Shown piece by piece: positions 1 to 64,000 of a DNA stretch of 64,000 bases (the first letter of the stretch is position 1; each line of letters begins with the position of its first letter). The notes below the pieces were generated by a model that did no database searches, had not been told where the DNA came from, and was given only the letters and a program-made list of their open reading frames with translations. This DNA comes from Daphnia pulex. Lineage: Eukaryota; Arthropoda; Branchiopoda; Diplostraca; Daphniidae. The translations under genes and the position numbers were made by a program. The stretch spans positions 1,178,001 to 1,242,000 of the forward strand of contig NC_060019.1 of assembly GCF_021134715.1 (NCBI RefSeq). The letters run 5' to 3'.

Positions 1-346
1 TTTGCTAATGTGTATGCCCTGGTCAGTAGGCGTAATTGTTTTCATGGCGGTTAACAGTTTGAACTACAAGATTATGAGAATATTCAACATACTGTGGGCA
101 ATTTTCATTTTCATCATCTTCGTCTGTAAGCCGAGCGTGTGGAAGCTGCTCAAACTCAAGTTCCCGTGGATTAGTCCCTTCCTCTCGACTTGTGAAAAAC
201 TCGGGTCAAAGATAATCTGTTTGAAAAGCGAACATCAACCACTCGTTACTGATGAAGAAAAACCATCTAACTCGAAGAACACGGCCGGCATTAGCGGTAA
301 GTTTACCCAAATTGGCTATCAACGCCATACCGAATCGACGGTCTGA
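1..346 (+). CDS. methuselah-like GPCR A, 3' part of last exon only
   Basis: This is the C-terminal end of a class B-type methuselah-like seven-helix receptor, entering from the left edge of the window. The frame starts at base 2 inside a membrane helix. It reads LLMCMPWSVG, then a second hydrophobic helix with IFIIFVCKPSVWK, then a cytoplasmic tail rich in Lys and Ser ending at a TGA. The motif after the last helix (CKPSVWK.LKLKFP) is shared with receptors B-F at 41-63 kb. Shared words such as LLMCMPWS and MRIFNILW make receptor F the closest relative. It lies on the plus strand, opposite to B-F, and next to the left arm of the inverted repeat. The rest of the gene lies outside the window, so whether it has an ectodomain cannot be told. 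Confidence 0.85.
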   Translation, partial: LLMCMPWSVGVIVFMAVNSLNYKIMRIFNILWAIFIFIIFVCKPSVWKLLKLKFPWISPFLSTCEKLGSKIICLKSEHQPLVTDEEKPSNSKNTAGISGKFTQIGYQRHTESTV

Positions 347-1019
347 AACAAACATGCGTCTGATGATAGATTATCTATGGAAATTTTGTTGTGAAAAATG
401 GATAATTATTTAAAAGAACAAGTTTGATGCAACAGACAATGGTAAAAGCGGTAAAAGAAGTTTTATCCTTAATAATCATTCAACACATTTTGGGCTTTTG
501 GCCCTAAATGCTGTCGTGTCGAGAAGCAAATTTCCTTCGCTGGGTGGCTCTTTCTCTGTAGCTAGACTAGCTATGGGAGGGGAAATTCCCCTAGCAATTG
601 ATACCCCCTTATTGTTTTAATTTTGAAACGTCCAGTGAGAATATTTCGCCAAATTCCAATTTTCCCGGTATTTTCCTTAAGATTTGTACGGTACGAGTTG
701 GTATGAGTATTCAACATTACCCGATCGGCGATCGCTTTTAATTTTAAAAGATTTACTGTTCAATGAGATCAACATTTCCCGAAATGAGAACTTCTTAAAC
801 TTTTAATTCTGTATCAGACCAATTTTTGGATCTTGGTTTCTTTAACCCTTTCTTCTTTTCGAAAGCTCAGATACGACTTCCGTTTAGAATTCTTTCAAAA
901 AACATAGGAACTTTGGCCCAGTATGAATTCGTTTGTTAAACTCTTATCTGTTATCGTTGTTGAAACAGAATAGACATATAAATTACATAACGGCAATGAA
1001 AAAGACAACAAGCAAATTA
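347..1019. other. gene-free spacer
   Basis: Between receptor A and the left arm of the inverted repeat I see no open frame worth calling. It is AT-rich and has no recognisable element. Confidence 0.5.
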
Positions 1020-1189
1020 ATTTTATTTTATGAATTTTATTTATCTGTACAGTCATGCAATATGACGCTTTGAAAAAAAAAGAAAAAGAAAAGAAAAAAA
1101 AAAATTAAAAAAAAATGCAAATTTTCCAAAACTGAAATTAAGCCAATCCTCTTCAAATCCAACCCCAAATTACTCCCCCAAAGCAAGAC

Positions 1190-1852
1190 TTAAAGCCGAC
1201 GAACAGGTGTTATTTTTCGCCGTGAGTTCAAAACTGACCTGAGGTCCTGCTGAACTCCCTCGACTTTTTCTTTTCGCTTTAAATCCAGAAGGGACCTGAG
1301 ATCTCCACCCTCCCCAGCAGTCACGTTCGGTTTGGACCCAATTCCCGTCAATTCCACGATCCGGCCGCGGTCGGACAAGTTCACGACCAATAAGTTCTTC
1401 AAACGGTTTCCGCGATCGGGTTGACGGGTCTGGTGTCCTTTACCGATTTTGCCAGTTGGTAAGGTCTTGAATCGGTTGGTGTTCCGGACGGACAGGTGCT
1501 GATTCGGTTCGGGATTAGTAGCGATGCGACGTTGGCGATTGTTCGTTTTGTCTCGTGGCAAGTTACGCCCAATCTCCTCGACGTCTTCATCAACTTCCAT
1601 TCCGTTACCTTTCAAGAGGGGACTGACACCTTCGTCCATTTTCGGGAGTTTGTTGGATCTTTTGAGACGAATCTTCTCTCCAATATTACGCAGCCCAACA
1701 ACATTTAACTCGGCGGATGTTTTGACCAAACGAATTCGTTGGGGTCTGCGGTGTCGAATATCTTCATCCTCGTACTCACAGGTGCGCTTTCGCTTCTCAG
1801 ACTCAGACAAAGAAAGACATTGAAAGAGAAAACAGAGATCTGCCATTTTCAA
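1190..1852 (-). CDS. unrecognised basic protein, copy 1 (220 aa, intronless)
   Basis: A single-exon frame encodes 220 residues. I do not recognise the family. The protein is strongly basic and has no signal peptide or membrane helix. A KRKR cluster near residue 20, followed by an acidic patch (EYEDEDI) and an Arg-rich stretch, suggests a nuclear protein. The C-terminus carries an internal repeat: DLRSLLDLKRK at about 184-194 and DLRSVLNSRRK at about 203-213. The second Met (MADL) could also be the start. It is divergent from the myosin V tail gene, with about 580 bases between the starts. An AATAAA signal lies downstream on the minus strand near 1035. The duplicate at 28081-28743 differs at about 11 residues and is also fully open, while the adjacent myosin gene is broken in both arms. 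That contrast suggests this protein is still under selection. Confidence 0.6.
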   Translation of the reverse strand: MKMADLCFLFQCLSLSESEKRKRTCEYEDEDIRHRRPQRIRLVKTSAELNVVGLRNIGEKIRLKRSNKLPKMDEGVSPLLKGNGMEVDEDVEEIGRNLPRDKTNNRQRRIATNPEPNQHLSVRNTNRFKTLPTGKIGKGHQTRQPDRGNRLKNLLVVNLSDRGRIVELTGIGSKPNVTAGEGGDLRSLLDLKRKEKVEGVQQDLRSVLNSRRKITPVRRL

Positions 1853-2099
1853 ATTTTAGTTTTGCAAACTGAAATTACTTTGTTTCAAACGGGCTTTCCT
1901 TTTATTTGCCTTGGCACTGCAGCCGTTGTTCGCAAAATGAATTTCCTCTCATTTTTCAAGTTTTATTAATTTAATTTCGATTTGAATAATTTTAAATCAT
2001 AATATAATTAAAGTTTATATTTTTACCAATCTATTTCAACAAAATTCAAATCAATAAGTTTTTTAAAGATATTATATTTTAAATAAAAACGACTCCGAT

Positions 2100-2339
2100 G
2101 TGACGTAAATGGGCGTGGCTTTTTCAAAATGCTTACGATGTGCTTTGATTTTGATCCTTTGAAGCACGCAATTTTCTCTAATTTTCCAGTTTTATTATGT
2201 CATCTAAATTCATTATAAATTTAATTAAAGCTGATAAATATAGGAATAAATTTAAAAAAAAATTCTAATCGATAAGTGTATTTCAAAATTTTTATCTTTA
2301 GATGAAAACGACTCCGCTGTGACGTTAAGAGGCGTGGCC
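2100..2339. promoter_or_regulatory. shared divergent promoter with two TGACGT + GGCGTGGC modules (arm 1)
   Basis: The spacer between the 220-residue gene (minus) and the myosin V tail gene (plus) contains a module twice. TGACGTAA (2101-2108) is followed by GGGCGTGGC (2111-2119), and TGACGTTA (2320-2327) by GGCGTGGCC (2331-2339). Both are preceded by a GACTCCG word. TGACGT resembles a CRE/ATF half site and GGCGTGG a KLF/Sp1-type GT box; factor identity is inference. Both modules are kept in the other arm (about 27600-27640 and 27810-27845). Confidence 0.5.
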
Positions 2340-2433
2340 TATTTTAAATGGCGACATTGTTTCTTGTTTCTTCAGCCTTTTACGTCCTGTTGGTGTGTCT
2401 CCCTCAACTCTTTCAATCGTTAATAGATTTAAA

Positions 2434-5433
2434 ATGGTAAGAAAGCTTTTTTTTTGTTAGTAATTCTGTGTTTTGTATGTGTAAGTAGACGAAATGAACC
2501 AAGATGAGTTTACTAGTTTAGTAGCAAGCAAAAGGTTTTCATTAGCATGTTGTGTAGCCTGTGAAGCCTATGTGAGACTAAAATGGATTTTACTTAATTG
2601 GAGAAGCGAACGATGCTCAAATCATAATCATCAAAACATTTTGTATTGTTTAATAATTAGTAGTTGATTAGATTCACTGATTTCTAACATAACTTCTTTG
2701 TCGTGGTCATTTTTTGAAACTGATGAAACCTCGTCATTCATCATTCACTAAGCTAAAGCATTGAAATACTAGCTTAAAATATTCTACTAGGAATTATTTT
2801 CTGGTTTGCCAAACAAAATGAACATACATTTATTTTACAATATTCGAAAGTCTGCTATTCTAATTTGTAAACAAATATGACTTATTTAGGAGGAGCAGGT
2901 GGAAGACGCTGAAAGAGAACTTGAACACCTTCATGAGGAACCAGAAAAAAGCAGCAAGAGTCGTGAAACTATTCGTGGTCATTCTCGCAACGCTTCGAAC
3001 ATGAGTACGCCCAATAATACCAGTGAATTGATCGCAGATCCTGAAGATGATGGTGGCTATGGATCTGTTCGTCATGTTCCTAATCGGTTGCACAGCGAAG
3101 ATGTTGGTCTGGTCCTCAAGCTGCAACAGCGGTTGAAGACTGTTGAAAAAGACAAGGCATCATTGGCGACTAGGGTTGAAGAGTTGGAGCGCGAAAGTCC
3201 GACTGCCGATGTCAGGAGAGCTCAGGACATGATACGCTTGCAAGAGCTCGAAATGGAAAACGCCAAGATCAAAGATGACTTGAAGAATCTTCGTCGTCAA
3301 GCTGCAACAGAGAATGAGGTTCAATTGCCCCGCAGTCTGGATATGCTGATGAGCCAATTTGATGCCATGTCCGACGAGTTCGATCGACGACGAGAGGAAT
3401 ACGAACCCTGTTGGCTTTCACGACTCTTGGAGGTGACATTGGTGAGCAAACTACACTGAACGCATCGCGTCTAAACGGAGGAGAGCCCTTTGCTGAAGAC
3501 AACGAGATCCTGAAGGCTTTTGAATCTCAAAAGCGTATCATACGGCACCTAGAAAATGAATTACAGGAAGAGAAAGCCTCGTCTCAGCGGAAGATTCAGA
3601 TTGAAAGAGAAGAAGTTGAACGTCTGCGATTGGATAATGAACAGCAGGCAAAGCTTCGTGCTGGGGCCTTACATCGGACGCCACAAGGACAAACCGATGC
3701 TGTCATACAGCATGAAATTTCTCGACTCACGGCTGACAATTTGGATCTCCAGGAAAAGAATGATTTGCTATCCGAGCAACTCAAAAAGTACAGATCGCAG
3801 ATGGAATTGGCGAAGAAGGTGAAGCAGGAGGGTGTACCTGCCGAAAATTAGGAAGCCAGCCCTGAAGTGCATGAAACAGTTTATTCGAGTCGCAGGAACG
3901 AAAGAAGCGAATCATCGCTGCTGGTTGTTCGTAAAAAGGAAACGAATTACCTTGGGATGTTTGATTTTAACATGGGCGACGAAAAGCAGATCGCCAGGAA
4001 TCTCGTCTATGGTGAGTCCTTTTGGTGATGTGACGAACAAAGTAAATTTATAACAATTTTTTCGGTTTGAATTTCTAGAACTTAAACCAAGCGTTGCGTC
4101 AAGTCTGTTACCCGGTCTTCCGGCATACATCATTTTTATGTGTGTCCGACACGCAGATTACATCAACAGCTACGAGAAAATCAGATCTTTCTTAAGTCTG
4201 ATTATTAACGCTATTCGTCGACTCATTAAGAAACGCAATGAGGATCTGGACACTTCAGTTGTCTGGTTAGTCAACACGTGCAGACTTTTACACAGTCTAA
4301 AGCAGTACAGTGGAGAAAAGGTATGTTTCAATTTGCAAGCGTTGGCCATCTAATTATTTAAATCATCTAACATGTAATTGATTTTTACAGAACTTCCAAG
4401 AGGAAAATACTCCGAAACAAAATGAACAATGTTTGAGGAATTTTGATTTGTCAGAAACCCGACAAGTTCTTAGTGATATCGCTGTTTGGATTTATCAGGT
4501 GACTTTTTCTTAATCGTGAAACTAATTGAACTGATGAAATAATTGCAATATTTATTAGGCGGTAATCAAATTTATGGAAGAGCGTGTTCAAAAGCTTATT
4601 GTCACTGCGGTGTTGGAACATGAAGTCATCTCTGGACTATCTAGCCAAATGCAACCAGTGGAAGAGAGCGGCCGAGCGAGGTAATTGATGATTATTTATA
4701 AACCAAAAGTTTCCAATCTTATACTGTCTGGCAATTACAGATCGGGGTCAGCGAGGGATACCACAAGTCCTGTTGTTCCACAAGAAGCGATCGCACATTT
4801 GTAGACCCAACGCTTATCGCCCAAGCTTTCCGCCAGGTATTGCCTTCGTGCATATTTGTAGGTTACATACATTTCTTCATTCAATACTTAACTTTTCTCC
4901 TTATTTGTCAGGTATTCTATTACATTTGTGCGTGCGCATTAAACGACCTACTGCGTAAAGAAATGTGTCACTGGTAGAAAGGCTTTCATATTCTGTGCAA
5001 AATTTCCCGTCTCAAACAATGGCTGCGTGACCAGGATATTCATGGACAGGACACTATGAGTTCTTGTATCGTAGATACCCTGCAGCCTATTATCCAAGCC
5101 GCATGGTTGTTACGTTTTTTAAAAGCTAGAGAATCCGACGATGACGTCAGGCATATTTGCACCATGTGTTCCCGATTAACCAGCGCTCAGATCATCAAGA
5201 TTCTGAATATGTACGCGCCAGCCGATGAATTGGAAGATCGAATTCGCATTTCTTTTATCCGCAAAGTGCAGGAAGAATTGGAAAAACGAACCAACCCGCA
5301 GTCACAGAGCAAATTGCTAATGGATACCGAACACGCATTTACGGTGCGTTTCCCGTACAGTCCATCATCGATCAATTTAGAAGACATAGACATTCCGACC
5401 GTAGTAAATCTACCAATGTTGAAGAAGGTTTAA
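2434..5433 (+). pseudogene. myosin V tail-only gene, copy 1, broken
   Basis: This matches the coiled-coil and globular (DIL/dilute) tail of class V myosin; the motor, neck and first coils are missing. A short first exon ends in ATG at 2434-2436, directly followed by the donor GTAAG. The main coiled-coil exon starts at 2890 (EEQVEDAEREL). Later exons are 4079-4320 ([19 protein letters not shown], typical of the myosin V tail), 4391-4498, 4559-4680 and from 4741 on. The last exon ends with PSYSP-type tail sequence FPYSPSSINLEDIDIP. Lesions compared with the other arm: a 10-base deletion near 3400 shifting the frame, CAG to TAG at about 3849, a deletion of about 46 bases near 4797, and a stop within MCHW*KG near 4976. 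The intact gene is presumably elsewhere; this copy is very likely non-functional as a full tail. Confidence 0.85.
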
Positions 5434-5735
5434 GATCATTTGTCCTCCCCTTGCAGATGTGTTATGTTCTTATCGAAGCATTCCGTTGGTGTGTGTTAAG
5501 TATTGAGGAACGAAATGTGTTTGGCTGCAAACTTTTCGAAGCTATCTGCGGCCATTTGTTCTATGTAAAATAAGAAAGTTCTATGTAAAATAAGAAGAAA
5601 TGAGTTATCATTGATACTAAGTACAGTTTAATAAGAAAAGAACAATGAATTGATCTGCAAAATATTTCTGTTAGTGACCTGCTTTGGACTCACGATATTT
5701 GCGAAAACAGAGAACTATATATTTTTACTTACAAA

Positions 5736-8700
5736 CGTTATGTTTGATGCTTTTAGGATATGCCTGCAGCTATGGAACAAGGTCGATCTTAATGTTTTTT
5801 TCATTCCCATGTTCATTCATAATACTCGAGTGCTCGCACAACGGATCGCTATTAAAACTCCTCTGCTTGTGTGATCACTGTGATGAATCTGATTTGAATG
5901 TGACATATGGCATTCTTTTTCAGCTTTTTGTCTTTCACGTTTCTTTGCAGTTTTAGGTGATTTTTAAGATTTTTGTAATATTTTGATTTCAGAATAAATA
6001 TCGTAAATCTTCTCTTCTTTGTTCGTAGCTCTTAGCAATACGTAAGGTGAAACTCATTTAAAAATTTTAAAAGAAAAGGGTACCCAAATCTCACACCAGA
6101 TGCTGTCGGAATAATTCATCAACATAAACAATGGCCGCTTTCAGTCACGTTGAATGTTATTGGTGTGTCTTGAAAAGGTTATTTATTTATCTCCATTGTG
6201 AAAAACTACGTGTAAAGTGCTATAGTTCATCAAAAAGGTAAACATTTATAGTCTTAAATGGTATACATCCATTAATACCATGCTTTTATGTAAAGGTGGA
6301 TTCAGACCATCAGTTCATCGTCTAGTGTACAATTCGTATCTTATAGTAATTTGTTCAAACGCCGTTTGATGCTGAACACGTAGGTTTAATTTATACCCTA
6401 TGGTTTGAAGTAGTATTCTTAACCCTTTCCATTTAATCATCATCATTATTTGCTATGATTTAGGTTTCCGTGGACAGGTCATATTCTTTAGGAATGGATT
6501 TTGTGCGAGGGAAACTGGGAAGAAATTTAAATTATACTGCAACTCCTTCCTATGAAATGGATCAACGGACCACAGTTACCAACAACAACAAAGGGATCAG
6601 TTTGCAAATGTTGTCTAGCTAAGCAGTTTTTCAAGATCCATTGATGGTAAAAAAATGTATACTTGATGTACTTATTTTTTTTTAGCTTCCTTTTAATTTC
6701 CAACTCGTTTTTTTACAGCATTATTTGTTACTTCCCGGAGATCACGAGTCGGCCGCAGGTGTCAATCCACAACGCAGTTTCTTCATTGAAATTGTGTGGC
6801 CCTTGCACGGAGATCCTTGAGCCAATGCTAGCCTTTGTCCATGACAGAAGAGTGACTTTCACCAACGTTCTGCCACCTCCTCATCTTCGTGACGTACGCT
6901 CATCCAGCTTCGCTGCTAGTTGTGCTGCTACTCGTGCTGCTACTCTTGCCACTACTACACAACTTTTCTCTACTTCAATGACGAGTTAAACCACTTCAAT
7001 GGTCGCTTCCGTCCACCGTGACCCACCTGAAGTCACTCACCACGGGATTATGCCCAGGTACCCAACAATTGACTTATTTTCGTAGGTTAGGTCTAGTTGC
7101 GTTAAACTCTGTCTGTGTAATAGTTTCCAAAATCAGGCCCTTCTTAGTTCTTACGCGCAAACGAAGTTTTACTTGGACGTTTTCTTTTTTCTAACGCTAG
7201 ATGGCTTTTTGATAATTTGCAGCTGTCAAAACAGTCAGTTTCAGTTACTTTGCACATCTCTTTAAACATTTATTGGCAGTAATTTTGTTGAAATATTTAG
7301 TGATAACTGACGATTACTATTCCAGCAACAAAGCTCACTTGTTAAATTTTCGATAATTGCTTCTTTTTTTCTACTTCCGGTTTTCTCATTTCTGTCAGTA
7401 GTTCAGTAAATATTCATCTGACGCACAAAAGAACCACATATTCGTGATCTTCGTCAAATTTGTGGTAAAGTTCATGTTTTCTTTTGTACGTACGCGTACT
7501 TCCGGTTTCGCGAATTTTCCTGAACTATTGTTCAGGAAAATTCTCGATTTTGACCAAATTTTGGATTTCGTCTAAATCACACCTAATCGACCCCAAATTT
7601 AATGTAGATCACGAATATTTAGTTTATTTTGATGACAGCTCAATGGTTAAGGCGCTATCGCTTACTTCCGGTATACTTCCGGGAAATTTGCATAAAACTA
7701 GCAAGTGAGCTTTGTTCTCTGTGCTAATCTCAAGATTGAATGCTAGGTTTTAGCAAACAAAAATGCGATTTTCAAGTTTTGTGAGTATCTCACTATTTTT
7801 GTGAGTATCTCACTATCTCAAGTCCAATCCTTTAAATAATGAGTCTTTATGTGTGTCTAATAGATGGCGTTTTAATTGTTTGTGTCAGTTTATTTGGGCT
7901 CATGGCGGTTTGCTGTCAAAAGTTAAGCTAATATCTTTTCTTCGAAAATTACCAATGTATTTACTGGTAAATTCGAGTGATTTCATCTGTAAATTGTCGG
8001 TGATGTGTTCTATTCCGTTTATATGTTGTATAAACTTAATGTATCTCATCAACTTACAGGAGAAAACGTGTTGAAAGAGTCGTGCAGCTCACTGCTGTCG
8101 TTCAACCATTTATTTGTTCAAAATCATTGTATTCTACTGAATGTGCCATCAAAATGAAACAGGTAACAACCATTACTAGCTTTATTAATACAGCTGAAAC
8201 ATATATTCTTCTCATCTTTTATTAGGATTCATCATAATGGTCTGCTGTTTGTATTGGACTTGCTAGATCGCCAATCCCAGCCATGCCCCGATTTTGAGTG
8301 TACACTACTAACTGTTTAATTATTTCTAGATCATAGACGTCAAGCACATTGATAACACAAACTATAAACAAGGTGACTTATTGCTATTTTATTTACAGGT
8401 TCTTCATATCAGGTTTCTAACACATTGGTATGACAGATTTGATGAGAAGTCATATTTTTAAGAAAATGGACAAGGGCCATACAGTCAACAAGGTTCCTTG
8501 TTTGCTAACCCGTTGGCTGCTACCCTTCAATCTCCCTGTTTACTTCCTTACACAGGTCCTATTGATTTGAGGTATTACTTTTCTGTCGCTTCAACCTTAT
8601 TTGAATTTTATTGTCATCCAAATAAATGTTCATTCTGCTTTTACAGGGTAACTCTTTCACTACTAATGACATCAACTGTTGTAAACTGACGAGAGAATGC
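5736..8700. other. mostly gene-free region with weak exon-like fragments
   Basis: No complete gene is visible. A 52-codon frame after a plausible acceptor (6464-6622, plus; begins VSVDRSYSLGMDF) and a frame at about 8482-8572 (plus; contains FANPLAATLQSP) look more codon-like than the background, but I do not recognise either. A short duplicated palindrome, GTGAGTATCTCAC, occurs twice near 7780-7815. Confidence 0.3.
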
Positions 8701-10940
8701 TGCAATTCAAGACTGATGGATTGTGTAGTTGTTAGATAAATGACAAGTGCATATCTGGGCTCCCTTCTTTTCTGTGGCCCCGTTTCCCTAACTAACCACT
8801 AACCAACGCCCGCCGGTGGTCACTCACCCGCTGTGAAACCAGGAGGAGGGGAGGGCTCTGGTCGAACGGGGACTTGGAAGGCGCATGATCCGATGAAAAC
8901 TTTTGGAGGGTCATGAGTCTAACCCGGAAGCCTAGTATGACTACATCTCCCCGGAAAAACTTGCCTCGTACTTCTCTCTTCTTCTCGGTCCAGATAAATA
9001 TCTCTGGGGGCCGTAGACATTTCCTATAACAGCATGTGCGGGTTAAAACAATGCATCCACTACCCAATGAAACAAATAGCCATGGTTTATTTTTTGTGAA
9101 AATCTCCGTCAGTCAAGTTACAAAGACGATGTAGATTTCCGCAAAACTTAACCACCGCTTTTTGTCTCATTGCCGCAGCGGTGGTGGCGGGTTGCGTTTA
9201 AACTCGTGCAGTAGTAAACCGTCTTGAACCGGACGCTCTGTCTATTGAATTTTTTGAACATTTTAAAAGGAAAATAAAATTTAGTTCATCTAGTGTATTT
9301 TTTTATATTTATTACAGATATTACATGGTTAAGGTTTAACATTGGTTTATAGAGTTAAGGGTATAGATTTAGGGGTTGGTAGGTGTATATTTACGGGGTT
9401 TGAAGGATTGGAAGGTATATATTTTTGGGGTTTGGAGATTAATTGGTAGGGATACATTAGTAGGGTTATAAATTAACGGGATTTTTATCCAAACTTGAAA
9501 TATCCTCCCTCCCCCCTCCAATATCCACCACTTTACTTTCCCAACCCCAAAAACATGTTTATTATTTGTTTGACATAAACACATCCCCATATTTTTTTTT
9601 TGTTTCTTCTTAACATATTAAAGCACTACATTGATACAATGCCAATTTAATAAAGTAATAATGCAACTTCGGTAACACGACACCAGCACGGCCGATGGAA
9701 CTTGATGCAGAAAGATCTATCACCAGCATAGGCTGCAACAACGTACCACAGCGGACACCAACTACGCGATCATACACGATAACCTGTAACCAAAATTAAA
9801 TGATTTAATCTTCACCATCAATGGAAATGCTGTCTGAAAAGACAAATCAATGACGCTATGTGGTTTTAGTAAAACAAATATTCTGAAAACAATATCTATG
9901 ATAGCTTTTGTTGAAACAAAAATAAAATGTGTGATTTGCAACAACAAAGAAGAAAGAGAAGCTAAGATTTTAACTGAAGGTTAATCCTGGTTTTAAAAAA
10001 TCAATTACTATCAAGCAGTAAATTCTCATGCAATAATAACAAAGATGACACAAGTATAGGTAAAGTATGAAACCTCTCAGTGTCAGTCAGCAAGCTTTTT
10101 GAATCAGTCAGACTATTAGAAAGTTGATTGAAATATTTACTTCAGTTGTTCATGTTTCTTCATTTGATGAAACACACAGCAGTACAGGTAGAAGAGGGAC
10201 ACCCTTTACCAGCTGGCTGCATCAAATCCATGTTAACATTGGGCAGCAATGACGAAGCTCAGACTTTACCAGACTGTTTATAAAAAAAAAAAAAAAAAAA
10301 AAACTCAATTACTATCAAGGACACAGCGTCTCAAATGACAAAAACAAAAAGTGACAGAAGTTAAAGTTAACTACACAATCCTTCAGAATAAATGTTGCTA
10401 AGGATCCTACAACTAGCAAGCTTTTCCGAGGTTATTAAGTTCTACAACAGGAAAGTTAAGACATAGTCACCAACTAAGTCTCACAGTTAGAAAGTTGAAC
10501 ATATATACCTGAAGTGTTTCTTACAAAACGTACAGCCGGTACGTACAGGAAAAAGAGACGACATCTTGGCAAAATGTAGGCCACATAATCAGCTGAAATT
10601 TCCAAGTAGAAATTAATAGGCTAGGTTACCACACAAACACAAACAACTAAATTCACACACAAATAATTAAGATCCAGTCACATCTAACAATCCATAAAGG
10701 AAATAACATTTTTATGAAGAAAACTGTACAGAAGGAAAATACGGCGTACGGATTAACTAACGATACCTTTCAATCAACAATCACAATCAGTGCTACAAAA
10801 AAAAGGCGGCGGTCTTACGTAACGAAGACATATTGTTCCATATCAGTAGCTGTAAATGTGAATCATAGATGGCGATGAAACTTGTCTTTTAGTCTGCTAA
10901 AAAAGAGTCGGACGAAACAAAAAAGAAAAAAAAAAGAAAG
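8701..10940. other. gene-free region
   Basis: No supported gene. A GT-rich purine stretch lies at 9340-9480, and a poly-A tract at about 10280-10302. The open frame on the minus strand at 8792-9067 shows no recognisable domain. Confidence 0.4.
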
Positions 10941-11382
10941 CGGGACCCACTGGATAGTAATCTGAAAATAATTGAAAATATTTGAATATTGTACCAAACA
11001 CTAGACGATAGAATAATGAAATTACTATAACTAGCCATTATTGAGAGATAAAGAACTATACTTAAGCACTTTAGTAAAACTACAACTTAATTAAAACTCA
11101 CAGACACACACAGAAATCTAACCTTTTGGGAAGTAGCGAGATGTCCAGATGACAGAAACGGAGTAGTAGTAGTAGCAGTAGTTGTTGTGTGGGTGTGGGT
11201 GTGGATGTTTGGGTTTCACTTTTTTCCGACCGTTTTAGTTTCGTGAAAGTGACTTTCTTTCCATTGGTTGGAGTAGCTGAAGAAATCCTGTCAAACACTT
11301 CCTGCCGCCACATCCGCAAATGGATTATCAATCTCTTTCAAAATGTGGCGTCGGAGGATTATGGGATTAGACTGGGCTTAGG

Positions 11383-11580
11383 TTACGCCATGGTTGGAGG
11401 CGGAGGTTGTTTGACGAGATGATCCATTTCATAACCCATCATAATCTTTTGATTATAATCCTGGCGGGAACTTTCAAACGTCCATTTCCCAACTGTCACA
11501 CAAATTTCGAGCGCCAAGTGATCCAGCGGCGGAAGCGGTGCTGATAGGAGAAACTCCGTCCATTTTAAGCGACAAGACAT
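11383..11580 (-). CDS. small hypothetical frame, copy 1 (65 aa)
   Basis: An open frame beginning MSCRLKWTEFLLSAPL and ending PPPPTMA. I do not recognise it, and it has no signal peptide or membrane helix. The duplicate at 29939-30154 encodes 71 residues, with a six-codon difference in the middle and no frameshift. Upstream on the minus strand, a stretch near 11790-11880 also reads like coding sequence (LLRLPYYFMGQSFEDFVQ). The two could therefore be exons of one decaying gene, but I could not join them in frame. Confidence 0.3.
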   Translation of the reverse strand: MSCRLKWTEFLLSAPLPPLDHLALEICVTVGKWTFESSRQDYNQKIMMGYEMDHLVKQPPPPTMA

Positions 11581-11964
11581 GTCCAGGAAGTCAAATAAGG
11601 ACTCTCACCTGAAAACCTGCAAAATTAACAACGTACAGAAAACAATATTGAACTGTAACTCAATAGTTGCAAGGAAGATAAAATGCAAAGTAATTAAAGA
11701 ATCACCTTTTATTATGAGGTAGGACAGACATGTGTTCTCTCGGGGGAAAGCACTGCCAGTCAGTTGGAAAAATAAAATGGCGAATACAGTCACGCGGCTG
11801 GAGTAGGATAGGGACTGCACAAAATCTTCAAAGGATTGTCCCATGAAGTAATAAGGCAAGCGAAGGAGCTCCTCTTCCCGGATCTACTGTCACAGGGTTT
11901 TCCCTTCAAAAAAAAAGAAGAGAAATATCATTAGAATAATTATCATCACCTGATTTCTATTGGT

Positions 11965-11970
11965 TATAAA
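11965..11970 (+). promoter_or_regulatory. TATA box of the small membrane protein gene
   Basis: TATAAA, followed by a non-coding first exon and a 69-base 5' UTR intron (12024-12092; GTAAGC to CTTAG) just before the ATG at 12119. The motif is conserved in the duplicate at 30533-30538. Confidence 0.55.
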
Positions 11971-12118
11971 GGCATCATCGCCAAGCTTTATTCGACCCTA
12001 AGTAGCCATCAACGCCTTGACAGGTAAGCGGAGCCACAGATTTACACGATACGTTCTTTTGAAGTTTAATTTTGAAATTTCTTTTTACTTAGGTTGGAAG
12101 AATTAAACAAATTCAAAA

Positions 12119-12448
12119 ATGGATTTCAGCAATTATTTCGGCATAGTTGTTTGGTATACATGTTTAAGTCTGGGAATCATCTTACTACTGCTGTTAGTAG
12201 GTATGATAGTAATGTTAGTGAAATCAGCAATAGCGTCCTACAAGGATTGGGTCCATCCTAAGCTTCTGATTTTCTACAACCAAATTTACTGCTGGTGTGA
12301 AAAGGCCTGCGAGTCAATCTGCGATTCAGCGAAAAAACTGAGAAAAGTCAAAACACAGTTCCACAAAAACATAACAACTCTATCCAGCATCGGCAGCAAA
12401 ATTTTCATAATTGGTGGGCCATCAGGCTGTGAGCCAATCGACGTATGA
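12119..12448 (+). CDS. small single-pass membrane protein (109 aa), unknown family
   Basis: The frame starts MDFSNYFGIVVWYTCL and has one strong hydrophobic segment at about residues 8-37 (LSLGIILLLLLVGMIVMLV). A mixed, basic C-terminal region follows, with Cys-rich words (IYCWCEKACESICDS) and a Lys-rich stretch. There is no clear cleavage site, so a signal-anchor topology is likely. I do not recognise the family. The gene has its own TATA box and 5' UTR intron, which argues for real expression. It lies upstream of ferritin A on the same strand, about 800 bases away. In the duplicated block the same gene is stopped after 52 codons (30687-30845), so this is the only intact copy in the window. 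Confidence 0.55.
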   Translation: MDFSNYFGIVVWYTCLSLGIILLLLLVGMIVMLVKSAIASYKDWVHPKLLIFYNQIYCWCEKACESICDSAKKLRKVKTQFHKNITTLSSIGSKIFIIGGPSGCEPIDV

Positions 12449-13163
12449 TTAGACGTATCATGCTCCCAAACTCGGGGATTCACATTGACTGAAATTGGAT
12501 TCGGATCAGGACCTGATGAGAGGACCATTTGGGTGTTCCACGGTTCCAGGATGGAATGGACGATGTGAAAATGATTTCAAACACACACGCACTGTATAGA
12601 TACAACGTACGTCTAAACATCGATCACACTATTTAAAAAAGCTACTAAATAACTTTTTGACGCACCGAAATAAAAATTACGCTGTGAAATATTTTTTGCT
12701 AGAAGAAAATCTTCATAAAATACAACGGCATTCAATCCATTCTGAAATTTAAAATGAAACAGATGTACATAAACGAGTACTAAGGAGAACCAGAAGTACA
12801 ATTCATTTGTACTGATGCGAATGCGATAAGTTGTCTAATATCTAATTTTATCTCGTCATCCCATTTGTTCCGATTTCATAGGGCGACAAACATGTAAACA
12901 GAAACACTGACGACTTTGTCAGGATCTTGTCGGGTCACTGGATTCACGAGCTGTTCTCATTTGAAATGCTGAAGGCGTCACTGTCATCTAATTATATCTA
13001 CCACTGTTCCTATTGATCTACATTTATCCTCCCCAATGCTGTTTTGTTTTCCTCCGAATTTCAAGGGCCTCCATGACGACGAATAAGTGGGACATTGCGG
13101 TACTTTCATCTATAAGCAATGATGTGATGCCAACGGCTCCATGACAACAATATTTAAAATTCC

Positions 13164-13170
13164 TATATAA
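13164..13170 (+). promoter_or_regulatory. TATA box of ferritin A
   Basis: TATATAA, about 25-30 bases upstream of the start of the predicted IRE hairpin, which places that hairpin at or next to the mRNA cap. It is conserved at 31691-31697 for ferritin B. Confidence 0.6.
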
Positions 13171-13194
13171 GCGATGCTATTTTCTTCTGGTTCC

Positions 13195-13232
13195 AATCTG
13201 TTTTGCATTGCCAGTGAGTGAACAAACAGATT
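13195..13232 (+). promoter_or_regulatory. iron-responsive element (IRE) in ferritin A 5' UTR
   Basis: A CAGTGA loop (13212-13217) sits exactly five bases downstream of an unpaired C (13206), the canonical IRE spacing. The upper stem has four pairs (C-G, G-T, T-G, T-A) and one A-A mismatch next to the bulge. The lower stem pairs AATCTG(T)TTTG with CAAACAGATT. Known ferritin IREs bind IRP1 and block translation when iron is low; that role is inferred here from family knowledge and cap-proximal position. Confidence 0.75.
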
Positions 13233-13268
13233 AAAAACTTCATTCTGTCACTTGAAAAATTTGAAAAA

Positions 13269-13937
13269 ATGGCCAGTAAATGTCGTCAAAACTATCACGG
13301 AGAGACCGAAGCTCTCGTCAACAAACAGATCAACATCGAGCAGAGTCTTTACTATCAATACTTGGCCCTGGTGAGTTTAAAACAACTTCCTATTAAAGCG
13401 AATTGTAAATGATTACCTTTTACAACGTTTGAATTTAGAGCGCCTTTTACGATCGCGATGACGTAGCCATGATCGGCTACTCTAAATACTTTCAAGAGTC
13501 AGCTGAAGAAGAAAGTGGCCATGTTCGGAAGCTCATCAAGTACCAGAATCGTCGAGGAGGACGAGTAGTTTTCACTGGGGTGGCTTCTCCCGCCGAGCAG
13601 GAATGGGCCTCCCCTTTGGCTGCCATCGAGTTTGCACTCAATCTGGAAAAGAAAGTCAATCAGGTATAAATGTGTGTAAATTTTAAACATTCATGCGTCT
13701 TATTAAACTAAAATTATCGGCGGTTGTGAACTGATTTTCGTATTAAAGTCGCTGCTGGATTTGCACGCCATGGGTAGCAAGCACAGCGATCCTCATCTGT
13801 GCGACTTTCTGGATGACCACTTTCTCAAGGATCAGGTGGAGACTATCAACAAGCTGGCCAAGCATCAGACCAATTTGATCCGACTGGGTGGGGGTGGCGT
13901 TGGCTTGTTCATCTTCGACAAGGAACTGCGCTCTTAA
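13269..13937 (+). CDS. ferritin A, cytosolic heavy-chain type (171 aa)
   Basis: Three exons, 13269-13370, 13439-13663 and 13749-13937, all splitting between codons, give [10 protein letters not shown]... to FDKELRS. Ferritin forms a 24-subunit cage that oxidises Fe(II) and stores Fe(III). The ferroxidase ligands of heavy chains are all present at matching positions: Glu27 (NIEQ), Tyr34 (YQYL), Glu62 and His65 (EESGH), Glu107 (NLEKKVNQ) and Gln141 (KDQVE). The three-fold channel has Asp131, with Asp at position 134 in place of Glu. Position 64 is Gly, where human H chain has Glu. There is no signal peptide, so it should be cytosolic, unlike secreted insect ferritins. The IRE and TATA box lie just upstream. 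AATAAA at 14029-14034 serves as the poly-A signal, beyond the duplication breakpoint. Confidence 0.95.
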
Positions 13938-13980
13938 TTCGAATACTAATAGGAACTTATACGGACTAATGACTGGGAAA

Positions 13981-15830
13981 ACCGAAGGGGGAGATCAAAA
14001 TATTTAGGTTGTTTTGTTTTAACATGAAAATAAACAAGAGCAAAATACCCATCAAAGGCGAGACGTTCTTATCTTCCTCCTTTTGCTGTAAACAAGAATA
14101 ATCCGCAAAGAGGAGGGGTTAAAAAGATTATCCATTTCTGTCCAACTGTTCGAATAAAGATGATGCTCGGATTATTGGTGAGCGGAGAAATCTTTCATGG
14201 GATGATCCAACACTCCATCGATGGTTATCGAGTAATCAAACGTCTAGAAATCGAGAGAGAAAATTTTATGAAACTGAATAAATAATGGCAACATTTTCAT
14301 TTTTTACTGGCAGGAAACGGGAGGAAATGGGAGCCCTACTTAACAGTCATGGGTATAAGGACAAATGTTGGAGTGCACCAATTCGTTCGGCAAACGGCAG
14401 CTTTTTGGAAAAACAATGAACAACATCTATACTTCCACGGATGACGATACTGTACTTTAATACCTGGATATACTACACTTTGCCTATTGAAATAAAAACT
14501 GTCTGGATTATTTACCAATACAGCGGCAAGTTGCCCTTCCCCAAATACGGAAATACCTATAAACACACAAGTCAGACTTTCGTGCTATTTCTTTCTTTCC
14601 TTGCTCTTACATCAATTGAATTATTTAGTGATGTTACAGCTACTCGGATAGGAATACAGTGCCTTACAGGTCAATACAGCAAAAAATGAGAGCTGTAAAG
14701 TTATTTTTTACCTAGAGCATTTAAAGTTTAAAGTCACTTTTTCTAAAATATGAAAACTACAAATGGAAACAACCATTGGCCATAACCATTGAACTGGTAT
14801 CGCTGTCAGTTTCCAGCAACTTGGAAGGAAAAAAATGATAAATTAATAACTTTTGACAGTTGAGTTTCATGACTAAGCTGGATACTAAGGGAGGACATTA
14901 GAACAAATAAGCTCAGCCAAATTGGTGAGATATCTTTGAGCAAATTTGCCAAGTGGAATTCCAAGTAAAAATAAAAATCATAGACGGGTACATAAGTTCT
15001 ATTCACTAATAAAGTGGAGTGAAAAGAATGTGGATTCTTGGTATTCTTGGTTACTTGACAACCTAATATTTCTAACCTATTGACCAGCCTATTGACAGAC
15101 ACAAAAAGATTACAAGAGCAATCTTGAACCAACTCATGGGTCTCTAGACTACGATATGCACTACCAGATAAATATGTAGATCAATTTTACAATTTCCTAT
15201 GGTACTAAACAAAAAGAATGAGGACTAAAACAGGAAATATATTTTTAAATACCTTGTTTATCATTTATCTCACTGCAATTAGATTTGATTAAGAAAGTAT
15301 CAGGCAGCCAAAGGAAAACGTGTTTACCATTATGCCATTATCGCGCCTCACGTCTGCTGGCTCTGTTGTCGAAATTTTGTTCTCTTAGAAATTAGAATGA
15401 CTCAAATAAAAAGTTATGCAGCCCCTGTTATTTAAATTTATTTATAAATTACTACACTAATTATAAACAATTTCAAATAATCGCATTAATTCTTTTTTTG
15501 TATGTAACATGGGTAAGAGACACGGCAACCTCTGATAAGTAAACGCCAAAATTTCAAATGTCTTTTCGCAGTTGTATAATGCAGCAATACGTTAACGGGG
15601 TTTTCTTATAATTTATATATCCTTTGGCATCCTGCTTGTTTTTATGCGAGAACCACGAAATCAACGTCACATTTAACATCTTTTTGTGTAATGTGCCGAC
15701 GATGACAAATTTCAGGAGAGATTTTCACCTCTCCTTATTATTATTATAGCAACCATTAATTGGTTGCTCTTCCTGCCCTGGAAAAACTGAACCTGAATAG
15801 AATCTAGAAGTCTGAAAGCCTAGCGGAGAA
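13981..15830 (+). repeat. direct duplication, copy 1 (ferritin A 3' flank)
   Basis: This matches 21736-23562 in the same orientation, with moderate divergence and several indels. Copy 1 carries an extra stretch of about 235 bases (14341-14575) that copy 2 lacks. The left end abuts the right end of the ferritin block duplication within a few bases. Near 15751-15830 (minus) it holds a decayed version, with an in-frame stop, of the last exon seen intact at 23480-23562. Confidence 0.8.
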
Positions 15831-16767
15831 ATTTAGAAATCTAAAAGTTGTAAAAAGAATTATATTTATTATTGAAAAATTCAAATATTGCAAGCTTATA
15901 ATTTAATTGCTGAAATGGTTGTTCTAACAATTGTACGATGTAAGTAGATTAATCAAATAAAAAGCAAAAAAGTTTAGCTATAATATGCGCCATGTCACGT
16001 GATCTTTGTTTTAATTAATGAAATGCCTATCGTTCTCGCTAAACAGGAGGTTTCTATTCTCTTTCATCAGCGGTGTCCATCTTGATTTCAGATTCGTGTG
16101 TCGTATCCAGGTTGTTTGATATACGTAGGCCTAAGTGATAGATCATCTCTTTCGAATTTTCGCGCTCTTCTTGGGATATTTGTGAAATGATGAGGAATAA
16201 TCGGCAGCATATAAAATGAATTTTTTATTATTTATCAGATGACTAGAAATTAGCATTTGCATCATTGTAAAAGTTAACTGACCGTACAACCATTTAATAG
16301 TGGGTTCGAAAATGTTATTTTTCTTAGTTATATATTAGTTCGATTATTATTTTCCAGAATACTGTTGTGTTCAAAATCTGTTGATTATGGCAGTATAAGC
16401 TATTACAAAGATTACCTGTTATTTAGTTAGTAAAAGTTTAGCTCCGGTTGACAACAGCAGATATTTTTCAGCCAAACTGTGTGGGCTTAGTGATTTTTTA
16501 AAGGAAATGTTAGTCCATTAAGCATTAACACAGAATTTTAGGTTGTTAAACCCATTCTAAAAATAAATAAGCAAACAAAAAGTATTAATTCCCCGTTCAT
16601 TGCGTTGCATGACCATGAAACCAAACCGTGAAAGTTTTTATTACGTGCGACACTTTGAACTGCCCACGGAAAAACCGTTTGTAATCTTTTCCTCCACCCA
16701 CATCTTTCGGCCCTTTCCTGCGCTGAACACTTTTCTTAAAGGGGGATTGAAAAGTTCTGACATTTTT
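15831..16767. other. gene-free region
   Basis: AT-rich spacer between the duplicated segment and the 3' end of the kinase gene. No supported element. Confidence 0.4.
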
Positions 16768-17779
16768 TTAAGGAGACGGGGGGATACATGGTTCTTGCCA
16801 TCCTTCAATGTTGGAGATTCTTTCCACGACTTGGGATGATGAAATCCTCTCTGCAGGATCGGTGTTCCACATGTCCATGATGATATCGTGCATGGGATGC
16901 CCCTCTATTTCTGCAATGAATGCAAAACATAAAATTCAATTTGTCATTAAAATCTGATTCGTAAAAGGGAACATACCATTCATATTGACTGGCCTGGCGT
17001 TGAGAATGTTTTTTGGAATTTCATTTCTTTTACCGTAAGGATGTCTTCCGCCTAATAGATAATAGGCAAAGACTAGCCCTTCGGAAAAGACATCGCTCTT
17101 GACGGTTCCTCTTTGACGAATGGGATTTGCCACGTTTTCTCCTTCTACCGATTGTGATGAAGTTGTTTCCGATTGCATCCTACATATTTCAAGGGCATAC
17201 CAATCTTCTGATCCCTTAAATTCAGAACTAATAGAATGAGTTCCTCTTTCGCTGACTGGTTTACTAAGTCCAAAATCAGCCCATTTCATTAAAACTTTTT
17301 CTCTAATGGAATCCACCCAGATGAGGACGTTTTCCGGTTTGACATCTCGATGGATCAATCTCTGTTCATGAATGTGTTCCATTCCTTTGGCCAACTGAAG
17401 ACAAACATCTTTTTTTGTCGCGGGCATAGGCCCACGATATTTGTTCGGGTCCGTCTCTTGCAAAAATAGGTGATCCAGCGATGCCACGCAAAATTCCAGC
17501 ACATAATATCTAATGAAAAAAAATTAAAATTTGACCTCCTTATTCATTATTGTTTAAAAAAAAATTTACTTGAAATTTTGGTCGCTTTGAACGTCAAGAA
17601 GTGTTATGACATTATGATGGTCACACTGTTGCAGTGCGGTCTCTTCTCTTTCGTTGGTGCGTTCTATTTCAATTCGCTTGACGGCAACCCTCGTCTCCTC
17701 CCAGGTTCCTTCGAAAACGTACCCGTATCTCCCTTCTCCTAGAATTCTGTTCCTGTTGATTACTAACGTCGGCGAAACA
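16768..17779 (-). CDS. IRE1-like protein kinase domain without RNase domain (5' end unresolved)
   Basis: Three exons are read on the minus strand: 17570-17779, 16977-17509 and 16768-16910. They join in frame for about 295 residues. The order of kinase motifs is complete: glycine loop GEGRYGYV, lysine in VAVKRI, helix C Glu in EREETALQQ, catalytic loop HRDVKPEN and Mg-binding ADFG. In the APE position it reads YALE, and the F-helix Asp is in VKSDVFSEG. LEFCVASLDHL and KGSEDWYALE correspond to the IRE1 kinase pattern. The protein ends soon after the C-lobe (DPAERISSSQVVERI), so the KEN endoribonuclease domain of true IRE1 is absent. Upstream of 17779 the frame needs another exon that I could not fix; a candidate lies near 17870-17930. 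Whether an N-terminal domain exists is unknown. Confidence 0.78.
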
Positions 17780-20760
17780 CTTTCACGTGAAACAAAAAAA
17801 TAATAAAAAATTAAACTTTATAGAAATCGAGTAAATGTATTTGACTTTGATTTGTTTCACCGTTGTTCTCCAGTTGCTTCGGGCTGCTGACCGGCAATCG
17901 ATGATATGTTCCGGATTAGACGGCAAAACAAATTTAACAATTGGTTCCTACACGTTAAACTTACTTTTACATTTCTGAAATAGTTTTGTGTACGCAAAGA
18001 ATTATAAGCCTTTTTACTTGAGACGTCGCAGGTTTAAATAAATGAATGTAAACATCTTTCTTGATAAACGCCGACCGATGAAACCGTTGGATTTGTTGAA
18101 TCCTGAGGGACCCAGAGATAGTGGGCGGTAATTAACCGAAGCTTCGGCTTGCCTTTGTAGTGTTAGTTCCTGTAGGATATGTTAATTGAATTGCATTTAG
18201 TGTGTCTATTTTGAAATTGCTCTATTGTTTCAATGAAAGTTAACTGAAGTGAATGCATACGCTGAATGCGACTTGTAAGGCCTAAGCTGTTTTAAATTAA
18301 AAATACTACAACTCATTGTTTTACTACCTTAACAATTAAAGTATTCACTGAACTGGTCGTTTGTTTTGACGAGTTGCTTTGCTCACATCAAAAATTGAAA
18401 AACAAACACGGAAAAAGTTCCACTTCACTTTTTCGATGTGTAAACCGAATGAGAGCCGCTAACAATCCTTATCTAGGCCATTCTTCAGTCGATTATGGAA
18501 CTTCACTTAACTTTTAATCGGTCGACATCTATACTCGCCTCCGCGAACGCGGAGAGCAAAGCTTACCTTGGGAGACTGATGAGTTACTAAAAGAATCCTT
18601 CCTTCCCATTGGGAAATAGTGGGGGTGAATCTCGAATCCAGGAGCATGCGCGTGAGTCTCTTCATTCACATGAGAGAACATTTTGCGTCGACTTGGATAA
18701 AAACGTAGTACGTGGCTCGAATTGTGGTTACTGCACTGTGGGTTAAGAAAGAATAGGGATTAATTTTTAAGTTTATATGGAGAATAGTAGCGAAAATTTG
18801 TCGTATACCAAATAGATCCTTATGAATTATCTTTCAGCAGCTCCAGCAAACTTGTAGTAACTGTAGTCAAATGTAGCCGTTTTGGAAGGCCCTATAAAAA
18901 GTAGCTTTTTGAAATAGATGAGTATTTTATTCTTCATCCGATACTGTTTGTTGGACATTGCTGCTTGGCTTGGTAATGATTCGAGAATTGCGATTCTTTC
19001 TCGAATGCCCCTGTTAGTTCCTGGACTTTTGTCTACAGAAAGGCAATAGTTCGATACTAGATGGGACAACAGAAGCAGAGTGTGTAGTGAAGTTCGGTGA
19101 AATTGTAAGCACGCCATAGTGTAAAGACCGACAGAACTTGGACTTGCTATGTCATAGGTATAAAAATAGCTTTCTCGCGTTACCAGGGCATGATTGCGTG
19201 TCCAGATCGGTCTACTAACAGATGTTTTCATTACATTTTCTAAGGTAGGTTTCCTTTGATTTTAATTATAGTTGAAAATTTGTTAACTAACTTTCAAAGG
19301 TTGGCTGAGTTGCGTTTGGTACTCAATGAAAGTTAGAGAATTAAAGATTAATTTAAGGCACATCATTTCAGCCACCAGAATAGATAACCGTACCGTATTT
19401 TCTCTACTTATTAATTATTATCCTTTCCAAATATCGAAATATTCGCCGTCTGCCTGTAGATCCCTATTCAGTTATATGGAATAGTCTTAGCGTGGCGACA
19501 CAACATTTTAGTCATGATTGAGAGTGGGTTGGAAGGAATGTTCCTCTTTCAATTAGTGCGAAGACTTTTTCCTTCTGTTACGCTATTACTTTGAACCATC
19601 TCACGTAACACCTACAAAATATTTCAGGTCTCAGACGCTATGGGTTAACCCAGACGTCAGACGTTTGGCTATTTGCTCAACAGTTGCCGACATTTGTCAT
19701 GGTTTAAACGACTAGCTTTTTATTGCTTTGACTATACTCCCGAAAATAGACTGAACTTTTGTTTGTGTTGAGTGCGATATGTTTACAGGGCCGTTGCCAG
19801 TTCAACTGAGTTCGGTCAAATTCCTTTGCCTGGCGTGGCGCTGAGCCAAAACCACTTTGCCAGACATTGTGTATTTTTGTTTAGTCCTAGTTTTCGAGCC
19901 TGAAATTCTTTTTTTCTAACATTCCTGCCGAATGACTCGAAATTGCATTTAATATACTCATCCTCCGAGATAGAAAGCTGATTTTTCTGCGAACAACTAA
20001 AAATAACATTAAGTGAAATTGCTTTTCTACTCGCCCTTTGGTATTCAAATCTTTTAGATGACACGATAAAAACCAGCATTTTGTTCTATAATTAACTTTG
20101 TAATACATATTTGTCTAAACTTTACTCGGCTGAGCATTAACACATCATGAAACGCTTGATCCGCAATCACATCGCAACTAGCCGGAAAATGTTACCTACA
20201 TTTCTCTTTCGATTGAGCATTCTTCTTTCCGCTTATAACTAAAATTTTTTTAACCTCTTTTTAATGCGATTTTATTTTCAATTCTGAATTTCTGACAGCT
20301 CTGCCTGTCGCACAGTGAAACTGCACAATAAGCTGAAACAAGAACAAGGAACCACGACGGAAAGGGACGATTCTTCTTTCCAATTCTCTTTCCTCAATAA
20401 AAAAAATCGCAAAATAACCGTTGCGATCCTGATGCTTGTAGTAATTGAACTAACTGTAAAGAAAAGGGGAGTGCAACTAGTTTTCAGTGTTGAATTTTCC
20501 TAACAATTTTTTTTTCCTGATATCGATAATAATTAAAGGTTTCGTTAACGCATCCTTTCGATAAAATTTTAAATGAGCGCTGGGGGTGACGGTGACGACA
20601 AAAGTGTTTTGTTCTCATTGCCATTCAACTATATTGCAACTCGGATGTTACATCGAATAACCCTTTATGTAGTTTTTACTTCATTCAAGTTTGCAAACGT
20701 TAAACTTACTATTAAAGAGTTAAATAACCTCACTTACTTGACCTGTATTTTTAGTTGAGC
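17780..20760. other. region without a supported gene
   Basis: It should contain the 5' end of the kinase gene. CTCCGCGAACGCGGAG, a 16-base near-perfect palindrome in a locally GC-rich patch, sits at about 18539-18554 and could mark a promoter. An open frame of 134 residues is noted separately. Confidence 0.35.
18827..19231 (-). CDS. hypothetical frame (134 aa), low support
   Basis: The longest frame in this spacer, starting MKTSVSRPIWTRNHAL. It has no recognisable domain, no convincing signal peptide and no duplicate in the window to test conservation. It lies about 1 kb upstream of the kinase gene on the same strand, so it may be an unlinked exon of that gene, or a chance frame. Confidence 0.2.
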   Translation of the reverse strand: MKTSVSRPIWTRNHALVTRESYFYTYDIASPSSVGLYTMACLQFHRTSLHTLLLLSHLVSNYCLSVDKSPGTNRGIRERIAILESLPSQAAMSNKQYRMKNKILIYFKKLLFIGPSKTATFDYSYYKFAGAAER

Positions 20761-20941
20761 GTCCCATAAGGTAACATCTGCAACGGACTGGATAGTGGGA
20801 CGATTTGAATTACTAGCTTTTGCACTCACATGGCCAGAATAGCAGGGGCCAGAGATTTCCTTAAAACACTTTGAAAGAATGTCATATTTTTTTAATGTAC
20901 CTGATATTTTATTTTGGGAATTTTCTGTTTGTGATGCTTAC

Positions 20942-21105
20942 GTTTTACCGCATTGGGACCCAATTTCGCCATCCACCTCGTGTTGTATGAATGCTCCCGC
21001 ACCAAAATAGAGAACCGGTGACGACAGTTTCATTTCATAAGTAAACGAATGAACTGCTGGATAGTACGGTTGTCTGTCTCTGCTACCTAGTAGCAAATTG
21101 GGTAA
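20942..21105 (-). CDS. isolated coding-like exon of an unknown gene
   Basis: On the minus strand a segment bounded by TTTTAG and GTAAGC encodes about 54 residues in one frame, starting LPNLLLGSRDRQPYYP and containing SPVLYFGAGAFIQHEVDGEI. Composition and splice signals look like a real exon, but I do not recognise the family. Flanking coding-like stretches lie at about 21225-21375 (SSSLIPVYYSSSQRST) and 20755-20865 (contains IQSVADVTLWDAQ). The phases do not join cleanly, so this may be a decaying gene. Confidence 0.35.
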
Positions 21106-21735
21106 CTAAAATGAAAGAAGCTTTTGTTTAAATTACAGGATCATTTAAAATTGTAAGCTACCTGCGTTAGCAAGGGCTGTTTGTGAATTTCTTTTTTATA
21201 AAAAAAAATTAATAGAATATTTGCCTACATATCTCCTACTGCAACTAGATGACTCTGTTTCGTTGAGAATAAATTCAAAAAATCATCGTAAGACGTGGGG
21301 ACACTCTTGTGCGCCGTAGTGGTCGAGCGTTGGCTACTGCTGTAATAGACCGGTATGAGAGATGACGAACCCTGAACGAAAAAACCTTTTAAATAAATTT
21401 TTGCGACATTAAAATACCCTTTCAACTAACTCGCCGGAGGAGATGCGCTGAGAGGTTCAATGATGATAACGACGCTAAAGGCTGGCGAGAGAAGAGTTAG
21501 CCACCTTGTCCCATCAATTTCTCGAGCTTTCATTCTGGAATTTCTCCTCTGGCTTCATCTAGAAAATAAAAAATAGGCAAGCAAAATTGTTACAAAGGCA
21601 CTGCGAGAGCCAAGAATAAAACCCCGGCCGTGTATAAGAATAAATAGGGGAACGAAACAAAAGTAACAAATTTAAATCTAAATTATAGCAAACATGTCGA
21701 TGCGGTTTAGTGGCCCATTACTGTGACGGATTCCG

Positions 21736-23562
21736 AAGCGGAAGATCAAAATAACTACGGTAGGTTGTTTTGTTCTAGCATGAAAAATTAAAGAGTGCAA
21801 AATATACCCATCAAAGGGGAGAACGTTCTTATCTTCCTCCTTTTGCTGTAAGCAAGGATAATCCGCAAAGAGGAAGGGATAAAAAGATTATAAATTTCTG
21901 TCCAACTGTTCGAATAAAGATGATGCTCGGATTATTGGTACTCTGGTGAGCGGAGACGTCTTTCATGGGATGATCCAACGCTCCATCGATGGTTATCGAG
22001 TAATCAAACGTCTAGAAATTGAAAGAGAAATATTTATGAAACTGAATAAATAATGGCAACATTTCATTTTTTCGTTCCTCCTATATACATATCAATATTC
22101 TCTATATCCTATTTTCACTGGTAACAAACGGGAGGAAATGGGAGCCCTAATTATCGTGTTGTTTGACTTATTTCTTTCCTATATTGCTATTGCATTAAAC
22201 AATTTAAACATCTTAATTTAAAACATTATTTTGTGATGTTACCGCTACTCTGTATTTGGATTCACCACCTGACAGGAGGCTAGTTTCTAAGTATGGACTA
22301 AGTTTTCTTCAAATATGCAAACCAGAAACGGAAACAGCCATTGGCCATGAACTGGTATATCACTGTCAATTTCCACTTTCCACCAAATTGGAAAGAAGAA
22401 ATTAAAAAGTAATAACTAATAAGTTTGCACAGTTGAGTTTTGATGACTGAACTGGATACCCGAGGAGGACATAATATTTAGTACAAATAAGCTGAGTGAA
22501 ATTGACAATGAGATCCCTGAGTGAATCCACAAAGTGAAATCGAAAGTAATATGAAAGATCATAGACAAATACACAAGTTCTATACACTAAGTAGTGTGGT
22601 TGAACAGAATGTGGATTCTTGGTATTCTTGCCTACTTAATTATCTAACCTGTTGAGAGACTTAAAACGATTGTGAGAGGTGAGAGCAATCTTGAAACAAA
22701 GCATGGGTCTCTAGACTAGGATATGCACTACAGATCAATTTGTAGATCAATTTTATACAATTTCATATCATATTAAACAAAAAGAATGAGGACTCAAACA
22801 GGAAATATATTTTTAAATACCTTGTTACCGTGTTTATCATTTATCTCACTCAAATTTGATTACGAAAATTTCAAGCAGCCAAAGGATGATGTGTTTACCA
22901 TTATCGCGCCTCACGTCTGCAGTCTGCTGGCTATGTTGTCGAAATTTTGTTCTCTTAGAATGACTCTCAAAAAGAAAGTTATGCAGCCCCTTTTATTTAA
23001 ATTTATTTAAAAAAAAATTACTACACTAATTATAAACAATTTCAAATTGATTCTTTTTTGGTGTGTAACGTATGTAAGAGACACGGCAACGCCTCGGTTA
23101 AGTAAACACAAAACTTTCAAATGTCTTTTCGCCGTTTTAGTAATATGTTAACGGGGTTCCACGTAATTTAGAGCTGCATCCTTTGACAACCTGGTAATCT
23201 TGTTTTCATGCCAAGAACCTAAAAATCAACGTCACATTCATCAGTTACCATCATTTCGTCTAATGTTCCGATTACAACAAGTTGATTCCATTCTCCAATA
23301 AACAAAACATCCAGTTTAGCATGTAGGCACCTTTGCAGATTAAATTAATCTTTAAGGCGTTAGGAATTTCGTCGAATAATTGAAGTTGGGATGCTGATGG
23401 ATTTCCTTTTGACAAGGAAAAGTTACCAAATCAGATTGGAGAGGTGATAACGTAGAGGGCTCAGACGTGGAATAGTTAATTAGTATTGCTCTTCCTGCGC
23501 TGGAACAACCGGGCCTGGATAGAACCCTGATGTCTGAAGGCCTTGATGAGAGTTGTAGGAAT
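21736..23562 (+). repeat. direct duplication, copy 2
   Basis: Matches 13981-15830. Here it is not preceded by a ferritin gene; the match begins at CCGAAGCGGAAGATCAAAAT. See copy 1 for boundaries and the indel. Confidence 0.8.
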
Positions 23563-23735
23563 CTAGAAATTGAAGAAAAATAATGGCATTTATTAATTGA
23601 AAATGGAAAACTTCAAAAGGGAGACTTAACCACAAGAATTACGAGAATAGAATCCGAGAATGGCAAATTGGATTACAGAGAGAAGTTGATGAATAATAGT
23701 GCAATTGATTATGGCGTCACGGAAGAATGCAAGGT
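23480..23735 (-). CDS. C-terminal two-exon fragment of an unknown membrane protein
   Basis: Exon 23631-23735 (contains INCTIIHQLLSVIQFAILGF, a likely membrane helix) ends at a GTTAAG donor. It joins in phase (G+AT) to exon 23480-23562 (SYNSHQGLQTSGFYPGP, ending EEQY and TAA). The tail with Tyr, Pro and Gly resembles cytoplasmic tails of small four-helix proteins, but I do not recognise it. No upstream exons were found before the inverted-repeat arm, so it may be a truncated copy. The counterpart of the last exon in the other duplicate (near 15751-15830) has a stop and is decayed. Confidence 0.35.
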
Positions 23736-24431
23736 CTTTAACGCGCAAGAATGAAGATTGAAGAGAATGAATAAGTAGTGTCCCCTATATCTTATTATAT
23801 TAGTGCAATTAGACAGATTGAAAACAAAGCAAAAGCTATCTCACTTCTAGCTCACATCTTTGCTACAAATAATTTCAATAATAATCTCAAACATGGAAAA
23901 AATTGTTTTACAGCCTTCGTCTTATTAAGACAATGTTACGTGATGTTTCAAAAAAATTTTAACGAGAACATAATAGATGAAATTATCGCAATCAAAAATA
24001 TGTATTCAATTTAATAAATCAACACAGCAATGAAACGGCTGAATTAACTGATTTCGAAAGGTGGGGATTTCCGCCAACTGACTAATAGAACGGAAATAAT
24101 ACAGTGCATAACTTGAAATGAACTACGGAACAACATCTTTGGAATAATGAACATGGCAATGAAAAAAAAATTCGCAAAGATCGTGAGTCCAAAGCAGGTC
24201 ACTAACACAAATCTTTGGCAGATCATTGTTCTTTTCTTATTAAGCATCATTGCAGTTTGTTCTTGTACTTAGTATCAATGATAACGCATTTCTTCTTATT
24301 TTAACTAGAACAAATGGCCGCAGTTAGCTTCGAAAAGTTTGCAGCCAAACACATTTCGTTCCTTAATACTTAACACTCACCAACGGAATGCTTCGATAAG
24401 AAAATAACACGTCTGCATGGGATAAATGATC

Positions 24432-27400
24432 TTAAACCTTCTTCAGCATTGGTAGATTTAAAACGGCAGGAATGTCTATGTCTTCTAGTTTGATTGAAGA
24501 TGGGCTATACGGGAAACGCACCTTAAATGCGTGTTTGGTATCCATTAGCAATATGCTCTGTGACCGCAGGTCGATCCGTTTTTCCAATTCTTCTTGCACT
24601 TTAAGGATAAAAGAAATTGGAATTCGATCTTCCAATCCATCAGCTGGCGTGTACAGATTCAGAATCTTGATGATCTGAGCGCTGGTTAATCGAGAACACA
24701 TGGTGCAAATATGCCTGACGTCATCGTCGGATTCTCTAGCTTGTAACAAATGTAACAACCATGCGGCTTGGATAATAGGCTGCAGGCTATCTACGATACA
24801 AGCACTCATAGTGTCCTGTCCATGAATATCCTGGTCACGCAGCCATTGTTCGAGACGGGAAATGTTGCACCGAATCTGAATGCCTTTCGACCAGTGACAC
24901 ATTTCTTTACGCAGTAGGAGGTTGTTTAATGCGCACGCACAAATGTAATAAAACACCTGGCAAATAAGGAGAAAAGTTAAGTATTGAATGAAGAATGGTA
25001 TGTAACCTACAAATATGCACGAAGGCAATACCTGGCGGAAAGCTTGGGCGATAAGCGTTGGGTCTACGCCATATAACTGCAACACTTCGTGGAAAATGGT
25101 TAACTCGCGCAATAAATGTGTGATCGCTTCTTGTGGGTCAACGGGACTTGTGGTATCCCTCGCTGACTCCGATCTGTAATTGCCAGACAGTATAAGATTG
25201 GAAACTTTTGGTTTATAACAATCATCAATTACCTCGCTCGGCCGCTCTGTTCCACTGGTTGCATTTGGCTAGATAGTCCAGAGATGACTTCATGTTCCAA
25301 CACCGCAGTGACAATAAGCTTTTGAACACGCTCTTCCATAACTTTGATTACCGCCTAATAAATATTGCAATTATTTCATCAATTCAATAAATTTCACGAC
25401 TAAGAAAAATCACCTGATAAATCCAAACAGCGATATCACTAAGAACTTGTTGGTAGTTTAGTTTGACAAATCAAAATTCCTCAAACATTGTTCATTCTGT
25501 TTTGGAGTGTTCTTCTCTTTGAATGTCTGTAAAAATCAATTACATGTTAGATAATAAGATGGGAAACGCTTGCAAATCGTAATTTACCTTTTCTCCGCTG
25601 TACTGCTTTAGACTGACTACAAGTCTGCTCGTGTTGACTAACCAAACAACCAAAGTGTCCAGATCCTCATGGTGTTTCCTTATTAGTCGACGAATCGTGT
25701 TAATAATCAGAGTTAGGATAGATTTGATTTTCGCATCGTAATTTATGGAATCAGCGTGTCGGACACACAAAAAAATGATGTATGCCGGAAGACCGGGTAA
25801 CAGAGTTGACGCAACGCTTGGTTTGAGTTCTAGAAATTCACATCAAAGAAATTGTTATGAAGTTACTTTGTTCGTCACAACACCATAAGAACTCACCATA
25901 GACGAGATTCCTGGCGATCTGCTCTTCGTCGTCCATGTTAAAATCAATCATCCCAAGGTAATTCGTTTCCTTTTTACGGACAACTGGCAGCGATTCGCTT
26001 CTTTCGTTCCTGCGACTCGAATAAACTGTTTCATGCACTTCAGGGCTGGCTTCCTGATTTTCGGCAGGTACGCCCTCCTGCTTCACCTTTTTCGCCAATT
26101 TCATCTGCGATCTGTACTTTTTGAGTTGCTCGGATAGCAAATCATTATTTTCCTGGAGATCCAAATTGTCAGCCGTGAGTCGAGAAATTTCATGCTGTAT
26201 GACAGCATCGGTTTGTCCTTGTGGCGTCCGATGTAAGGCCCCAGCACGAAGCTTTGCCTGCTGTTCATTATCCAATCGCAGACATTCAACTTCTTCTCTT
26301 TCAATCTGAATCTTCCGCTGAGACGAGGCTTTCTCTTCCTGTAATTCATTTTCTAGGTGCCGTATAATACGCTTTTGAGATTCAAAAGCCATCAGGATCT
26401 CGTTGTCTTCAGCAAACGGCTCTCCTCCGTTTAGAAGCGATGCGTTTAGTGTAGTTTGCTCACCAATGTCACCTCCAAGAGTCGTGTTAGCCAACAGGGT
26501 TCACAGCTGAATACATTCTTCTCGTCGTCGATCGAGCTCGTCGGACATGGCATCAAATTGGCTCATCAGCATATCCAGAATGCGGGGCAATTGAACCTCA
26601 TTCTCTGTTGCAGCTTGACGACGAAGATTCTTCAAGTCATCTTTGATCTTGGCGTTTTCCATTTCGAGCTCTTGCAAGCATATCATGTCCTGAGCTCTCC
26701 TGACATCGGCAGTCGGACTTTCGCGCTCCTACTCTTCAACCCTAGCCGCCAATGATGCCTTGTCTTTTTCAACAGTCTTCAACCGCTGTTGCAGCTTGAG
26801 GACCAGACCAACATCTTCGCTGTGCAACCGATTAGGAACATGACGAACAGATCCATAGCCACCATCATCTTCAGGATCTGCGATCAATTCACTGGTATTG
26901 CTGAGCGTACTCACGTTCGAAGCGTTGCGAGAATGACCACGAATAGTTTCACTCTTGCTGCTTTTTCCTGGTTCCTCATGAAGGTGTTCAAGTTCGTCAA
27001 GTTCTCTTTCAGCTTCTTCCATTCGCTCCTCCTAAATAAGTCATATATGTTTACAAATTAGAAAAGCAGACTTTGGAATATTGTAAAATAAATACATGTT
27101 CATGTTGTTTGGCAAACCAGAAAATAATTCTTAGTAGAATATATTAAGCTAGTATTTCAATGCTTTAGCTTAGTGAATGATGAATGACGAGGTTTCATCA
27201 GTTTCAAAAAATGACCACGACAAAGAAGTTATGTTAGAAATCAGTGAATCTAATCAACTACTAATTATTAAACAATACAAAATGTTCTGATGATTATGAT
27301 TTGAACATCGTTCGCTTCTCCAATACTTAATTGGCAATTAAGTACAATCCATTTTAGTCTCACGTATAGGCTTCACAGGCTATACAGCTACACAACATGC

Positions 27401-27501
27401 TAATGAAAACCTTTTGTTTGCTAGTAAAACTCATCTTGGTTCATTTCGTCTACTTACACATACAAAACACTGACTCACTAACAAAAAAGCTTTCTTACCA
27501 T
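24432..27501 (-). pseudogene. myosin V tail-only gene, copy 2, broken
   Basis: Same structure as the copy at 2434-5433. ATG is at 27499-27501 directly before the donor, the main coiled-coil exon starts at 27031, and globular-tail exons run to 24432. The stretch LRKEMCHWSKGIQIR through ALNNLL and LPMLKKV is intact here and is the clearest match to the class V DIL domain, which binds cargo adaptors. Lesions differ from copy 1: TTG to TAG near 26730, CGA to TGA near 26507, and a frameshift with a TAA near 25450. The 46-base and 10-base deletions of copy 1 are absent. Both copies lack the motor, so the truncation came before the duplication and the disabling mutations after it. Confidence 0.85.
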
Positions 27502-27599
27502 TTTAAAAATCTATTAACGATTGAAAACAGTTGAGGGAGACACACGTACAACAGGACGTAAAAGGATGAAGAAACAACAAACACTGTCGCCATTTTTAA

Positions 27600-27845
27600 A
27601 ATGCCACGCCCCTTAACGTCACAGCGGAGTCATTTTCATCTAAAGATAAAAATTTTGAAATACACTTATCGATTGGAAAATTTTTTGAAGAATATTCCTA
27701 CATTTATCAGCTTTAATTTAAATTGAAATGAATTAAGATGACAAAATAAAATTTGGAAAATGAGAGGAAATTGCGTGCTGCAAACATCGACCCAACCACG
27801 CATTTTGAAAAGGCCACGCCCATTTACGTCACATCGTAGTCGTTT
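27600..27845. promoter_or_regulatory. shared divergent promoter modules (arm 2)
   Basis: The two CRE-like plus GT-box modules of arm 1 are present in reverse complement: GCCACGCCCCTTAACGTCAC at about 27603-27622 and GCCACGCCCATTTACGTCAC at about 27813-27832. Confidence 0.5.
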
Positions 27846-28080
27846 TCATTTAAAATATAATATCTTTAAAAAACTTATTGACTTGATTATTGTTGAAATA
27901 GATTGGTAAAAATATAAACTTTAATTATATTATGATTTAAAATTATTCAAATCGAAATTAAATTAATAAAACTTGAAAAATGAGAGGAAATTCATTTTGC
28001 GAACGAACGGCTGCAGTGCCAAGGCAAATAAAAGGAAAGCCCGTTTAAAACAAAGTAATTTCAGTTTGCAAAACTAAAAT

Positions 28081-28743
28081 TTGAAAATGGCAGATCTCTG
28101 TTTTCTCTTTCAATGTCTTTCTTTGTCTGAGTCTGAGAAGCGAAAGCGCACCTGTGAGTACGAGGATGAAGATATTCGACACCGCAGACCACAACGAATT
28201 CGTTTGGTCAAAACATCCTCCGAGTTAAATGTTGTTGGGCTGCGTAATGTTGGAGAGAAGATTCGTCTCAAAAGATCCAAAAAACTCCCGAAAATGGACG
28301 AAGGTGTCAGTCCCCTCTTGAAAGGTAACGGAATGGAAGTTGATGAAGACGTCGAGGAGATTGGGCGTAACTTGCCACGAGACAAATCGAACAATCGCAA
28401 AGGTCGCATCGCTACTTATCCCGAACCGAATCAGCACCTGTCCGTCCGGAACACCAACCGATTCAAGACCTTACCAACTGGCAGCAACCGAAAAGGACAC
28501 AAGACCCGTCAACCCGATCGCGGAAACCGTTTGAAGAACTTATTGGTCGTGAACTTGTCCGACCGCGGCCGGATCGTGGAATTGACGGGAATTGGGTCCA
28601 AACCGAACGTGACTGCTGGGGAGGGTGGAGATCTCAGGTCCCTTCTGGATTTAAAGCGAAAAGAAAAAGTCGAGGGAGTTCAGCAGGACCTCAGGTCAGT
28701 TTTGAACTCACGGCGAAAAATAACACCTGTTCGTCGGCTTTAA
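28081..28743 (+). CDS. unrecognised basic protein, copy 2 (220 aa, intronless)
   Basis: Duplicate of the frame at 1190-1852, same length, with about 11 amino-acid differences. The changes cluster in the middle (KSNNRKGRIATYPE against KTNNRQRRIATNPE; TGSNRKGHK against TGKIGKGHQ). The N-terminal acidic/basic region and the C-terminal DLRS repeat are unchanged. There is no stop or frameshift. AATAAA lies near 28868. It is divergent from the myosin V tail pseudogene, as in arm 1. Confidence 0.6.
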   Translation: MKMADLCFLFQCLSLSESEKRKRTCEYEDEDIRHRRPQRIRLVKTSSELNVVGLRNVGEKIRLKRSKKLPKMDEGVSPLLKGNGMEVDEDVEEIGRNLPRDKSNNRKGRIATYPEPNQHLSVRNTNRFKTLPTGSNRKGHKTRQPDRGNRLKNLLVVNLSDRGRIVELTGIGSKPNVTAGEGGDLRSLLDLKRKEKVEGVQQDLRSVLNSRRKITPVRRL

Positions 28744-29065
28744 GTCTTGCTTTGGGGGAGTAATTTGGGGTTGGATTTGAAGAGGATTGGCTTAATTTCA
28801 GTTTTGGAAAATTTGCATTTTTTTTTCTTTTTTTTTCGATGCGTCATATTGCATGACTGTACAGATAAATAAAATTCCTAAAAACCATAAAACCAATGTG
28901 TCTTGTCTTTTTATTATTAACAATATGCCGAAACAACAACAAAAACTTATTTTAAACAATAACGACAACAACAAAAATGTAGTTTGTATCCATCACACGA
29001 TTTGCACAACAACCCTTTCTCAATCAGAAAGGCAAATTACTAGGCGGTCGGAGCGAATAACAACG

Positions 29066-29500
29066 TCAATATTTTAAACAAACTAAAAATTGATTTGTTA
29101 CGCTGCTATATCCAGTACGTCGGTTGTCATAACTTCGGCCGAGAAACGCCGGAAATAATCCTACCGCCAACGTTTTCAAATGCTCCGCCGGATGGTTAAC
29201 GGAGAGTAAAAACAATTCGACACAATTTGCAGCAGACATTCGACGAACCATAAAATTTTCGCACTCGGTTTTCAACTGCTCCAGCAAATATCTACCAGCC
29301 TCTCACAAAAAGGCCGATCGCTAGCGTCTGATCCAGCGTTGCCAAGGGCAACCAGAGACGCCAATCTACTGGGCGATGCGACGACGACTTTCTCGATTAG
29401 GAAACGAATCACTGATGAACTCCGCATCCAGTAGCGCCAGCTGGATTTCGTCGTAAAAGTGGCACTGACGACCCGATCCGGAAGATGATTTCAAAGCGGG
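29066..29500 (-). pseudogene. BTB/POZ-BACK (SPOP / TD-POZ type) fragment
   Basis: The minus strand reads YLLEQLKTECENFMVRRMS then AANCVELFLLSVNHPAEHLKTL. This pattern matches the segment after the BTB domain of SPOP-like proteins (Lys, Cys-Glu, then Asn/Ala-Val-Glu-Leu, then His-x-Ala-Glu-x-Leu-Lys-x-x-Ala). Upstream, FYDEIQLALLDAEFISDSFP continues in a coding-like frame, but stops interrupt the join (near 29290 and 29340). There is no MATH domain nearby. It lies in the 600-base gap between the inverted arm and the ferritin B block. Confidence 0.5.
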
Positions 29501-29938
29501 ACCCACTGGATAGTAATCTGAAAATAATTGAAAATATTTGAATATTGTACCAAACACTAGAGGATAGAATAAAGAAATTACCATAACTAGCCATTATTGA
29601 GAGATAAAGAACTATACTTAAGCACTTAAGTAAAACTACAACTCAATTAAAACTCACAGACACACACAGAAATCTAACCTTTTGGGAAGTAGCGAGATGT
29701 CCAGATGACAGAGAACGGAGTAGTAGTAGTAGCAGTAGTTGTTGTGTGGGTGTGGGTGTGGATGTTTGGTTTTACTTTTTTCCGACCGTTTTAGTTTCGT
29801 CAAAGTGACTTTCTTTCCATTGGTCGGAGTAGCTGAAGAAATCCTGTCAAACCCTTCCTGCCGCCACATCCGCAAATGGATTATCCATCTCTTTCAAAAT
29901 GTGGCGTCGGGGGATTATGGGATTAGACTGGGCTTAGG

Positions 29939-30154
29939 TTATGCCATGGTTGGAGGCGGAGGTTGTTTGACGAGTTGATCCATTTCATAATCCATCATAA
30001 TCTTTTGAGGATAATCCTGGTGGGAACTTTCAATCGTCACACCCAAGCTCAACGTCCATTTCCCAACTGTCACACAAATTTCGAGCGCCAAGTGATCCAG
30101 CGGCGGAAGCGGTGCTGATAGGAGAAACTCCGTCCATTTTAAGCGACAAGACAT
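29939..30154 (-). CDS. small hypothetical frame, copy 2 (71 aa)
   Basis: Duplicate of 11383-11580 with a six-codon insertion (LSLGVT) after GKWT and otherwise few changes. No recognisable domain. The upstream coding-like stretch of copy 1 is interrupted by a stop here. Confidence 0.3.
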   Translation of the reverse strand: MSCRLKWTEFLLSAPLPPLDHLALEICVTVGKWTLSLGVTIESSHQDYPQKIMMDYEMDQLVKQPPPPTMA

Positions 30155-30686
30155 GTCCAGGAAGTCAAATAAGGACTCTCACCTGAAAACCTGCAAAATT
30201 AACAACGTACAGAAAACAATATTGAACTGTAACTCAATAGTTGCAAGGAGGATAAAATGCAAAGTAATTAAAGAATAACCTTTTATTATGAGGTAGGACA
30301 GGCATGTGTTCTCTCGGGGGAAAGCACTGCCAGTCAGTTGGAAAAATAAAATGACGAATAGTCACGCGGCTGGAGTATAGAACTGCACAAAATCTGCAAA
30401 GGATTTTCCCATGAAGTAATAAGGCAAGCGAAGGAACTCCTCTTCCCGGATCTACTGCCACAGGGTTTTCCCTTAAAAAAAAAAGAAGAGAAATATCATT
30501 AGAATAATTATCATCACCTGATTTCTATTCGCTATAAAGGCATCATCGCCAAGCTTTATTCGACCCTAAGTAGCCATCAATGCCTTGACAGGTAAGCGGA
30601 GCCACAGATTTACACGATACGTTCTTTTGAAGTTTAATTTTGAAATTTCTTTTTACTTAGGTTGGAAGAATTAAACAAATTCAAAA

Positions 30687-30845
30687 ATGGATTTCAGCAA
30701 TTATTTCGGCATAGTTGTTTGGTATTCATGTTTAAGTCTAGGAATCATCTTACTGCTGCTGTTAGGAGGAATGATAGTAATGTTTGTGGAATCAGCAATG
30801 GAGTCCTACAAGGATTGGGTCCATCCTAAGCTTCTGATTTTCTAA
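30687..30845 (+). pseudogene. small membrane protein, copy 2, stopped at codon 53
   Basis: It begins like the 109-residue protein at 12119 and keeps the membrane helix. The Tyr codon TAC has become TAA (30843-30845), directly after PKLLIF. The downstream sequence also has small deletions. The TATA box (30533-30538) and 5' UTR intron are still present, so a 52-residue membrane peptide could still be made. Confidence 0.7.
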
Positions 30846-31690
30846 AACCAAATTTACTGCTGGTGTGAGAAGGCCTGCGAGTCAATCTGCGATTCAGCGA
30901 AAAAACTGAGAAAAGTCAAAAAAGTTCCACAAAAACATGACAACTCCATCCAGCATCGGCAGCAAAATTTTCATAAATGGTGAGCCATCAGGCTGTGATC
31001 CAATCGACGTATGATTAGACGTTTCATACTCCCAAAACTCGGGGATTCACATTGACTGAAATTGGATTCGGATCAAGACCTGATGAGAGGACCATTTGGG
31101 TGTTCCACGGTTCCAGGATGGAAAGGACGATTAAACGGGGAAGTGATTTCAAACACACCCTCATTGTATGTATACAAAATCGATCAAACTATTGTAAAAC
31201 TATTAGATAACTATTTAACGCACCGAAATATGTAGCTGTGAAATATTAATTGCTATTAAGAAAATCTTCATAAAATACAACGGCATTCAATCCATTCTGA
31301 AATTTAAAATGACACAGAGGTACATAAACGAGTACTAAGGAGAACCAGAAACACAATTCATTTTTACTGATGCCAATGCGATAAGTTGACTAATATCTAA
31401 TTATGACGTCATCTGTTCTGATTTCTTAGCGCGTCAAACATGTGAACAAAATCACTGACGACTTTGTCGGGTCACTGGATTCACGAGCTGTTCTCATTTG
31501 AAATGCTGAAGGCGTCACTGTCATCTAATTATATCTACCGCTGTTCCTATTGATCTACATTTATCCTCCTCAATGCTGTTTTGTTTTCCTTTGGATTTCA
31601 AGGGCCTCCATGACGACGAATAAGTGGGACTTTCATCTATAAGCAATGATGTGATGCCAACAGCTCCATGACAACGATATTTAAAATTCC

Positions 31691-31697
31691 TATATAA
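31691..31697 (+). promoter_or_regulatory. TATA box of ferritin B
   Basis: TATATAA, at the same distance upstream of the IRE as in ferritin A. Confidence 0.6.
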
Positions 31698-31720
31698 GCA
31701 GCGCTATTTTCCCCTGGTTC

Positions 31721-31760
31721 TAATCTGTTTTGCATTGCCAGTGAGTAGACAAACAGATTA
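31721..31760 (+). promoter_or_regulatory. iron-responsive element (IRE) in ferritin B 5' UTR
   Basis: CAGTGA loop at 31739-31744, C bulge at 31733, and lower stem TAATCTG(T)TTTG paired with CAAACAGATTA. Relative to ferritin A, the 3' side of the upper stem changed from GTGAA to GTAGA. Both changed bases face T on the other side and still pair (T-G to T-A, and T-A to T-G), so the hairpin is kept. Confidence 0.75.
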
Positions 31761-31795
31761 AAAACTTCATTCTGTCACTTGAAAAATTTGAAAAA

Positions 31796-32469
31796 ATGGC
31801 CAGTAAATGTCGTCAAAACTATCACGAAGAAACCGAAGCTCTCGTCAACAAACAGATCAACATCGAGCAGAGTCTTTACTATCAATACTTGGCCCTGGTG
31901 AGTCTAAAACAACTTCCTGTTAAAGCGAATTGTAATGTAAATGATTACCTTATACAACGTTTGAATTTAGAGCGCCTTTTACGATCGCGATGACGTAGCC
32001 ATGATCGGCTTCTCCAAATACTTTCAAGAGTCAGCTGAAGAAGAAAGTGGCCATGTTCGGAAGCTCATCAAGTACCAGAATCGTCGAGGAGGACGAGTTA
32101 TTTTCACTGGGGTGGCTTCTCCTGCCGAGCAAGAATGGGCCTCCCCTTTGACTGCCATCGAGTTTGCACTCAATCTGGAAAAGAAAGTCAATCAGGTATA
32201 AATGTGTGTAAATTTTAAACATTCATGCGTCTTATTAAACTAAAATTATCGTCGGTTGTGAACTGATTTTCGTATTAAAGTCGCTGCTGGACTTGCACGC
32301 CATGGGTAGCAAGCACAGCGATCCTCATCTGTGCGACTTTCTGGATGACCACTTTCTCAAGGATCAGGTGGAGACTATCAACAAGCTGGCCAAGCATCAG
32401 ACCAATTTGATCCGACTGGGTGGGGGTGGCGTTGGCTTGTTCATCTTCGACAAGGAACTGCGCTCTTAA
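31796..32469 (+). CDS. ferritin B, cytosolic heavy-chain type (171 aa)
   Basis: Exons 31796-31897, 31971-32195 and 32281-32469, in the same structure as ferritin A. The protein differs from A at four positions: Gly to Glu in YHEETE, Tyr to Phe in GFSKYF, Val to Ile in RVIFTG, and Ala to Thr in PLTA. All ferroxidase residues (Glu27, Tyr34, Glu62, His65, Glu107, Gln141) are kept. The TATA box and IRE are also kept. The duplicated block ends about 40 bases after the stop, so the natural 3' end of ferritin A is replaced by foreign sequence. The first downstream AATAAA is at 32740-32745, just past an 11-base hairpin. Confidence 0.95.
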
Positions 32470-32689
32470 TTCGAATTCTAATAGGAACTTATACGGACTA
32501 ATGACTGGGAATGGCATTTCGACAAACCAAAACTATTTATTATTGCTAAAATTATAATAGATCTGCTTAGTTTACTATGTATACACATTTCTGCAGATAC
32601 ATAATACACGTAATCAACCAAACTAACACAATTTTCTATAATTAAATGACTTGAAATTTTTTGTTTGTGATTACGTCACTAAGGCCTCC

Positions 32690-32718
32690 ATTCAGTGTCC
32701 AACAAAAGGACACTGAAT
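32690..32718 (+). repeat. perfect 11-bp hairpin downstream of ferritin B
   Basis: ATTCAGTGTCC, a seven-base loop AACAAAA, then the exact reverse complement GGACACTGAAT. It lies between the ferritin B stop and the nearest AATAAA (32740), so it may be in that gene's 3' UTR. No function is known to me. Confidence 0.6.
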
Positions 32719-33270
32719 CGAATTGTTATCAGAGTATTTAATAAAAAAACTTTGAACAAGTAAAATTCGTCTCACCCAAGCATATTAAGAAGAAATTACA
32801 AGTGCGTACGTTAAGAAAATTTTTGAGCACGACCATTACGTCTCAACATTTTCGCACATCACCATGACGGTGCAGATTTTGATTCTAAATAACAACTCGC
32901 CGATCGACGTACGCGCATTAACTCTCGGGTTGGATACTTTGACCGAGCTGGCTTTATTGTTGTGTTTCCTGTGGAATTAAGTTTGAGAGCGTTTCATTAG
33001 TTTTCTCCTCATTTAAAAAAATCACGCGCAAGAATCGTTCGATTAGACGCAATGTTAAGAATTAATCCAAATTTTTACGCGACGACATTGTGGTTTACTT
33101 TTTGAACATCCAAAAAAGTGATTTGAAAATAAAATTAAAAAAAAGATAAGGATAACTTTGCCCGACTAGTCAGACGGTATAACTGCGTATCAAGTGACGT
33201 TGCTTCCTTGGCGGAGAAAAACAAAATTTGTTTTCATGTTTTCTAAATTTTTTTTTACAGATATGGTAAG

Positions 33271-33425
33271 GGCAGCGTGATTTGCTTTTTCCTTTGGGGG
33301 CACGGAGCATATTTGTAGTCGACATTCGACAAGATGAGATCATGCGATCAGCACTTGTTGAACTGCATAGCGCCATGCATGGCAATGGGAAAAATCAAAG
33401 TCCGATGTTAGACCGCTTGAATTAA
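33271..33425 (+). other. coding-like fragment, unknown
   Basis: After a possible acceptor a frame reads LLFPLGARSIFVVDIRQDEI and continues to a TAA at 33423-33425. It looks like a terminal exon of an unrecognised protein. No other exons were found; it may be a relic. Confidence 0.25.
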
Positions 33426-33648
33426 CTAAAGCACAAACTAAGGCATCCATTTAAAATTATCTAAAAATTCCGTCTATCTTCTTAACTATAACCATTTCGG
33501 GGTTCTAATCGTTCTAATACCATACATGCTCTGAGAATAAACAGTTAAAGTTAAATCAAAAATGGCGAAAATGGCGAATTGTTCCTAATAAGGACAAGTA
33601 ATTGCAGTTGAAAAATGCATACTGGATAAAACCGGCTGTTTTCGTACT

Positions 33649-33792
33649 ACGTGGTCGTGAGGGACGTGACGCATTTCAACACTGAACAAACAATAAAGAC
33701 GAGCGTGAGTTGGCGTTTTCGAAACGGACTCAAAGACTGAATCTGATTGGTTGCCGTGGCGATGGAGCGAGGGGGGAAACGGCCGTATATAA
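33649..33792 (+). promoter_or_regulatory. ferritin C promoter: ACGTG motifs, CCAAT box, TATA box
   Basis: TATATAA at 33786-33792 precedes the ferritin C 5' UTR. Upstream are ACGTG at 33649-33653 and 33664-33668 and GCGTG at 33703-33707, which match the core of hypoxia-response elements, and an inverted CCAAT (ATTGG) near 33747. Binding by HIF is inference. Confidence 0.4.
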
Positions 33793-33937
33793 GGACGGTT
33801 CTGACTTGCCAACAGCATTCGTCTGTTTAGCTTCGTAAGAAACGAACGAACAGTTCTCTCACTCACACTAGCAACAAGTGTCAACTTGTCGAGTCGTAAC
33901 TTCGATTTAATTCCTAAAGAAAAACAATACTAAGAAA

Positions 33938-34590
33938 ATGGCCAGCAAATGCCGTCAAAACTATCATGAGGAATCTGAGGCCTCCATCAACAAGCAGATC
34001 AATATTGAACTGAATGCTCATTATCAGTACCTGGCTCTGGTGAGTTGTCAAAATTTGATTGTTACCTTTGTGAAGTTGAATTGTAGCAAGTTGTTTTTTC
34101 CTGTAGAGCTCTTACTACGATCGTGATGACGTAGCCCTCAAAGGCTTTTCCAAGTTCTTCAAGCACTCTGCTGAGGAGGAACATGAGCATGCCGAGAAAC
34201 TCATGAAATATCAGAATCTTCGAGGAGGAAGAGTTGTGTTGACTGCCATCAACCGTCCAGCTCATCAAGAATGGGCCACTCCATTGGCCGCAATTGAATT
34301 TGCTCTCAATCTGGAAAAACAAGTCAATCAGGTATTTAAAAAATTATTTAACAGAAATAGTTTCAACGTTCAGGCATACTATAACTGCATATTTCATGTG
34401 ATAGTCGCTGCTAGATTTGCACAAGGTGGCTAGTGGTCACAACGATGCACACCTTTCAGATCACTTGGAGGAGCATTTCTTGGAAGAACAAGTGGAGTCC
34501 ATCAACAAGTTGGCCAAAATGCACACCAACTTGGTTCGTGTTGGTGACGGTCTAGGTGTCTTTTTGTATGACAAGGAACTGCAGTCCTAA
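33938..34590 (+). CDS. ferritin C, cytosolic heavy-chain type (170 aa)
   Basis: Exons 33938-34039, 34107-34331 and 34405-34590, with intron positions identical to ferritins A and B, so all three share an ancestor. The protein is clearly diverged ([33 protein letters not shown]). It keeps every heavy-chain ferroxidase residue: Glu27, Tyr34, Glu62, His65, Glu107 and Gln141. Position 64 is Glu here, as in human H chain. The channel position equivalent to Cys130 is Ser, with Asp131 and Glu134 kept. There is no signal peptide. The 5' UTR from about 33815 has no CAGTGN loop with a C bulge, so it lacks a recognisable IRE. The poly-A signal is AATAAA at 34732-34737. Confidence 0.95.
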
Positions 34591-34739
34591 ATGTCCCATT
34601 TAACATCATCCACTGGGACCAAGATATTGAAAGCCCTAGTAACTGTCAACACTTCACATGTGTATCCAAAATAGCAGAAGTCTGTTGATCTTGTAGTTTT
34701 CAGATGCTCATTTTGTACATTGAAGCATTTGAATAAATA

Positions 34740-35141
34740 TAATTTCATCAACCAGTTTTTTTTCTATTTCTTTCTTTTATAAGGTTTTAGTAATTACAGC
34801 TACAGTAGTTTGTATAAGTGACTATTGTCATGCTTTTGGCCTTTTGGGTTTCTTTCTGTGCTTCAGCACTTGAGTAAGTTTTGAGTTTTGAGAATGGTTG
34901 TGATTCTTGACATAATATCGAAAATTTTGTACCAGGTTCTAGTGACTGACTGACTGTGAGTGAGCAGACGAATTTCCAGTTTCCACCTGGTGGTATTGTC
35001 TGTACTTCATGGGATGGTTCCCAGCAATGGGGACATCTAGCGGGAAGAAGACGGCTACGCTGCGTTAAATTTAAATATGTCAATCTTTAGTCTTTACTCT
35101 TTACTAGTTTACTCTCTTTCCTTACTCCTGATTCAATTACT
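34740..35141. other. spacer between ferritin C and the CD36-type pseudogene
   Basis: No gene supported. A ferritin C transcript (plus) and the CD36-type sequence (minus) converge here. Confidence 0.4.
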
Positions 35142-36647
35142 CTAATGGAAGAAAGTGTCGGCCTCGTAATAGTGAGGAAAAGATACAAATGCCGGCGATT
35201 CGTAGCGACAAGTCGTCGAGTTGGTGACACCCGAAGGATTGCAGGTGCCGCCCGAACAAAAGCACCAGTTGTCCGGATCTTCTTCGACGCTGGCGAACAT
35301 TTTCCTCGTTCCGGCAAAACGATAAAATGTCACGCCCTTTTTTTCGACATCTTCCATGTAGTCCATGGTAATCGACCTGATAGCGAGACAATTTGATTAG
35401 TGTCTAATTAACTTAACCAGTGAACTGCTCGAAATAAATGCTACCAACCGGCAAAGATCAGATGAGTACATCGAGATGCTGGTGTCGATCTGGGCGGCCA
35501 TCCTTCGCCAAACGAGCCGTTAACCATTCCGCAATAGGATTCGTAATACCTTAGTAAACATTTTAATTTTAGTCATTCAATTTCAATCAACAATTTTGCT
35601 GTGTGTACTTGGTCTGTCGGGTGTAGTTCCACATGTCCATTACGTCGAGTTAATTTCTGATGTCATCGACACCGGTGAATATATTGAAGACGCCATCAAA
35701 TGACTCCGACCCGTTCCGCTACGATAATAGCCATTATTAAACAATGTCATATTGGGACCGTATATGATTAACTTACTCCATAGAACTAGCCGAACTTGTC
35801 GTACGATGGAATGTCAAGCAATCCTGGCGGCAGCTGAGCTTGTGCGTCCAGGAAGGGATCCGACATCCGAGTAGCCCTTGAAAATGAACTCGTCGGCCGT
35901 TTTTGTGATGAAGACGGTGCTGTTGGATTCATCGATAAAGGAATTCAAGTTATTGCCCTTGATTAATTTTCGAGAGAATCGATTGCTGTACGCGGCGCTC
36001 TGCATGGCCATGGAGATAGTTAGATTATAACCCACCGAATCAATGTAGTAAAAATAAATGTCCAATTGCCAATCGTTCCAAAAGGGGAACGTTCACAGTG
36101 GTTATTTGGTCTTTCATAGAACCGTTGCTCCGCTCTTCCACAAACTGCCACCATCTCTTTTGCTGGAATTTAATCGTGTAACTGTGATCGTGCATCTCTA
36201 TGTTGACGCATTCGTGCACCTCCCTGAAACGAGTTGATTTTAAAAATAATTGTGATTAGGCAATAGATTGGGCAATACAATCTGGCATAGTATGCGTACG
36301 TGTAAGTGTAAGGTCCAACTTGTTGAAGGATCGGCTTAGCTTTGAAATTAATGACGTCTTCTGCATTGGTGACATTGTACAAATACATGTAAATGTACAT
36401 CGGCACGGGAGACACCTCCCAAAATTCGTACATTTGCGTACCAGGATACAATTTAAATTGCTGAGATTCCGCGCCAAAATGAATAATCAAATATTAGACC
36501 AGACAAATGATAAAAAAACTTAAATTAATTAGTGCATACCTCATCGACCAAGTAGTTGACGAGAAAAGGTAGACCGATGGCTAGCGTAGCCGCTATGATA
36601 GCGCCCGCTAATCCGGTGATGCCCCAAAAGTCTGGCCCGCAACCCAT
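35142..36647 (-). pseudogene. CD36 / scavenger receptor class B family pseudogene
   Basis: The minus strand starts MGCGPDFWGITGLAGAIIAA with the N-terminal membrane helix. It continues with the family landmarks: YEFWEVSPVPMYIYMYLYNVTNAE, then VGPYTYT, then EFIFKGYSD, FNIFTGVDD and YYESYCGMVNG, then NWCFCSG..CNPSGVTN and PAFVSFPHYYEAD. These are the ectodomain hallmarks of receptors that bind lipids or lipoproteins. Disabling changes: a short tandem duplication after GYSD shifts the frame (near 35860), TGG has become TAG after DKFG (near 35790), a TAA follows DDIRN (near 35653), and the frame stops at 35142-35144 before the C-terminal helix. A TATA-like AGTATAAATA lies upstream (36770-36780, minus). 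It probably decayed recently, since most of the frame is readable. Confidence 0.85.
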
Positions 36648-36780
36648 GTTGCTGATTCAAACTGTTACGTTAAAGTTAAAAATTAGCGATAATCAGAGAA
36701 ATGCAGTGATGTCTCTTGGATGGTGGTCTGCTTGAAAATGAAATGGGAAGCTGTCCGCTGCGGATATCCCTATTTATACT

Positions 36781-37139
36781 GGCGCCCGATATCCCGCAAA
36801 CAGGTAAAAATAAAAAATTAACCATTTACTAATCATCTAACGTTCACTCCAACTAAACAAAGGTGGAATGGGAGGGGCCCAGTATCGGCCGACTGTGGCT
36901 ATTTCGGGATCCTAACCATCAGGATCAGATTCACATAATCTCTTTACACACAGACGATATTTACTATTGTTATTTTACCTTATAGCCTCCTATGAAATTT
37001 GTAAATTAAGGTGTTATTACAACCAGTCAACATCGTCGACCATAAATTTTCGACGTTATTAATAATGGGTACAACTTGTCACAAATAAATAGGCCTACAA
37101 CCAATTTTGATTTAAACGATATATTTTGTCACGTTCATT
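36781..37139. other. gene-free region
   Basis: Upstream flank of the CD36-type pseudogene. No supported feature. Confidence 0.4.
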
Positions 37140-37645
37140 TTTCATGTGCTTATATGTCAAGAACATGTGCTTATGTCAAGAACATGTTCTTTTGTCAAGA
37201 ACATGTTCTTATGTTAGTGATTAAGAGCGGTACGTTTAAGAATTGTTTGCTTCTGTCAAGCACATGTGCTTGTATGTCAAGAACATGTGCTTATGTCAAG
37301 ATCATGTGTTTATGTCAAGAACATGTTCTTATGTCAAGAACATGTTCTTATGTTAGTGATTAAGAGTGGTACGTTTAAGAATTGTTTGCTTCTGTCAAGA
37401 ACATGTGCTTATGTCAAGAACATGTTCTTATGTTAGTGATTAACAGCGGTACGTTTAAGAATTGTTTGCTTCTGTCAAGAACATGTTCTTATGTCAAGAA
37501 CATGTTCTTATGTTAGTGATTAAAAGCGGTACGTTTAAGAATTGTTTGCTTCTGTCAAGCACATGTGCTTGTATGTCAAGAACATGTGCTTATGTCGAGA
37601 ACATGTTCTTATGTTAGTGATTAAAAGCGGTACGTTTAAGAATTG
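37140..37645. repeat. higher-order tandem array of a perfect palindrome
   Basis: The basic unit is about 19 bases, TATGTCAAGAACATGTTCT, centred on the palindrome AAGAACATGTTCTT or its variant AAGCACATGTGCTT. The ten-base core GAACATGTTC occurs eight times. The units are grouped into blocks separated by a conserved 45-base spacer containing GATTAAGAGCGGTACGTTTA, which occurs five times (starting near 37214, 37353, 37434, 37514 and 37614). The period of the higher-order repeat is about 80-140 bases. Confidence 0.9.
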
Positions 37646-39730
37646 TTATGGAGGCTGAAATGTTAATTGGATCATTTCAGTATTTGGTTTGACTTTTCGT
37701 TCTCATAGAAAATATAAAATCTCATTGCAATTCCACATTCCACCATAACATTCCTGATAATCACACAACTAAAAGGGGACAAAAGATTTGCATTTCTGCA
37801 ATTGCAATTTCTCAGTCTTGAATTACAGTCAAACTTCTCAGCTTCACCAGTGGATCAAGTCTGAAACAGCGGCGTCCAGTTTAACTGAAACCAGAACATA
37901 GATTTATAGTAAGTCAATAACTGAATAAAACATTTCATCCAGCATTACCTCAACATGGATACAGGTAGCAGAAGAACGCACCAACAAAATGCCAGAAAGC
38001 CATCAGGCAACACCAGCTATTTTACACAACAGCCCAACACTGCATCGACACCAACATGGTATACTGAAGTTTTGTGTTGAACTACAAATCTGCAGAAGGT
38101 CCATATGAGTGCATCTCTCAATCAGAAAATGACTCCCACACCACTGCACACCAGACATCACCACCATTAACAGCTTTAACACCAAATTAACCAAGGAATC
38201 TAAAATTAGCAAAAGAAAATAAGTTAGCAAAAACATTTTCAAACAAATCAAAAATGAAAATTCAGTTCTGTTTAAAAAAGTTATTGTTTAAAGAAAATTA
38301 CAACTTTCCACCAAGGCTCTAATTAGACACAATTAGTAATTGTCAAATGTCATCTAATCAAAGTTTTATGCCCTTCTAAGCAAAGAACACTACTACAATA
38401 TAAGCAAAATGCAAACCCACTGAAGGTCTTTCTAAGTTAATTGTTACCATTTCAGATTTCCTGTTTCTTCCCATTTTCATCTATACATCAAGGCATCTTG
38501 TTGACTTGGCGCTGCAACTGCATGTTGAGAAAAGTCTCCACCAACCTGTAAAAAAAAAAATAAGATTAGTAGAATAAATTTTTCAAATTATTCTTAACTA
38601 AAATGCATGTTTTTGCAAGCTTGATTCAAGTTCATCTTTCGACTGAAACAATTCACAAACTAAATCAGAGAAAATCATTAATCATACTCAATTTCAATCC
38701 GAAACTTAATTACAGAATTTTTATGTGGGAATAAAGTCTTAAATTATTAAGTTACTCAACATTATTACTTGTACTGTTCTAAAGTACTTTGACATGTAAC
38801 GAAACGTGCAACATGCAGCAGGAGACGACATTTTTAACAGGTGTACAAAGGGCATGGCCACATCACAGACTAAGAAGGGAATCTAATCTTAAGTCTGTGG
38901 CAACATGGAATCGGCTAATACAAATTTAAGGCCATGTTACCCGTAAATTAACCGTAGAAAACATTAAGAATTAGAGAGTAGGAATTACATTTTTTTATGA
39001 AGAACTAAGTCAGGAAAGAAAGTACCCAGCAAGGCTGACTGGAGTAACTTTAATTCTCTGCCAGCCTCGAACAAAAAGAATGACAAAGGGTTTCTCGACT
39101 CTCGTCCGCAGGTTGTCAGATGGAAAGTTATTCGGCGCTTCTGCGCAAATTATTTGGATTTTTTTTTTGTTAGAAACTTATTATTTATTATTTGTCAATC
39201 ATGTTTATCACCGTGTTATACTTTATAAAATCAAAGTCAATATCAGCACTAATTTTTCCCCCTTGCAAGATAGCTTGAGAACAATGTTATATTATGATTT
39301 ATGATAGTATACAATTAAATAGCCTACGCAGATGAATACTACTCAAAAAAGCGGAGATGGCAAATAGCGCATTGGAATTGAACGAGCTCGGGTTGCTAAA
39401 AATAATTACACGATTCTTTCGCGTTGTGAAACAACTTGTTTCACAATCAGTCGGATTCGTCGGATTATGATGTTTCAATTTTCTAATCAAAGTTTATACA
39501 TGTAATATTAAACCATTTGCCAATATTTTAATTGATAAATATTCGAAAAAATATTTTACATTCGATTAACATAAATTGCAACCTAAATTGAATTAAATTT
39601 TAATTATAACGCCACTCAAACTAGGAAATATAGAGTTGCCAGTCGACTGTTGGCCACCATAGATTACTTATAGGGGTCCAAAGTTTTCTAAAGTAAATCG
39701 AATTTCAGAGATCAAACCTTGAATTCAACC
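37646..39730. other. gene-free region upstream of the MIF4G-like gene
   Basis: No gene is supported. The part at about 39335-39560 is the 5' flank of the MIF4G-like gene and recurs as a relic at 46230-46510. Confidence 0.4.
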
Positions 39731-40894
39731 ATGTCTTTCACCAACATGATTATTTCTCTCGTCTCTGTCTCGACTGTTGTCATCTTTGCGGGTTTCATCG
39801 CCAGTTGGTGCGTTCGCAAAATACGCATAATGAGAAAATCTCCATCCAAATCGGAGCTGAAATTGCGAGGACTACCAGTACAACCGACCCGCAAAGATGG
39901 CCAACCCGAGTCGAGATTCGAACGTCGAATGCAATCCACAATGGAGGTGTTAATCGAAAACGGAATGGACGATGAAGTGGCCACTCTTATCGTCTCTCGT
40001 TTGGAATGTTGGAACCAAATCAACCGCTACCTGGACATGTTGAAGAATACCCCAGAGTCAATCGAGAGTGTGGCGAATGGCATCGAGGCCCTGATGAATT
40101 ACCACCAACTTCATCGATCGGAAGTGGAAGAGGACCTCGTCGATGCCATTTTCAGCAGAGCTTTGAAAGACGGAAACATTTCTCACCTTTACGCCAAACT
40201 GTTGAAGCAACTGACGGGCGGCGACCAGAAAGGCTGGACACAAAACATCGTCCACCTCTTGTTCCAACTCGCCGTCGAGGAATTCAACCGGCCGCTTCTA
40301 ACTGACGACGGAAATGGCAAGTCGAGAGTCGAAAAATTCAACAACGTTAAACTGATGGCCGCCATTTTGAAGAGAGAAATGCCCGGAGTGCCGGAAGGTT
40401 GGATCACAGATTGTGCCGATACTCTGGTCCACCGTCTCGAGACCGAAGCCACTGAAGAATCGTTTGATCAACTTTGCATCTTCCTGACGACGCTGCTCAT
40501 CGCTGAACCCGGAGAAGATTGTGATTCGATTACCCCGTCACTACAGAGACAATTGCTGACCTACTTCGAGGCTCTGGAACGAGCGGCAACTCCACCCAAA
40601 GTCCATCAACAATCGGACGTGAAAATACAGAAATCGAAATCGGATGCAACGACACAGACGTTGAAACCTGAGAGTGACGGGAGCGACACCGAGTCTGATG
40701 GAACGGAATCGGAAAGAGACCCGCAGTCAGGGACCCCCACAGAGTCGGACACGGACGAAAATGAGTCGGACACCGGTTCTGACACTACGGTAACTAGCCC
40801 GGAACCTGCAGCTGAAATCCGGATGGGACATATCGGGAAAGCGGATTCTGACAGTTTGGTGTATCAGAAGATAAAAGACGATCTTGAGGGCTAG
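39731..40894 (+). CDS. membrane-anchored MIF4G-like protein (387 aa, intronless)
   Basis: The first ATG in the frame is at 39731. Residues about 5-28 (IISLVSVSTVVIFAGFIASW) form a membrane helix followed by a basic stretch (RKIRIMRK). Residues about 65-290 are helical and resemble the MIF4G fold of eIF4G-type scaffolds. The pattern IEALMNYHQLHRSEVEEDLV then ISHLYAKLLKQL corresponds to the repeat containing 'SLYAQLC' in eIF4G, and FNRPLL with VKLMAAILKRE continues it. The last 90 residues are a low-complexity acidic Ser/Asp/Glu/Thr tail. A helix in front of a MIF4G-type domain is unusual; a role in localised translation at a membrane is only inference. It converges on receptor B, about 325 bases away. 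AATAAA is at 40985-40990. Relics occur at 45905, 46230, 50690, 56070 and 60948. Confidence 0.6.
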   Translation: MSFTNMIISLVSVSTVVIFAGFIASWCVRKIRIMRKSPSKSELKLRGLPVQPTRKDGQPESRFERRMQSTMEVLIENGMDDEVATLIVSRLECWNQINRYLDMLKNTPESIESVANGIEALMNYHQLHRSEVEEDLVDAIFSRALKDGNISHLYAKLLKQLTGGDQKGWTQNIVHLLFQLAVEEFNRPLLTDDGNGKSRVEKFNNVKLMAAILKREMPGVPEGWITDCADTLVHRLETEATEESFDQLCIFLTTLLIAEPGEDCDSITPSLQRQLLTYFEALERAATPPKVHQQSDVKIQKSKSDATTQTLKPESDGSDTESDGTESERDPQSGTPTESDTDENESDTGSDTTVTSPEPAAEIRMGHIGKADSDSLVYQKIKDDLEG

Positions 40895-41219
40895 TCGAAG
40901 GATAAATACCGGAGCTGAGCAACACATTGGAACGTCGACATTTCTTTTTGTCTTTAATTAAATGAAATACGTTTGATATCGATGAATAAAACAAAATTTT
41001 TCAAAACAAAATTTTCGTCTTTTGTATTATTATACTTAAGGAGCACACAAAAGGTATAGTTCAATCCAAGGTTCAATCGATTCGTAATAAAGAAATTGTT
41101 TTCATTATATCAAAAATTGGTTTCAATATAGTTGGTACTTATAATATAAAAAACAACGTTATGTTTAAAAAGTGGCACAAACGGCGTTCCATAGAAAAGA
41201 AGCTTTTTTTTAATAAAAG

Positions 41220-43461
41220 TTATTTTACAACCACGTCAAAAAAGCTAGGTAATTCCATAATTTGTTTCGGGTCCGTCGATTCGGACGTTAGATTTTGCTG
41301 GGAAGTTTTGTAACTATTATTGATACCATTCGTGTTTGAATTGCAGAGTCTTTCTTTAGCACTAGCAGATTGATGGCGGTTAATTTTCTTGGGGATTATA
41401 CGTGAAACTATTTTTTCACACGCAGTGATGAAGGGGTTCAAACACGGGAATTTGAGTTTGATCATCTTCCACACGCTCGGCCTACAGACTAAAATGATGA
41501 AAATGAAAAGTGGCGAGATGATGTTGAATATGTCGGTGACCAGGGCACTTTCAAAACTGGCATCCGCCATGAAAGTAATAATTTCGGTTGTCCAGGGAAC
41601 GCCCATCAACAAGAAGAGACTCAGGATCACTTTAAATCTGCAATTAAAAGTGACATATTAATTAACGATTAGTTGACAGTTCTAAAAGTAATTATATTGC
41701 TAAAAAATAATACTTTCGGATTTTAGAAGTCGTTTGCGATGATTCGGCACTTCTCTGCTGGCAAACACTGAACGCAGCCCAAACGAACATGAAAACGTTG
41801 GCAATAATCATGGCCATCATCGGGGCGTACAAATAGGCGATTAATGGTCCTCTATCTTTATCTGGTAATGAATAAGTAATAATTCAACAATTTGTTTAAA
41901 CAGATGAAAAATATGATTAAAATTGTGTGTACAACTTACGATTGAACCAACAGTATAATTTTGATGCCAATCCTGGTTTAATGATGTCGTCTGGCACATC
42001 GCTGTGCTGGAGGATTTGTCCGATGCCCACGATGACGAATGGAATACCCCATCCGTAAACGGAGGAATAGAAAAACTGTTTACCCAAGACGGATGGGTTT
42101 GTCGGAGATTTGAAGGAACTGGAATAAAGCGAAACAAAGTTGATTTAGTTACGAAAATCAGGTAATCAAGAAAACAAAATTGATTTACCTAAACATCCGC
42201 CAAACTCTAAAGCACAAGACGTTTAGCCAAGAAAAAGTGGCGATGTAGGCGTAATGTAATGAAATTGCTGCAGGAAAAAAAAAATTTTATTTTGTTTTCC
42301 AATATTTCTGTTTGATATAAATTTAATAGTGAACTCGAAATGATTTACCTAATGTTGAACAAAGACCGGGTGGCATATCGCTACCTCTCACGAGCATCAG
42401 AATAGCATGAAAAACGTTCGTGACTGTCATGGAGGCCAAGTAACACATGACGATAACACCGTGGAGGTTGCGCAATTTTGGTAGAATTGCAAAAACCAAT
42501 AAGGTGGCGACTAAAAATACCGTGGCAAAAAGATTCAAACATCCGAATAGAAACGCGCCTTTGGAATCTTCTCCTTGCTCCGGAAAACACACTATTGCCA
42601 TCACGTTCTTTAAAAAAAGAAAAAGGAATAAAATTAGGGCTTAGTAAAACTTCTGAATAAAATTTTTTACTAAATTCTCACAATGTTTCCACCGTCAACT
42701 AGATTGTCAATGCAGTACTGGTCCGTTTTCTCGTCGGTTTGATCTTCTAAATGAAGAACAATCTGGCCATCGGGACGCATCGAAAAATTAAAAAGTTGAT
42801 CTCGTGGAAGATTTCCACATTTTATTCCAAGTCCGCCATGGATGGAAAAAGAATTGGTGTCGATTGATGCATTTTGCGGGTTACGCAAAAGTGACAAATT
42901 AAACGGTACAGGATGCGGCTCGCATATTGAAATTGGAGACAGATCGTGATAATATTTCGTGACCATGGCCATGCCGGGAGGGCAACACTTTCGAATGCAT
43001 CCCGACTCACCGCAAGGATCAGGAACGCAATAACGAGCCACAAATTTGCCAGGGGATGTTGAATAATTTTCGTCTTCGATTCTGTTGATGCAGAATTCAT
43101 TGGACTCCAACCGTTTGTTACCAACGAATAAGGTGCCGTTTTCCAGTTGAAAATCCTCTGTGCTGTGACTGACGTATCCAACCGGGCAATCAGTCAAACC
43201 GTCGTTCGGATCCTCGAACGAATAATTCGGAAACGATTCGTTGTACAAAGTGGAGACAAAATTTGGTACGCACTGATCCAATCCTGGCAGGTATGTAGTC
43301 CCACTTTTGCAGCACCGGATCTTCTCGTCGAATAAAATTTGTTGTCGGGTTGACGAATTTCTTTGGATTTCTAAAACAGTTTGATTTTCACTTGTAACTG
43401 TGGCGTTGGAAAACCAAACGAAAAAAGCCAAAATCACTACGAGCAGATGCTGTTTAGCCAT
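41220..43461 (-). CDS. methuselah-like GPCR B (620 aa)
   Basis: Six exons on the minus strand: 42682-43461, 42349-42607, 42189-42267, 41940-42118, 41714-41861 and 41220-41637. The frame is open through all junctions. A signal peptide (MAKQHLLVVILAFFVWFSNA) is followed by an ectodomain of about 240 residues. That domain is rich in Cys and N-glycosylation sites (CCKSGTTYLPGLDQCVP, CVPDPCGESGCIRKCCPPGM) and is the methuselah-type ligand-binding domain. Seven helices follow from about residue 270 (FLFGCLNLFATVFLVATLLV), then VYGWGIPFVIVGIGQILQHS in the loop 2 / helix 5 area, and CRPSVWKMIKLKFP after the last helix. A Ser/Asn-rich cytoplasmic tail closes the protein. Ligand and G protein are unknown. 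The gene belongs to the founding unit, next to the intact MIF4G-like gene. Confidence 0.92.
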
Positions 43462-44289
43462 GGTAGACTACACACGACTAGCTGGTTGAGCTGAAAAACG
43501 TCACAATACAATACACTTGGACGACAAGAGTTTCCACTGAACCAAGTTGTTTCTTCTGCGTCGGACAATGCGATATGGTAGTTACCAGCAGTTGAGAACC
43601 TGAAGAAGAAATTTGAAACGTTAGTTTGAAATTGGCACACAGACACCGAACACCTTTCCGCCCATGAAATTTCCCGCAGTCTGAAGCTAAGAATTCTTTA
43701 ACAAACACTGAAACGGAAATGCTATATTTTTATGGCGTTGAATTTCCATTCCGACTGTATCCGCCCTCAGCAGTCTGTAAAAGGTTCTGCGGATTGCGCG
43801 GATCTGCGGATTGAAGACCCGCCGACGCGCTGGGAGTCGTGATGTGCGCAAACTTTTTTTAAAAAATAAAGTTCGTACGCGTGACTGTATTTGGAAAGCT
43901 TTGATGGCGCAAAAGTAACTGCTAGACATTACCTGAAGCCATTGCCCAGAAACGCAAAAAACAGCGAAACATTTCCGTGGCTTCGGGTCGCTTCGGGCAA
44001 TTTTTAGCCTTGCAAATATGTAAGTACGCAACAAAGGAAAGCAATCTCAGAGTTTTAACAATTGTTATTCACGTGGAAAGATAACTTACAATTCGAACAT
44101 TCAAATTTCAACAAATTTTCTCGATTAGTTATTCTAATTCGCCAATCAAGATATGTCTTACTTCACTTCTTATCTGACCGGAACGAATAAATTTCAACAA
44201 AACAAATTATGTAATGATTCAGTCACAATGGTTAAATATCTAATATTCTGGTCTAGTTTATAATACCTTTGCTGGTTGGGTAACAGGAT
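43462..44289. other. 5' region of receptor B
   Basis: A likely 5' UTR intron acceptor lies at about 43598 (minus), and a region conserved ahead of each receptor (CTTGTCGTCCAA area, about 43500-43560) lies just upstream of the ATG. No other gene. Confidence 0.4.
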
Positions 44290-44520
44290 AAATCAAAGTG
44301 ATTCGTGACAGTAAATTCCAGTGCTGGGAGAAATTGGGGCGCTATACCGGAGATATTAGTAGGACACTCAACAGTTCACTTCTGCCTACGTTCGTTTCTC
44401 TCTCGATGTCTTTATCTTGTCTTTTTGCTAGAGTATTTGATAGCGCTAAACAGCAACTTTAGCCTTACACTCGAAACGCCCTGCAGTCTTCAAGGGCTGA
44501 CCCCCACATGGCGCAAGGAA
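44290..44520 (+). repeat. conserved upstream block, unit 1
   Basis: First of five copies of a block that begins GTGACAGTAAATTCCA and includes AGGACACT..CAGTTCACTTCTGCC and a CCCTGCAGTC word. It lies about 0.9-1.1 kb upstream of receptor B. No TATA-like sequence is kept in this copy, and the ATG of the small plus-strand frame is ACG. Confidence 0.6.
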
Positions 44521-45047
44521 TGACGTTATTTTATAGCTTAAACTTATTGGGAAATCAGTATTCTGCCGTACTGTTGGGTTTTTCTAAAAAGATAAGGCTA
44601 ACTGCAATCGTGTAAGGCTACAGCTCCCCTTTCCACAACGTCAAGGATTTTATAAAAGGTCAATTTCAATAGGGTAGCCTGCCGGTTATATTTTGCCCTT
44701 CACACCTTTAACTCCATTTGAATGAATGCACTGTATTTGAAACGTTCAAGACAAACTGAATTAACCCGTTAATCGGATATAGTCGAGGACTGTCCCCAAT
44801 ACAAAACCCTTGTATGAGAAATTTTGATTTTCAAGTCGGAGCGCATCTACGTTGCAGGCGAATCGTCAAGGCTAAACTGTTACATGTACAAAAATAGACA
44901 TGTAAATAACAGCACGTTTCCAACATCAGCCGCTTGGAATAGTTGGGGCGCTGTGTAATAATTTAACTACACGGATGTGAACTCAATTTGACTCGGAGCA
45001 GTTGGTTGCGTTATACTCACAGAACGTGAGGGTGGTGGATGTATGTA

Positions 45048-45125
45048 TAGCCTTGCAGAAATAGGACGTTGCCTGAGGCGTCAAAAAATGTTTCCGTCAT
45101 TCACGCGCAGTAAATCGCAAGGCTA
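45048..45125. mobile_element. short inverted-repeat (MITE-like) element, copy 1
   Basis: TAGCCTTGCA at the left end and CGCAAGGCTA at the right end are near-perfect inverted repeats. The inside contains GGCGTCAAAAAATG. It is about 78 bases long, the shortest of the five copies. Confidence 0.5.
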
Positions 45126-45904
45126 TATTCAGACGCTATTGAAATTCTCCTTTTGCATAACTAACTTGTTGCGACTAATAAAATTATGGCGATAGATTTT
45201 TTGATAGCGTGAATTTTGATTAAGATGAACTGGCAATATTATCTGGATCATGGACTTTCAGCCGTTATAAAATGGTGTCAAATTGAGAAACGGAAATTTA
45301 ATTTGAAATCAGGGTAAGTTTGATTTCCAAGAGCTAACTTTCACGAGCAGAGAGATTCGAACTATAACTCACCAGTGGTACGTAACATAATGCTGGATCA
45401 AGATCGGGCATTCTAGAGAATAAGAAAATTCCCCGAGTTGCTGCTTCGACCCAGTTGCTCTTATAGCTTGTTTCTGAGCTAGCTGCTGACGTGTTTTGCA
45501 TCTCTCCTATGACCTATTCGGTTCTTTCCCTACCGAAATGGAAGCACAGCGAACAAACGCAACTGCTGTGTTTTATTGGGGGGAAACACACGCCGCACCA
45601 GGCACCACAAACAAACCTTGTAAAATAGGGGAATTATCTGAAAAAATGAAAGGGACGAGATATTCAAAGAGAAAGTACAATAAGAGACGAGAAAGTAGTA
45701 TACCCTAATTTATACCATTTCCTAACCGACACCAAACGGCGTCAGGCTCTTCATCCCAGTCTTAAAGCTATAACCAATCGCAAATTTGAACCAATCGACT
45801 AATATCGCTTAAAATTTAGAATAAAACTGTGAAATTAGTTTAATTGTGATTCGATTTTCTGACCTAGCTAGACGGAGACAAAATTGTTGGCCTGCTTTAA
45901 CAAG

Positions 45905-46140
45905 ACTATGAGCGAACGGACAACTCCACCCAAAGCCCTACAACATCCGGTTGTGACAATCCATACGTAAAACCTGACAGTGATTAATAAAGCACAGACT
46001 CGGGTGAAACTGACCTATAGAATCGGAAAGAGAATGGCACAATGTCAGAAAATGAGTCGGACACGGTTTCTGACGCAATATCTAATCGGAACACCCAAAT
46101 TAATTTTTTCTTCTTTAATTGAAATTCGTCGTTTAAAGGA
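45905..46140 (+). pseudogene. relic of the 3' end of the MIF4G-like gene
   Basis: It matches the acidic-tail coding part and 3' UTR of the gene at 39731: CAACTCCACCCAAAG, AAACCTGACAGTGA, GAATCGGAAAGAGA and ATGAGTCGGACACGG occur in the same order with many indels. No frame remains. Confidence 0.8.
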
Positions 46141-46229
46141 ATAACGATTGATGTCGGAAAATTACAAACAAATCTTTAAAAAAGAAACTTCCTGAATTTT
46201 AGAGAGATGTAGGAACACACAAAGTCCAT

Positions 46230-46510
46230 CAATACTACTAAAAATGGAGGTGACAAATATAGCGCCTTATTGATGGAATTGAACGCATGATGTACATAAA
46301 TACTTCATGGCTCGGATTGCTGAAAATAATTGTACGATTCTTTCACGGTGCGTAACAACTTGTTTTACGAGCCTTACGTTCAGTCGGATTTAGACGATGT
46401 TGCAAATTTTAAATCAATATTTAGATATGTACAATATTAAACCATTTACCGTACCAATATTTTGATTGATTAATATAATTTGGGAAAACATTTTACATTC
46501 GATTAACCAC
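46230..46510 (+). repeat. relic of the 5' flank of the MIF4G-like gene
   Basis: It matches about 39335-39560 (words TACTACTAAAAATGGAGGTG, ATTAAACCATTTACC and ACATTTTACATTCGATTAAC). It lies downstream of the 3' relic in the same orientation, the order expected of a tail-to-head tandem junction followed by loss of the middle. Confidence 0.7.
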
Positions 46511-46875
46511 TGTGCTATTCCTTCACTCAAACTTGTACTTCAACTATATAATGGTGGTGCTGGTTGTACAAAGGTCTCAAATCCTAAAAGGAATTGATAG
46601 AGCAATTATGACATAGAATATACTCCCATATTTATATTTAGCGCCAAGAAGTGAACATCAGCAATTCAACATTGCCACAAATCAATTTCCCGATATAGGG
46701 TAGAGCACAGATTTTAGTTTGGCAGGTGGTTTATGATGAGGAGTTGAGCAATTTACTACACCTTTTCCGAATACAAAATACGTGAGTCCAAAATGATCTG
46801 TTAATTGTAGAAGGGTAGATATACGTATAAGGGGACACATTTGCCGAGAAAGCTCGTTTAATACATTATATTAAT

Positions 46876-49010
46876 CTATCCATAAATTCGATCCTGCGGA
46901 GAATTTTGGCAGAGTGTAGCAAGCGGGATAGCGGGTGGATGACGTTCGCTTTTCTTGGGGACTACGCGGGAACAAATTTTCTCACAGGCCGAGATGAAGG
47001 GACTCAAACGCGGGAATTTGAGTTTGAACATTTTCCAAACGCTCGGCTTACAGACGAAGATGATGAAAATGAAAATGGGCGAGATGACATTGAATGTGTC
47101 GGTGAACAGGGCACTTTCGAAACTGGAATCTGCCAAGAATGTAATAATTTCGGCTGTCCAGGGAACACCCATCAACAAGAAGAGACTCAGGATCACTTTG
47201 AACCTGCAATTAGGGTGGCACATCTGTATACGATTAGTTTGCAATCGGTAATGCAATTGCTGTTCCATTAAATAATACCTTTGACTTTTACGGGAAATGT
47301 TGATCACTAGCGACGATTCGACACTTCTCTGATAAAAATTGAACGCAGCCCAAACGAACATGAAAACGTTGGCAACAATCATGACAATCATAGGGCCGTA
47401 CAAATAGGCGATGAATGCTCTTCTACGTTTATCTAGTAATTAAAAAGTAATAATTCAACAATTTGTTGAAACAGGAGAATGATGAAAACGCGTGTTATAA
47501 TTTACCATTTAACCCGCAATACAATTTTGATGCCAATCCCGGTTTAATGATGTCTGGCATTTCGCTGTGCTGTAAAATTTGCCCGACCGTCACGACGATG
47601 AATGGAATACCCCATCCGTAAACGGAGGAATAGAAAAACTGTTTACCCAAGACGGATGTGTTTGTCGGTAGTCTGATGGAACTAAAGCGACATAAATTTA
47701 TCGATTCAGTTACAAAAAAAATCCCGTGTGTGTATATTCACCTAAACATCCGCCAAATTCCAAAGCACAAAACGTTGAGCCAAGAAAAAGTGGCGATGTA
47801 GGCAAAATGCAGTGAAATAGCTGCAGGAGAAAATTGTAATTAATTAGTAGAATAGTGATAGTGAAATTTAATTGATTTACCTATTGCAGTGCAAAGGTTG
47901 ATCGGCAAATTGCTGCCTCTACCAAGTAAGAGAATGGCAAAAGAAATGTTCGTGATTGTCATGGAAGCCAAGTAACACATGACGATAACACCTTGGAGGT
48001 TGCGCATTTTTGGTAGAATTGAATAAACCAATAAGGTGGCGACTAGAAAAATCGCGGCAAAAAGATTTAAACATCCAAAGAGAAACGCTCGTATGGTATA
48101 TTCTGGAAAACACGCTAATGCTATTTGATTCTTAGAAAAAAGGATACAAAATAAAATTAACGCATACAATAACTTTTTAATCAAATCAAAATAACTAAAT
48201 TCTCACAATGTTTTCACCGTTAACTAGATTGTCAATGCAGTAATGGTCCGTTTTCTCGTCAGTTTGATTTTCAAAATGAAGTAGAATCTGGCCATCGGGA
48301 CGTATCGAAAAATCAAAAATTAACTCTTGTGGAAGTTTTCCGCATTTTATTCCGAGTCCGCCACGGGTAGAAAAAGAATTGGCGTCGATTGGTTCATTTT
48401 GCGGGTTACGCAAAAGTGACAAATTAAACGGCACAGGATGCGGCTCACATATTGAAATGTTCAGCAGATCGTGATAATATTTCGTGACCATGGCCATTCC
48501 GGGAGGGCAACACTTTCGAATGCATCCCGACTCACTGCAAGGATCAGGAACACAATAACGAGCCACAAATTTGCCAGGGGATGTTGAATAATTTTCTTCT
48601 TCTATTCTGTTGATGCAGAATTCATTGGAATTCAACCTTTTCTCACCAATCAATAATGTGTCGTTGTCCAGCTGGAAATCTTCCGTGCTGTGACTCACGT
48701 ATCCTTCTGGGCAATCAGTCAAACCGTCGTTCGGATCCTCGAACGAATAATTTGGAAACGACTCGTTGTACAAAGTGGAGACATACTTTGGCACGCACTG
48801 ATCCAATCCTGTCAGGTATGTAGTCCCACTTTTGCAGCACCAGATTTTCTCGTCGAATAAAATTTGTTGTTTGAAAGTTTCCTGATTGTTTGAAACCTTT
48901 TTCATTTTCCTTTTGACTATTCTCAAAAGTGTTTTATTTTTACTTTCGGCCAAGACGATGGCCAGCAAAAAGAAAGTGAAAAGAAAAATCAGCGTATTAC
49001 AATTAGCCAT
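46876..49010 (-). CDS. methuselah-like GPCR C (596 aa)
   Basis: Six exons: 48207-49010, 47881-48130, 47742-47820, 47506-47681, 47279-47432 and 46876-47203. All junctions are in phase. I chose the Met at 49010 (MANCNTLIFLFTFFLLAIVL), because it begins a proper signal peptide; an in-frame Met 11 codons upstream (49043) would put a polar stretch in front. The ectodomain has the same Cys framework as B (WCCKSGTTYLTGLDQCVP, CSESGCIRKCCPPGM). Exon 2 is shortened by three codons (the EQGEDSKG loop reads EYTI) and exon 4 by one codon. The cytoplasmic tail is the shortest of the intact receptors. A relic of the MIF4G-like gene lies just downstream. Confidence 0.92.
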
Positions 49011-49739
49011 TTTGTAACTAATAGTTACGTCAGTAATACTCAATCAATCCAACTTCAACTCAACTGCGTTCTCGGAGAACAAACCTTTTCACCCTATACT
49101 GTTGATCCCGAATGTGGTGTCACTTGGTCTGTTTGGCTGTTGTTCCACCGAGAATTTGGTTCCCGCCAAGCAATGAGAACATTTCACAAAGTTTATTATG
49201 CTTGTAGCCTTTATGTTATTAACCAAACTTTGGTTTCCTTCTGATTACCGGTATCTCACGTGTAACCACAATGTTGTGTGCTACTAATTTCCTTTTGAAA
49301 AGTTGTTTGGTTTGCAGCTTGATAGGGCATATAAAGGATGCGATTAAATAGGGGCGACCACAGACTGTCGAAATCACGAACAAAGACGCAATAATTAATA
49401 TAAATACTGGTATATATAGCCTTTGTTGCGATGATAGGCTATTCAAAAGTCACGCACTGATCCAATCAATTTGGTACGTACTGATCGGTACTGATCAATG
49501 GTCACATGGTCACACTATTGATTGATTGAGCTTAAACTTGACAACAATTCCTTAAGGACAAGAGTTTTCATTCAATCAAGTTGTTTTTTTCTTTTTTTTT
49601 TCTGCGTCTGAAACTTTGACGTGAATCATCAGTCTTGAATATGGTGCTGAATCAAAGGAAGAAAATTTCACACCGCGTAAGTTTAATATTTTAACACAGC
49701 AGATATCGTCATATACCGACTTGGTCTCCCATTAAGTTG

Positions 49740-49945
49740 AGCGTTACAGTAAATCCAATGGTGGGAGAAATTGTGATCCTATATATAGGAGCGATGTTGA
49801 TAGGACACTGTGCCGTTCACGTCTGCCAACCTTCCACTTTTCCTGGACTTATCCTGTCTCTTGGCTAGATTTTTCATAGCGCTAAACAGCAACTACAGTC
49901 ATAATCGAAATGCCCTGCAGTCTCAGAGCTGACCCTACATGGGAC
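49740..49945 (+). repeat. conserved upstream block, unit 2
   Basis: GTTACAGTAAATCCAATG, a TATA-like CCTATATATAGG on the plus strand, GGACACTGTGCCGTTCACG, then ATGCCCTGCAGTCTCAG, which opens a short frame (MPCSLRADPTWDC). Confidence 0.6.
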
Positions 49946-50100
49946 TGTACAGGATGCAGTGTTGGATGACTGGAAAATGTCAAATTGTTCATTAAAATTT
50001 TCATAGGTAGTAAACCGTGGGTTTTTCTAAATCAAAAACATTTGGAAAATGGCTAGGCCGAAGTCGTATGGCTTCTCTCTGCATTATACGGATTCTCGTT

Positions 50101-50186
50101 TAGCCTTGCACATCAGATTACCGGAAATGGATTAATGCCTTTGGCGTCAAAAACATTTCTGTCATTCACGCAGTCCCGCAAGGCCA
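50101..50186. mobile_element. short inverted-repeat (MITE-like) element, copy 2
   Basis: Ends TAGCCTTGCA and CGCAAGGCCA, inside GCCTTTGGCGTCAAAAAC; about 86 bases. Confidence 0.5.
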
Positions 50187-50689
50187 TTTAAACGCTTCAA
50201 TCAACTTTTCTATTTTTTCATCTATTCAGACTCTCATCATCTTTATTTATTTCTTTACGAATGATTACGATTTAGCGTCAATTCTATAAATACTATTTCA
50301 GAATATTGTTAGATTCAAGATTTTTCATTTTTACCGCATTTTACGCTTGTCAATAATAATAATACTAATAAAGGTATTGCATTTTAAAAACCAGTTTCGG
50401 AATGGTATATTTCACTTTCGAATCATGCAGAGCCAGTTATAAATTCCAAAGTAAAACTTTCACGAGCGCAGATTAGAACGGATTTGATGTCATGCACTCA
50501 CCAGATGGACGATTTTAGAGTGTTGGGGGGAAGAAACTTCCCCGAATTGTTGAACCGGTTTTGAGCTTCGAGAAAAGCAAATCCGGAATGTGTTATTCTT
50601 TAATTTAGTGACTTAAGTTGATCAACGTAAAGAATTAATCTGCAAATAATTATAGGAAGTGTCATTTTTTCGGAAATTTTTATGAAAAC

Positions 50690-50835
50690 GGAAAAGGATA
50701 AATAATCGGATAAATGCCGGAGCTAAGCAACATTTTGTACCGTCAAAATTTTGTCCATAATTCAATGGAATACATTTGATACCTATCGATGAATTTTAAT
50801 TTCTTAATTAATTGCTCCAGTGAAATTTGTATTAA
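50690..50835 (+). pseudogene. relic of the MIF4G-like gene 3' UTR, unit 3
   Basis: It matches the region around and after the stop of the gene at 39731: AAATGCCGGAGCTAAGCAAC, a CGTCAAAATT word and AATACATTTGATACCTATCG. No coding capacity. Confidence 0.75.
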
Positions 50836-50942
50836 ATTATTTCCCGAATTGTGCTGGGGAGATAAAGGATCATACACAACACAGATGTGAACTGTACTAT
50901 AGTCAGGATAATACGTTATACCCGAGCGTGAAATCTTGCGTA

Positions 50943-51053
50943 TAGCCTAGCGCATTACATACCAAAAATAATGGTTACAGTCATTAAAGATGGGCTGCCT
51001 TTGGCGTCAAAACTGGATTAGTAATACATAGTACGCTCAATCCCGCAAGGCTA
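50943..51053. mobile_element. short inverted-repeat (MITE-like) element, copy 3
   Basis: Ends TAGCCTAGCG and CGCAAGGCTA, about 111 bases. It is the second copy within the same receptor unit, so it was not simply carried by unit duplication at a single position. Confidence 0.5.
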
Positions 51054-51585
51054 TTAAAACGGTATTTAGACTTCCACCTTATTTTATTTTTTGCTCGACG
51101 AATGATTTTAGCGATAAATTTAATGTGAATTCCATCAATACAATTTCAGAATATTATTGGGATTTCCCACATAGAAAAATTATATCTTTAATTTAATTTA
51201 ATTTGATTAATTACTTAATTTTACTTCTTCGACATTTGTATATTGTTACTTGGATAAAGGAACATACAAAACAGATTGTTCATTCCCCATCACCGTTAAA
51301 AGTTGTTAGCTGAAAAAATCTTTTGATGGGGCTAAATTTTATAAAAGTGAATATAATTATTATTACGAGAGTAGGACCTATTACTTACGCTCGCCTATTT
51401 ACAGAGTCAAGAAATGAACATCAACAACACCCCAATTCAATTTCCAGATAAGACAGCGATCTACACTGGCAGGTGGACGGCAGGTGATATGAGTGGTTGA
51501 GCAATTTGAACATTTTCCGAATAAGCAAAATCCTTCAAGTTGTTGGATCAGCATTCTAGTCTATCCGTCACCTTTTTATACTAAC

Positions 51586-53889
51586 TCAGAAAACAGAAGA
51601 CAATGACCTGTTGAAAATTAAACAAAAAAAAATGTGAATTAAGATGCAGTTTTCTTTCGAAAAAATTTGTTGCGACAACCGTGTTATTGGTAATTGGAAA
51701 ACTTCTTTCATGTCTGCTGTAGAATCAGTAGATAGAGTTTGCTGGGAGGTTTTGTTATTATAACTGATGTCATTTGTGTTATCTGAATTGCTTTCTTCGG
51801 CACTAGAAGGTTGATGACGATTAATTTTCTTGGGGATTATACGGGAACTAAATTTTTCACAGTTCGAGATGAAGGGACTCAACCGCGGGAATTTTTGTTT
51901 CAGCATTTTCCAAACGCTTGGTTTACAGACGAAGATAATGAAAATGAAAATCGGCAAAAAGATGTTGAATATGTCGGTGACCAGGGCACTTTCAAAACTG
52001 GCATCCGCCATGAAAGTAATAATTTCGGTTGTCCAAGGAACACCCATCAACAAGAAGAGACTCAGGATCACCCTAAATCTGCAATTTGAATTACACATTT
52101 ACGATTAGGCCGCAGTTTGCAATGTCTCTATTTAATAATACCTTTGGCCATTATGCAAAACGTTGGTCACTTGCGACGATTCGGCACTTCTCTGGTAAAA
52201 ATTGAACGCAGCCCAAGCGAACATGAAAACGTTGGCAACAATCATGACCATCATCGGTGCGTACAAATAGGAAATTAATGGTCCTCTATGTTTATCTTGT
52301 AATTAAAAAGTAAAATTCAAACATTTCTTATTTATACAGGTGAATGATAAAAATATGTCCTTAGAACTTACGATTGAACCAACAGTACAATTTTGAAGCC
52401 AGTCCTGGTTTAATTATGTCGTCTGGCACATCGCTGTGCTGGAGAATTTGTCCGACAACCACGACAATGAATGGAATACCCCATCCGTAAAGGGAGGAAT
52501 AAAAAAACTGTTTGCTCAAGACGGATGTGCGAGTCGGCAGTCTAATGGAACTGGAAAATGCGAACGAAAATTATTTAGTACAAAAATCCAGAGAAAGCCC
52601 ACGTAAATCAAATAAGAAACAAAATTTATTTACCTAAACATCCGCCAAACTCCAAAGCACAAAACGTTCAACCAAGAAAAAGTGGCGATGTAGCCAAAAT
52701 GCAATAAAATTGCTGCAGGAGAAAATTTTAAATAATTATAAGAAATGGAATTGCAAAGTGAAATCAAATTGATTTACCTAATGTTGAACAAAGACCGGGC
52801 GGCATATCGCTGACTCTCACCATCATTAGAATAATGGCATGAAAGACGTTCGTGACTGTCATGGAAGCCAAGTAACACATGACGATAACACCGTGGAAGT
52901 TGCGCATTTTTGGGAGAATTGCATAAACCAATAAGGTGGCGACCAGAAATACCGTGGCAAAAAGTTGCAAACATCCAAATAGAAACGCGCCTTTGGAATC
53001 TTCTCCTTGCTCTGGAAAACACACTAAAGCCACTAGTTTCTTTAAAAAGAAATAAAGTAAGGGCTTGCCAATTTTTGAATAAAATTTGTAACTAAATTCT
53101 CACAATGTCTTCACCGTCAACTACATTATTTTCAATGCAATACTGGTCCGTTTTCTCGTCGGTTTGATTTTCTGACTGAAGTACAATCTGACCGTCGTGC
53201 CTGATCGAGAAATCTAATTGTTGATCTCGTGGAACTTCACCGCATTTTATTCCGAGTCCGCCACGGGTAGAAAAAGAATTGGCGTCGATTGGTTCATTTT
53301 TCGGGTTACGCAAAAGTGACAAATTAAACGGTACAGGATGTGGCTCACATATTGAAATGTTCAGCAGATCGTGATAATATTTCGTGACCATGGCCATGCC
53401 GGGTGGGCAACACTTCCGGATGCATCCCGACTCACTGCAAGGATCAGGGACGCAATAACGAGCCACAAATTTGCCAGGGGAAGTTGAATAATTTTCTTCT
53501 TCTACTCTGTTGATGCAAAATTCATTGGACTCCAACCGTTTGTTACCAACGAATAAGGTGCCGTTTTCCAGTTGAAAATCTTCCGTGGTGTGACACACGT
53601 AGCCAACCGGACAATCAGTCAAACCGTCGTTAGGATCCTCGAACGAATAATTTGGAAACGACGTGGTGTACAAAGTGGACACTAAACTTGGCACGCACTG
53701 ATCCAATCCTGTCAGGTATGTAGTCCCACTTTTGCAGCACCATATTTTCTCGTCAAATAAAATTTGTTGTCGGATCGAAGAATTTCCTTGCATTTCCGAT
53801 AAAGTTGTGTCTTCACTTGTGGCTGCTGTGGCGTTGGAAAACCAAACGAAAAAAGCCCAAACCACTCCGAGAGTATATTTATTCGCCAT
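51586..53889 (-). CDS. methuselah-like GPCR D (650 aa)
   Basis: Six exons: 53104-53889, 52778-53039, 52634-52712, 52372-52550, 52142-52295 and 51586-52078. All are in phase. The signal peptide is MANKYTLGVVWAFFVWFSNA. The ectodomain keeps the Cys framework, with a local change in the Val-Cys-His-Thr sequence after PVGY. Exon 2 has one extra codon (IILMMV). The tail is longer than in B and C and ends with a hydrophobic stretch (NCILIHIFFCLIFNRS) shared with receptor E. This could be an extra membrane-associated segment or read-through into former 3' UTR. The same family function applies as for B. Confidence 0.92.
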
Positions 53890-54434
53890 GGTATCTACAC
53901 AGGAATGATGAAGCTAAAACTCCACAATATCTCCTGGATGACAACGTATTTCATTCCATCAACATCAAGTTTTTTTTCTGCGTCGGGCAATGCGACTTGA
54001 ATCATCAGTTCTGGCATCGAATGAAAAGAATAATTTCAAATTTCATACGTTAGTTTAATACTTAATACTAACACAGACACCAAACACTAATTTATCTTCC
54101 GTTAAATTTTCTATAGTTTGAGGCTAAGAATTCTTTGAACACTAAAACCGAAGTGGATTAGACCCGCTGGTAGCGCTAAGAGTCATAATGTGCGCATATG
54201 TTTTTTTCAGTGAGTGTGACGATTTCTTTAAGCTCATCTGGCGCAAAAGTAACGAGGAGGAGGGGATGGAGATTTAAAAATTTAAATTCAGTCATTTAAA
54301 TTCGCCAAACCAGATTTGTTAATTCACATCAGATCTAACCGCGGAACGAATAGATTTTGAAACAATAAATTATGTAATTCAATATAGGCTAATATCTAAT
54401 ATTCTGGTTAACTTTACCTCTTATTGGGCAAGTG

Positions 54435-54700
54435 GAAGTCAAAGTGACGTGACAGTAATTCCAATGCTGGGCAAAACTGTGATCCATATAAAGGGGCGAC
54501 GTTGATCTGACACTGTGCCGTGTTCACGACTGCCTACGTTTGGCTTTTCCCTCGAGTATTTGACTTGTCTCTTGGCTAGATTTTTTCACAGCGCTAAAAC
54601 AGCGCAACTAACAGTCATATTCGAAATGCCCTGCAGTCTCAGACCTGACCCCTACATGGGACTGCATAGGGAATGCAAACAAGCGTTCGGAGTAAACCAC
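54435..54700 (+). repeat. conserved upstream block, unit 3
   Basis: GTGACAGTAATTCCAATGC, a plus-strand TATA-like CCATATAAAGG (about 54485-54495), GACACTGTGCCG, and a short frame starting MPCSLRPDPYMG near 54625. Confidence 0.6.
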
Positions 54701-55228
54701 AAAATTGTTTAAAAGATTTGGAAAATGGCCAGGCTGCCGTTGTAGCCTATAGCTTCTCACTGCATTACGTTAGTGAGTAATATTTAATGACAAATACTAT
54801 ATAGCAGAGGGCAAATTAAAGATGTGAAGATCAGTCGGTAGTATTTAAACAGTCGCTCTTATTCAACGCCTGTTCGGATAACTCGCTTGTTTTAAAAAAG
54901 ACAAAGGAATGAATGAACTTCTAAAAACTCTGAACGAAATTGAAGAAAGTTATCCATCAGATATGGTCAAAAACCTGCATAGGAAAAAAAGAAACTTTCA
55001 AATCGTATACCGGTATAGCTTCTAATACGTCGCAGCCGAATTCTGTCAAAGCTAGAAGCTATGGCAACTTCTGGGACTAAAAGTAAAAGTATGAGCCGGT
55101 TTCCAACATCAGCATCCACTTTGATAGTAGTTGGGACTTGGGACGCTGTCTAACTACGCAGCTGTGAAGTTTACTCATCTACTCGGAAGGAGAATGCATG
55201 AGCATGACCTTGAGCGTGAATTCTTGGA

Positions 55229-55327
55229 TAGCCTTGCGCATCACATACCAGAAATCATGGGTATAAGATGAGTTGCCTTTGGCGTCAAAAACGATTCTGT
55301 ACCTATTCATGCAGTCCCGCAAGGCTA
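55229..55327. mobile_element. short inverted-repeat (MITE-like) element, copy 4
   Basis: Ends TAGCCTTGCG and CGCAAGGCTA are exact inverted repeats of ten bases; inside GCCTTTGGCGTCAAAAAC; 99 bases. Confidence 0.55.
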
Positions 55328-56069
55328 TTAAGATGCATGCTGACTTTTAAATTTGTTTATTTCCCGACGAAATATAGCGACAAATTTAGCGTCAATTCCA
55401 TCAGCACAATTTCAGAATATTATTGGGGTTAAGACCGTTCATTTCTATCGCACTTTACTCTGTCCATTGGTAATGGTGTCGCATTAAAACCAGTCAGAAT
55501 GGCATTTTAGCTTTCGAATCAAAGCTATTATAGTTCCAGTTAATTCCAAAGTCAAATTTCCACGAGCACGGACTGGAACGGATTTGTAGTCGCCCACTTC
55601 ACGTGTGATGGACGATTTCGGACTGTAGGGGGAAAGATAATTCGAGAAAATTCCCTGAGTTAATTGCGTCAATACACTTGTTTAACCGGTTTTGAGCTTA
55701 CTGCTGCTATATTTCTGACTTATTCTTCTACGTCACTCTAACGAGATATTCCTCTTATTCTGACGTATTCCATCGGTTATTATTCCCTAGCAAATGCAGC
55801 AGAAAAGCATGAACCGGAATGATGTAATTCACTAGTTTGGTGACGCAAGTTTGTGAACGTTAAAAATCCTGTATGGAATTAATTTACAGAAAATTGGGAA
55901 TAAGTATATTTTTTTCCGAATTTAGTTTTATTTTTCCGGTTTTCCTAGAATTTTCACACACTCTAGATTTCCTTATATTTCCAAAATGTGAACCTAGTAA
56001 TAGGTAATAATTTCTTTAAAAAACCGCTTCGAAATTATCGGATTTAAGAAACTTCTCCGGAGGGCAGCT

Positions 56070-56225
56070 TTTGATAGGTTGGTGTATCAGAAGAAAGTCG
56101 ATCCTGCAGACAATCGGAAAGGATAAATCGGATAGATGCAATAGATGCCGGAGCTGAACAAAAATTTTGTACCGTCAAAAATTTTTTTTGCCTTTAATTT
56201 AATGTCTCAATTATACGTTTAGGTA
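56070..56225 (+). pseudogene. relic of the MIF4G-like gene 3' end, unit 4
   Basis: It contains TTGGTGTATCAGAAG from the last codons of the gene at 39731, then GATGCCGGAGCTGAACAA and a CCTTTAATTTAATG stretch from its 3' UTR. Confidence 0.75.
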
Positions 56226-56488
56226 TTTGTAATCAAATTTGAATTGATTTAAAATAATTTTTTTTTCAAACAAAAGTTTTGACATTCAAAACAAAAGAAA
56301 TTAACGTCAAGAATGCGCCAATTCAATTTACCGATAGACAGAGATCGATACACTGCCAGGTGGCTGGCAGGAGGCCGGCAGGTAAGATGAGTGGTTGGGC
56401 AATCTTATAACATTTTCCGAAAAGGCAAAATCCTTCAAGTTGTTGGATCAGCATTCGTCGAGTCTATTTTTCACCTTTTTTTCTTTAC

Positions 56489-58784
56489 TCAGAAAACAGA
56501 AGACTCAGATTGACCTGTTGTAAATTTTAAAAAAATGTGAATTAAGATGCAGTTTTCTTTCGAAAAAATGTGTTGCGACAACCGTGTTATTGGTAATTGG
56601 AAAACTTGTTTCATGTCTGCTGTCGAATCGGTATTTAGAGTTTGTTGGGAAGTTTTGTTATTATTATTACTGCTGATGCCATTGCTTTCTTTAGCACTAG
56701 CAGATTGATGGAGGTTTCTTTTCTTGGGAATTATACGGGAAACTTTTTCACAGGCCGACATGAAGGGGCTCAATCGTGGGAACTTTTGTTTCAGCATTTT
56801 CCAAACGCTCGGCTTACAGACGAAGATGATGAAAATGAAAATGGGCAAAATGATGTTGAATATGTCGGTGACCAGGGCACTTTCGAAACTGGAATCCGCT
56901 AAAAAAGTAATAATTTCGGTTGTCCACGGAACACCCATCAACAAGAAGAGACTCAGGATCACTTTAAATCTGTAATTAGAAGTGACACATCAATTAATGA
57001 TTAGTTTGCAATCATCAATGTAATTATGGCTACGAATAATAAATACCTTTGGCCATTATGCGAAAGGTTAGTCACCTGCGATGATTCGGAACTTCTCTGG
57101 TAAAAATTTAACGCAGCCCAAACGAACATGAAAACGTTGGCAGCAATCATGACCATCATCGGAGCGTACAGATATACAATTAATGGTCCTCTATGTTTAT
57201 CTGGTAATGAAAAAGTATAATTCAATGATTGGTTTATTGTATGATGATTATGTGTGTATAACTTACGATTAAACCAGCAGTACAATTTTGAAGCCAATCC
57301 TGGTTTAATGATGTCGTCTGGCACATCGCTGTGCTGGAGGATTTGTCCGACAACCACGACAATGAATGGAATACCCCATCCGTAAAGGGAGGAATAGAAA
57401 AACTGCTCACCCAATACGAATGTGCGAGTCGGAAGACTGATGTAACTGGAATATGAGACAAAGCTGATTTAGTTCTAATAAATCCCAGATAAACCCGTGT
57501 CAATAAAAGAATTTAAAAATAATTATTTACCTAAGCATCCGCCAAACTCCGTAGCACAAGACGTTTAGCCAAGAAAAACTGGCGATATAGGCAAAATGCA
57601 ATGAAATTGCTGCAGAAAAAAAAGAATTTTTAAATTAATAATTCTACATTACAAAAATGGAATTGTGAAATCAAATCGATTTACCTAACGTTGAACAAAG
57701 ACCGGGCGGCATATCGCTGCCTCTCACGAGCATCAGAATGGCATGAAAAACGTTCGTGACTGTCATGGAGGCCAAGTAACACATGACGACAACGCCGTGG
57801 AGGTTGCGCATTTTTGGCAGAATTGCATAAACCAATAAGGTAGCCACCAGAAATACCGTGGCAAAAAGATTCAAACATCCAAATAGAAACGCGCCTTTGG
57901 AATCTTCTCCTTGCTCAGGAAAACACACTAAAGCCACTAGTTTCTTAAATAAGAAATGCAATTAGGGTTTACTTCATTTGAATCCCATTTATAACTAAAT
58001 TTCTCACAATGTCTTCACCGTCAACTACATTATTTTCAATGCAATACTGGTCAGTTTTCTCGACGGGTAGATTTTCTAAATGAAGAACAATCTGGCCGTC
58101 GTGCCTTATCGAGAAATCTAATTGTTTATCTCGTGGAAGTTTACCGCATTTTATTCCGAGTCCGCCACGGGTAGAAAAAGAATTGGCGTCGATTGGTTCA
58201 TTTTTTGGGTTACGCAAAAGTGACAAATTAAACGGTACAGGATGCGGCTCACATATTGAAATTGGCCACAGATCATGATAATGTTTCGTGACCATGGCCA
58301 TTTCGGGAGGGCAACACTTTCGAATGCATACCGACTCACTGCAAGGATGAGGGACGCAATAACGAGCCACAAAATGTCCAGGCGATGTTGAATAATTTTC
58401 GTCTTCTACTCTGTTGATGCAAAATTCATTGGACTCCAACCGTTTGTTACCAACGAATAAGGTGCCGTTTTCCAGTTGAAAATCTTCCGTGGTGTGACTC
58501 ACGTAGCCAACCGGACAATCAGTCAAACCGTCGTTAGGATCCTCGAACGAATAATTTGGAAACGACTTGGTGTACAAAGTTGAGACAAAATTTGGCACGC
58601 ACTGATCCAATCCTGTCAGGTATGTAGTCCCACTTTTGCAGCACCGGATCTTCTCGTCGAATAAAATTTCTCGTAGGGTTGACGAATTTCCTTGGATTTC
58701 TAAAACAGTTCGATTTTCACTTGTGGCTGTGGCAAACCAAGCGATAAAAGTGAAAATCACTACGGGAGTGTAGTTCATGGTCAC
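56489..58784 (-). CDS. methuselah-like GPCR E (642 aa)
   Basis: Six exons: 58008-58784, 57685-57943, 57531-57609, 57267-57445, 57047-57200 and 56489-56969. All are in phase. The signal peptide is MTMNYTPVVIFTFIAWFATA; a second Met two codons in (MNYT) is equally possible. The ectodomain keeps most Cys, but CSESGCIRKCC reads CSESVCIRKCC and PPGM reads PPEM. The tail ends like that of D. The 5' region from about 58740 upward is duplicated at 63000-64000, ahead of receptor F. The same family function applies as for B. Confidence 0.92.
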
Positions 58785-59741
58785 AACAGGACAGCACGAT
58801 TGGTTGAGCTAAAACTCGACAATTTGGACGACAAGAATTTTCATTGAACCAAGTTGTTTCCTCTGCGTTGGATACTGCGACGTGAATCATGAGTTCTGCA
58901 CCTGGGAGTAAAACAAAAGAAGAAAGTTAAAATATCATACGATAGTTGGCATTTAAACACAGATGTCGAACAGCGAACACTTAATCAACCATTAAATTTG
59001 CCATCACTGAAACTAAGAATTAACTATGAATACTTGAAACACAAAAACGTAAATATGGCCATTTTATGTCGTTCAATTTCTTTCCCAACTATCGTACCAC
59101 AGGATTGTAACAAGGATCTGCTGCAGATTTAAGAGCCGCTGACGGCGCTGAATGATGTGCGCAGATTTTTTAAAAAATGAATCTAATATTATGGTCCAGT
59201 TTACCTTTTGTTGACTAACTGGATGTCAAAGTGATGCGTGACAGTAAATTCCAATGCTGGGAGAAATTGTGTTCCTACAGGAGATGTTGATAGGCCACTG
59301 TGCCGTTCACTTCTGCCAAACTTTCACTTTTCTCTCGACTATTCATCTTGTTTCTTGGCTACTAAGCAGCAACTATAGTCATACTCGACATGCCCTACAG
59401 TCGCAGACCTGACCCCAAATGGAACTGCAGGAAAAGAAATTTTTTTATCGTTGAGAATAAACCGCTAAATTGTCTTAACAGATTTGGAAAATGGCCAGGC
59501 TGCATGTATCTAGCTTCTCACTGGATAACGTTAGTGAGTAAATTGACAAATGCTATGGCAGATGACAAATTAAGCATTAAAAGTTAGTAGTATTTAAACT
59601 GTCACTCTTATTTAACCCCTGTTGAGATAAAACGCTTGTGTGTAACTAAAAAAAACCCAGAGGAATGAATGAACTTCTAAAAACCCTAACAGAAATCGAA
59701 ATAATTTGTACATCAGATATCGTCGAAGTGTCCTCAATAAA
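58740..59741 (+). repeat. recent direct duplication, copy 1 (5' end of receptor E)
   Basis: It matches about 63000-64000 almost base for base, including the first codons of the receptor and the whole conserved upstream block (59225-59470, with the short plus-strand frame MPYSRRPDPKWNCRK at 59390). The TATA-like sequence of units 2 and 3 is replaced by TCCTACAGGAG. Confidence 0.9.
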
Positions 59742-59939
59742 AAATTTGCATAGGAATAAAAGAAACTTTCCATTCTTATACCTTCTACGTTGCAGCCGAA
59801 TTCCCTCAAGGCTGGAAGTCACAGCAACTGGGTCTAAAAGTATCAACCGGTTTCCAACATCGACGCTGTGTATAACAACACAGATGTGAAATCTAAACTC
59901 GGCAGGATGGTGGCGTTACCTTGAGCGTGAAATCTTTTA

Positions 59940-60053
59940 CAGCCTAGCGCATCATATACCCAAAACAATGGTTACATTCATTAAAGACGGGCTGCCTTTG
60001 CTGGCGTCAAAACCGGTTTTGTACTTATATTCACGCTATCCCGCAAGACTATA
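59940..60053. mobile_element. short inverted-repeat (MITE-like) element, copy 5
   Basis: Ends CAGCCTAGCG and CGCAAGACTA; inside GCCTTTGCTGGCGTCAAAAC; about 114 bases; ends slightly degraded. Confidence 0.45.
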
Positions 60054-60947
60054 ATTAAAACTTTCCACCCTACTTTGTTTATTGCACGACGAATTTGATT
60101 TTAGCGATATACTTGGCGGATTTAGCGTGAGTATTAATACAATTTCAGAATATTGTTGGGGATTTTAATCATTTTGACTATACATTTGACTCTCTGTCCC
60201 TATGATAACGGTTTCGCATTTAAAAAACCAGTTGGAATGGCCTTTTACTCTCAGCAAATGGGAGCCAGGTTATTCCAAAGTCAAACTTTCACGAGCGCAT
60301 ATATGGGGACGCATTGGATGTGACTCACCAGATGCATGATTTCGGACGGTATAGGTGGGAAGAAAATTCCTCGATAGTTACTTGCGTCAACAGTCTCAAC
60401 ACAGCTGTTTAACCGGTTTAGAACTTGCTGTTATTCCTGACTTCCACGTCATTCCGACGGCATAAACATGAGAGTGACGTTATTTCTTATTTCGTTTTTA
60501 AACTTATATGCTTATAGCCGTAATTTAGCGACTATAGTTTAATATTGTCACGGGCGGGGTTGCGTTCACAAATACAGATGTGATGATGACGGAGCCTTGA
60601 TTTTGCCGTTCAATAAGAAACTGCCGAAAATCCTTTCGCCTTTCCACCACCAAGACAACACATGGACACACACCCAGACTCTAGACAAAGACCAACTACT
60701 AAGACTAAGACTAGAATTATAACAATTAAGATAACGACTATCAACGTTAAAAAGCTTAGGAAAGGGAGGGGGAATTTTCTTTTCTAGGAATTAAGGAACG
60801 TTGATCGACAATATTCTTTAAATAGTATAACGGAACTATCAAAAATAGAACGGACGAGAAATCTGCTGTATAGTAATTCTATACGGCATTCTGTACTATC
60901 CGCCAGCTTCGAAGTGTGATCCACTCTTTTACCAAATTAATCCGGAG

Positions 60948-61035
60948 CTGAGCAACATTTTGGAGCCTCAAAATTCCTTTTTGTCGTTATTAAAAAATAA
61001 TGCGTTTATTGGTATCGGTGAATTATAGTTTTAAA
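60948..61035 (+). pseudogene. relic of the MIF4G-like gene 3' UTR, unit 5
   Basis: ATCCGGAGCTGAGCAACATT, then CTTTTTGTCGTTATT and a TATCGGTGAATTATAG stretch, in the same order as after the stop at 40894. Confidence 0.7.
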
Positions 61036-61444
61036 AAATAAATCCTCTTTTGCATTAATATAATTATTGAATTGAGCGGAGATATACGTATGAACACACA
61101 AAACAGATGGTAAATTAATCTCATATGGCCGCGTCCATTTTGATCGTCAGAAACACTCTTATGAGGCGCTAAACGTTAGAAGTGCAATGGTGCATATAAT
61201 GATTACGTAGGTAGACTATACAATTATTAGTTATGATGTGGAATACTTGGATATTTACAAGGTCCAGACTTGTCCATCTACATTGCCACGAATCAATTTC
61301 CCGATACACAACACGTAATCTACTCTGACAGGTGGTTTGAGTGATTATTTTAATTGTTGTTCGATCAGCATCTGTCTTTACCCATCACTTTTACTCAGAA
61401 AGCAGAAGACAATGACCTGTTGTAAACGGAAAAAAAGGTGAGTC

Positions 61445-62838
61445 TCAATATAAAGCATGATTTTGAAATAAGTTATTTGGCAACCTCGTCAAAGGCAATT
61501 CAAAAACTTGTTTCGGGACATCAATCGAATCCGTCGATTCGGACGTTAGAGTTAGCTGGGAAGTTTTGTTATTGCTGCTGCTGCCAGTCATGTTGGAATT
61601 GCAGCTTTCTTCGGCACTAGCAGGTTGATGGCGCTTGATTTTCTTGGGGACTACGCGGGTACCCATTTTCTCACAGGTGGAGGTGAAGGGACTCAGGCTC
61701 GGGAATTTGAGTTTTAACATCTTCCACACACTCGGCTTACAGACGAAGATGATGAAAATGAAAATTGGCCACAGTATGTTGAATATTCTCATAACCTGGT
61801 GAACCTGGTAGTCGAAACTGATACCCGCCACGAAAATAATTATGCCAATTGACCATGGCATACACATCAGCAAAAAAAGAATCAGTATCACTTTAAACCT
61901 GCAATATATGTGCAAGTTTACGATTACATTTTAACTGAGAATAAAATTGACATACTATAAGTAATAGCCTACCTTTGTTTATTACGGGAAACGTTGGTCA
62001 CTTGTGACGATTCCACGCTTCTCTGGCAAAATTTGATCCCAGCCCAAATAATCATGATACAGTTGGCTCCGATCATGGCAATTATAGGTCCGTACAAATA
62101 CGCAATTAATGGCTCTCTATCGTTACCTATAAAGAAGTTATATCAACAATTTGTTTAGAAGTAGGTGCCTATTAAATAAAAAGATTTGTGTAACTTACGA
62201 TCAAACCAGCAGTACAATTCGTCTGACGCAAATCCCGGTTTAACGATGTAATCTGGCACATCGCAGTGTTGGAGGATTTGTCCGACGACCACGATGACTA
62301 ACGGAATTCCCCATCCGTAAACGGAAGAATAGAAAAACCGTTTGCTCCAGATGGGTGTCTGAGTCGGTGGTCTAATGGAACTGGAAAAAGTGAGACAAAA
62401 CTATTTAGTTGTAAAACTCACAACTGCAATTAAATCAACAGCGCTGTGAAACAGAAGTTATATAGATTTGTACCTAAACATCCGCCAAACTCCAAAACAC
62501 ACGACGTTGAGCCAAGAATAAGTGGCGATAAAGGAAAAATGCTGTGAAATTGCTGGAGGAAAAAATTGTCATTTTAAAACATATTTTTTTGGTGAAAATT
62601 GAGTATAATGAAATCGAAATTATTTACCTATTATAGAACAAAGACCGGTCGGAATATCAAGGACTTTAACGAGAAAACGTAAGGCCAAAGAGATGTTCAT
62701 GACGGTCAATGAGACCAAAAAACACATAACGTTCACAGCGTGGATGTTGCGCATTTTTTCATGAATAGAATAAACGATCAAAGTTGCGATCAAAAATGAC
62801 GTAGCAAAGAGAGTCAAACATCCAATGAGAAACTCCAT
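61445..62838 (-). CDS. methuselah-like GPCR F lacking the ectodomain (359 aa)
   Basis: Exons 62628-62838, 62474-62552, 62199-62380, 61973-62126 and 61445-61898 join in phase. They encode the seven-helix part from MEFLIGCLTLFATSFLIATL to a Ser-rich tail. The sequence corresponds to exons 2-6 of receptors B-E. The first exon (signal peptide and ectodomain) and the start of exon 2 are missing. The start Met at 62838 is in frame and aligns with the loop just before helix 1. A stop lies a few codons upstream. F is more diverged than B-E (WSIGIIIFVAG, NVMCFLVSLTVM) and is closest to receptor A. It has no frameshift or stop, so it may be expressed as a bare seven-helix protein, or it may be a young pseudogene. 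Confidence 0.75.
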
Positions 62839-62977
62839 CTTAGAATTTTTACTTAATCTTTATGGTTAATAGCTCTATACGCACTCTTGACTATATTGAA
62901 TTTGAAAATTATAAGGCGCCTGGAATGCAATGGCGTGTGGTGTCCTAGGCCACAACTGAGCAGTTGGTGCCCCCCAA

Positions 62978-63043
62978 TTAGTAGAGTTCAGAATATAATA
63001 TTTCGATAAACGCGAAAATCACTACGGGAGGATAGTTATCCAT
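62978..63043 (-). pseudogene. relic of a receptor E-type first exon (signal peptide only)
   Basis: The minus strand reads MDNYPPVVIFAF, the start of the receptor E signal peptide with one residue inserted, then leaves homology and stops after 21 codons. It marks the breakpoint where the duplicated 5' end of receptor E was joined to the F locus. Confidence 0.75.
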
Positions 63044-64000
63044 GGTCACAACAGGACACGATTGGTTGAGCTAAAACTCGGCAATTTGGACGACAAGAAT
63101 TGTCATTGAACCAAGTTGTTTTCTCTGCGTTGGATACTGCGACGTGAATCATGAGTTCTGCATCTGGGAGTAAAACAAAAGAAGAAAGTTAACATATCAT
63201 ACGATAGTTGGCATTTAAACACAGATGTCGAACAGCGAACACTTAATCAACCATTAAATTTGCCATCACTGAAACTAAGAATTAACTATGAATACTTGAA
63301 ACACAAAAACGTAAATATGGCCATTTTATGTCGTTCAATTTCTTTCCCAACTATCGTACCACAGGATTGTAACAAGGATCTGCTGCAGATTTAAGAGCCG
63401 CTGACGGCGCTGAATGATGTGCGCAGATTTTAAAAAATGGATCTATAATTATTATGGTCCAGTTTACCTTTTGTTGACTAACTGGATGTCAAAGTGATGC
63501 GTGACAGAAAATTCCAATGCTGGGGGAAATTGTGTTCCTACAGGAGATGTTGATGGGCCACTGTGCCGTTCACTTCTGCCAAACTTTCACTTTTCTCTCG
63601 ACTATTCATCTTGTTTCTTGGCTACTAAGCAGCAACTATAGTCATACTCGAATGCCCTACAGTCGCAGACCTGACCCCAAATGGAACTGCAGGAAAAGAA
63701 ATTTTTTTATCGTTGAGAATAAACCGCAAAAATGTCTTAACAGATTTGGAAATTGCCAGGCTGCATGTATCTAACTTCTCACTGGATAACGTTAGTGAGT
63801 AAAATGACTAATTCTATAGCAGATGACAAATTAAGCAGTAAAAGTTAGTAGTATTTAAACTGTCACTCTTATTTAACGCCTGTTGAGATAAAACGCTTGT
63901 GTGTAACTAAAAAAAAAAAAGATCAGGAATGAATGAACTTCTAAAAACCCTAACAGAAATCAAAATAATTGTACATGAGATATGGTCGAAGTGTCCTCAT
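63000..64000 (+). repeat. recent direct duplication, copy 2 (5' end of receptor E joined to F)
   Basis: It matches 58740-59741 and runs off the right edge of the window. It includes the conserved upstream block (63485-63740) with its short frame MPYSRRPDPKWNCRK. Confidence 0.9.

Follow-up and report, generated by a model that had tools for sequence, protein, structure and literature searches.

The window, that is the whole stretch of 64,000 nt analysed here (C3:1178001-1242000), holds part of an array of Methuselah-like receptor genes, in which full receptors, carrying an ectodomain, occur together with headless ones that lack it. The members of the array were located by tblastn and spliced alignment in a genome of 133,188,837 bases on 13 contigs; the spliced alignment places false short exons where weak matches end, and core exons only were used. 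Besides the gene under study, here called F, the array comprises the following members:

C3:1156568-1158804, plus strand: full receptor P0, left of the window
C3:1161351-1162684, plus strand: headless receptor N1, left of the window, open frame
From C3:1170533, plus strand: headless receptor N2, left of the window, frame broken by a 7-nt insertion
C3:1173915-1175242, plus strand: headless receptor N3, left of the window, open frame
From C3:1177015, ending in window 1-301, plus strand: headless receptor N4, broken by two insertions, one of 33 nt that contains a stop and one of 1 nt
Inside the window, minus strand: full receptors B, C, D and E
Window 56489-58778, minus strand: receptor E, full, with a signal-peptide-like start, a Methuselah_N ectodomain and 7tm_2
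C3:1246070-1243784, minus strand: receptor G, beyond the window
Beyond the window, after G, minus strand: H, degraded

The genes N1-N4 sit 61-80 kb from F and in the opposite orientation. A further array-type match is a fragment near C3:1175670-1175892, and a displaced array fragment at C3:2552477-2553744 consists of promoter-like DNA adjoining a helix 1-2 exon close to that of G. The window also contains an inverted duplication (1097-5576 and 24293-28836), made of pieces of 105-831 nt that are 88-98% complementary across a spacer of 18-26 kb, a minisatellite at 37143-37614 with a 19-nt unit and longer periods of 80 and 139 nt, and an open reading frame at 16936-17502 that we take, from its HRDVKPEN motif, to be part of a protein kinase. 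A tRNA scan of the window (bacterial settings) returned none.

F itself is a five-exon minus-strand gene at 62838-61445, and the locus, together with the partner copy of its upstream block, is composed as follows (window coordinates):

63004-64000, minus strand: E-type promoter, 5' leader and first 13 or so codons before F, extending past the window to about 65599 (C3:1243599)
62978-63043, minus strand: E-type start stub, 21 codons then a stop, reading MDNYPPVVIFAFIEILYSELY
62839-63003, minus strand: N-type non-coding leader without ATG, 87% identical to N1, and 80% to N4 over 68 nt
62838-62628, minus strand: exon 1 with the Met, helix 1 and helix 2, 4 differences in 211 nt from N1
62552-62474, minus strand: exon 2 of the headless frame
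62381-62473, minus strand: intron 2, between the second and third coding exons, N4-type, with 1 difference in 93 from N4 and 11 in 93 from N1
62380-62199, minus strand: exon 3 of the headless frame
62126-61973, minus strand: exon 4 of the headless frame
61898-61445, minus strand: last exon, N1-type to about 61715-61675, then a G-type C-tail to the stop at 61445
58742-61300, minus strand: partner copy of the upstream block, with the start and promoter of E, the E-F intergenic DNA and the 3' flank of F, at a direct-repeat spacing of 4,261-4,263

The preliminary description had seen in F an open seven-helix frame with a Met just before helix 1 and no ectodomain, and this description holds. The exons join in phase into a frame of 359 codons, which opens at a Met few residues upstream of helix 1 and runs without interruption to its stop, all four introns are GT-AG, and the product matches 7tm_2 (PF00002) with an E-value of 1.1e-15, above the curated cut-off. 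Its hydropathy profile has eight peaks, some of them overlapping and none at residues 74-114, which indicates several helices but not cleanly seven. N1 likewise matches 7tm_2, and Methuselah_N (PF06652) is absent from F and N1 at Pfam E-values up to 0.1; receptor E has both domains. The ten ectodomain cysteines are missing from F because its frame starts only few residues before helix 1 and includes no ectodomain. For the ectodomain of E, no solved structure was matched by sequence (E-value up to 1).

Upstream of F, a recent duplication of the DNA preceding E had been recognised, which places an E-type promoter and a few first codons, ending in a stop, in front of the headless frame. The promoter and the stub (63043-62978) were found as described, and the duplication is real, with 97% identity across the 621 nt adjoining the start, although it is longer than first given and continues past the window end to 65599. 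By blastn, F 65599-63004 and E 61300-58742 share 89.5% identity including gaps over 2,659 columns, and a global alignment of the block counts 133 substitutions in 2540 columns. The divergence is uneven along the block, ranging from 0.010 to 0.156 per 200 columns (chi-square 98.4, 13 d.f.), for which constraint and later conversion are both possible causes. At 4.26 kb, the E-F block repeat is shorter than the array units of 4.9-5.6 kb, which fits the expectation for a unit without ectodomain. Relatives of the E-type promoter stand before B, C, D, G and H, which makes it the array's usual promoter and no chance paste, and another lies at C3:2552477; beside P0 and N1-N4, no such DNA was found. 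Within the intergenic DNA, the stretch 60040-60760 is 91% identical to its copy at C3:1242324-1243059, parts of it diverging by 1-4% only, and weaker relatives lie between other array members.

Compared along its length, F draws on three sources, namely an E-type promoter with about 13 codons, an N1-type leader and helix core, and a G-type C-tail with its 3' flank. In gapless tiles of 50 nt, E is the best match at 63550-63051, mostly N1 (with some N4 and N3) at 62950-61701, and G from 61700 onwards; at 63000-62951 a repeat element interrupts N1, and that tile is accordingly closest to N3/N4. Contrary to a clean E-only end, the junction tile 63050-63001 scores highest with G (0.74, as opposed to 0.68 with E), which is explicable by an indel in the gapless comparison, since the blastn match to E reaches 63004. 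The helix region of F is 92% identical to N1, and N3/N4 tiles at times match F as closely as N1 does, so that the donor itself may be a patchwork. Intron 2, being N4-type, is evidently a separate conversion tract across the arms, as judged from its sequence. Over the last 76 codons including the stop, five codons distinguish F from G, two of them by an amino-acid change, and the divergence of F amounts to about 4% from N1 in exons and about 5% from the E block. Thus composed, F is very probably of mosaic origin. Tandem arrays of close paralogues are error-prone and a single assembly was examined, so the mosaic might be thought an assembly error joining paralogues; this we consider highly improbable, as F is several percent off each of its sources and the two intergenic copies, G-F and F-E, show differences along their whole length, so that F is no duplicate stretch of some other locus.

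The headless state has a history of its own. A Met stands just before helix 1 in all five headless genes, at a column where each of the six full receptors has Gly or Arg, so that Met-Glu/Asp replaces the Gly-Ala or Arg-Ala of the full receptors; in all five, the start context has A at -3 and G at +4. Frames are open and GT-AG splice sites intact in F, N1 and N3; the frames of N2 and N4 (two of the five) are broken. The 261 nt upstream of N1 occur at N1-N4 only, and F is without that DNA. Linker traces before the Met are retained in N2, N3 and N4, out of frame or cut by a stop further up. In a tree with four Daphnia Mth-like genes as outgroups (all with an ectodomain in spliced alignments; no insect sequences), F and N1-N4 form one clade with 100% ultrafast bootstrap, beside the array's full receptors (support 70).

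These observations bear on the cause that had been proposed for the missing ectodomain, namely a full receptor F that lost it at the breakpoint when the E promoter block was duplicated beside it. The E-type DNA does stop abruptly at 63004 before F, as such a cut would leave it. However, N1-N4 are headless without any E-type block and share upstream DNA and the Met, the leader of F from the junction to the Met is N-type DNA common to N1, N3 and N4, and the headless clade is monophyletic with full support, so that the helix core of F came already headless. A loss at F's own breakpoint is therefore very improbable, and with the shared Met and the support of 100 the loss of the ectodomain is older than F; the best reading of the sequences is a single, earlier loss on the stem of the headless genes.

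It would likewise be improbable, to nearly the same degree, that F obtains an ectodomain from an exon far away or, through trans-splicing, from one of its neighbours. F is flanked on both sides by full receptors that have ectodomain exons, but of the 15 ectodomain matches in the genome none is found in the stretch from G to F or upstream of F and N1-N4, an in-frame TAA stands 24 nt before the Met in both F and N1, and N1 has not retained the acceptor that is conserved ahead of helix 1 in the full genes. At C12:7166477-7167041 lies an orphan piece of a Methuselah-type ectodomain, 73-74% identical to E and interrupted by frameshifts and a stop, with no helix match to F nearby.

For the formation of F we propose three steps. 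In the first, a full receptor of the older branch would have lost its ectodomain once and acquired, together with different upstream DNA, a Met immediately ahead of helix 1, giving rise to N1-N4. In the second, an unequal crossover between E and G would have produced a hybrid receptor with an E-type 5' end, a G-type 3' end and, on either side, a copy of one intergenic block; the G-F and F-E intergenic blocks, which are mutual copies, together with the G-type tail and the E-type start of F, point to one such crossover. In the third, repair synthesis templated by the opposite arm would have brought a headless segment into the E/G hybrid, the joints being formed through homology in the last exon and at a few shared bases (ATCG) near codon 13. 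The N1-type core is located exactly within the E5'/G3' hybrid, and N-type DNA on both flanks of N1 argues that N1 is native and F the recipient. The order given here for the crossover and the segment transfer is tentative, since the divergences overlap, at about 4% for F-N1 and about 5% for E-F. The leader of N1 is split by a 946-bp repeat (C3:1160245-1161190; inverted ends CACTGTTAAAA), of which two near-full-length copies at 96% occur on C8, besides further partial ones; as F is without this element, the transfer used a version lacking it or preceded its insertion.

Whether the headless copies are maintained was assessed with one-, two- and three-ratio codon models, the frameshift bases of N2 and N4 having been dropped beforehand, on a codon tree that assumes no array-wide gene conversion, although conversion does occur. 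The dN/dS is 0.33 on full and 0.56 on headless branches; the headless value is higher than the full one (p 0.0014) and lower than 1 (p 2.8e-5). On the headless stem it is 0.58, not distinguishable from 1 (p 0.07). The F/N1 lineage has 0.46, which is below 1 (p 0.026) and does not differ from that of the other headless branches (p 0.53), and this branch test takes in the shared stem, thus being no test of F alone. Taken as a pair, F and N1 have a dN/dS of 0.56 that cannot be told apart from 1 (p 0.21). Values below 1 are obtained when either is paired with the intact N3 (F-N3 p 0.026; N1-N3 p 0.01).

Polarised with N2-N4, the changes derived in F number 15 at 862 coding sites (8 replacement and 7 silent), 10 in introns (the converted intron included) and 4 in the leader, with 6 coding differences that this comparison could not assign. 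Substitutions between F and N1 show no exon-intron contrast (34/862 in exons, 8/210 in introns 1, 3 and 4, p 1.0). An apparent contrast in which introns differ at 27/306 and exons at 34/862 (p 0.0016) was rejected because intron 2 of F is N4-type and intron 3 is misaligned pairwise. Indels between F and N1 are rarer in coding sequence (one of 3 nt in 862 sites) than in introns 1, 3 and 4 (5/210, p 0.0014) or, with the leader added, in non-coding DNA (9/355, p 1.1e-4), a contrast that hinges on the alignment of short AT-rich introns. All five coding indels among F, N1 and N3 are multiples of three. We conclude from these substitution and indel patterns that the headless clade appears to be under relaxed but real constraint; the few changes in F hint only weakly at recent constraint of its own.

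The same data allow F and the other headless copies to be non-functional relics, open by chance and through mutual gene conversion, which is a real possibility short of an even chance. The insertions in N2 and N4, the headless dN/dS above that of full receptors, the missing exon-intron contrast of F-N1 substitutions, and an F that carries upstream ATGs without the N-type upstream DNA would all be in keeping with decay. Headless dN/dS below 1, also in the pairs with N3, the few coding indels in steps of three, and the GT-AG sites kept in F, N1 and N3 speak against it. The best explanation overall, and one that we hold to be somewhat more probable than not, is that F is a three-source mosaic from which translation at the conserved Met would give a headless receptor.

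The Met of F stands in the context noted above, and no ATG occurs within 202 nt upstream, so that a transcript starting inside the N-type leader would be translated cleanly from it. Within 500 nt upstream of the Met, a transcript from the E-type promoter would carry ten ATGs, the nearest being that of the stub at -205, and leaky scanning or reinitiation would be needed to reach the Met. Splicing from a donor in the E-type leader (63467) into the N-type leader, thereby skipping the upstream ATGs, was considered and rejected, no strong acceptor being found there; in a scan with a small position matrix built from the array's own introns, every one of the eight best acceptors listed is upstream of 63003. 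If translated from the conserved Met, F would give a receptor of 359 amino acids with an N-terminus of a few residues. Without an ectodomain, ligand capture through it is impossible, and such a receptor would either signal without it or act as a modulator of the full-length receptors beside it. Being under the promoter common in the array, F might pair with these neighbours and modulate them, and among the candidate roles we would guess at this one. The roles put forward in the preliminary description, as a decoy, a constitutively active receptor or a dimer partner, may each apply, and so may decay. That F makes a working headless protein is, taken by itself, tentative and tilts somewhat towards doubt, and it would be unlikely that the fuller picture applies throughout, in which Daphnia keeps a working headless Methuselah lineage and a conversion-built F, with a full-type promoter and tail, is co-expressed with its neighbours and tunes them.

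If the headless copies work, they offer a natural test of class-B-like Methuselah helices without an ectodomain, with intact full-length relatives in the same array as controls. Should they be relics, the reshuffling of parts in a tandem array is nonetheless clearly recorded at this locus. It displays, base by base, how two steps, a crossover and a cross-arm conversion, can provide a gene with another promoter and another tail.

In the open part of PubMed Central, no report of headless Daphnia Methuselah genes was found. F is best regarded as a receptor of known kind in a new form, whose origin seems well resolved and whose function is uncertain. With Methuselah and Methuselah-like receptors (PF06652 and PF00002, e.g., Drosophila Mth) it shares the class-B-like 7tm_2 helices. 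In the tree with Daphnia outgroups, the headless clade falls beside full receptors of this kind from the array. F differs from them in having neither an ectodomain nor an in-frame signal-peptide exon and in starting at the Met before helix 1. Drosophila Mthl1, Mthl5 and Mthl14 resemble F in joining the family's 7TM region to no recognisable Mth ectodomain (PMC4768249). They are said to bear other or divergent ectodomains (PMC4768249, PMC3655951), whereas F is without one, having lost it secondarily. A further parallel is splice variant 1 of GHRHR, a class B receptor form in which an altered N-terminus is reported to go along with changed constitutive signalling (PMC8501799). That variant arises by splicing from an intact human gene and differs at the N-terminus only, whereas F is a separate gene without any ectodomain exon.
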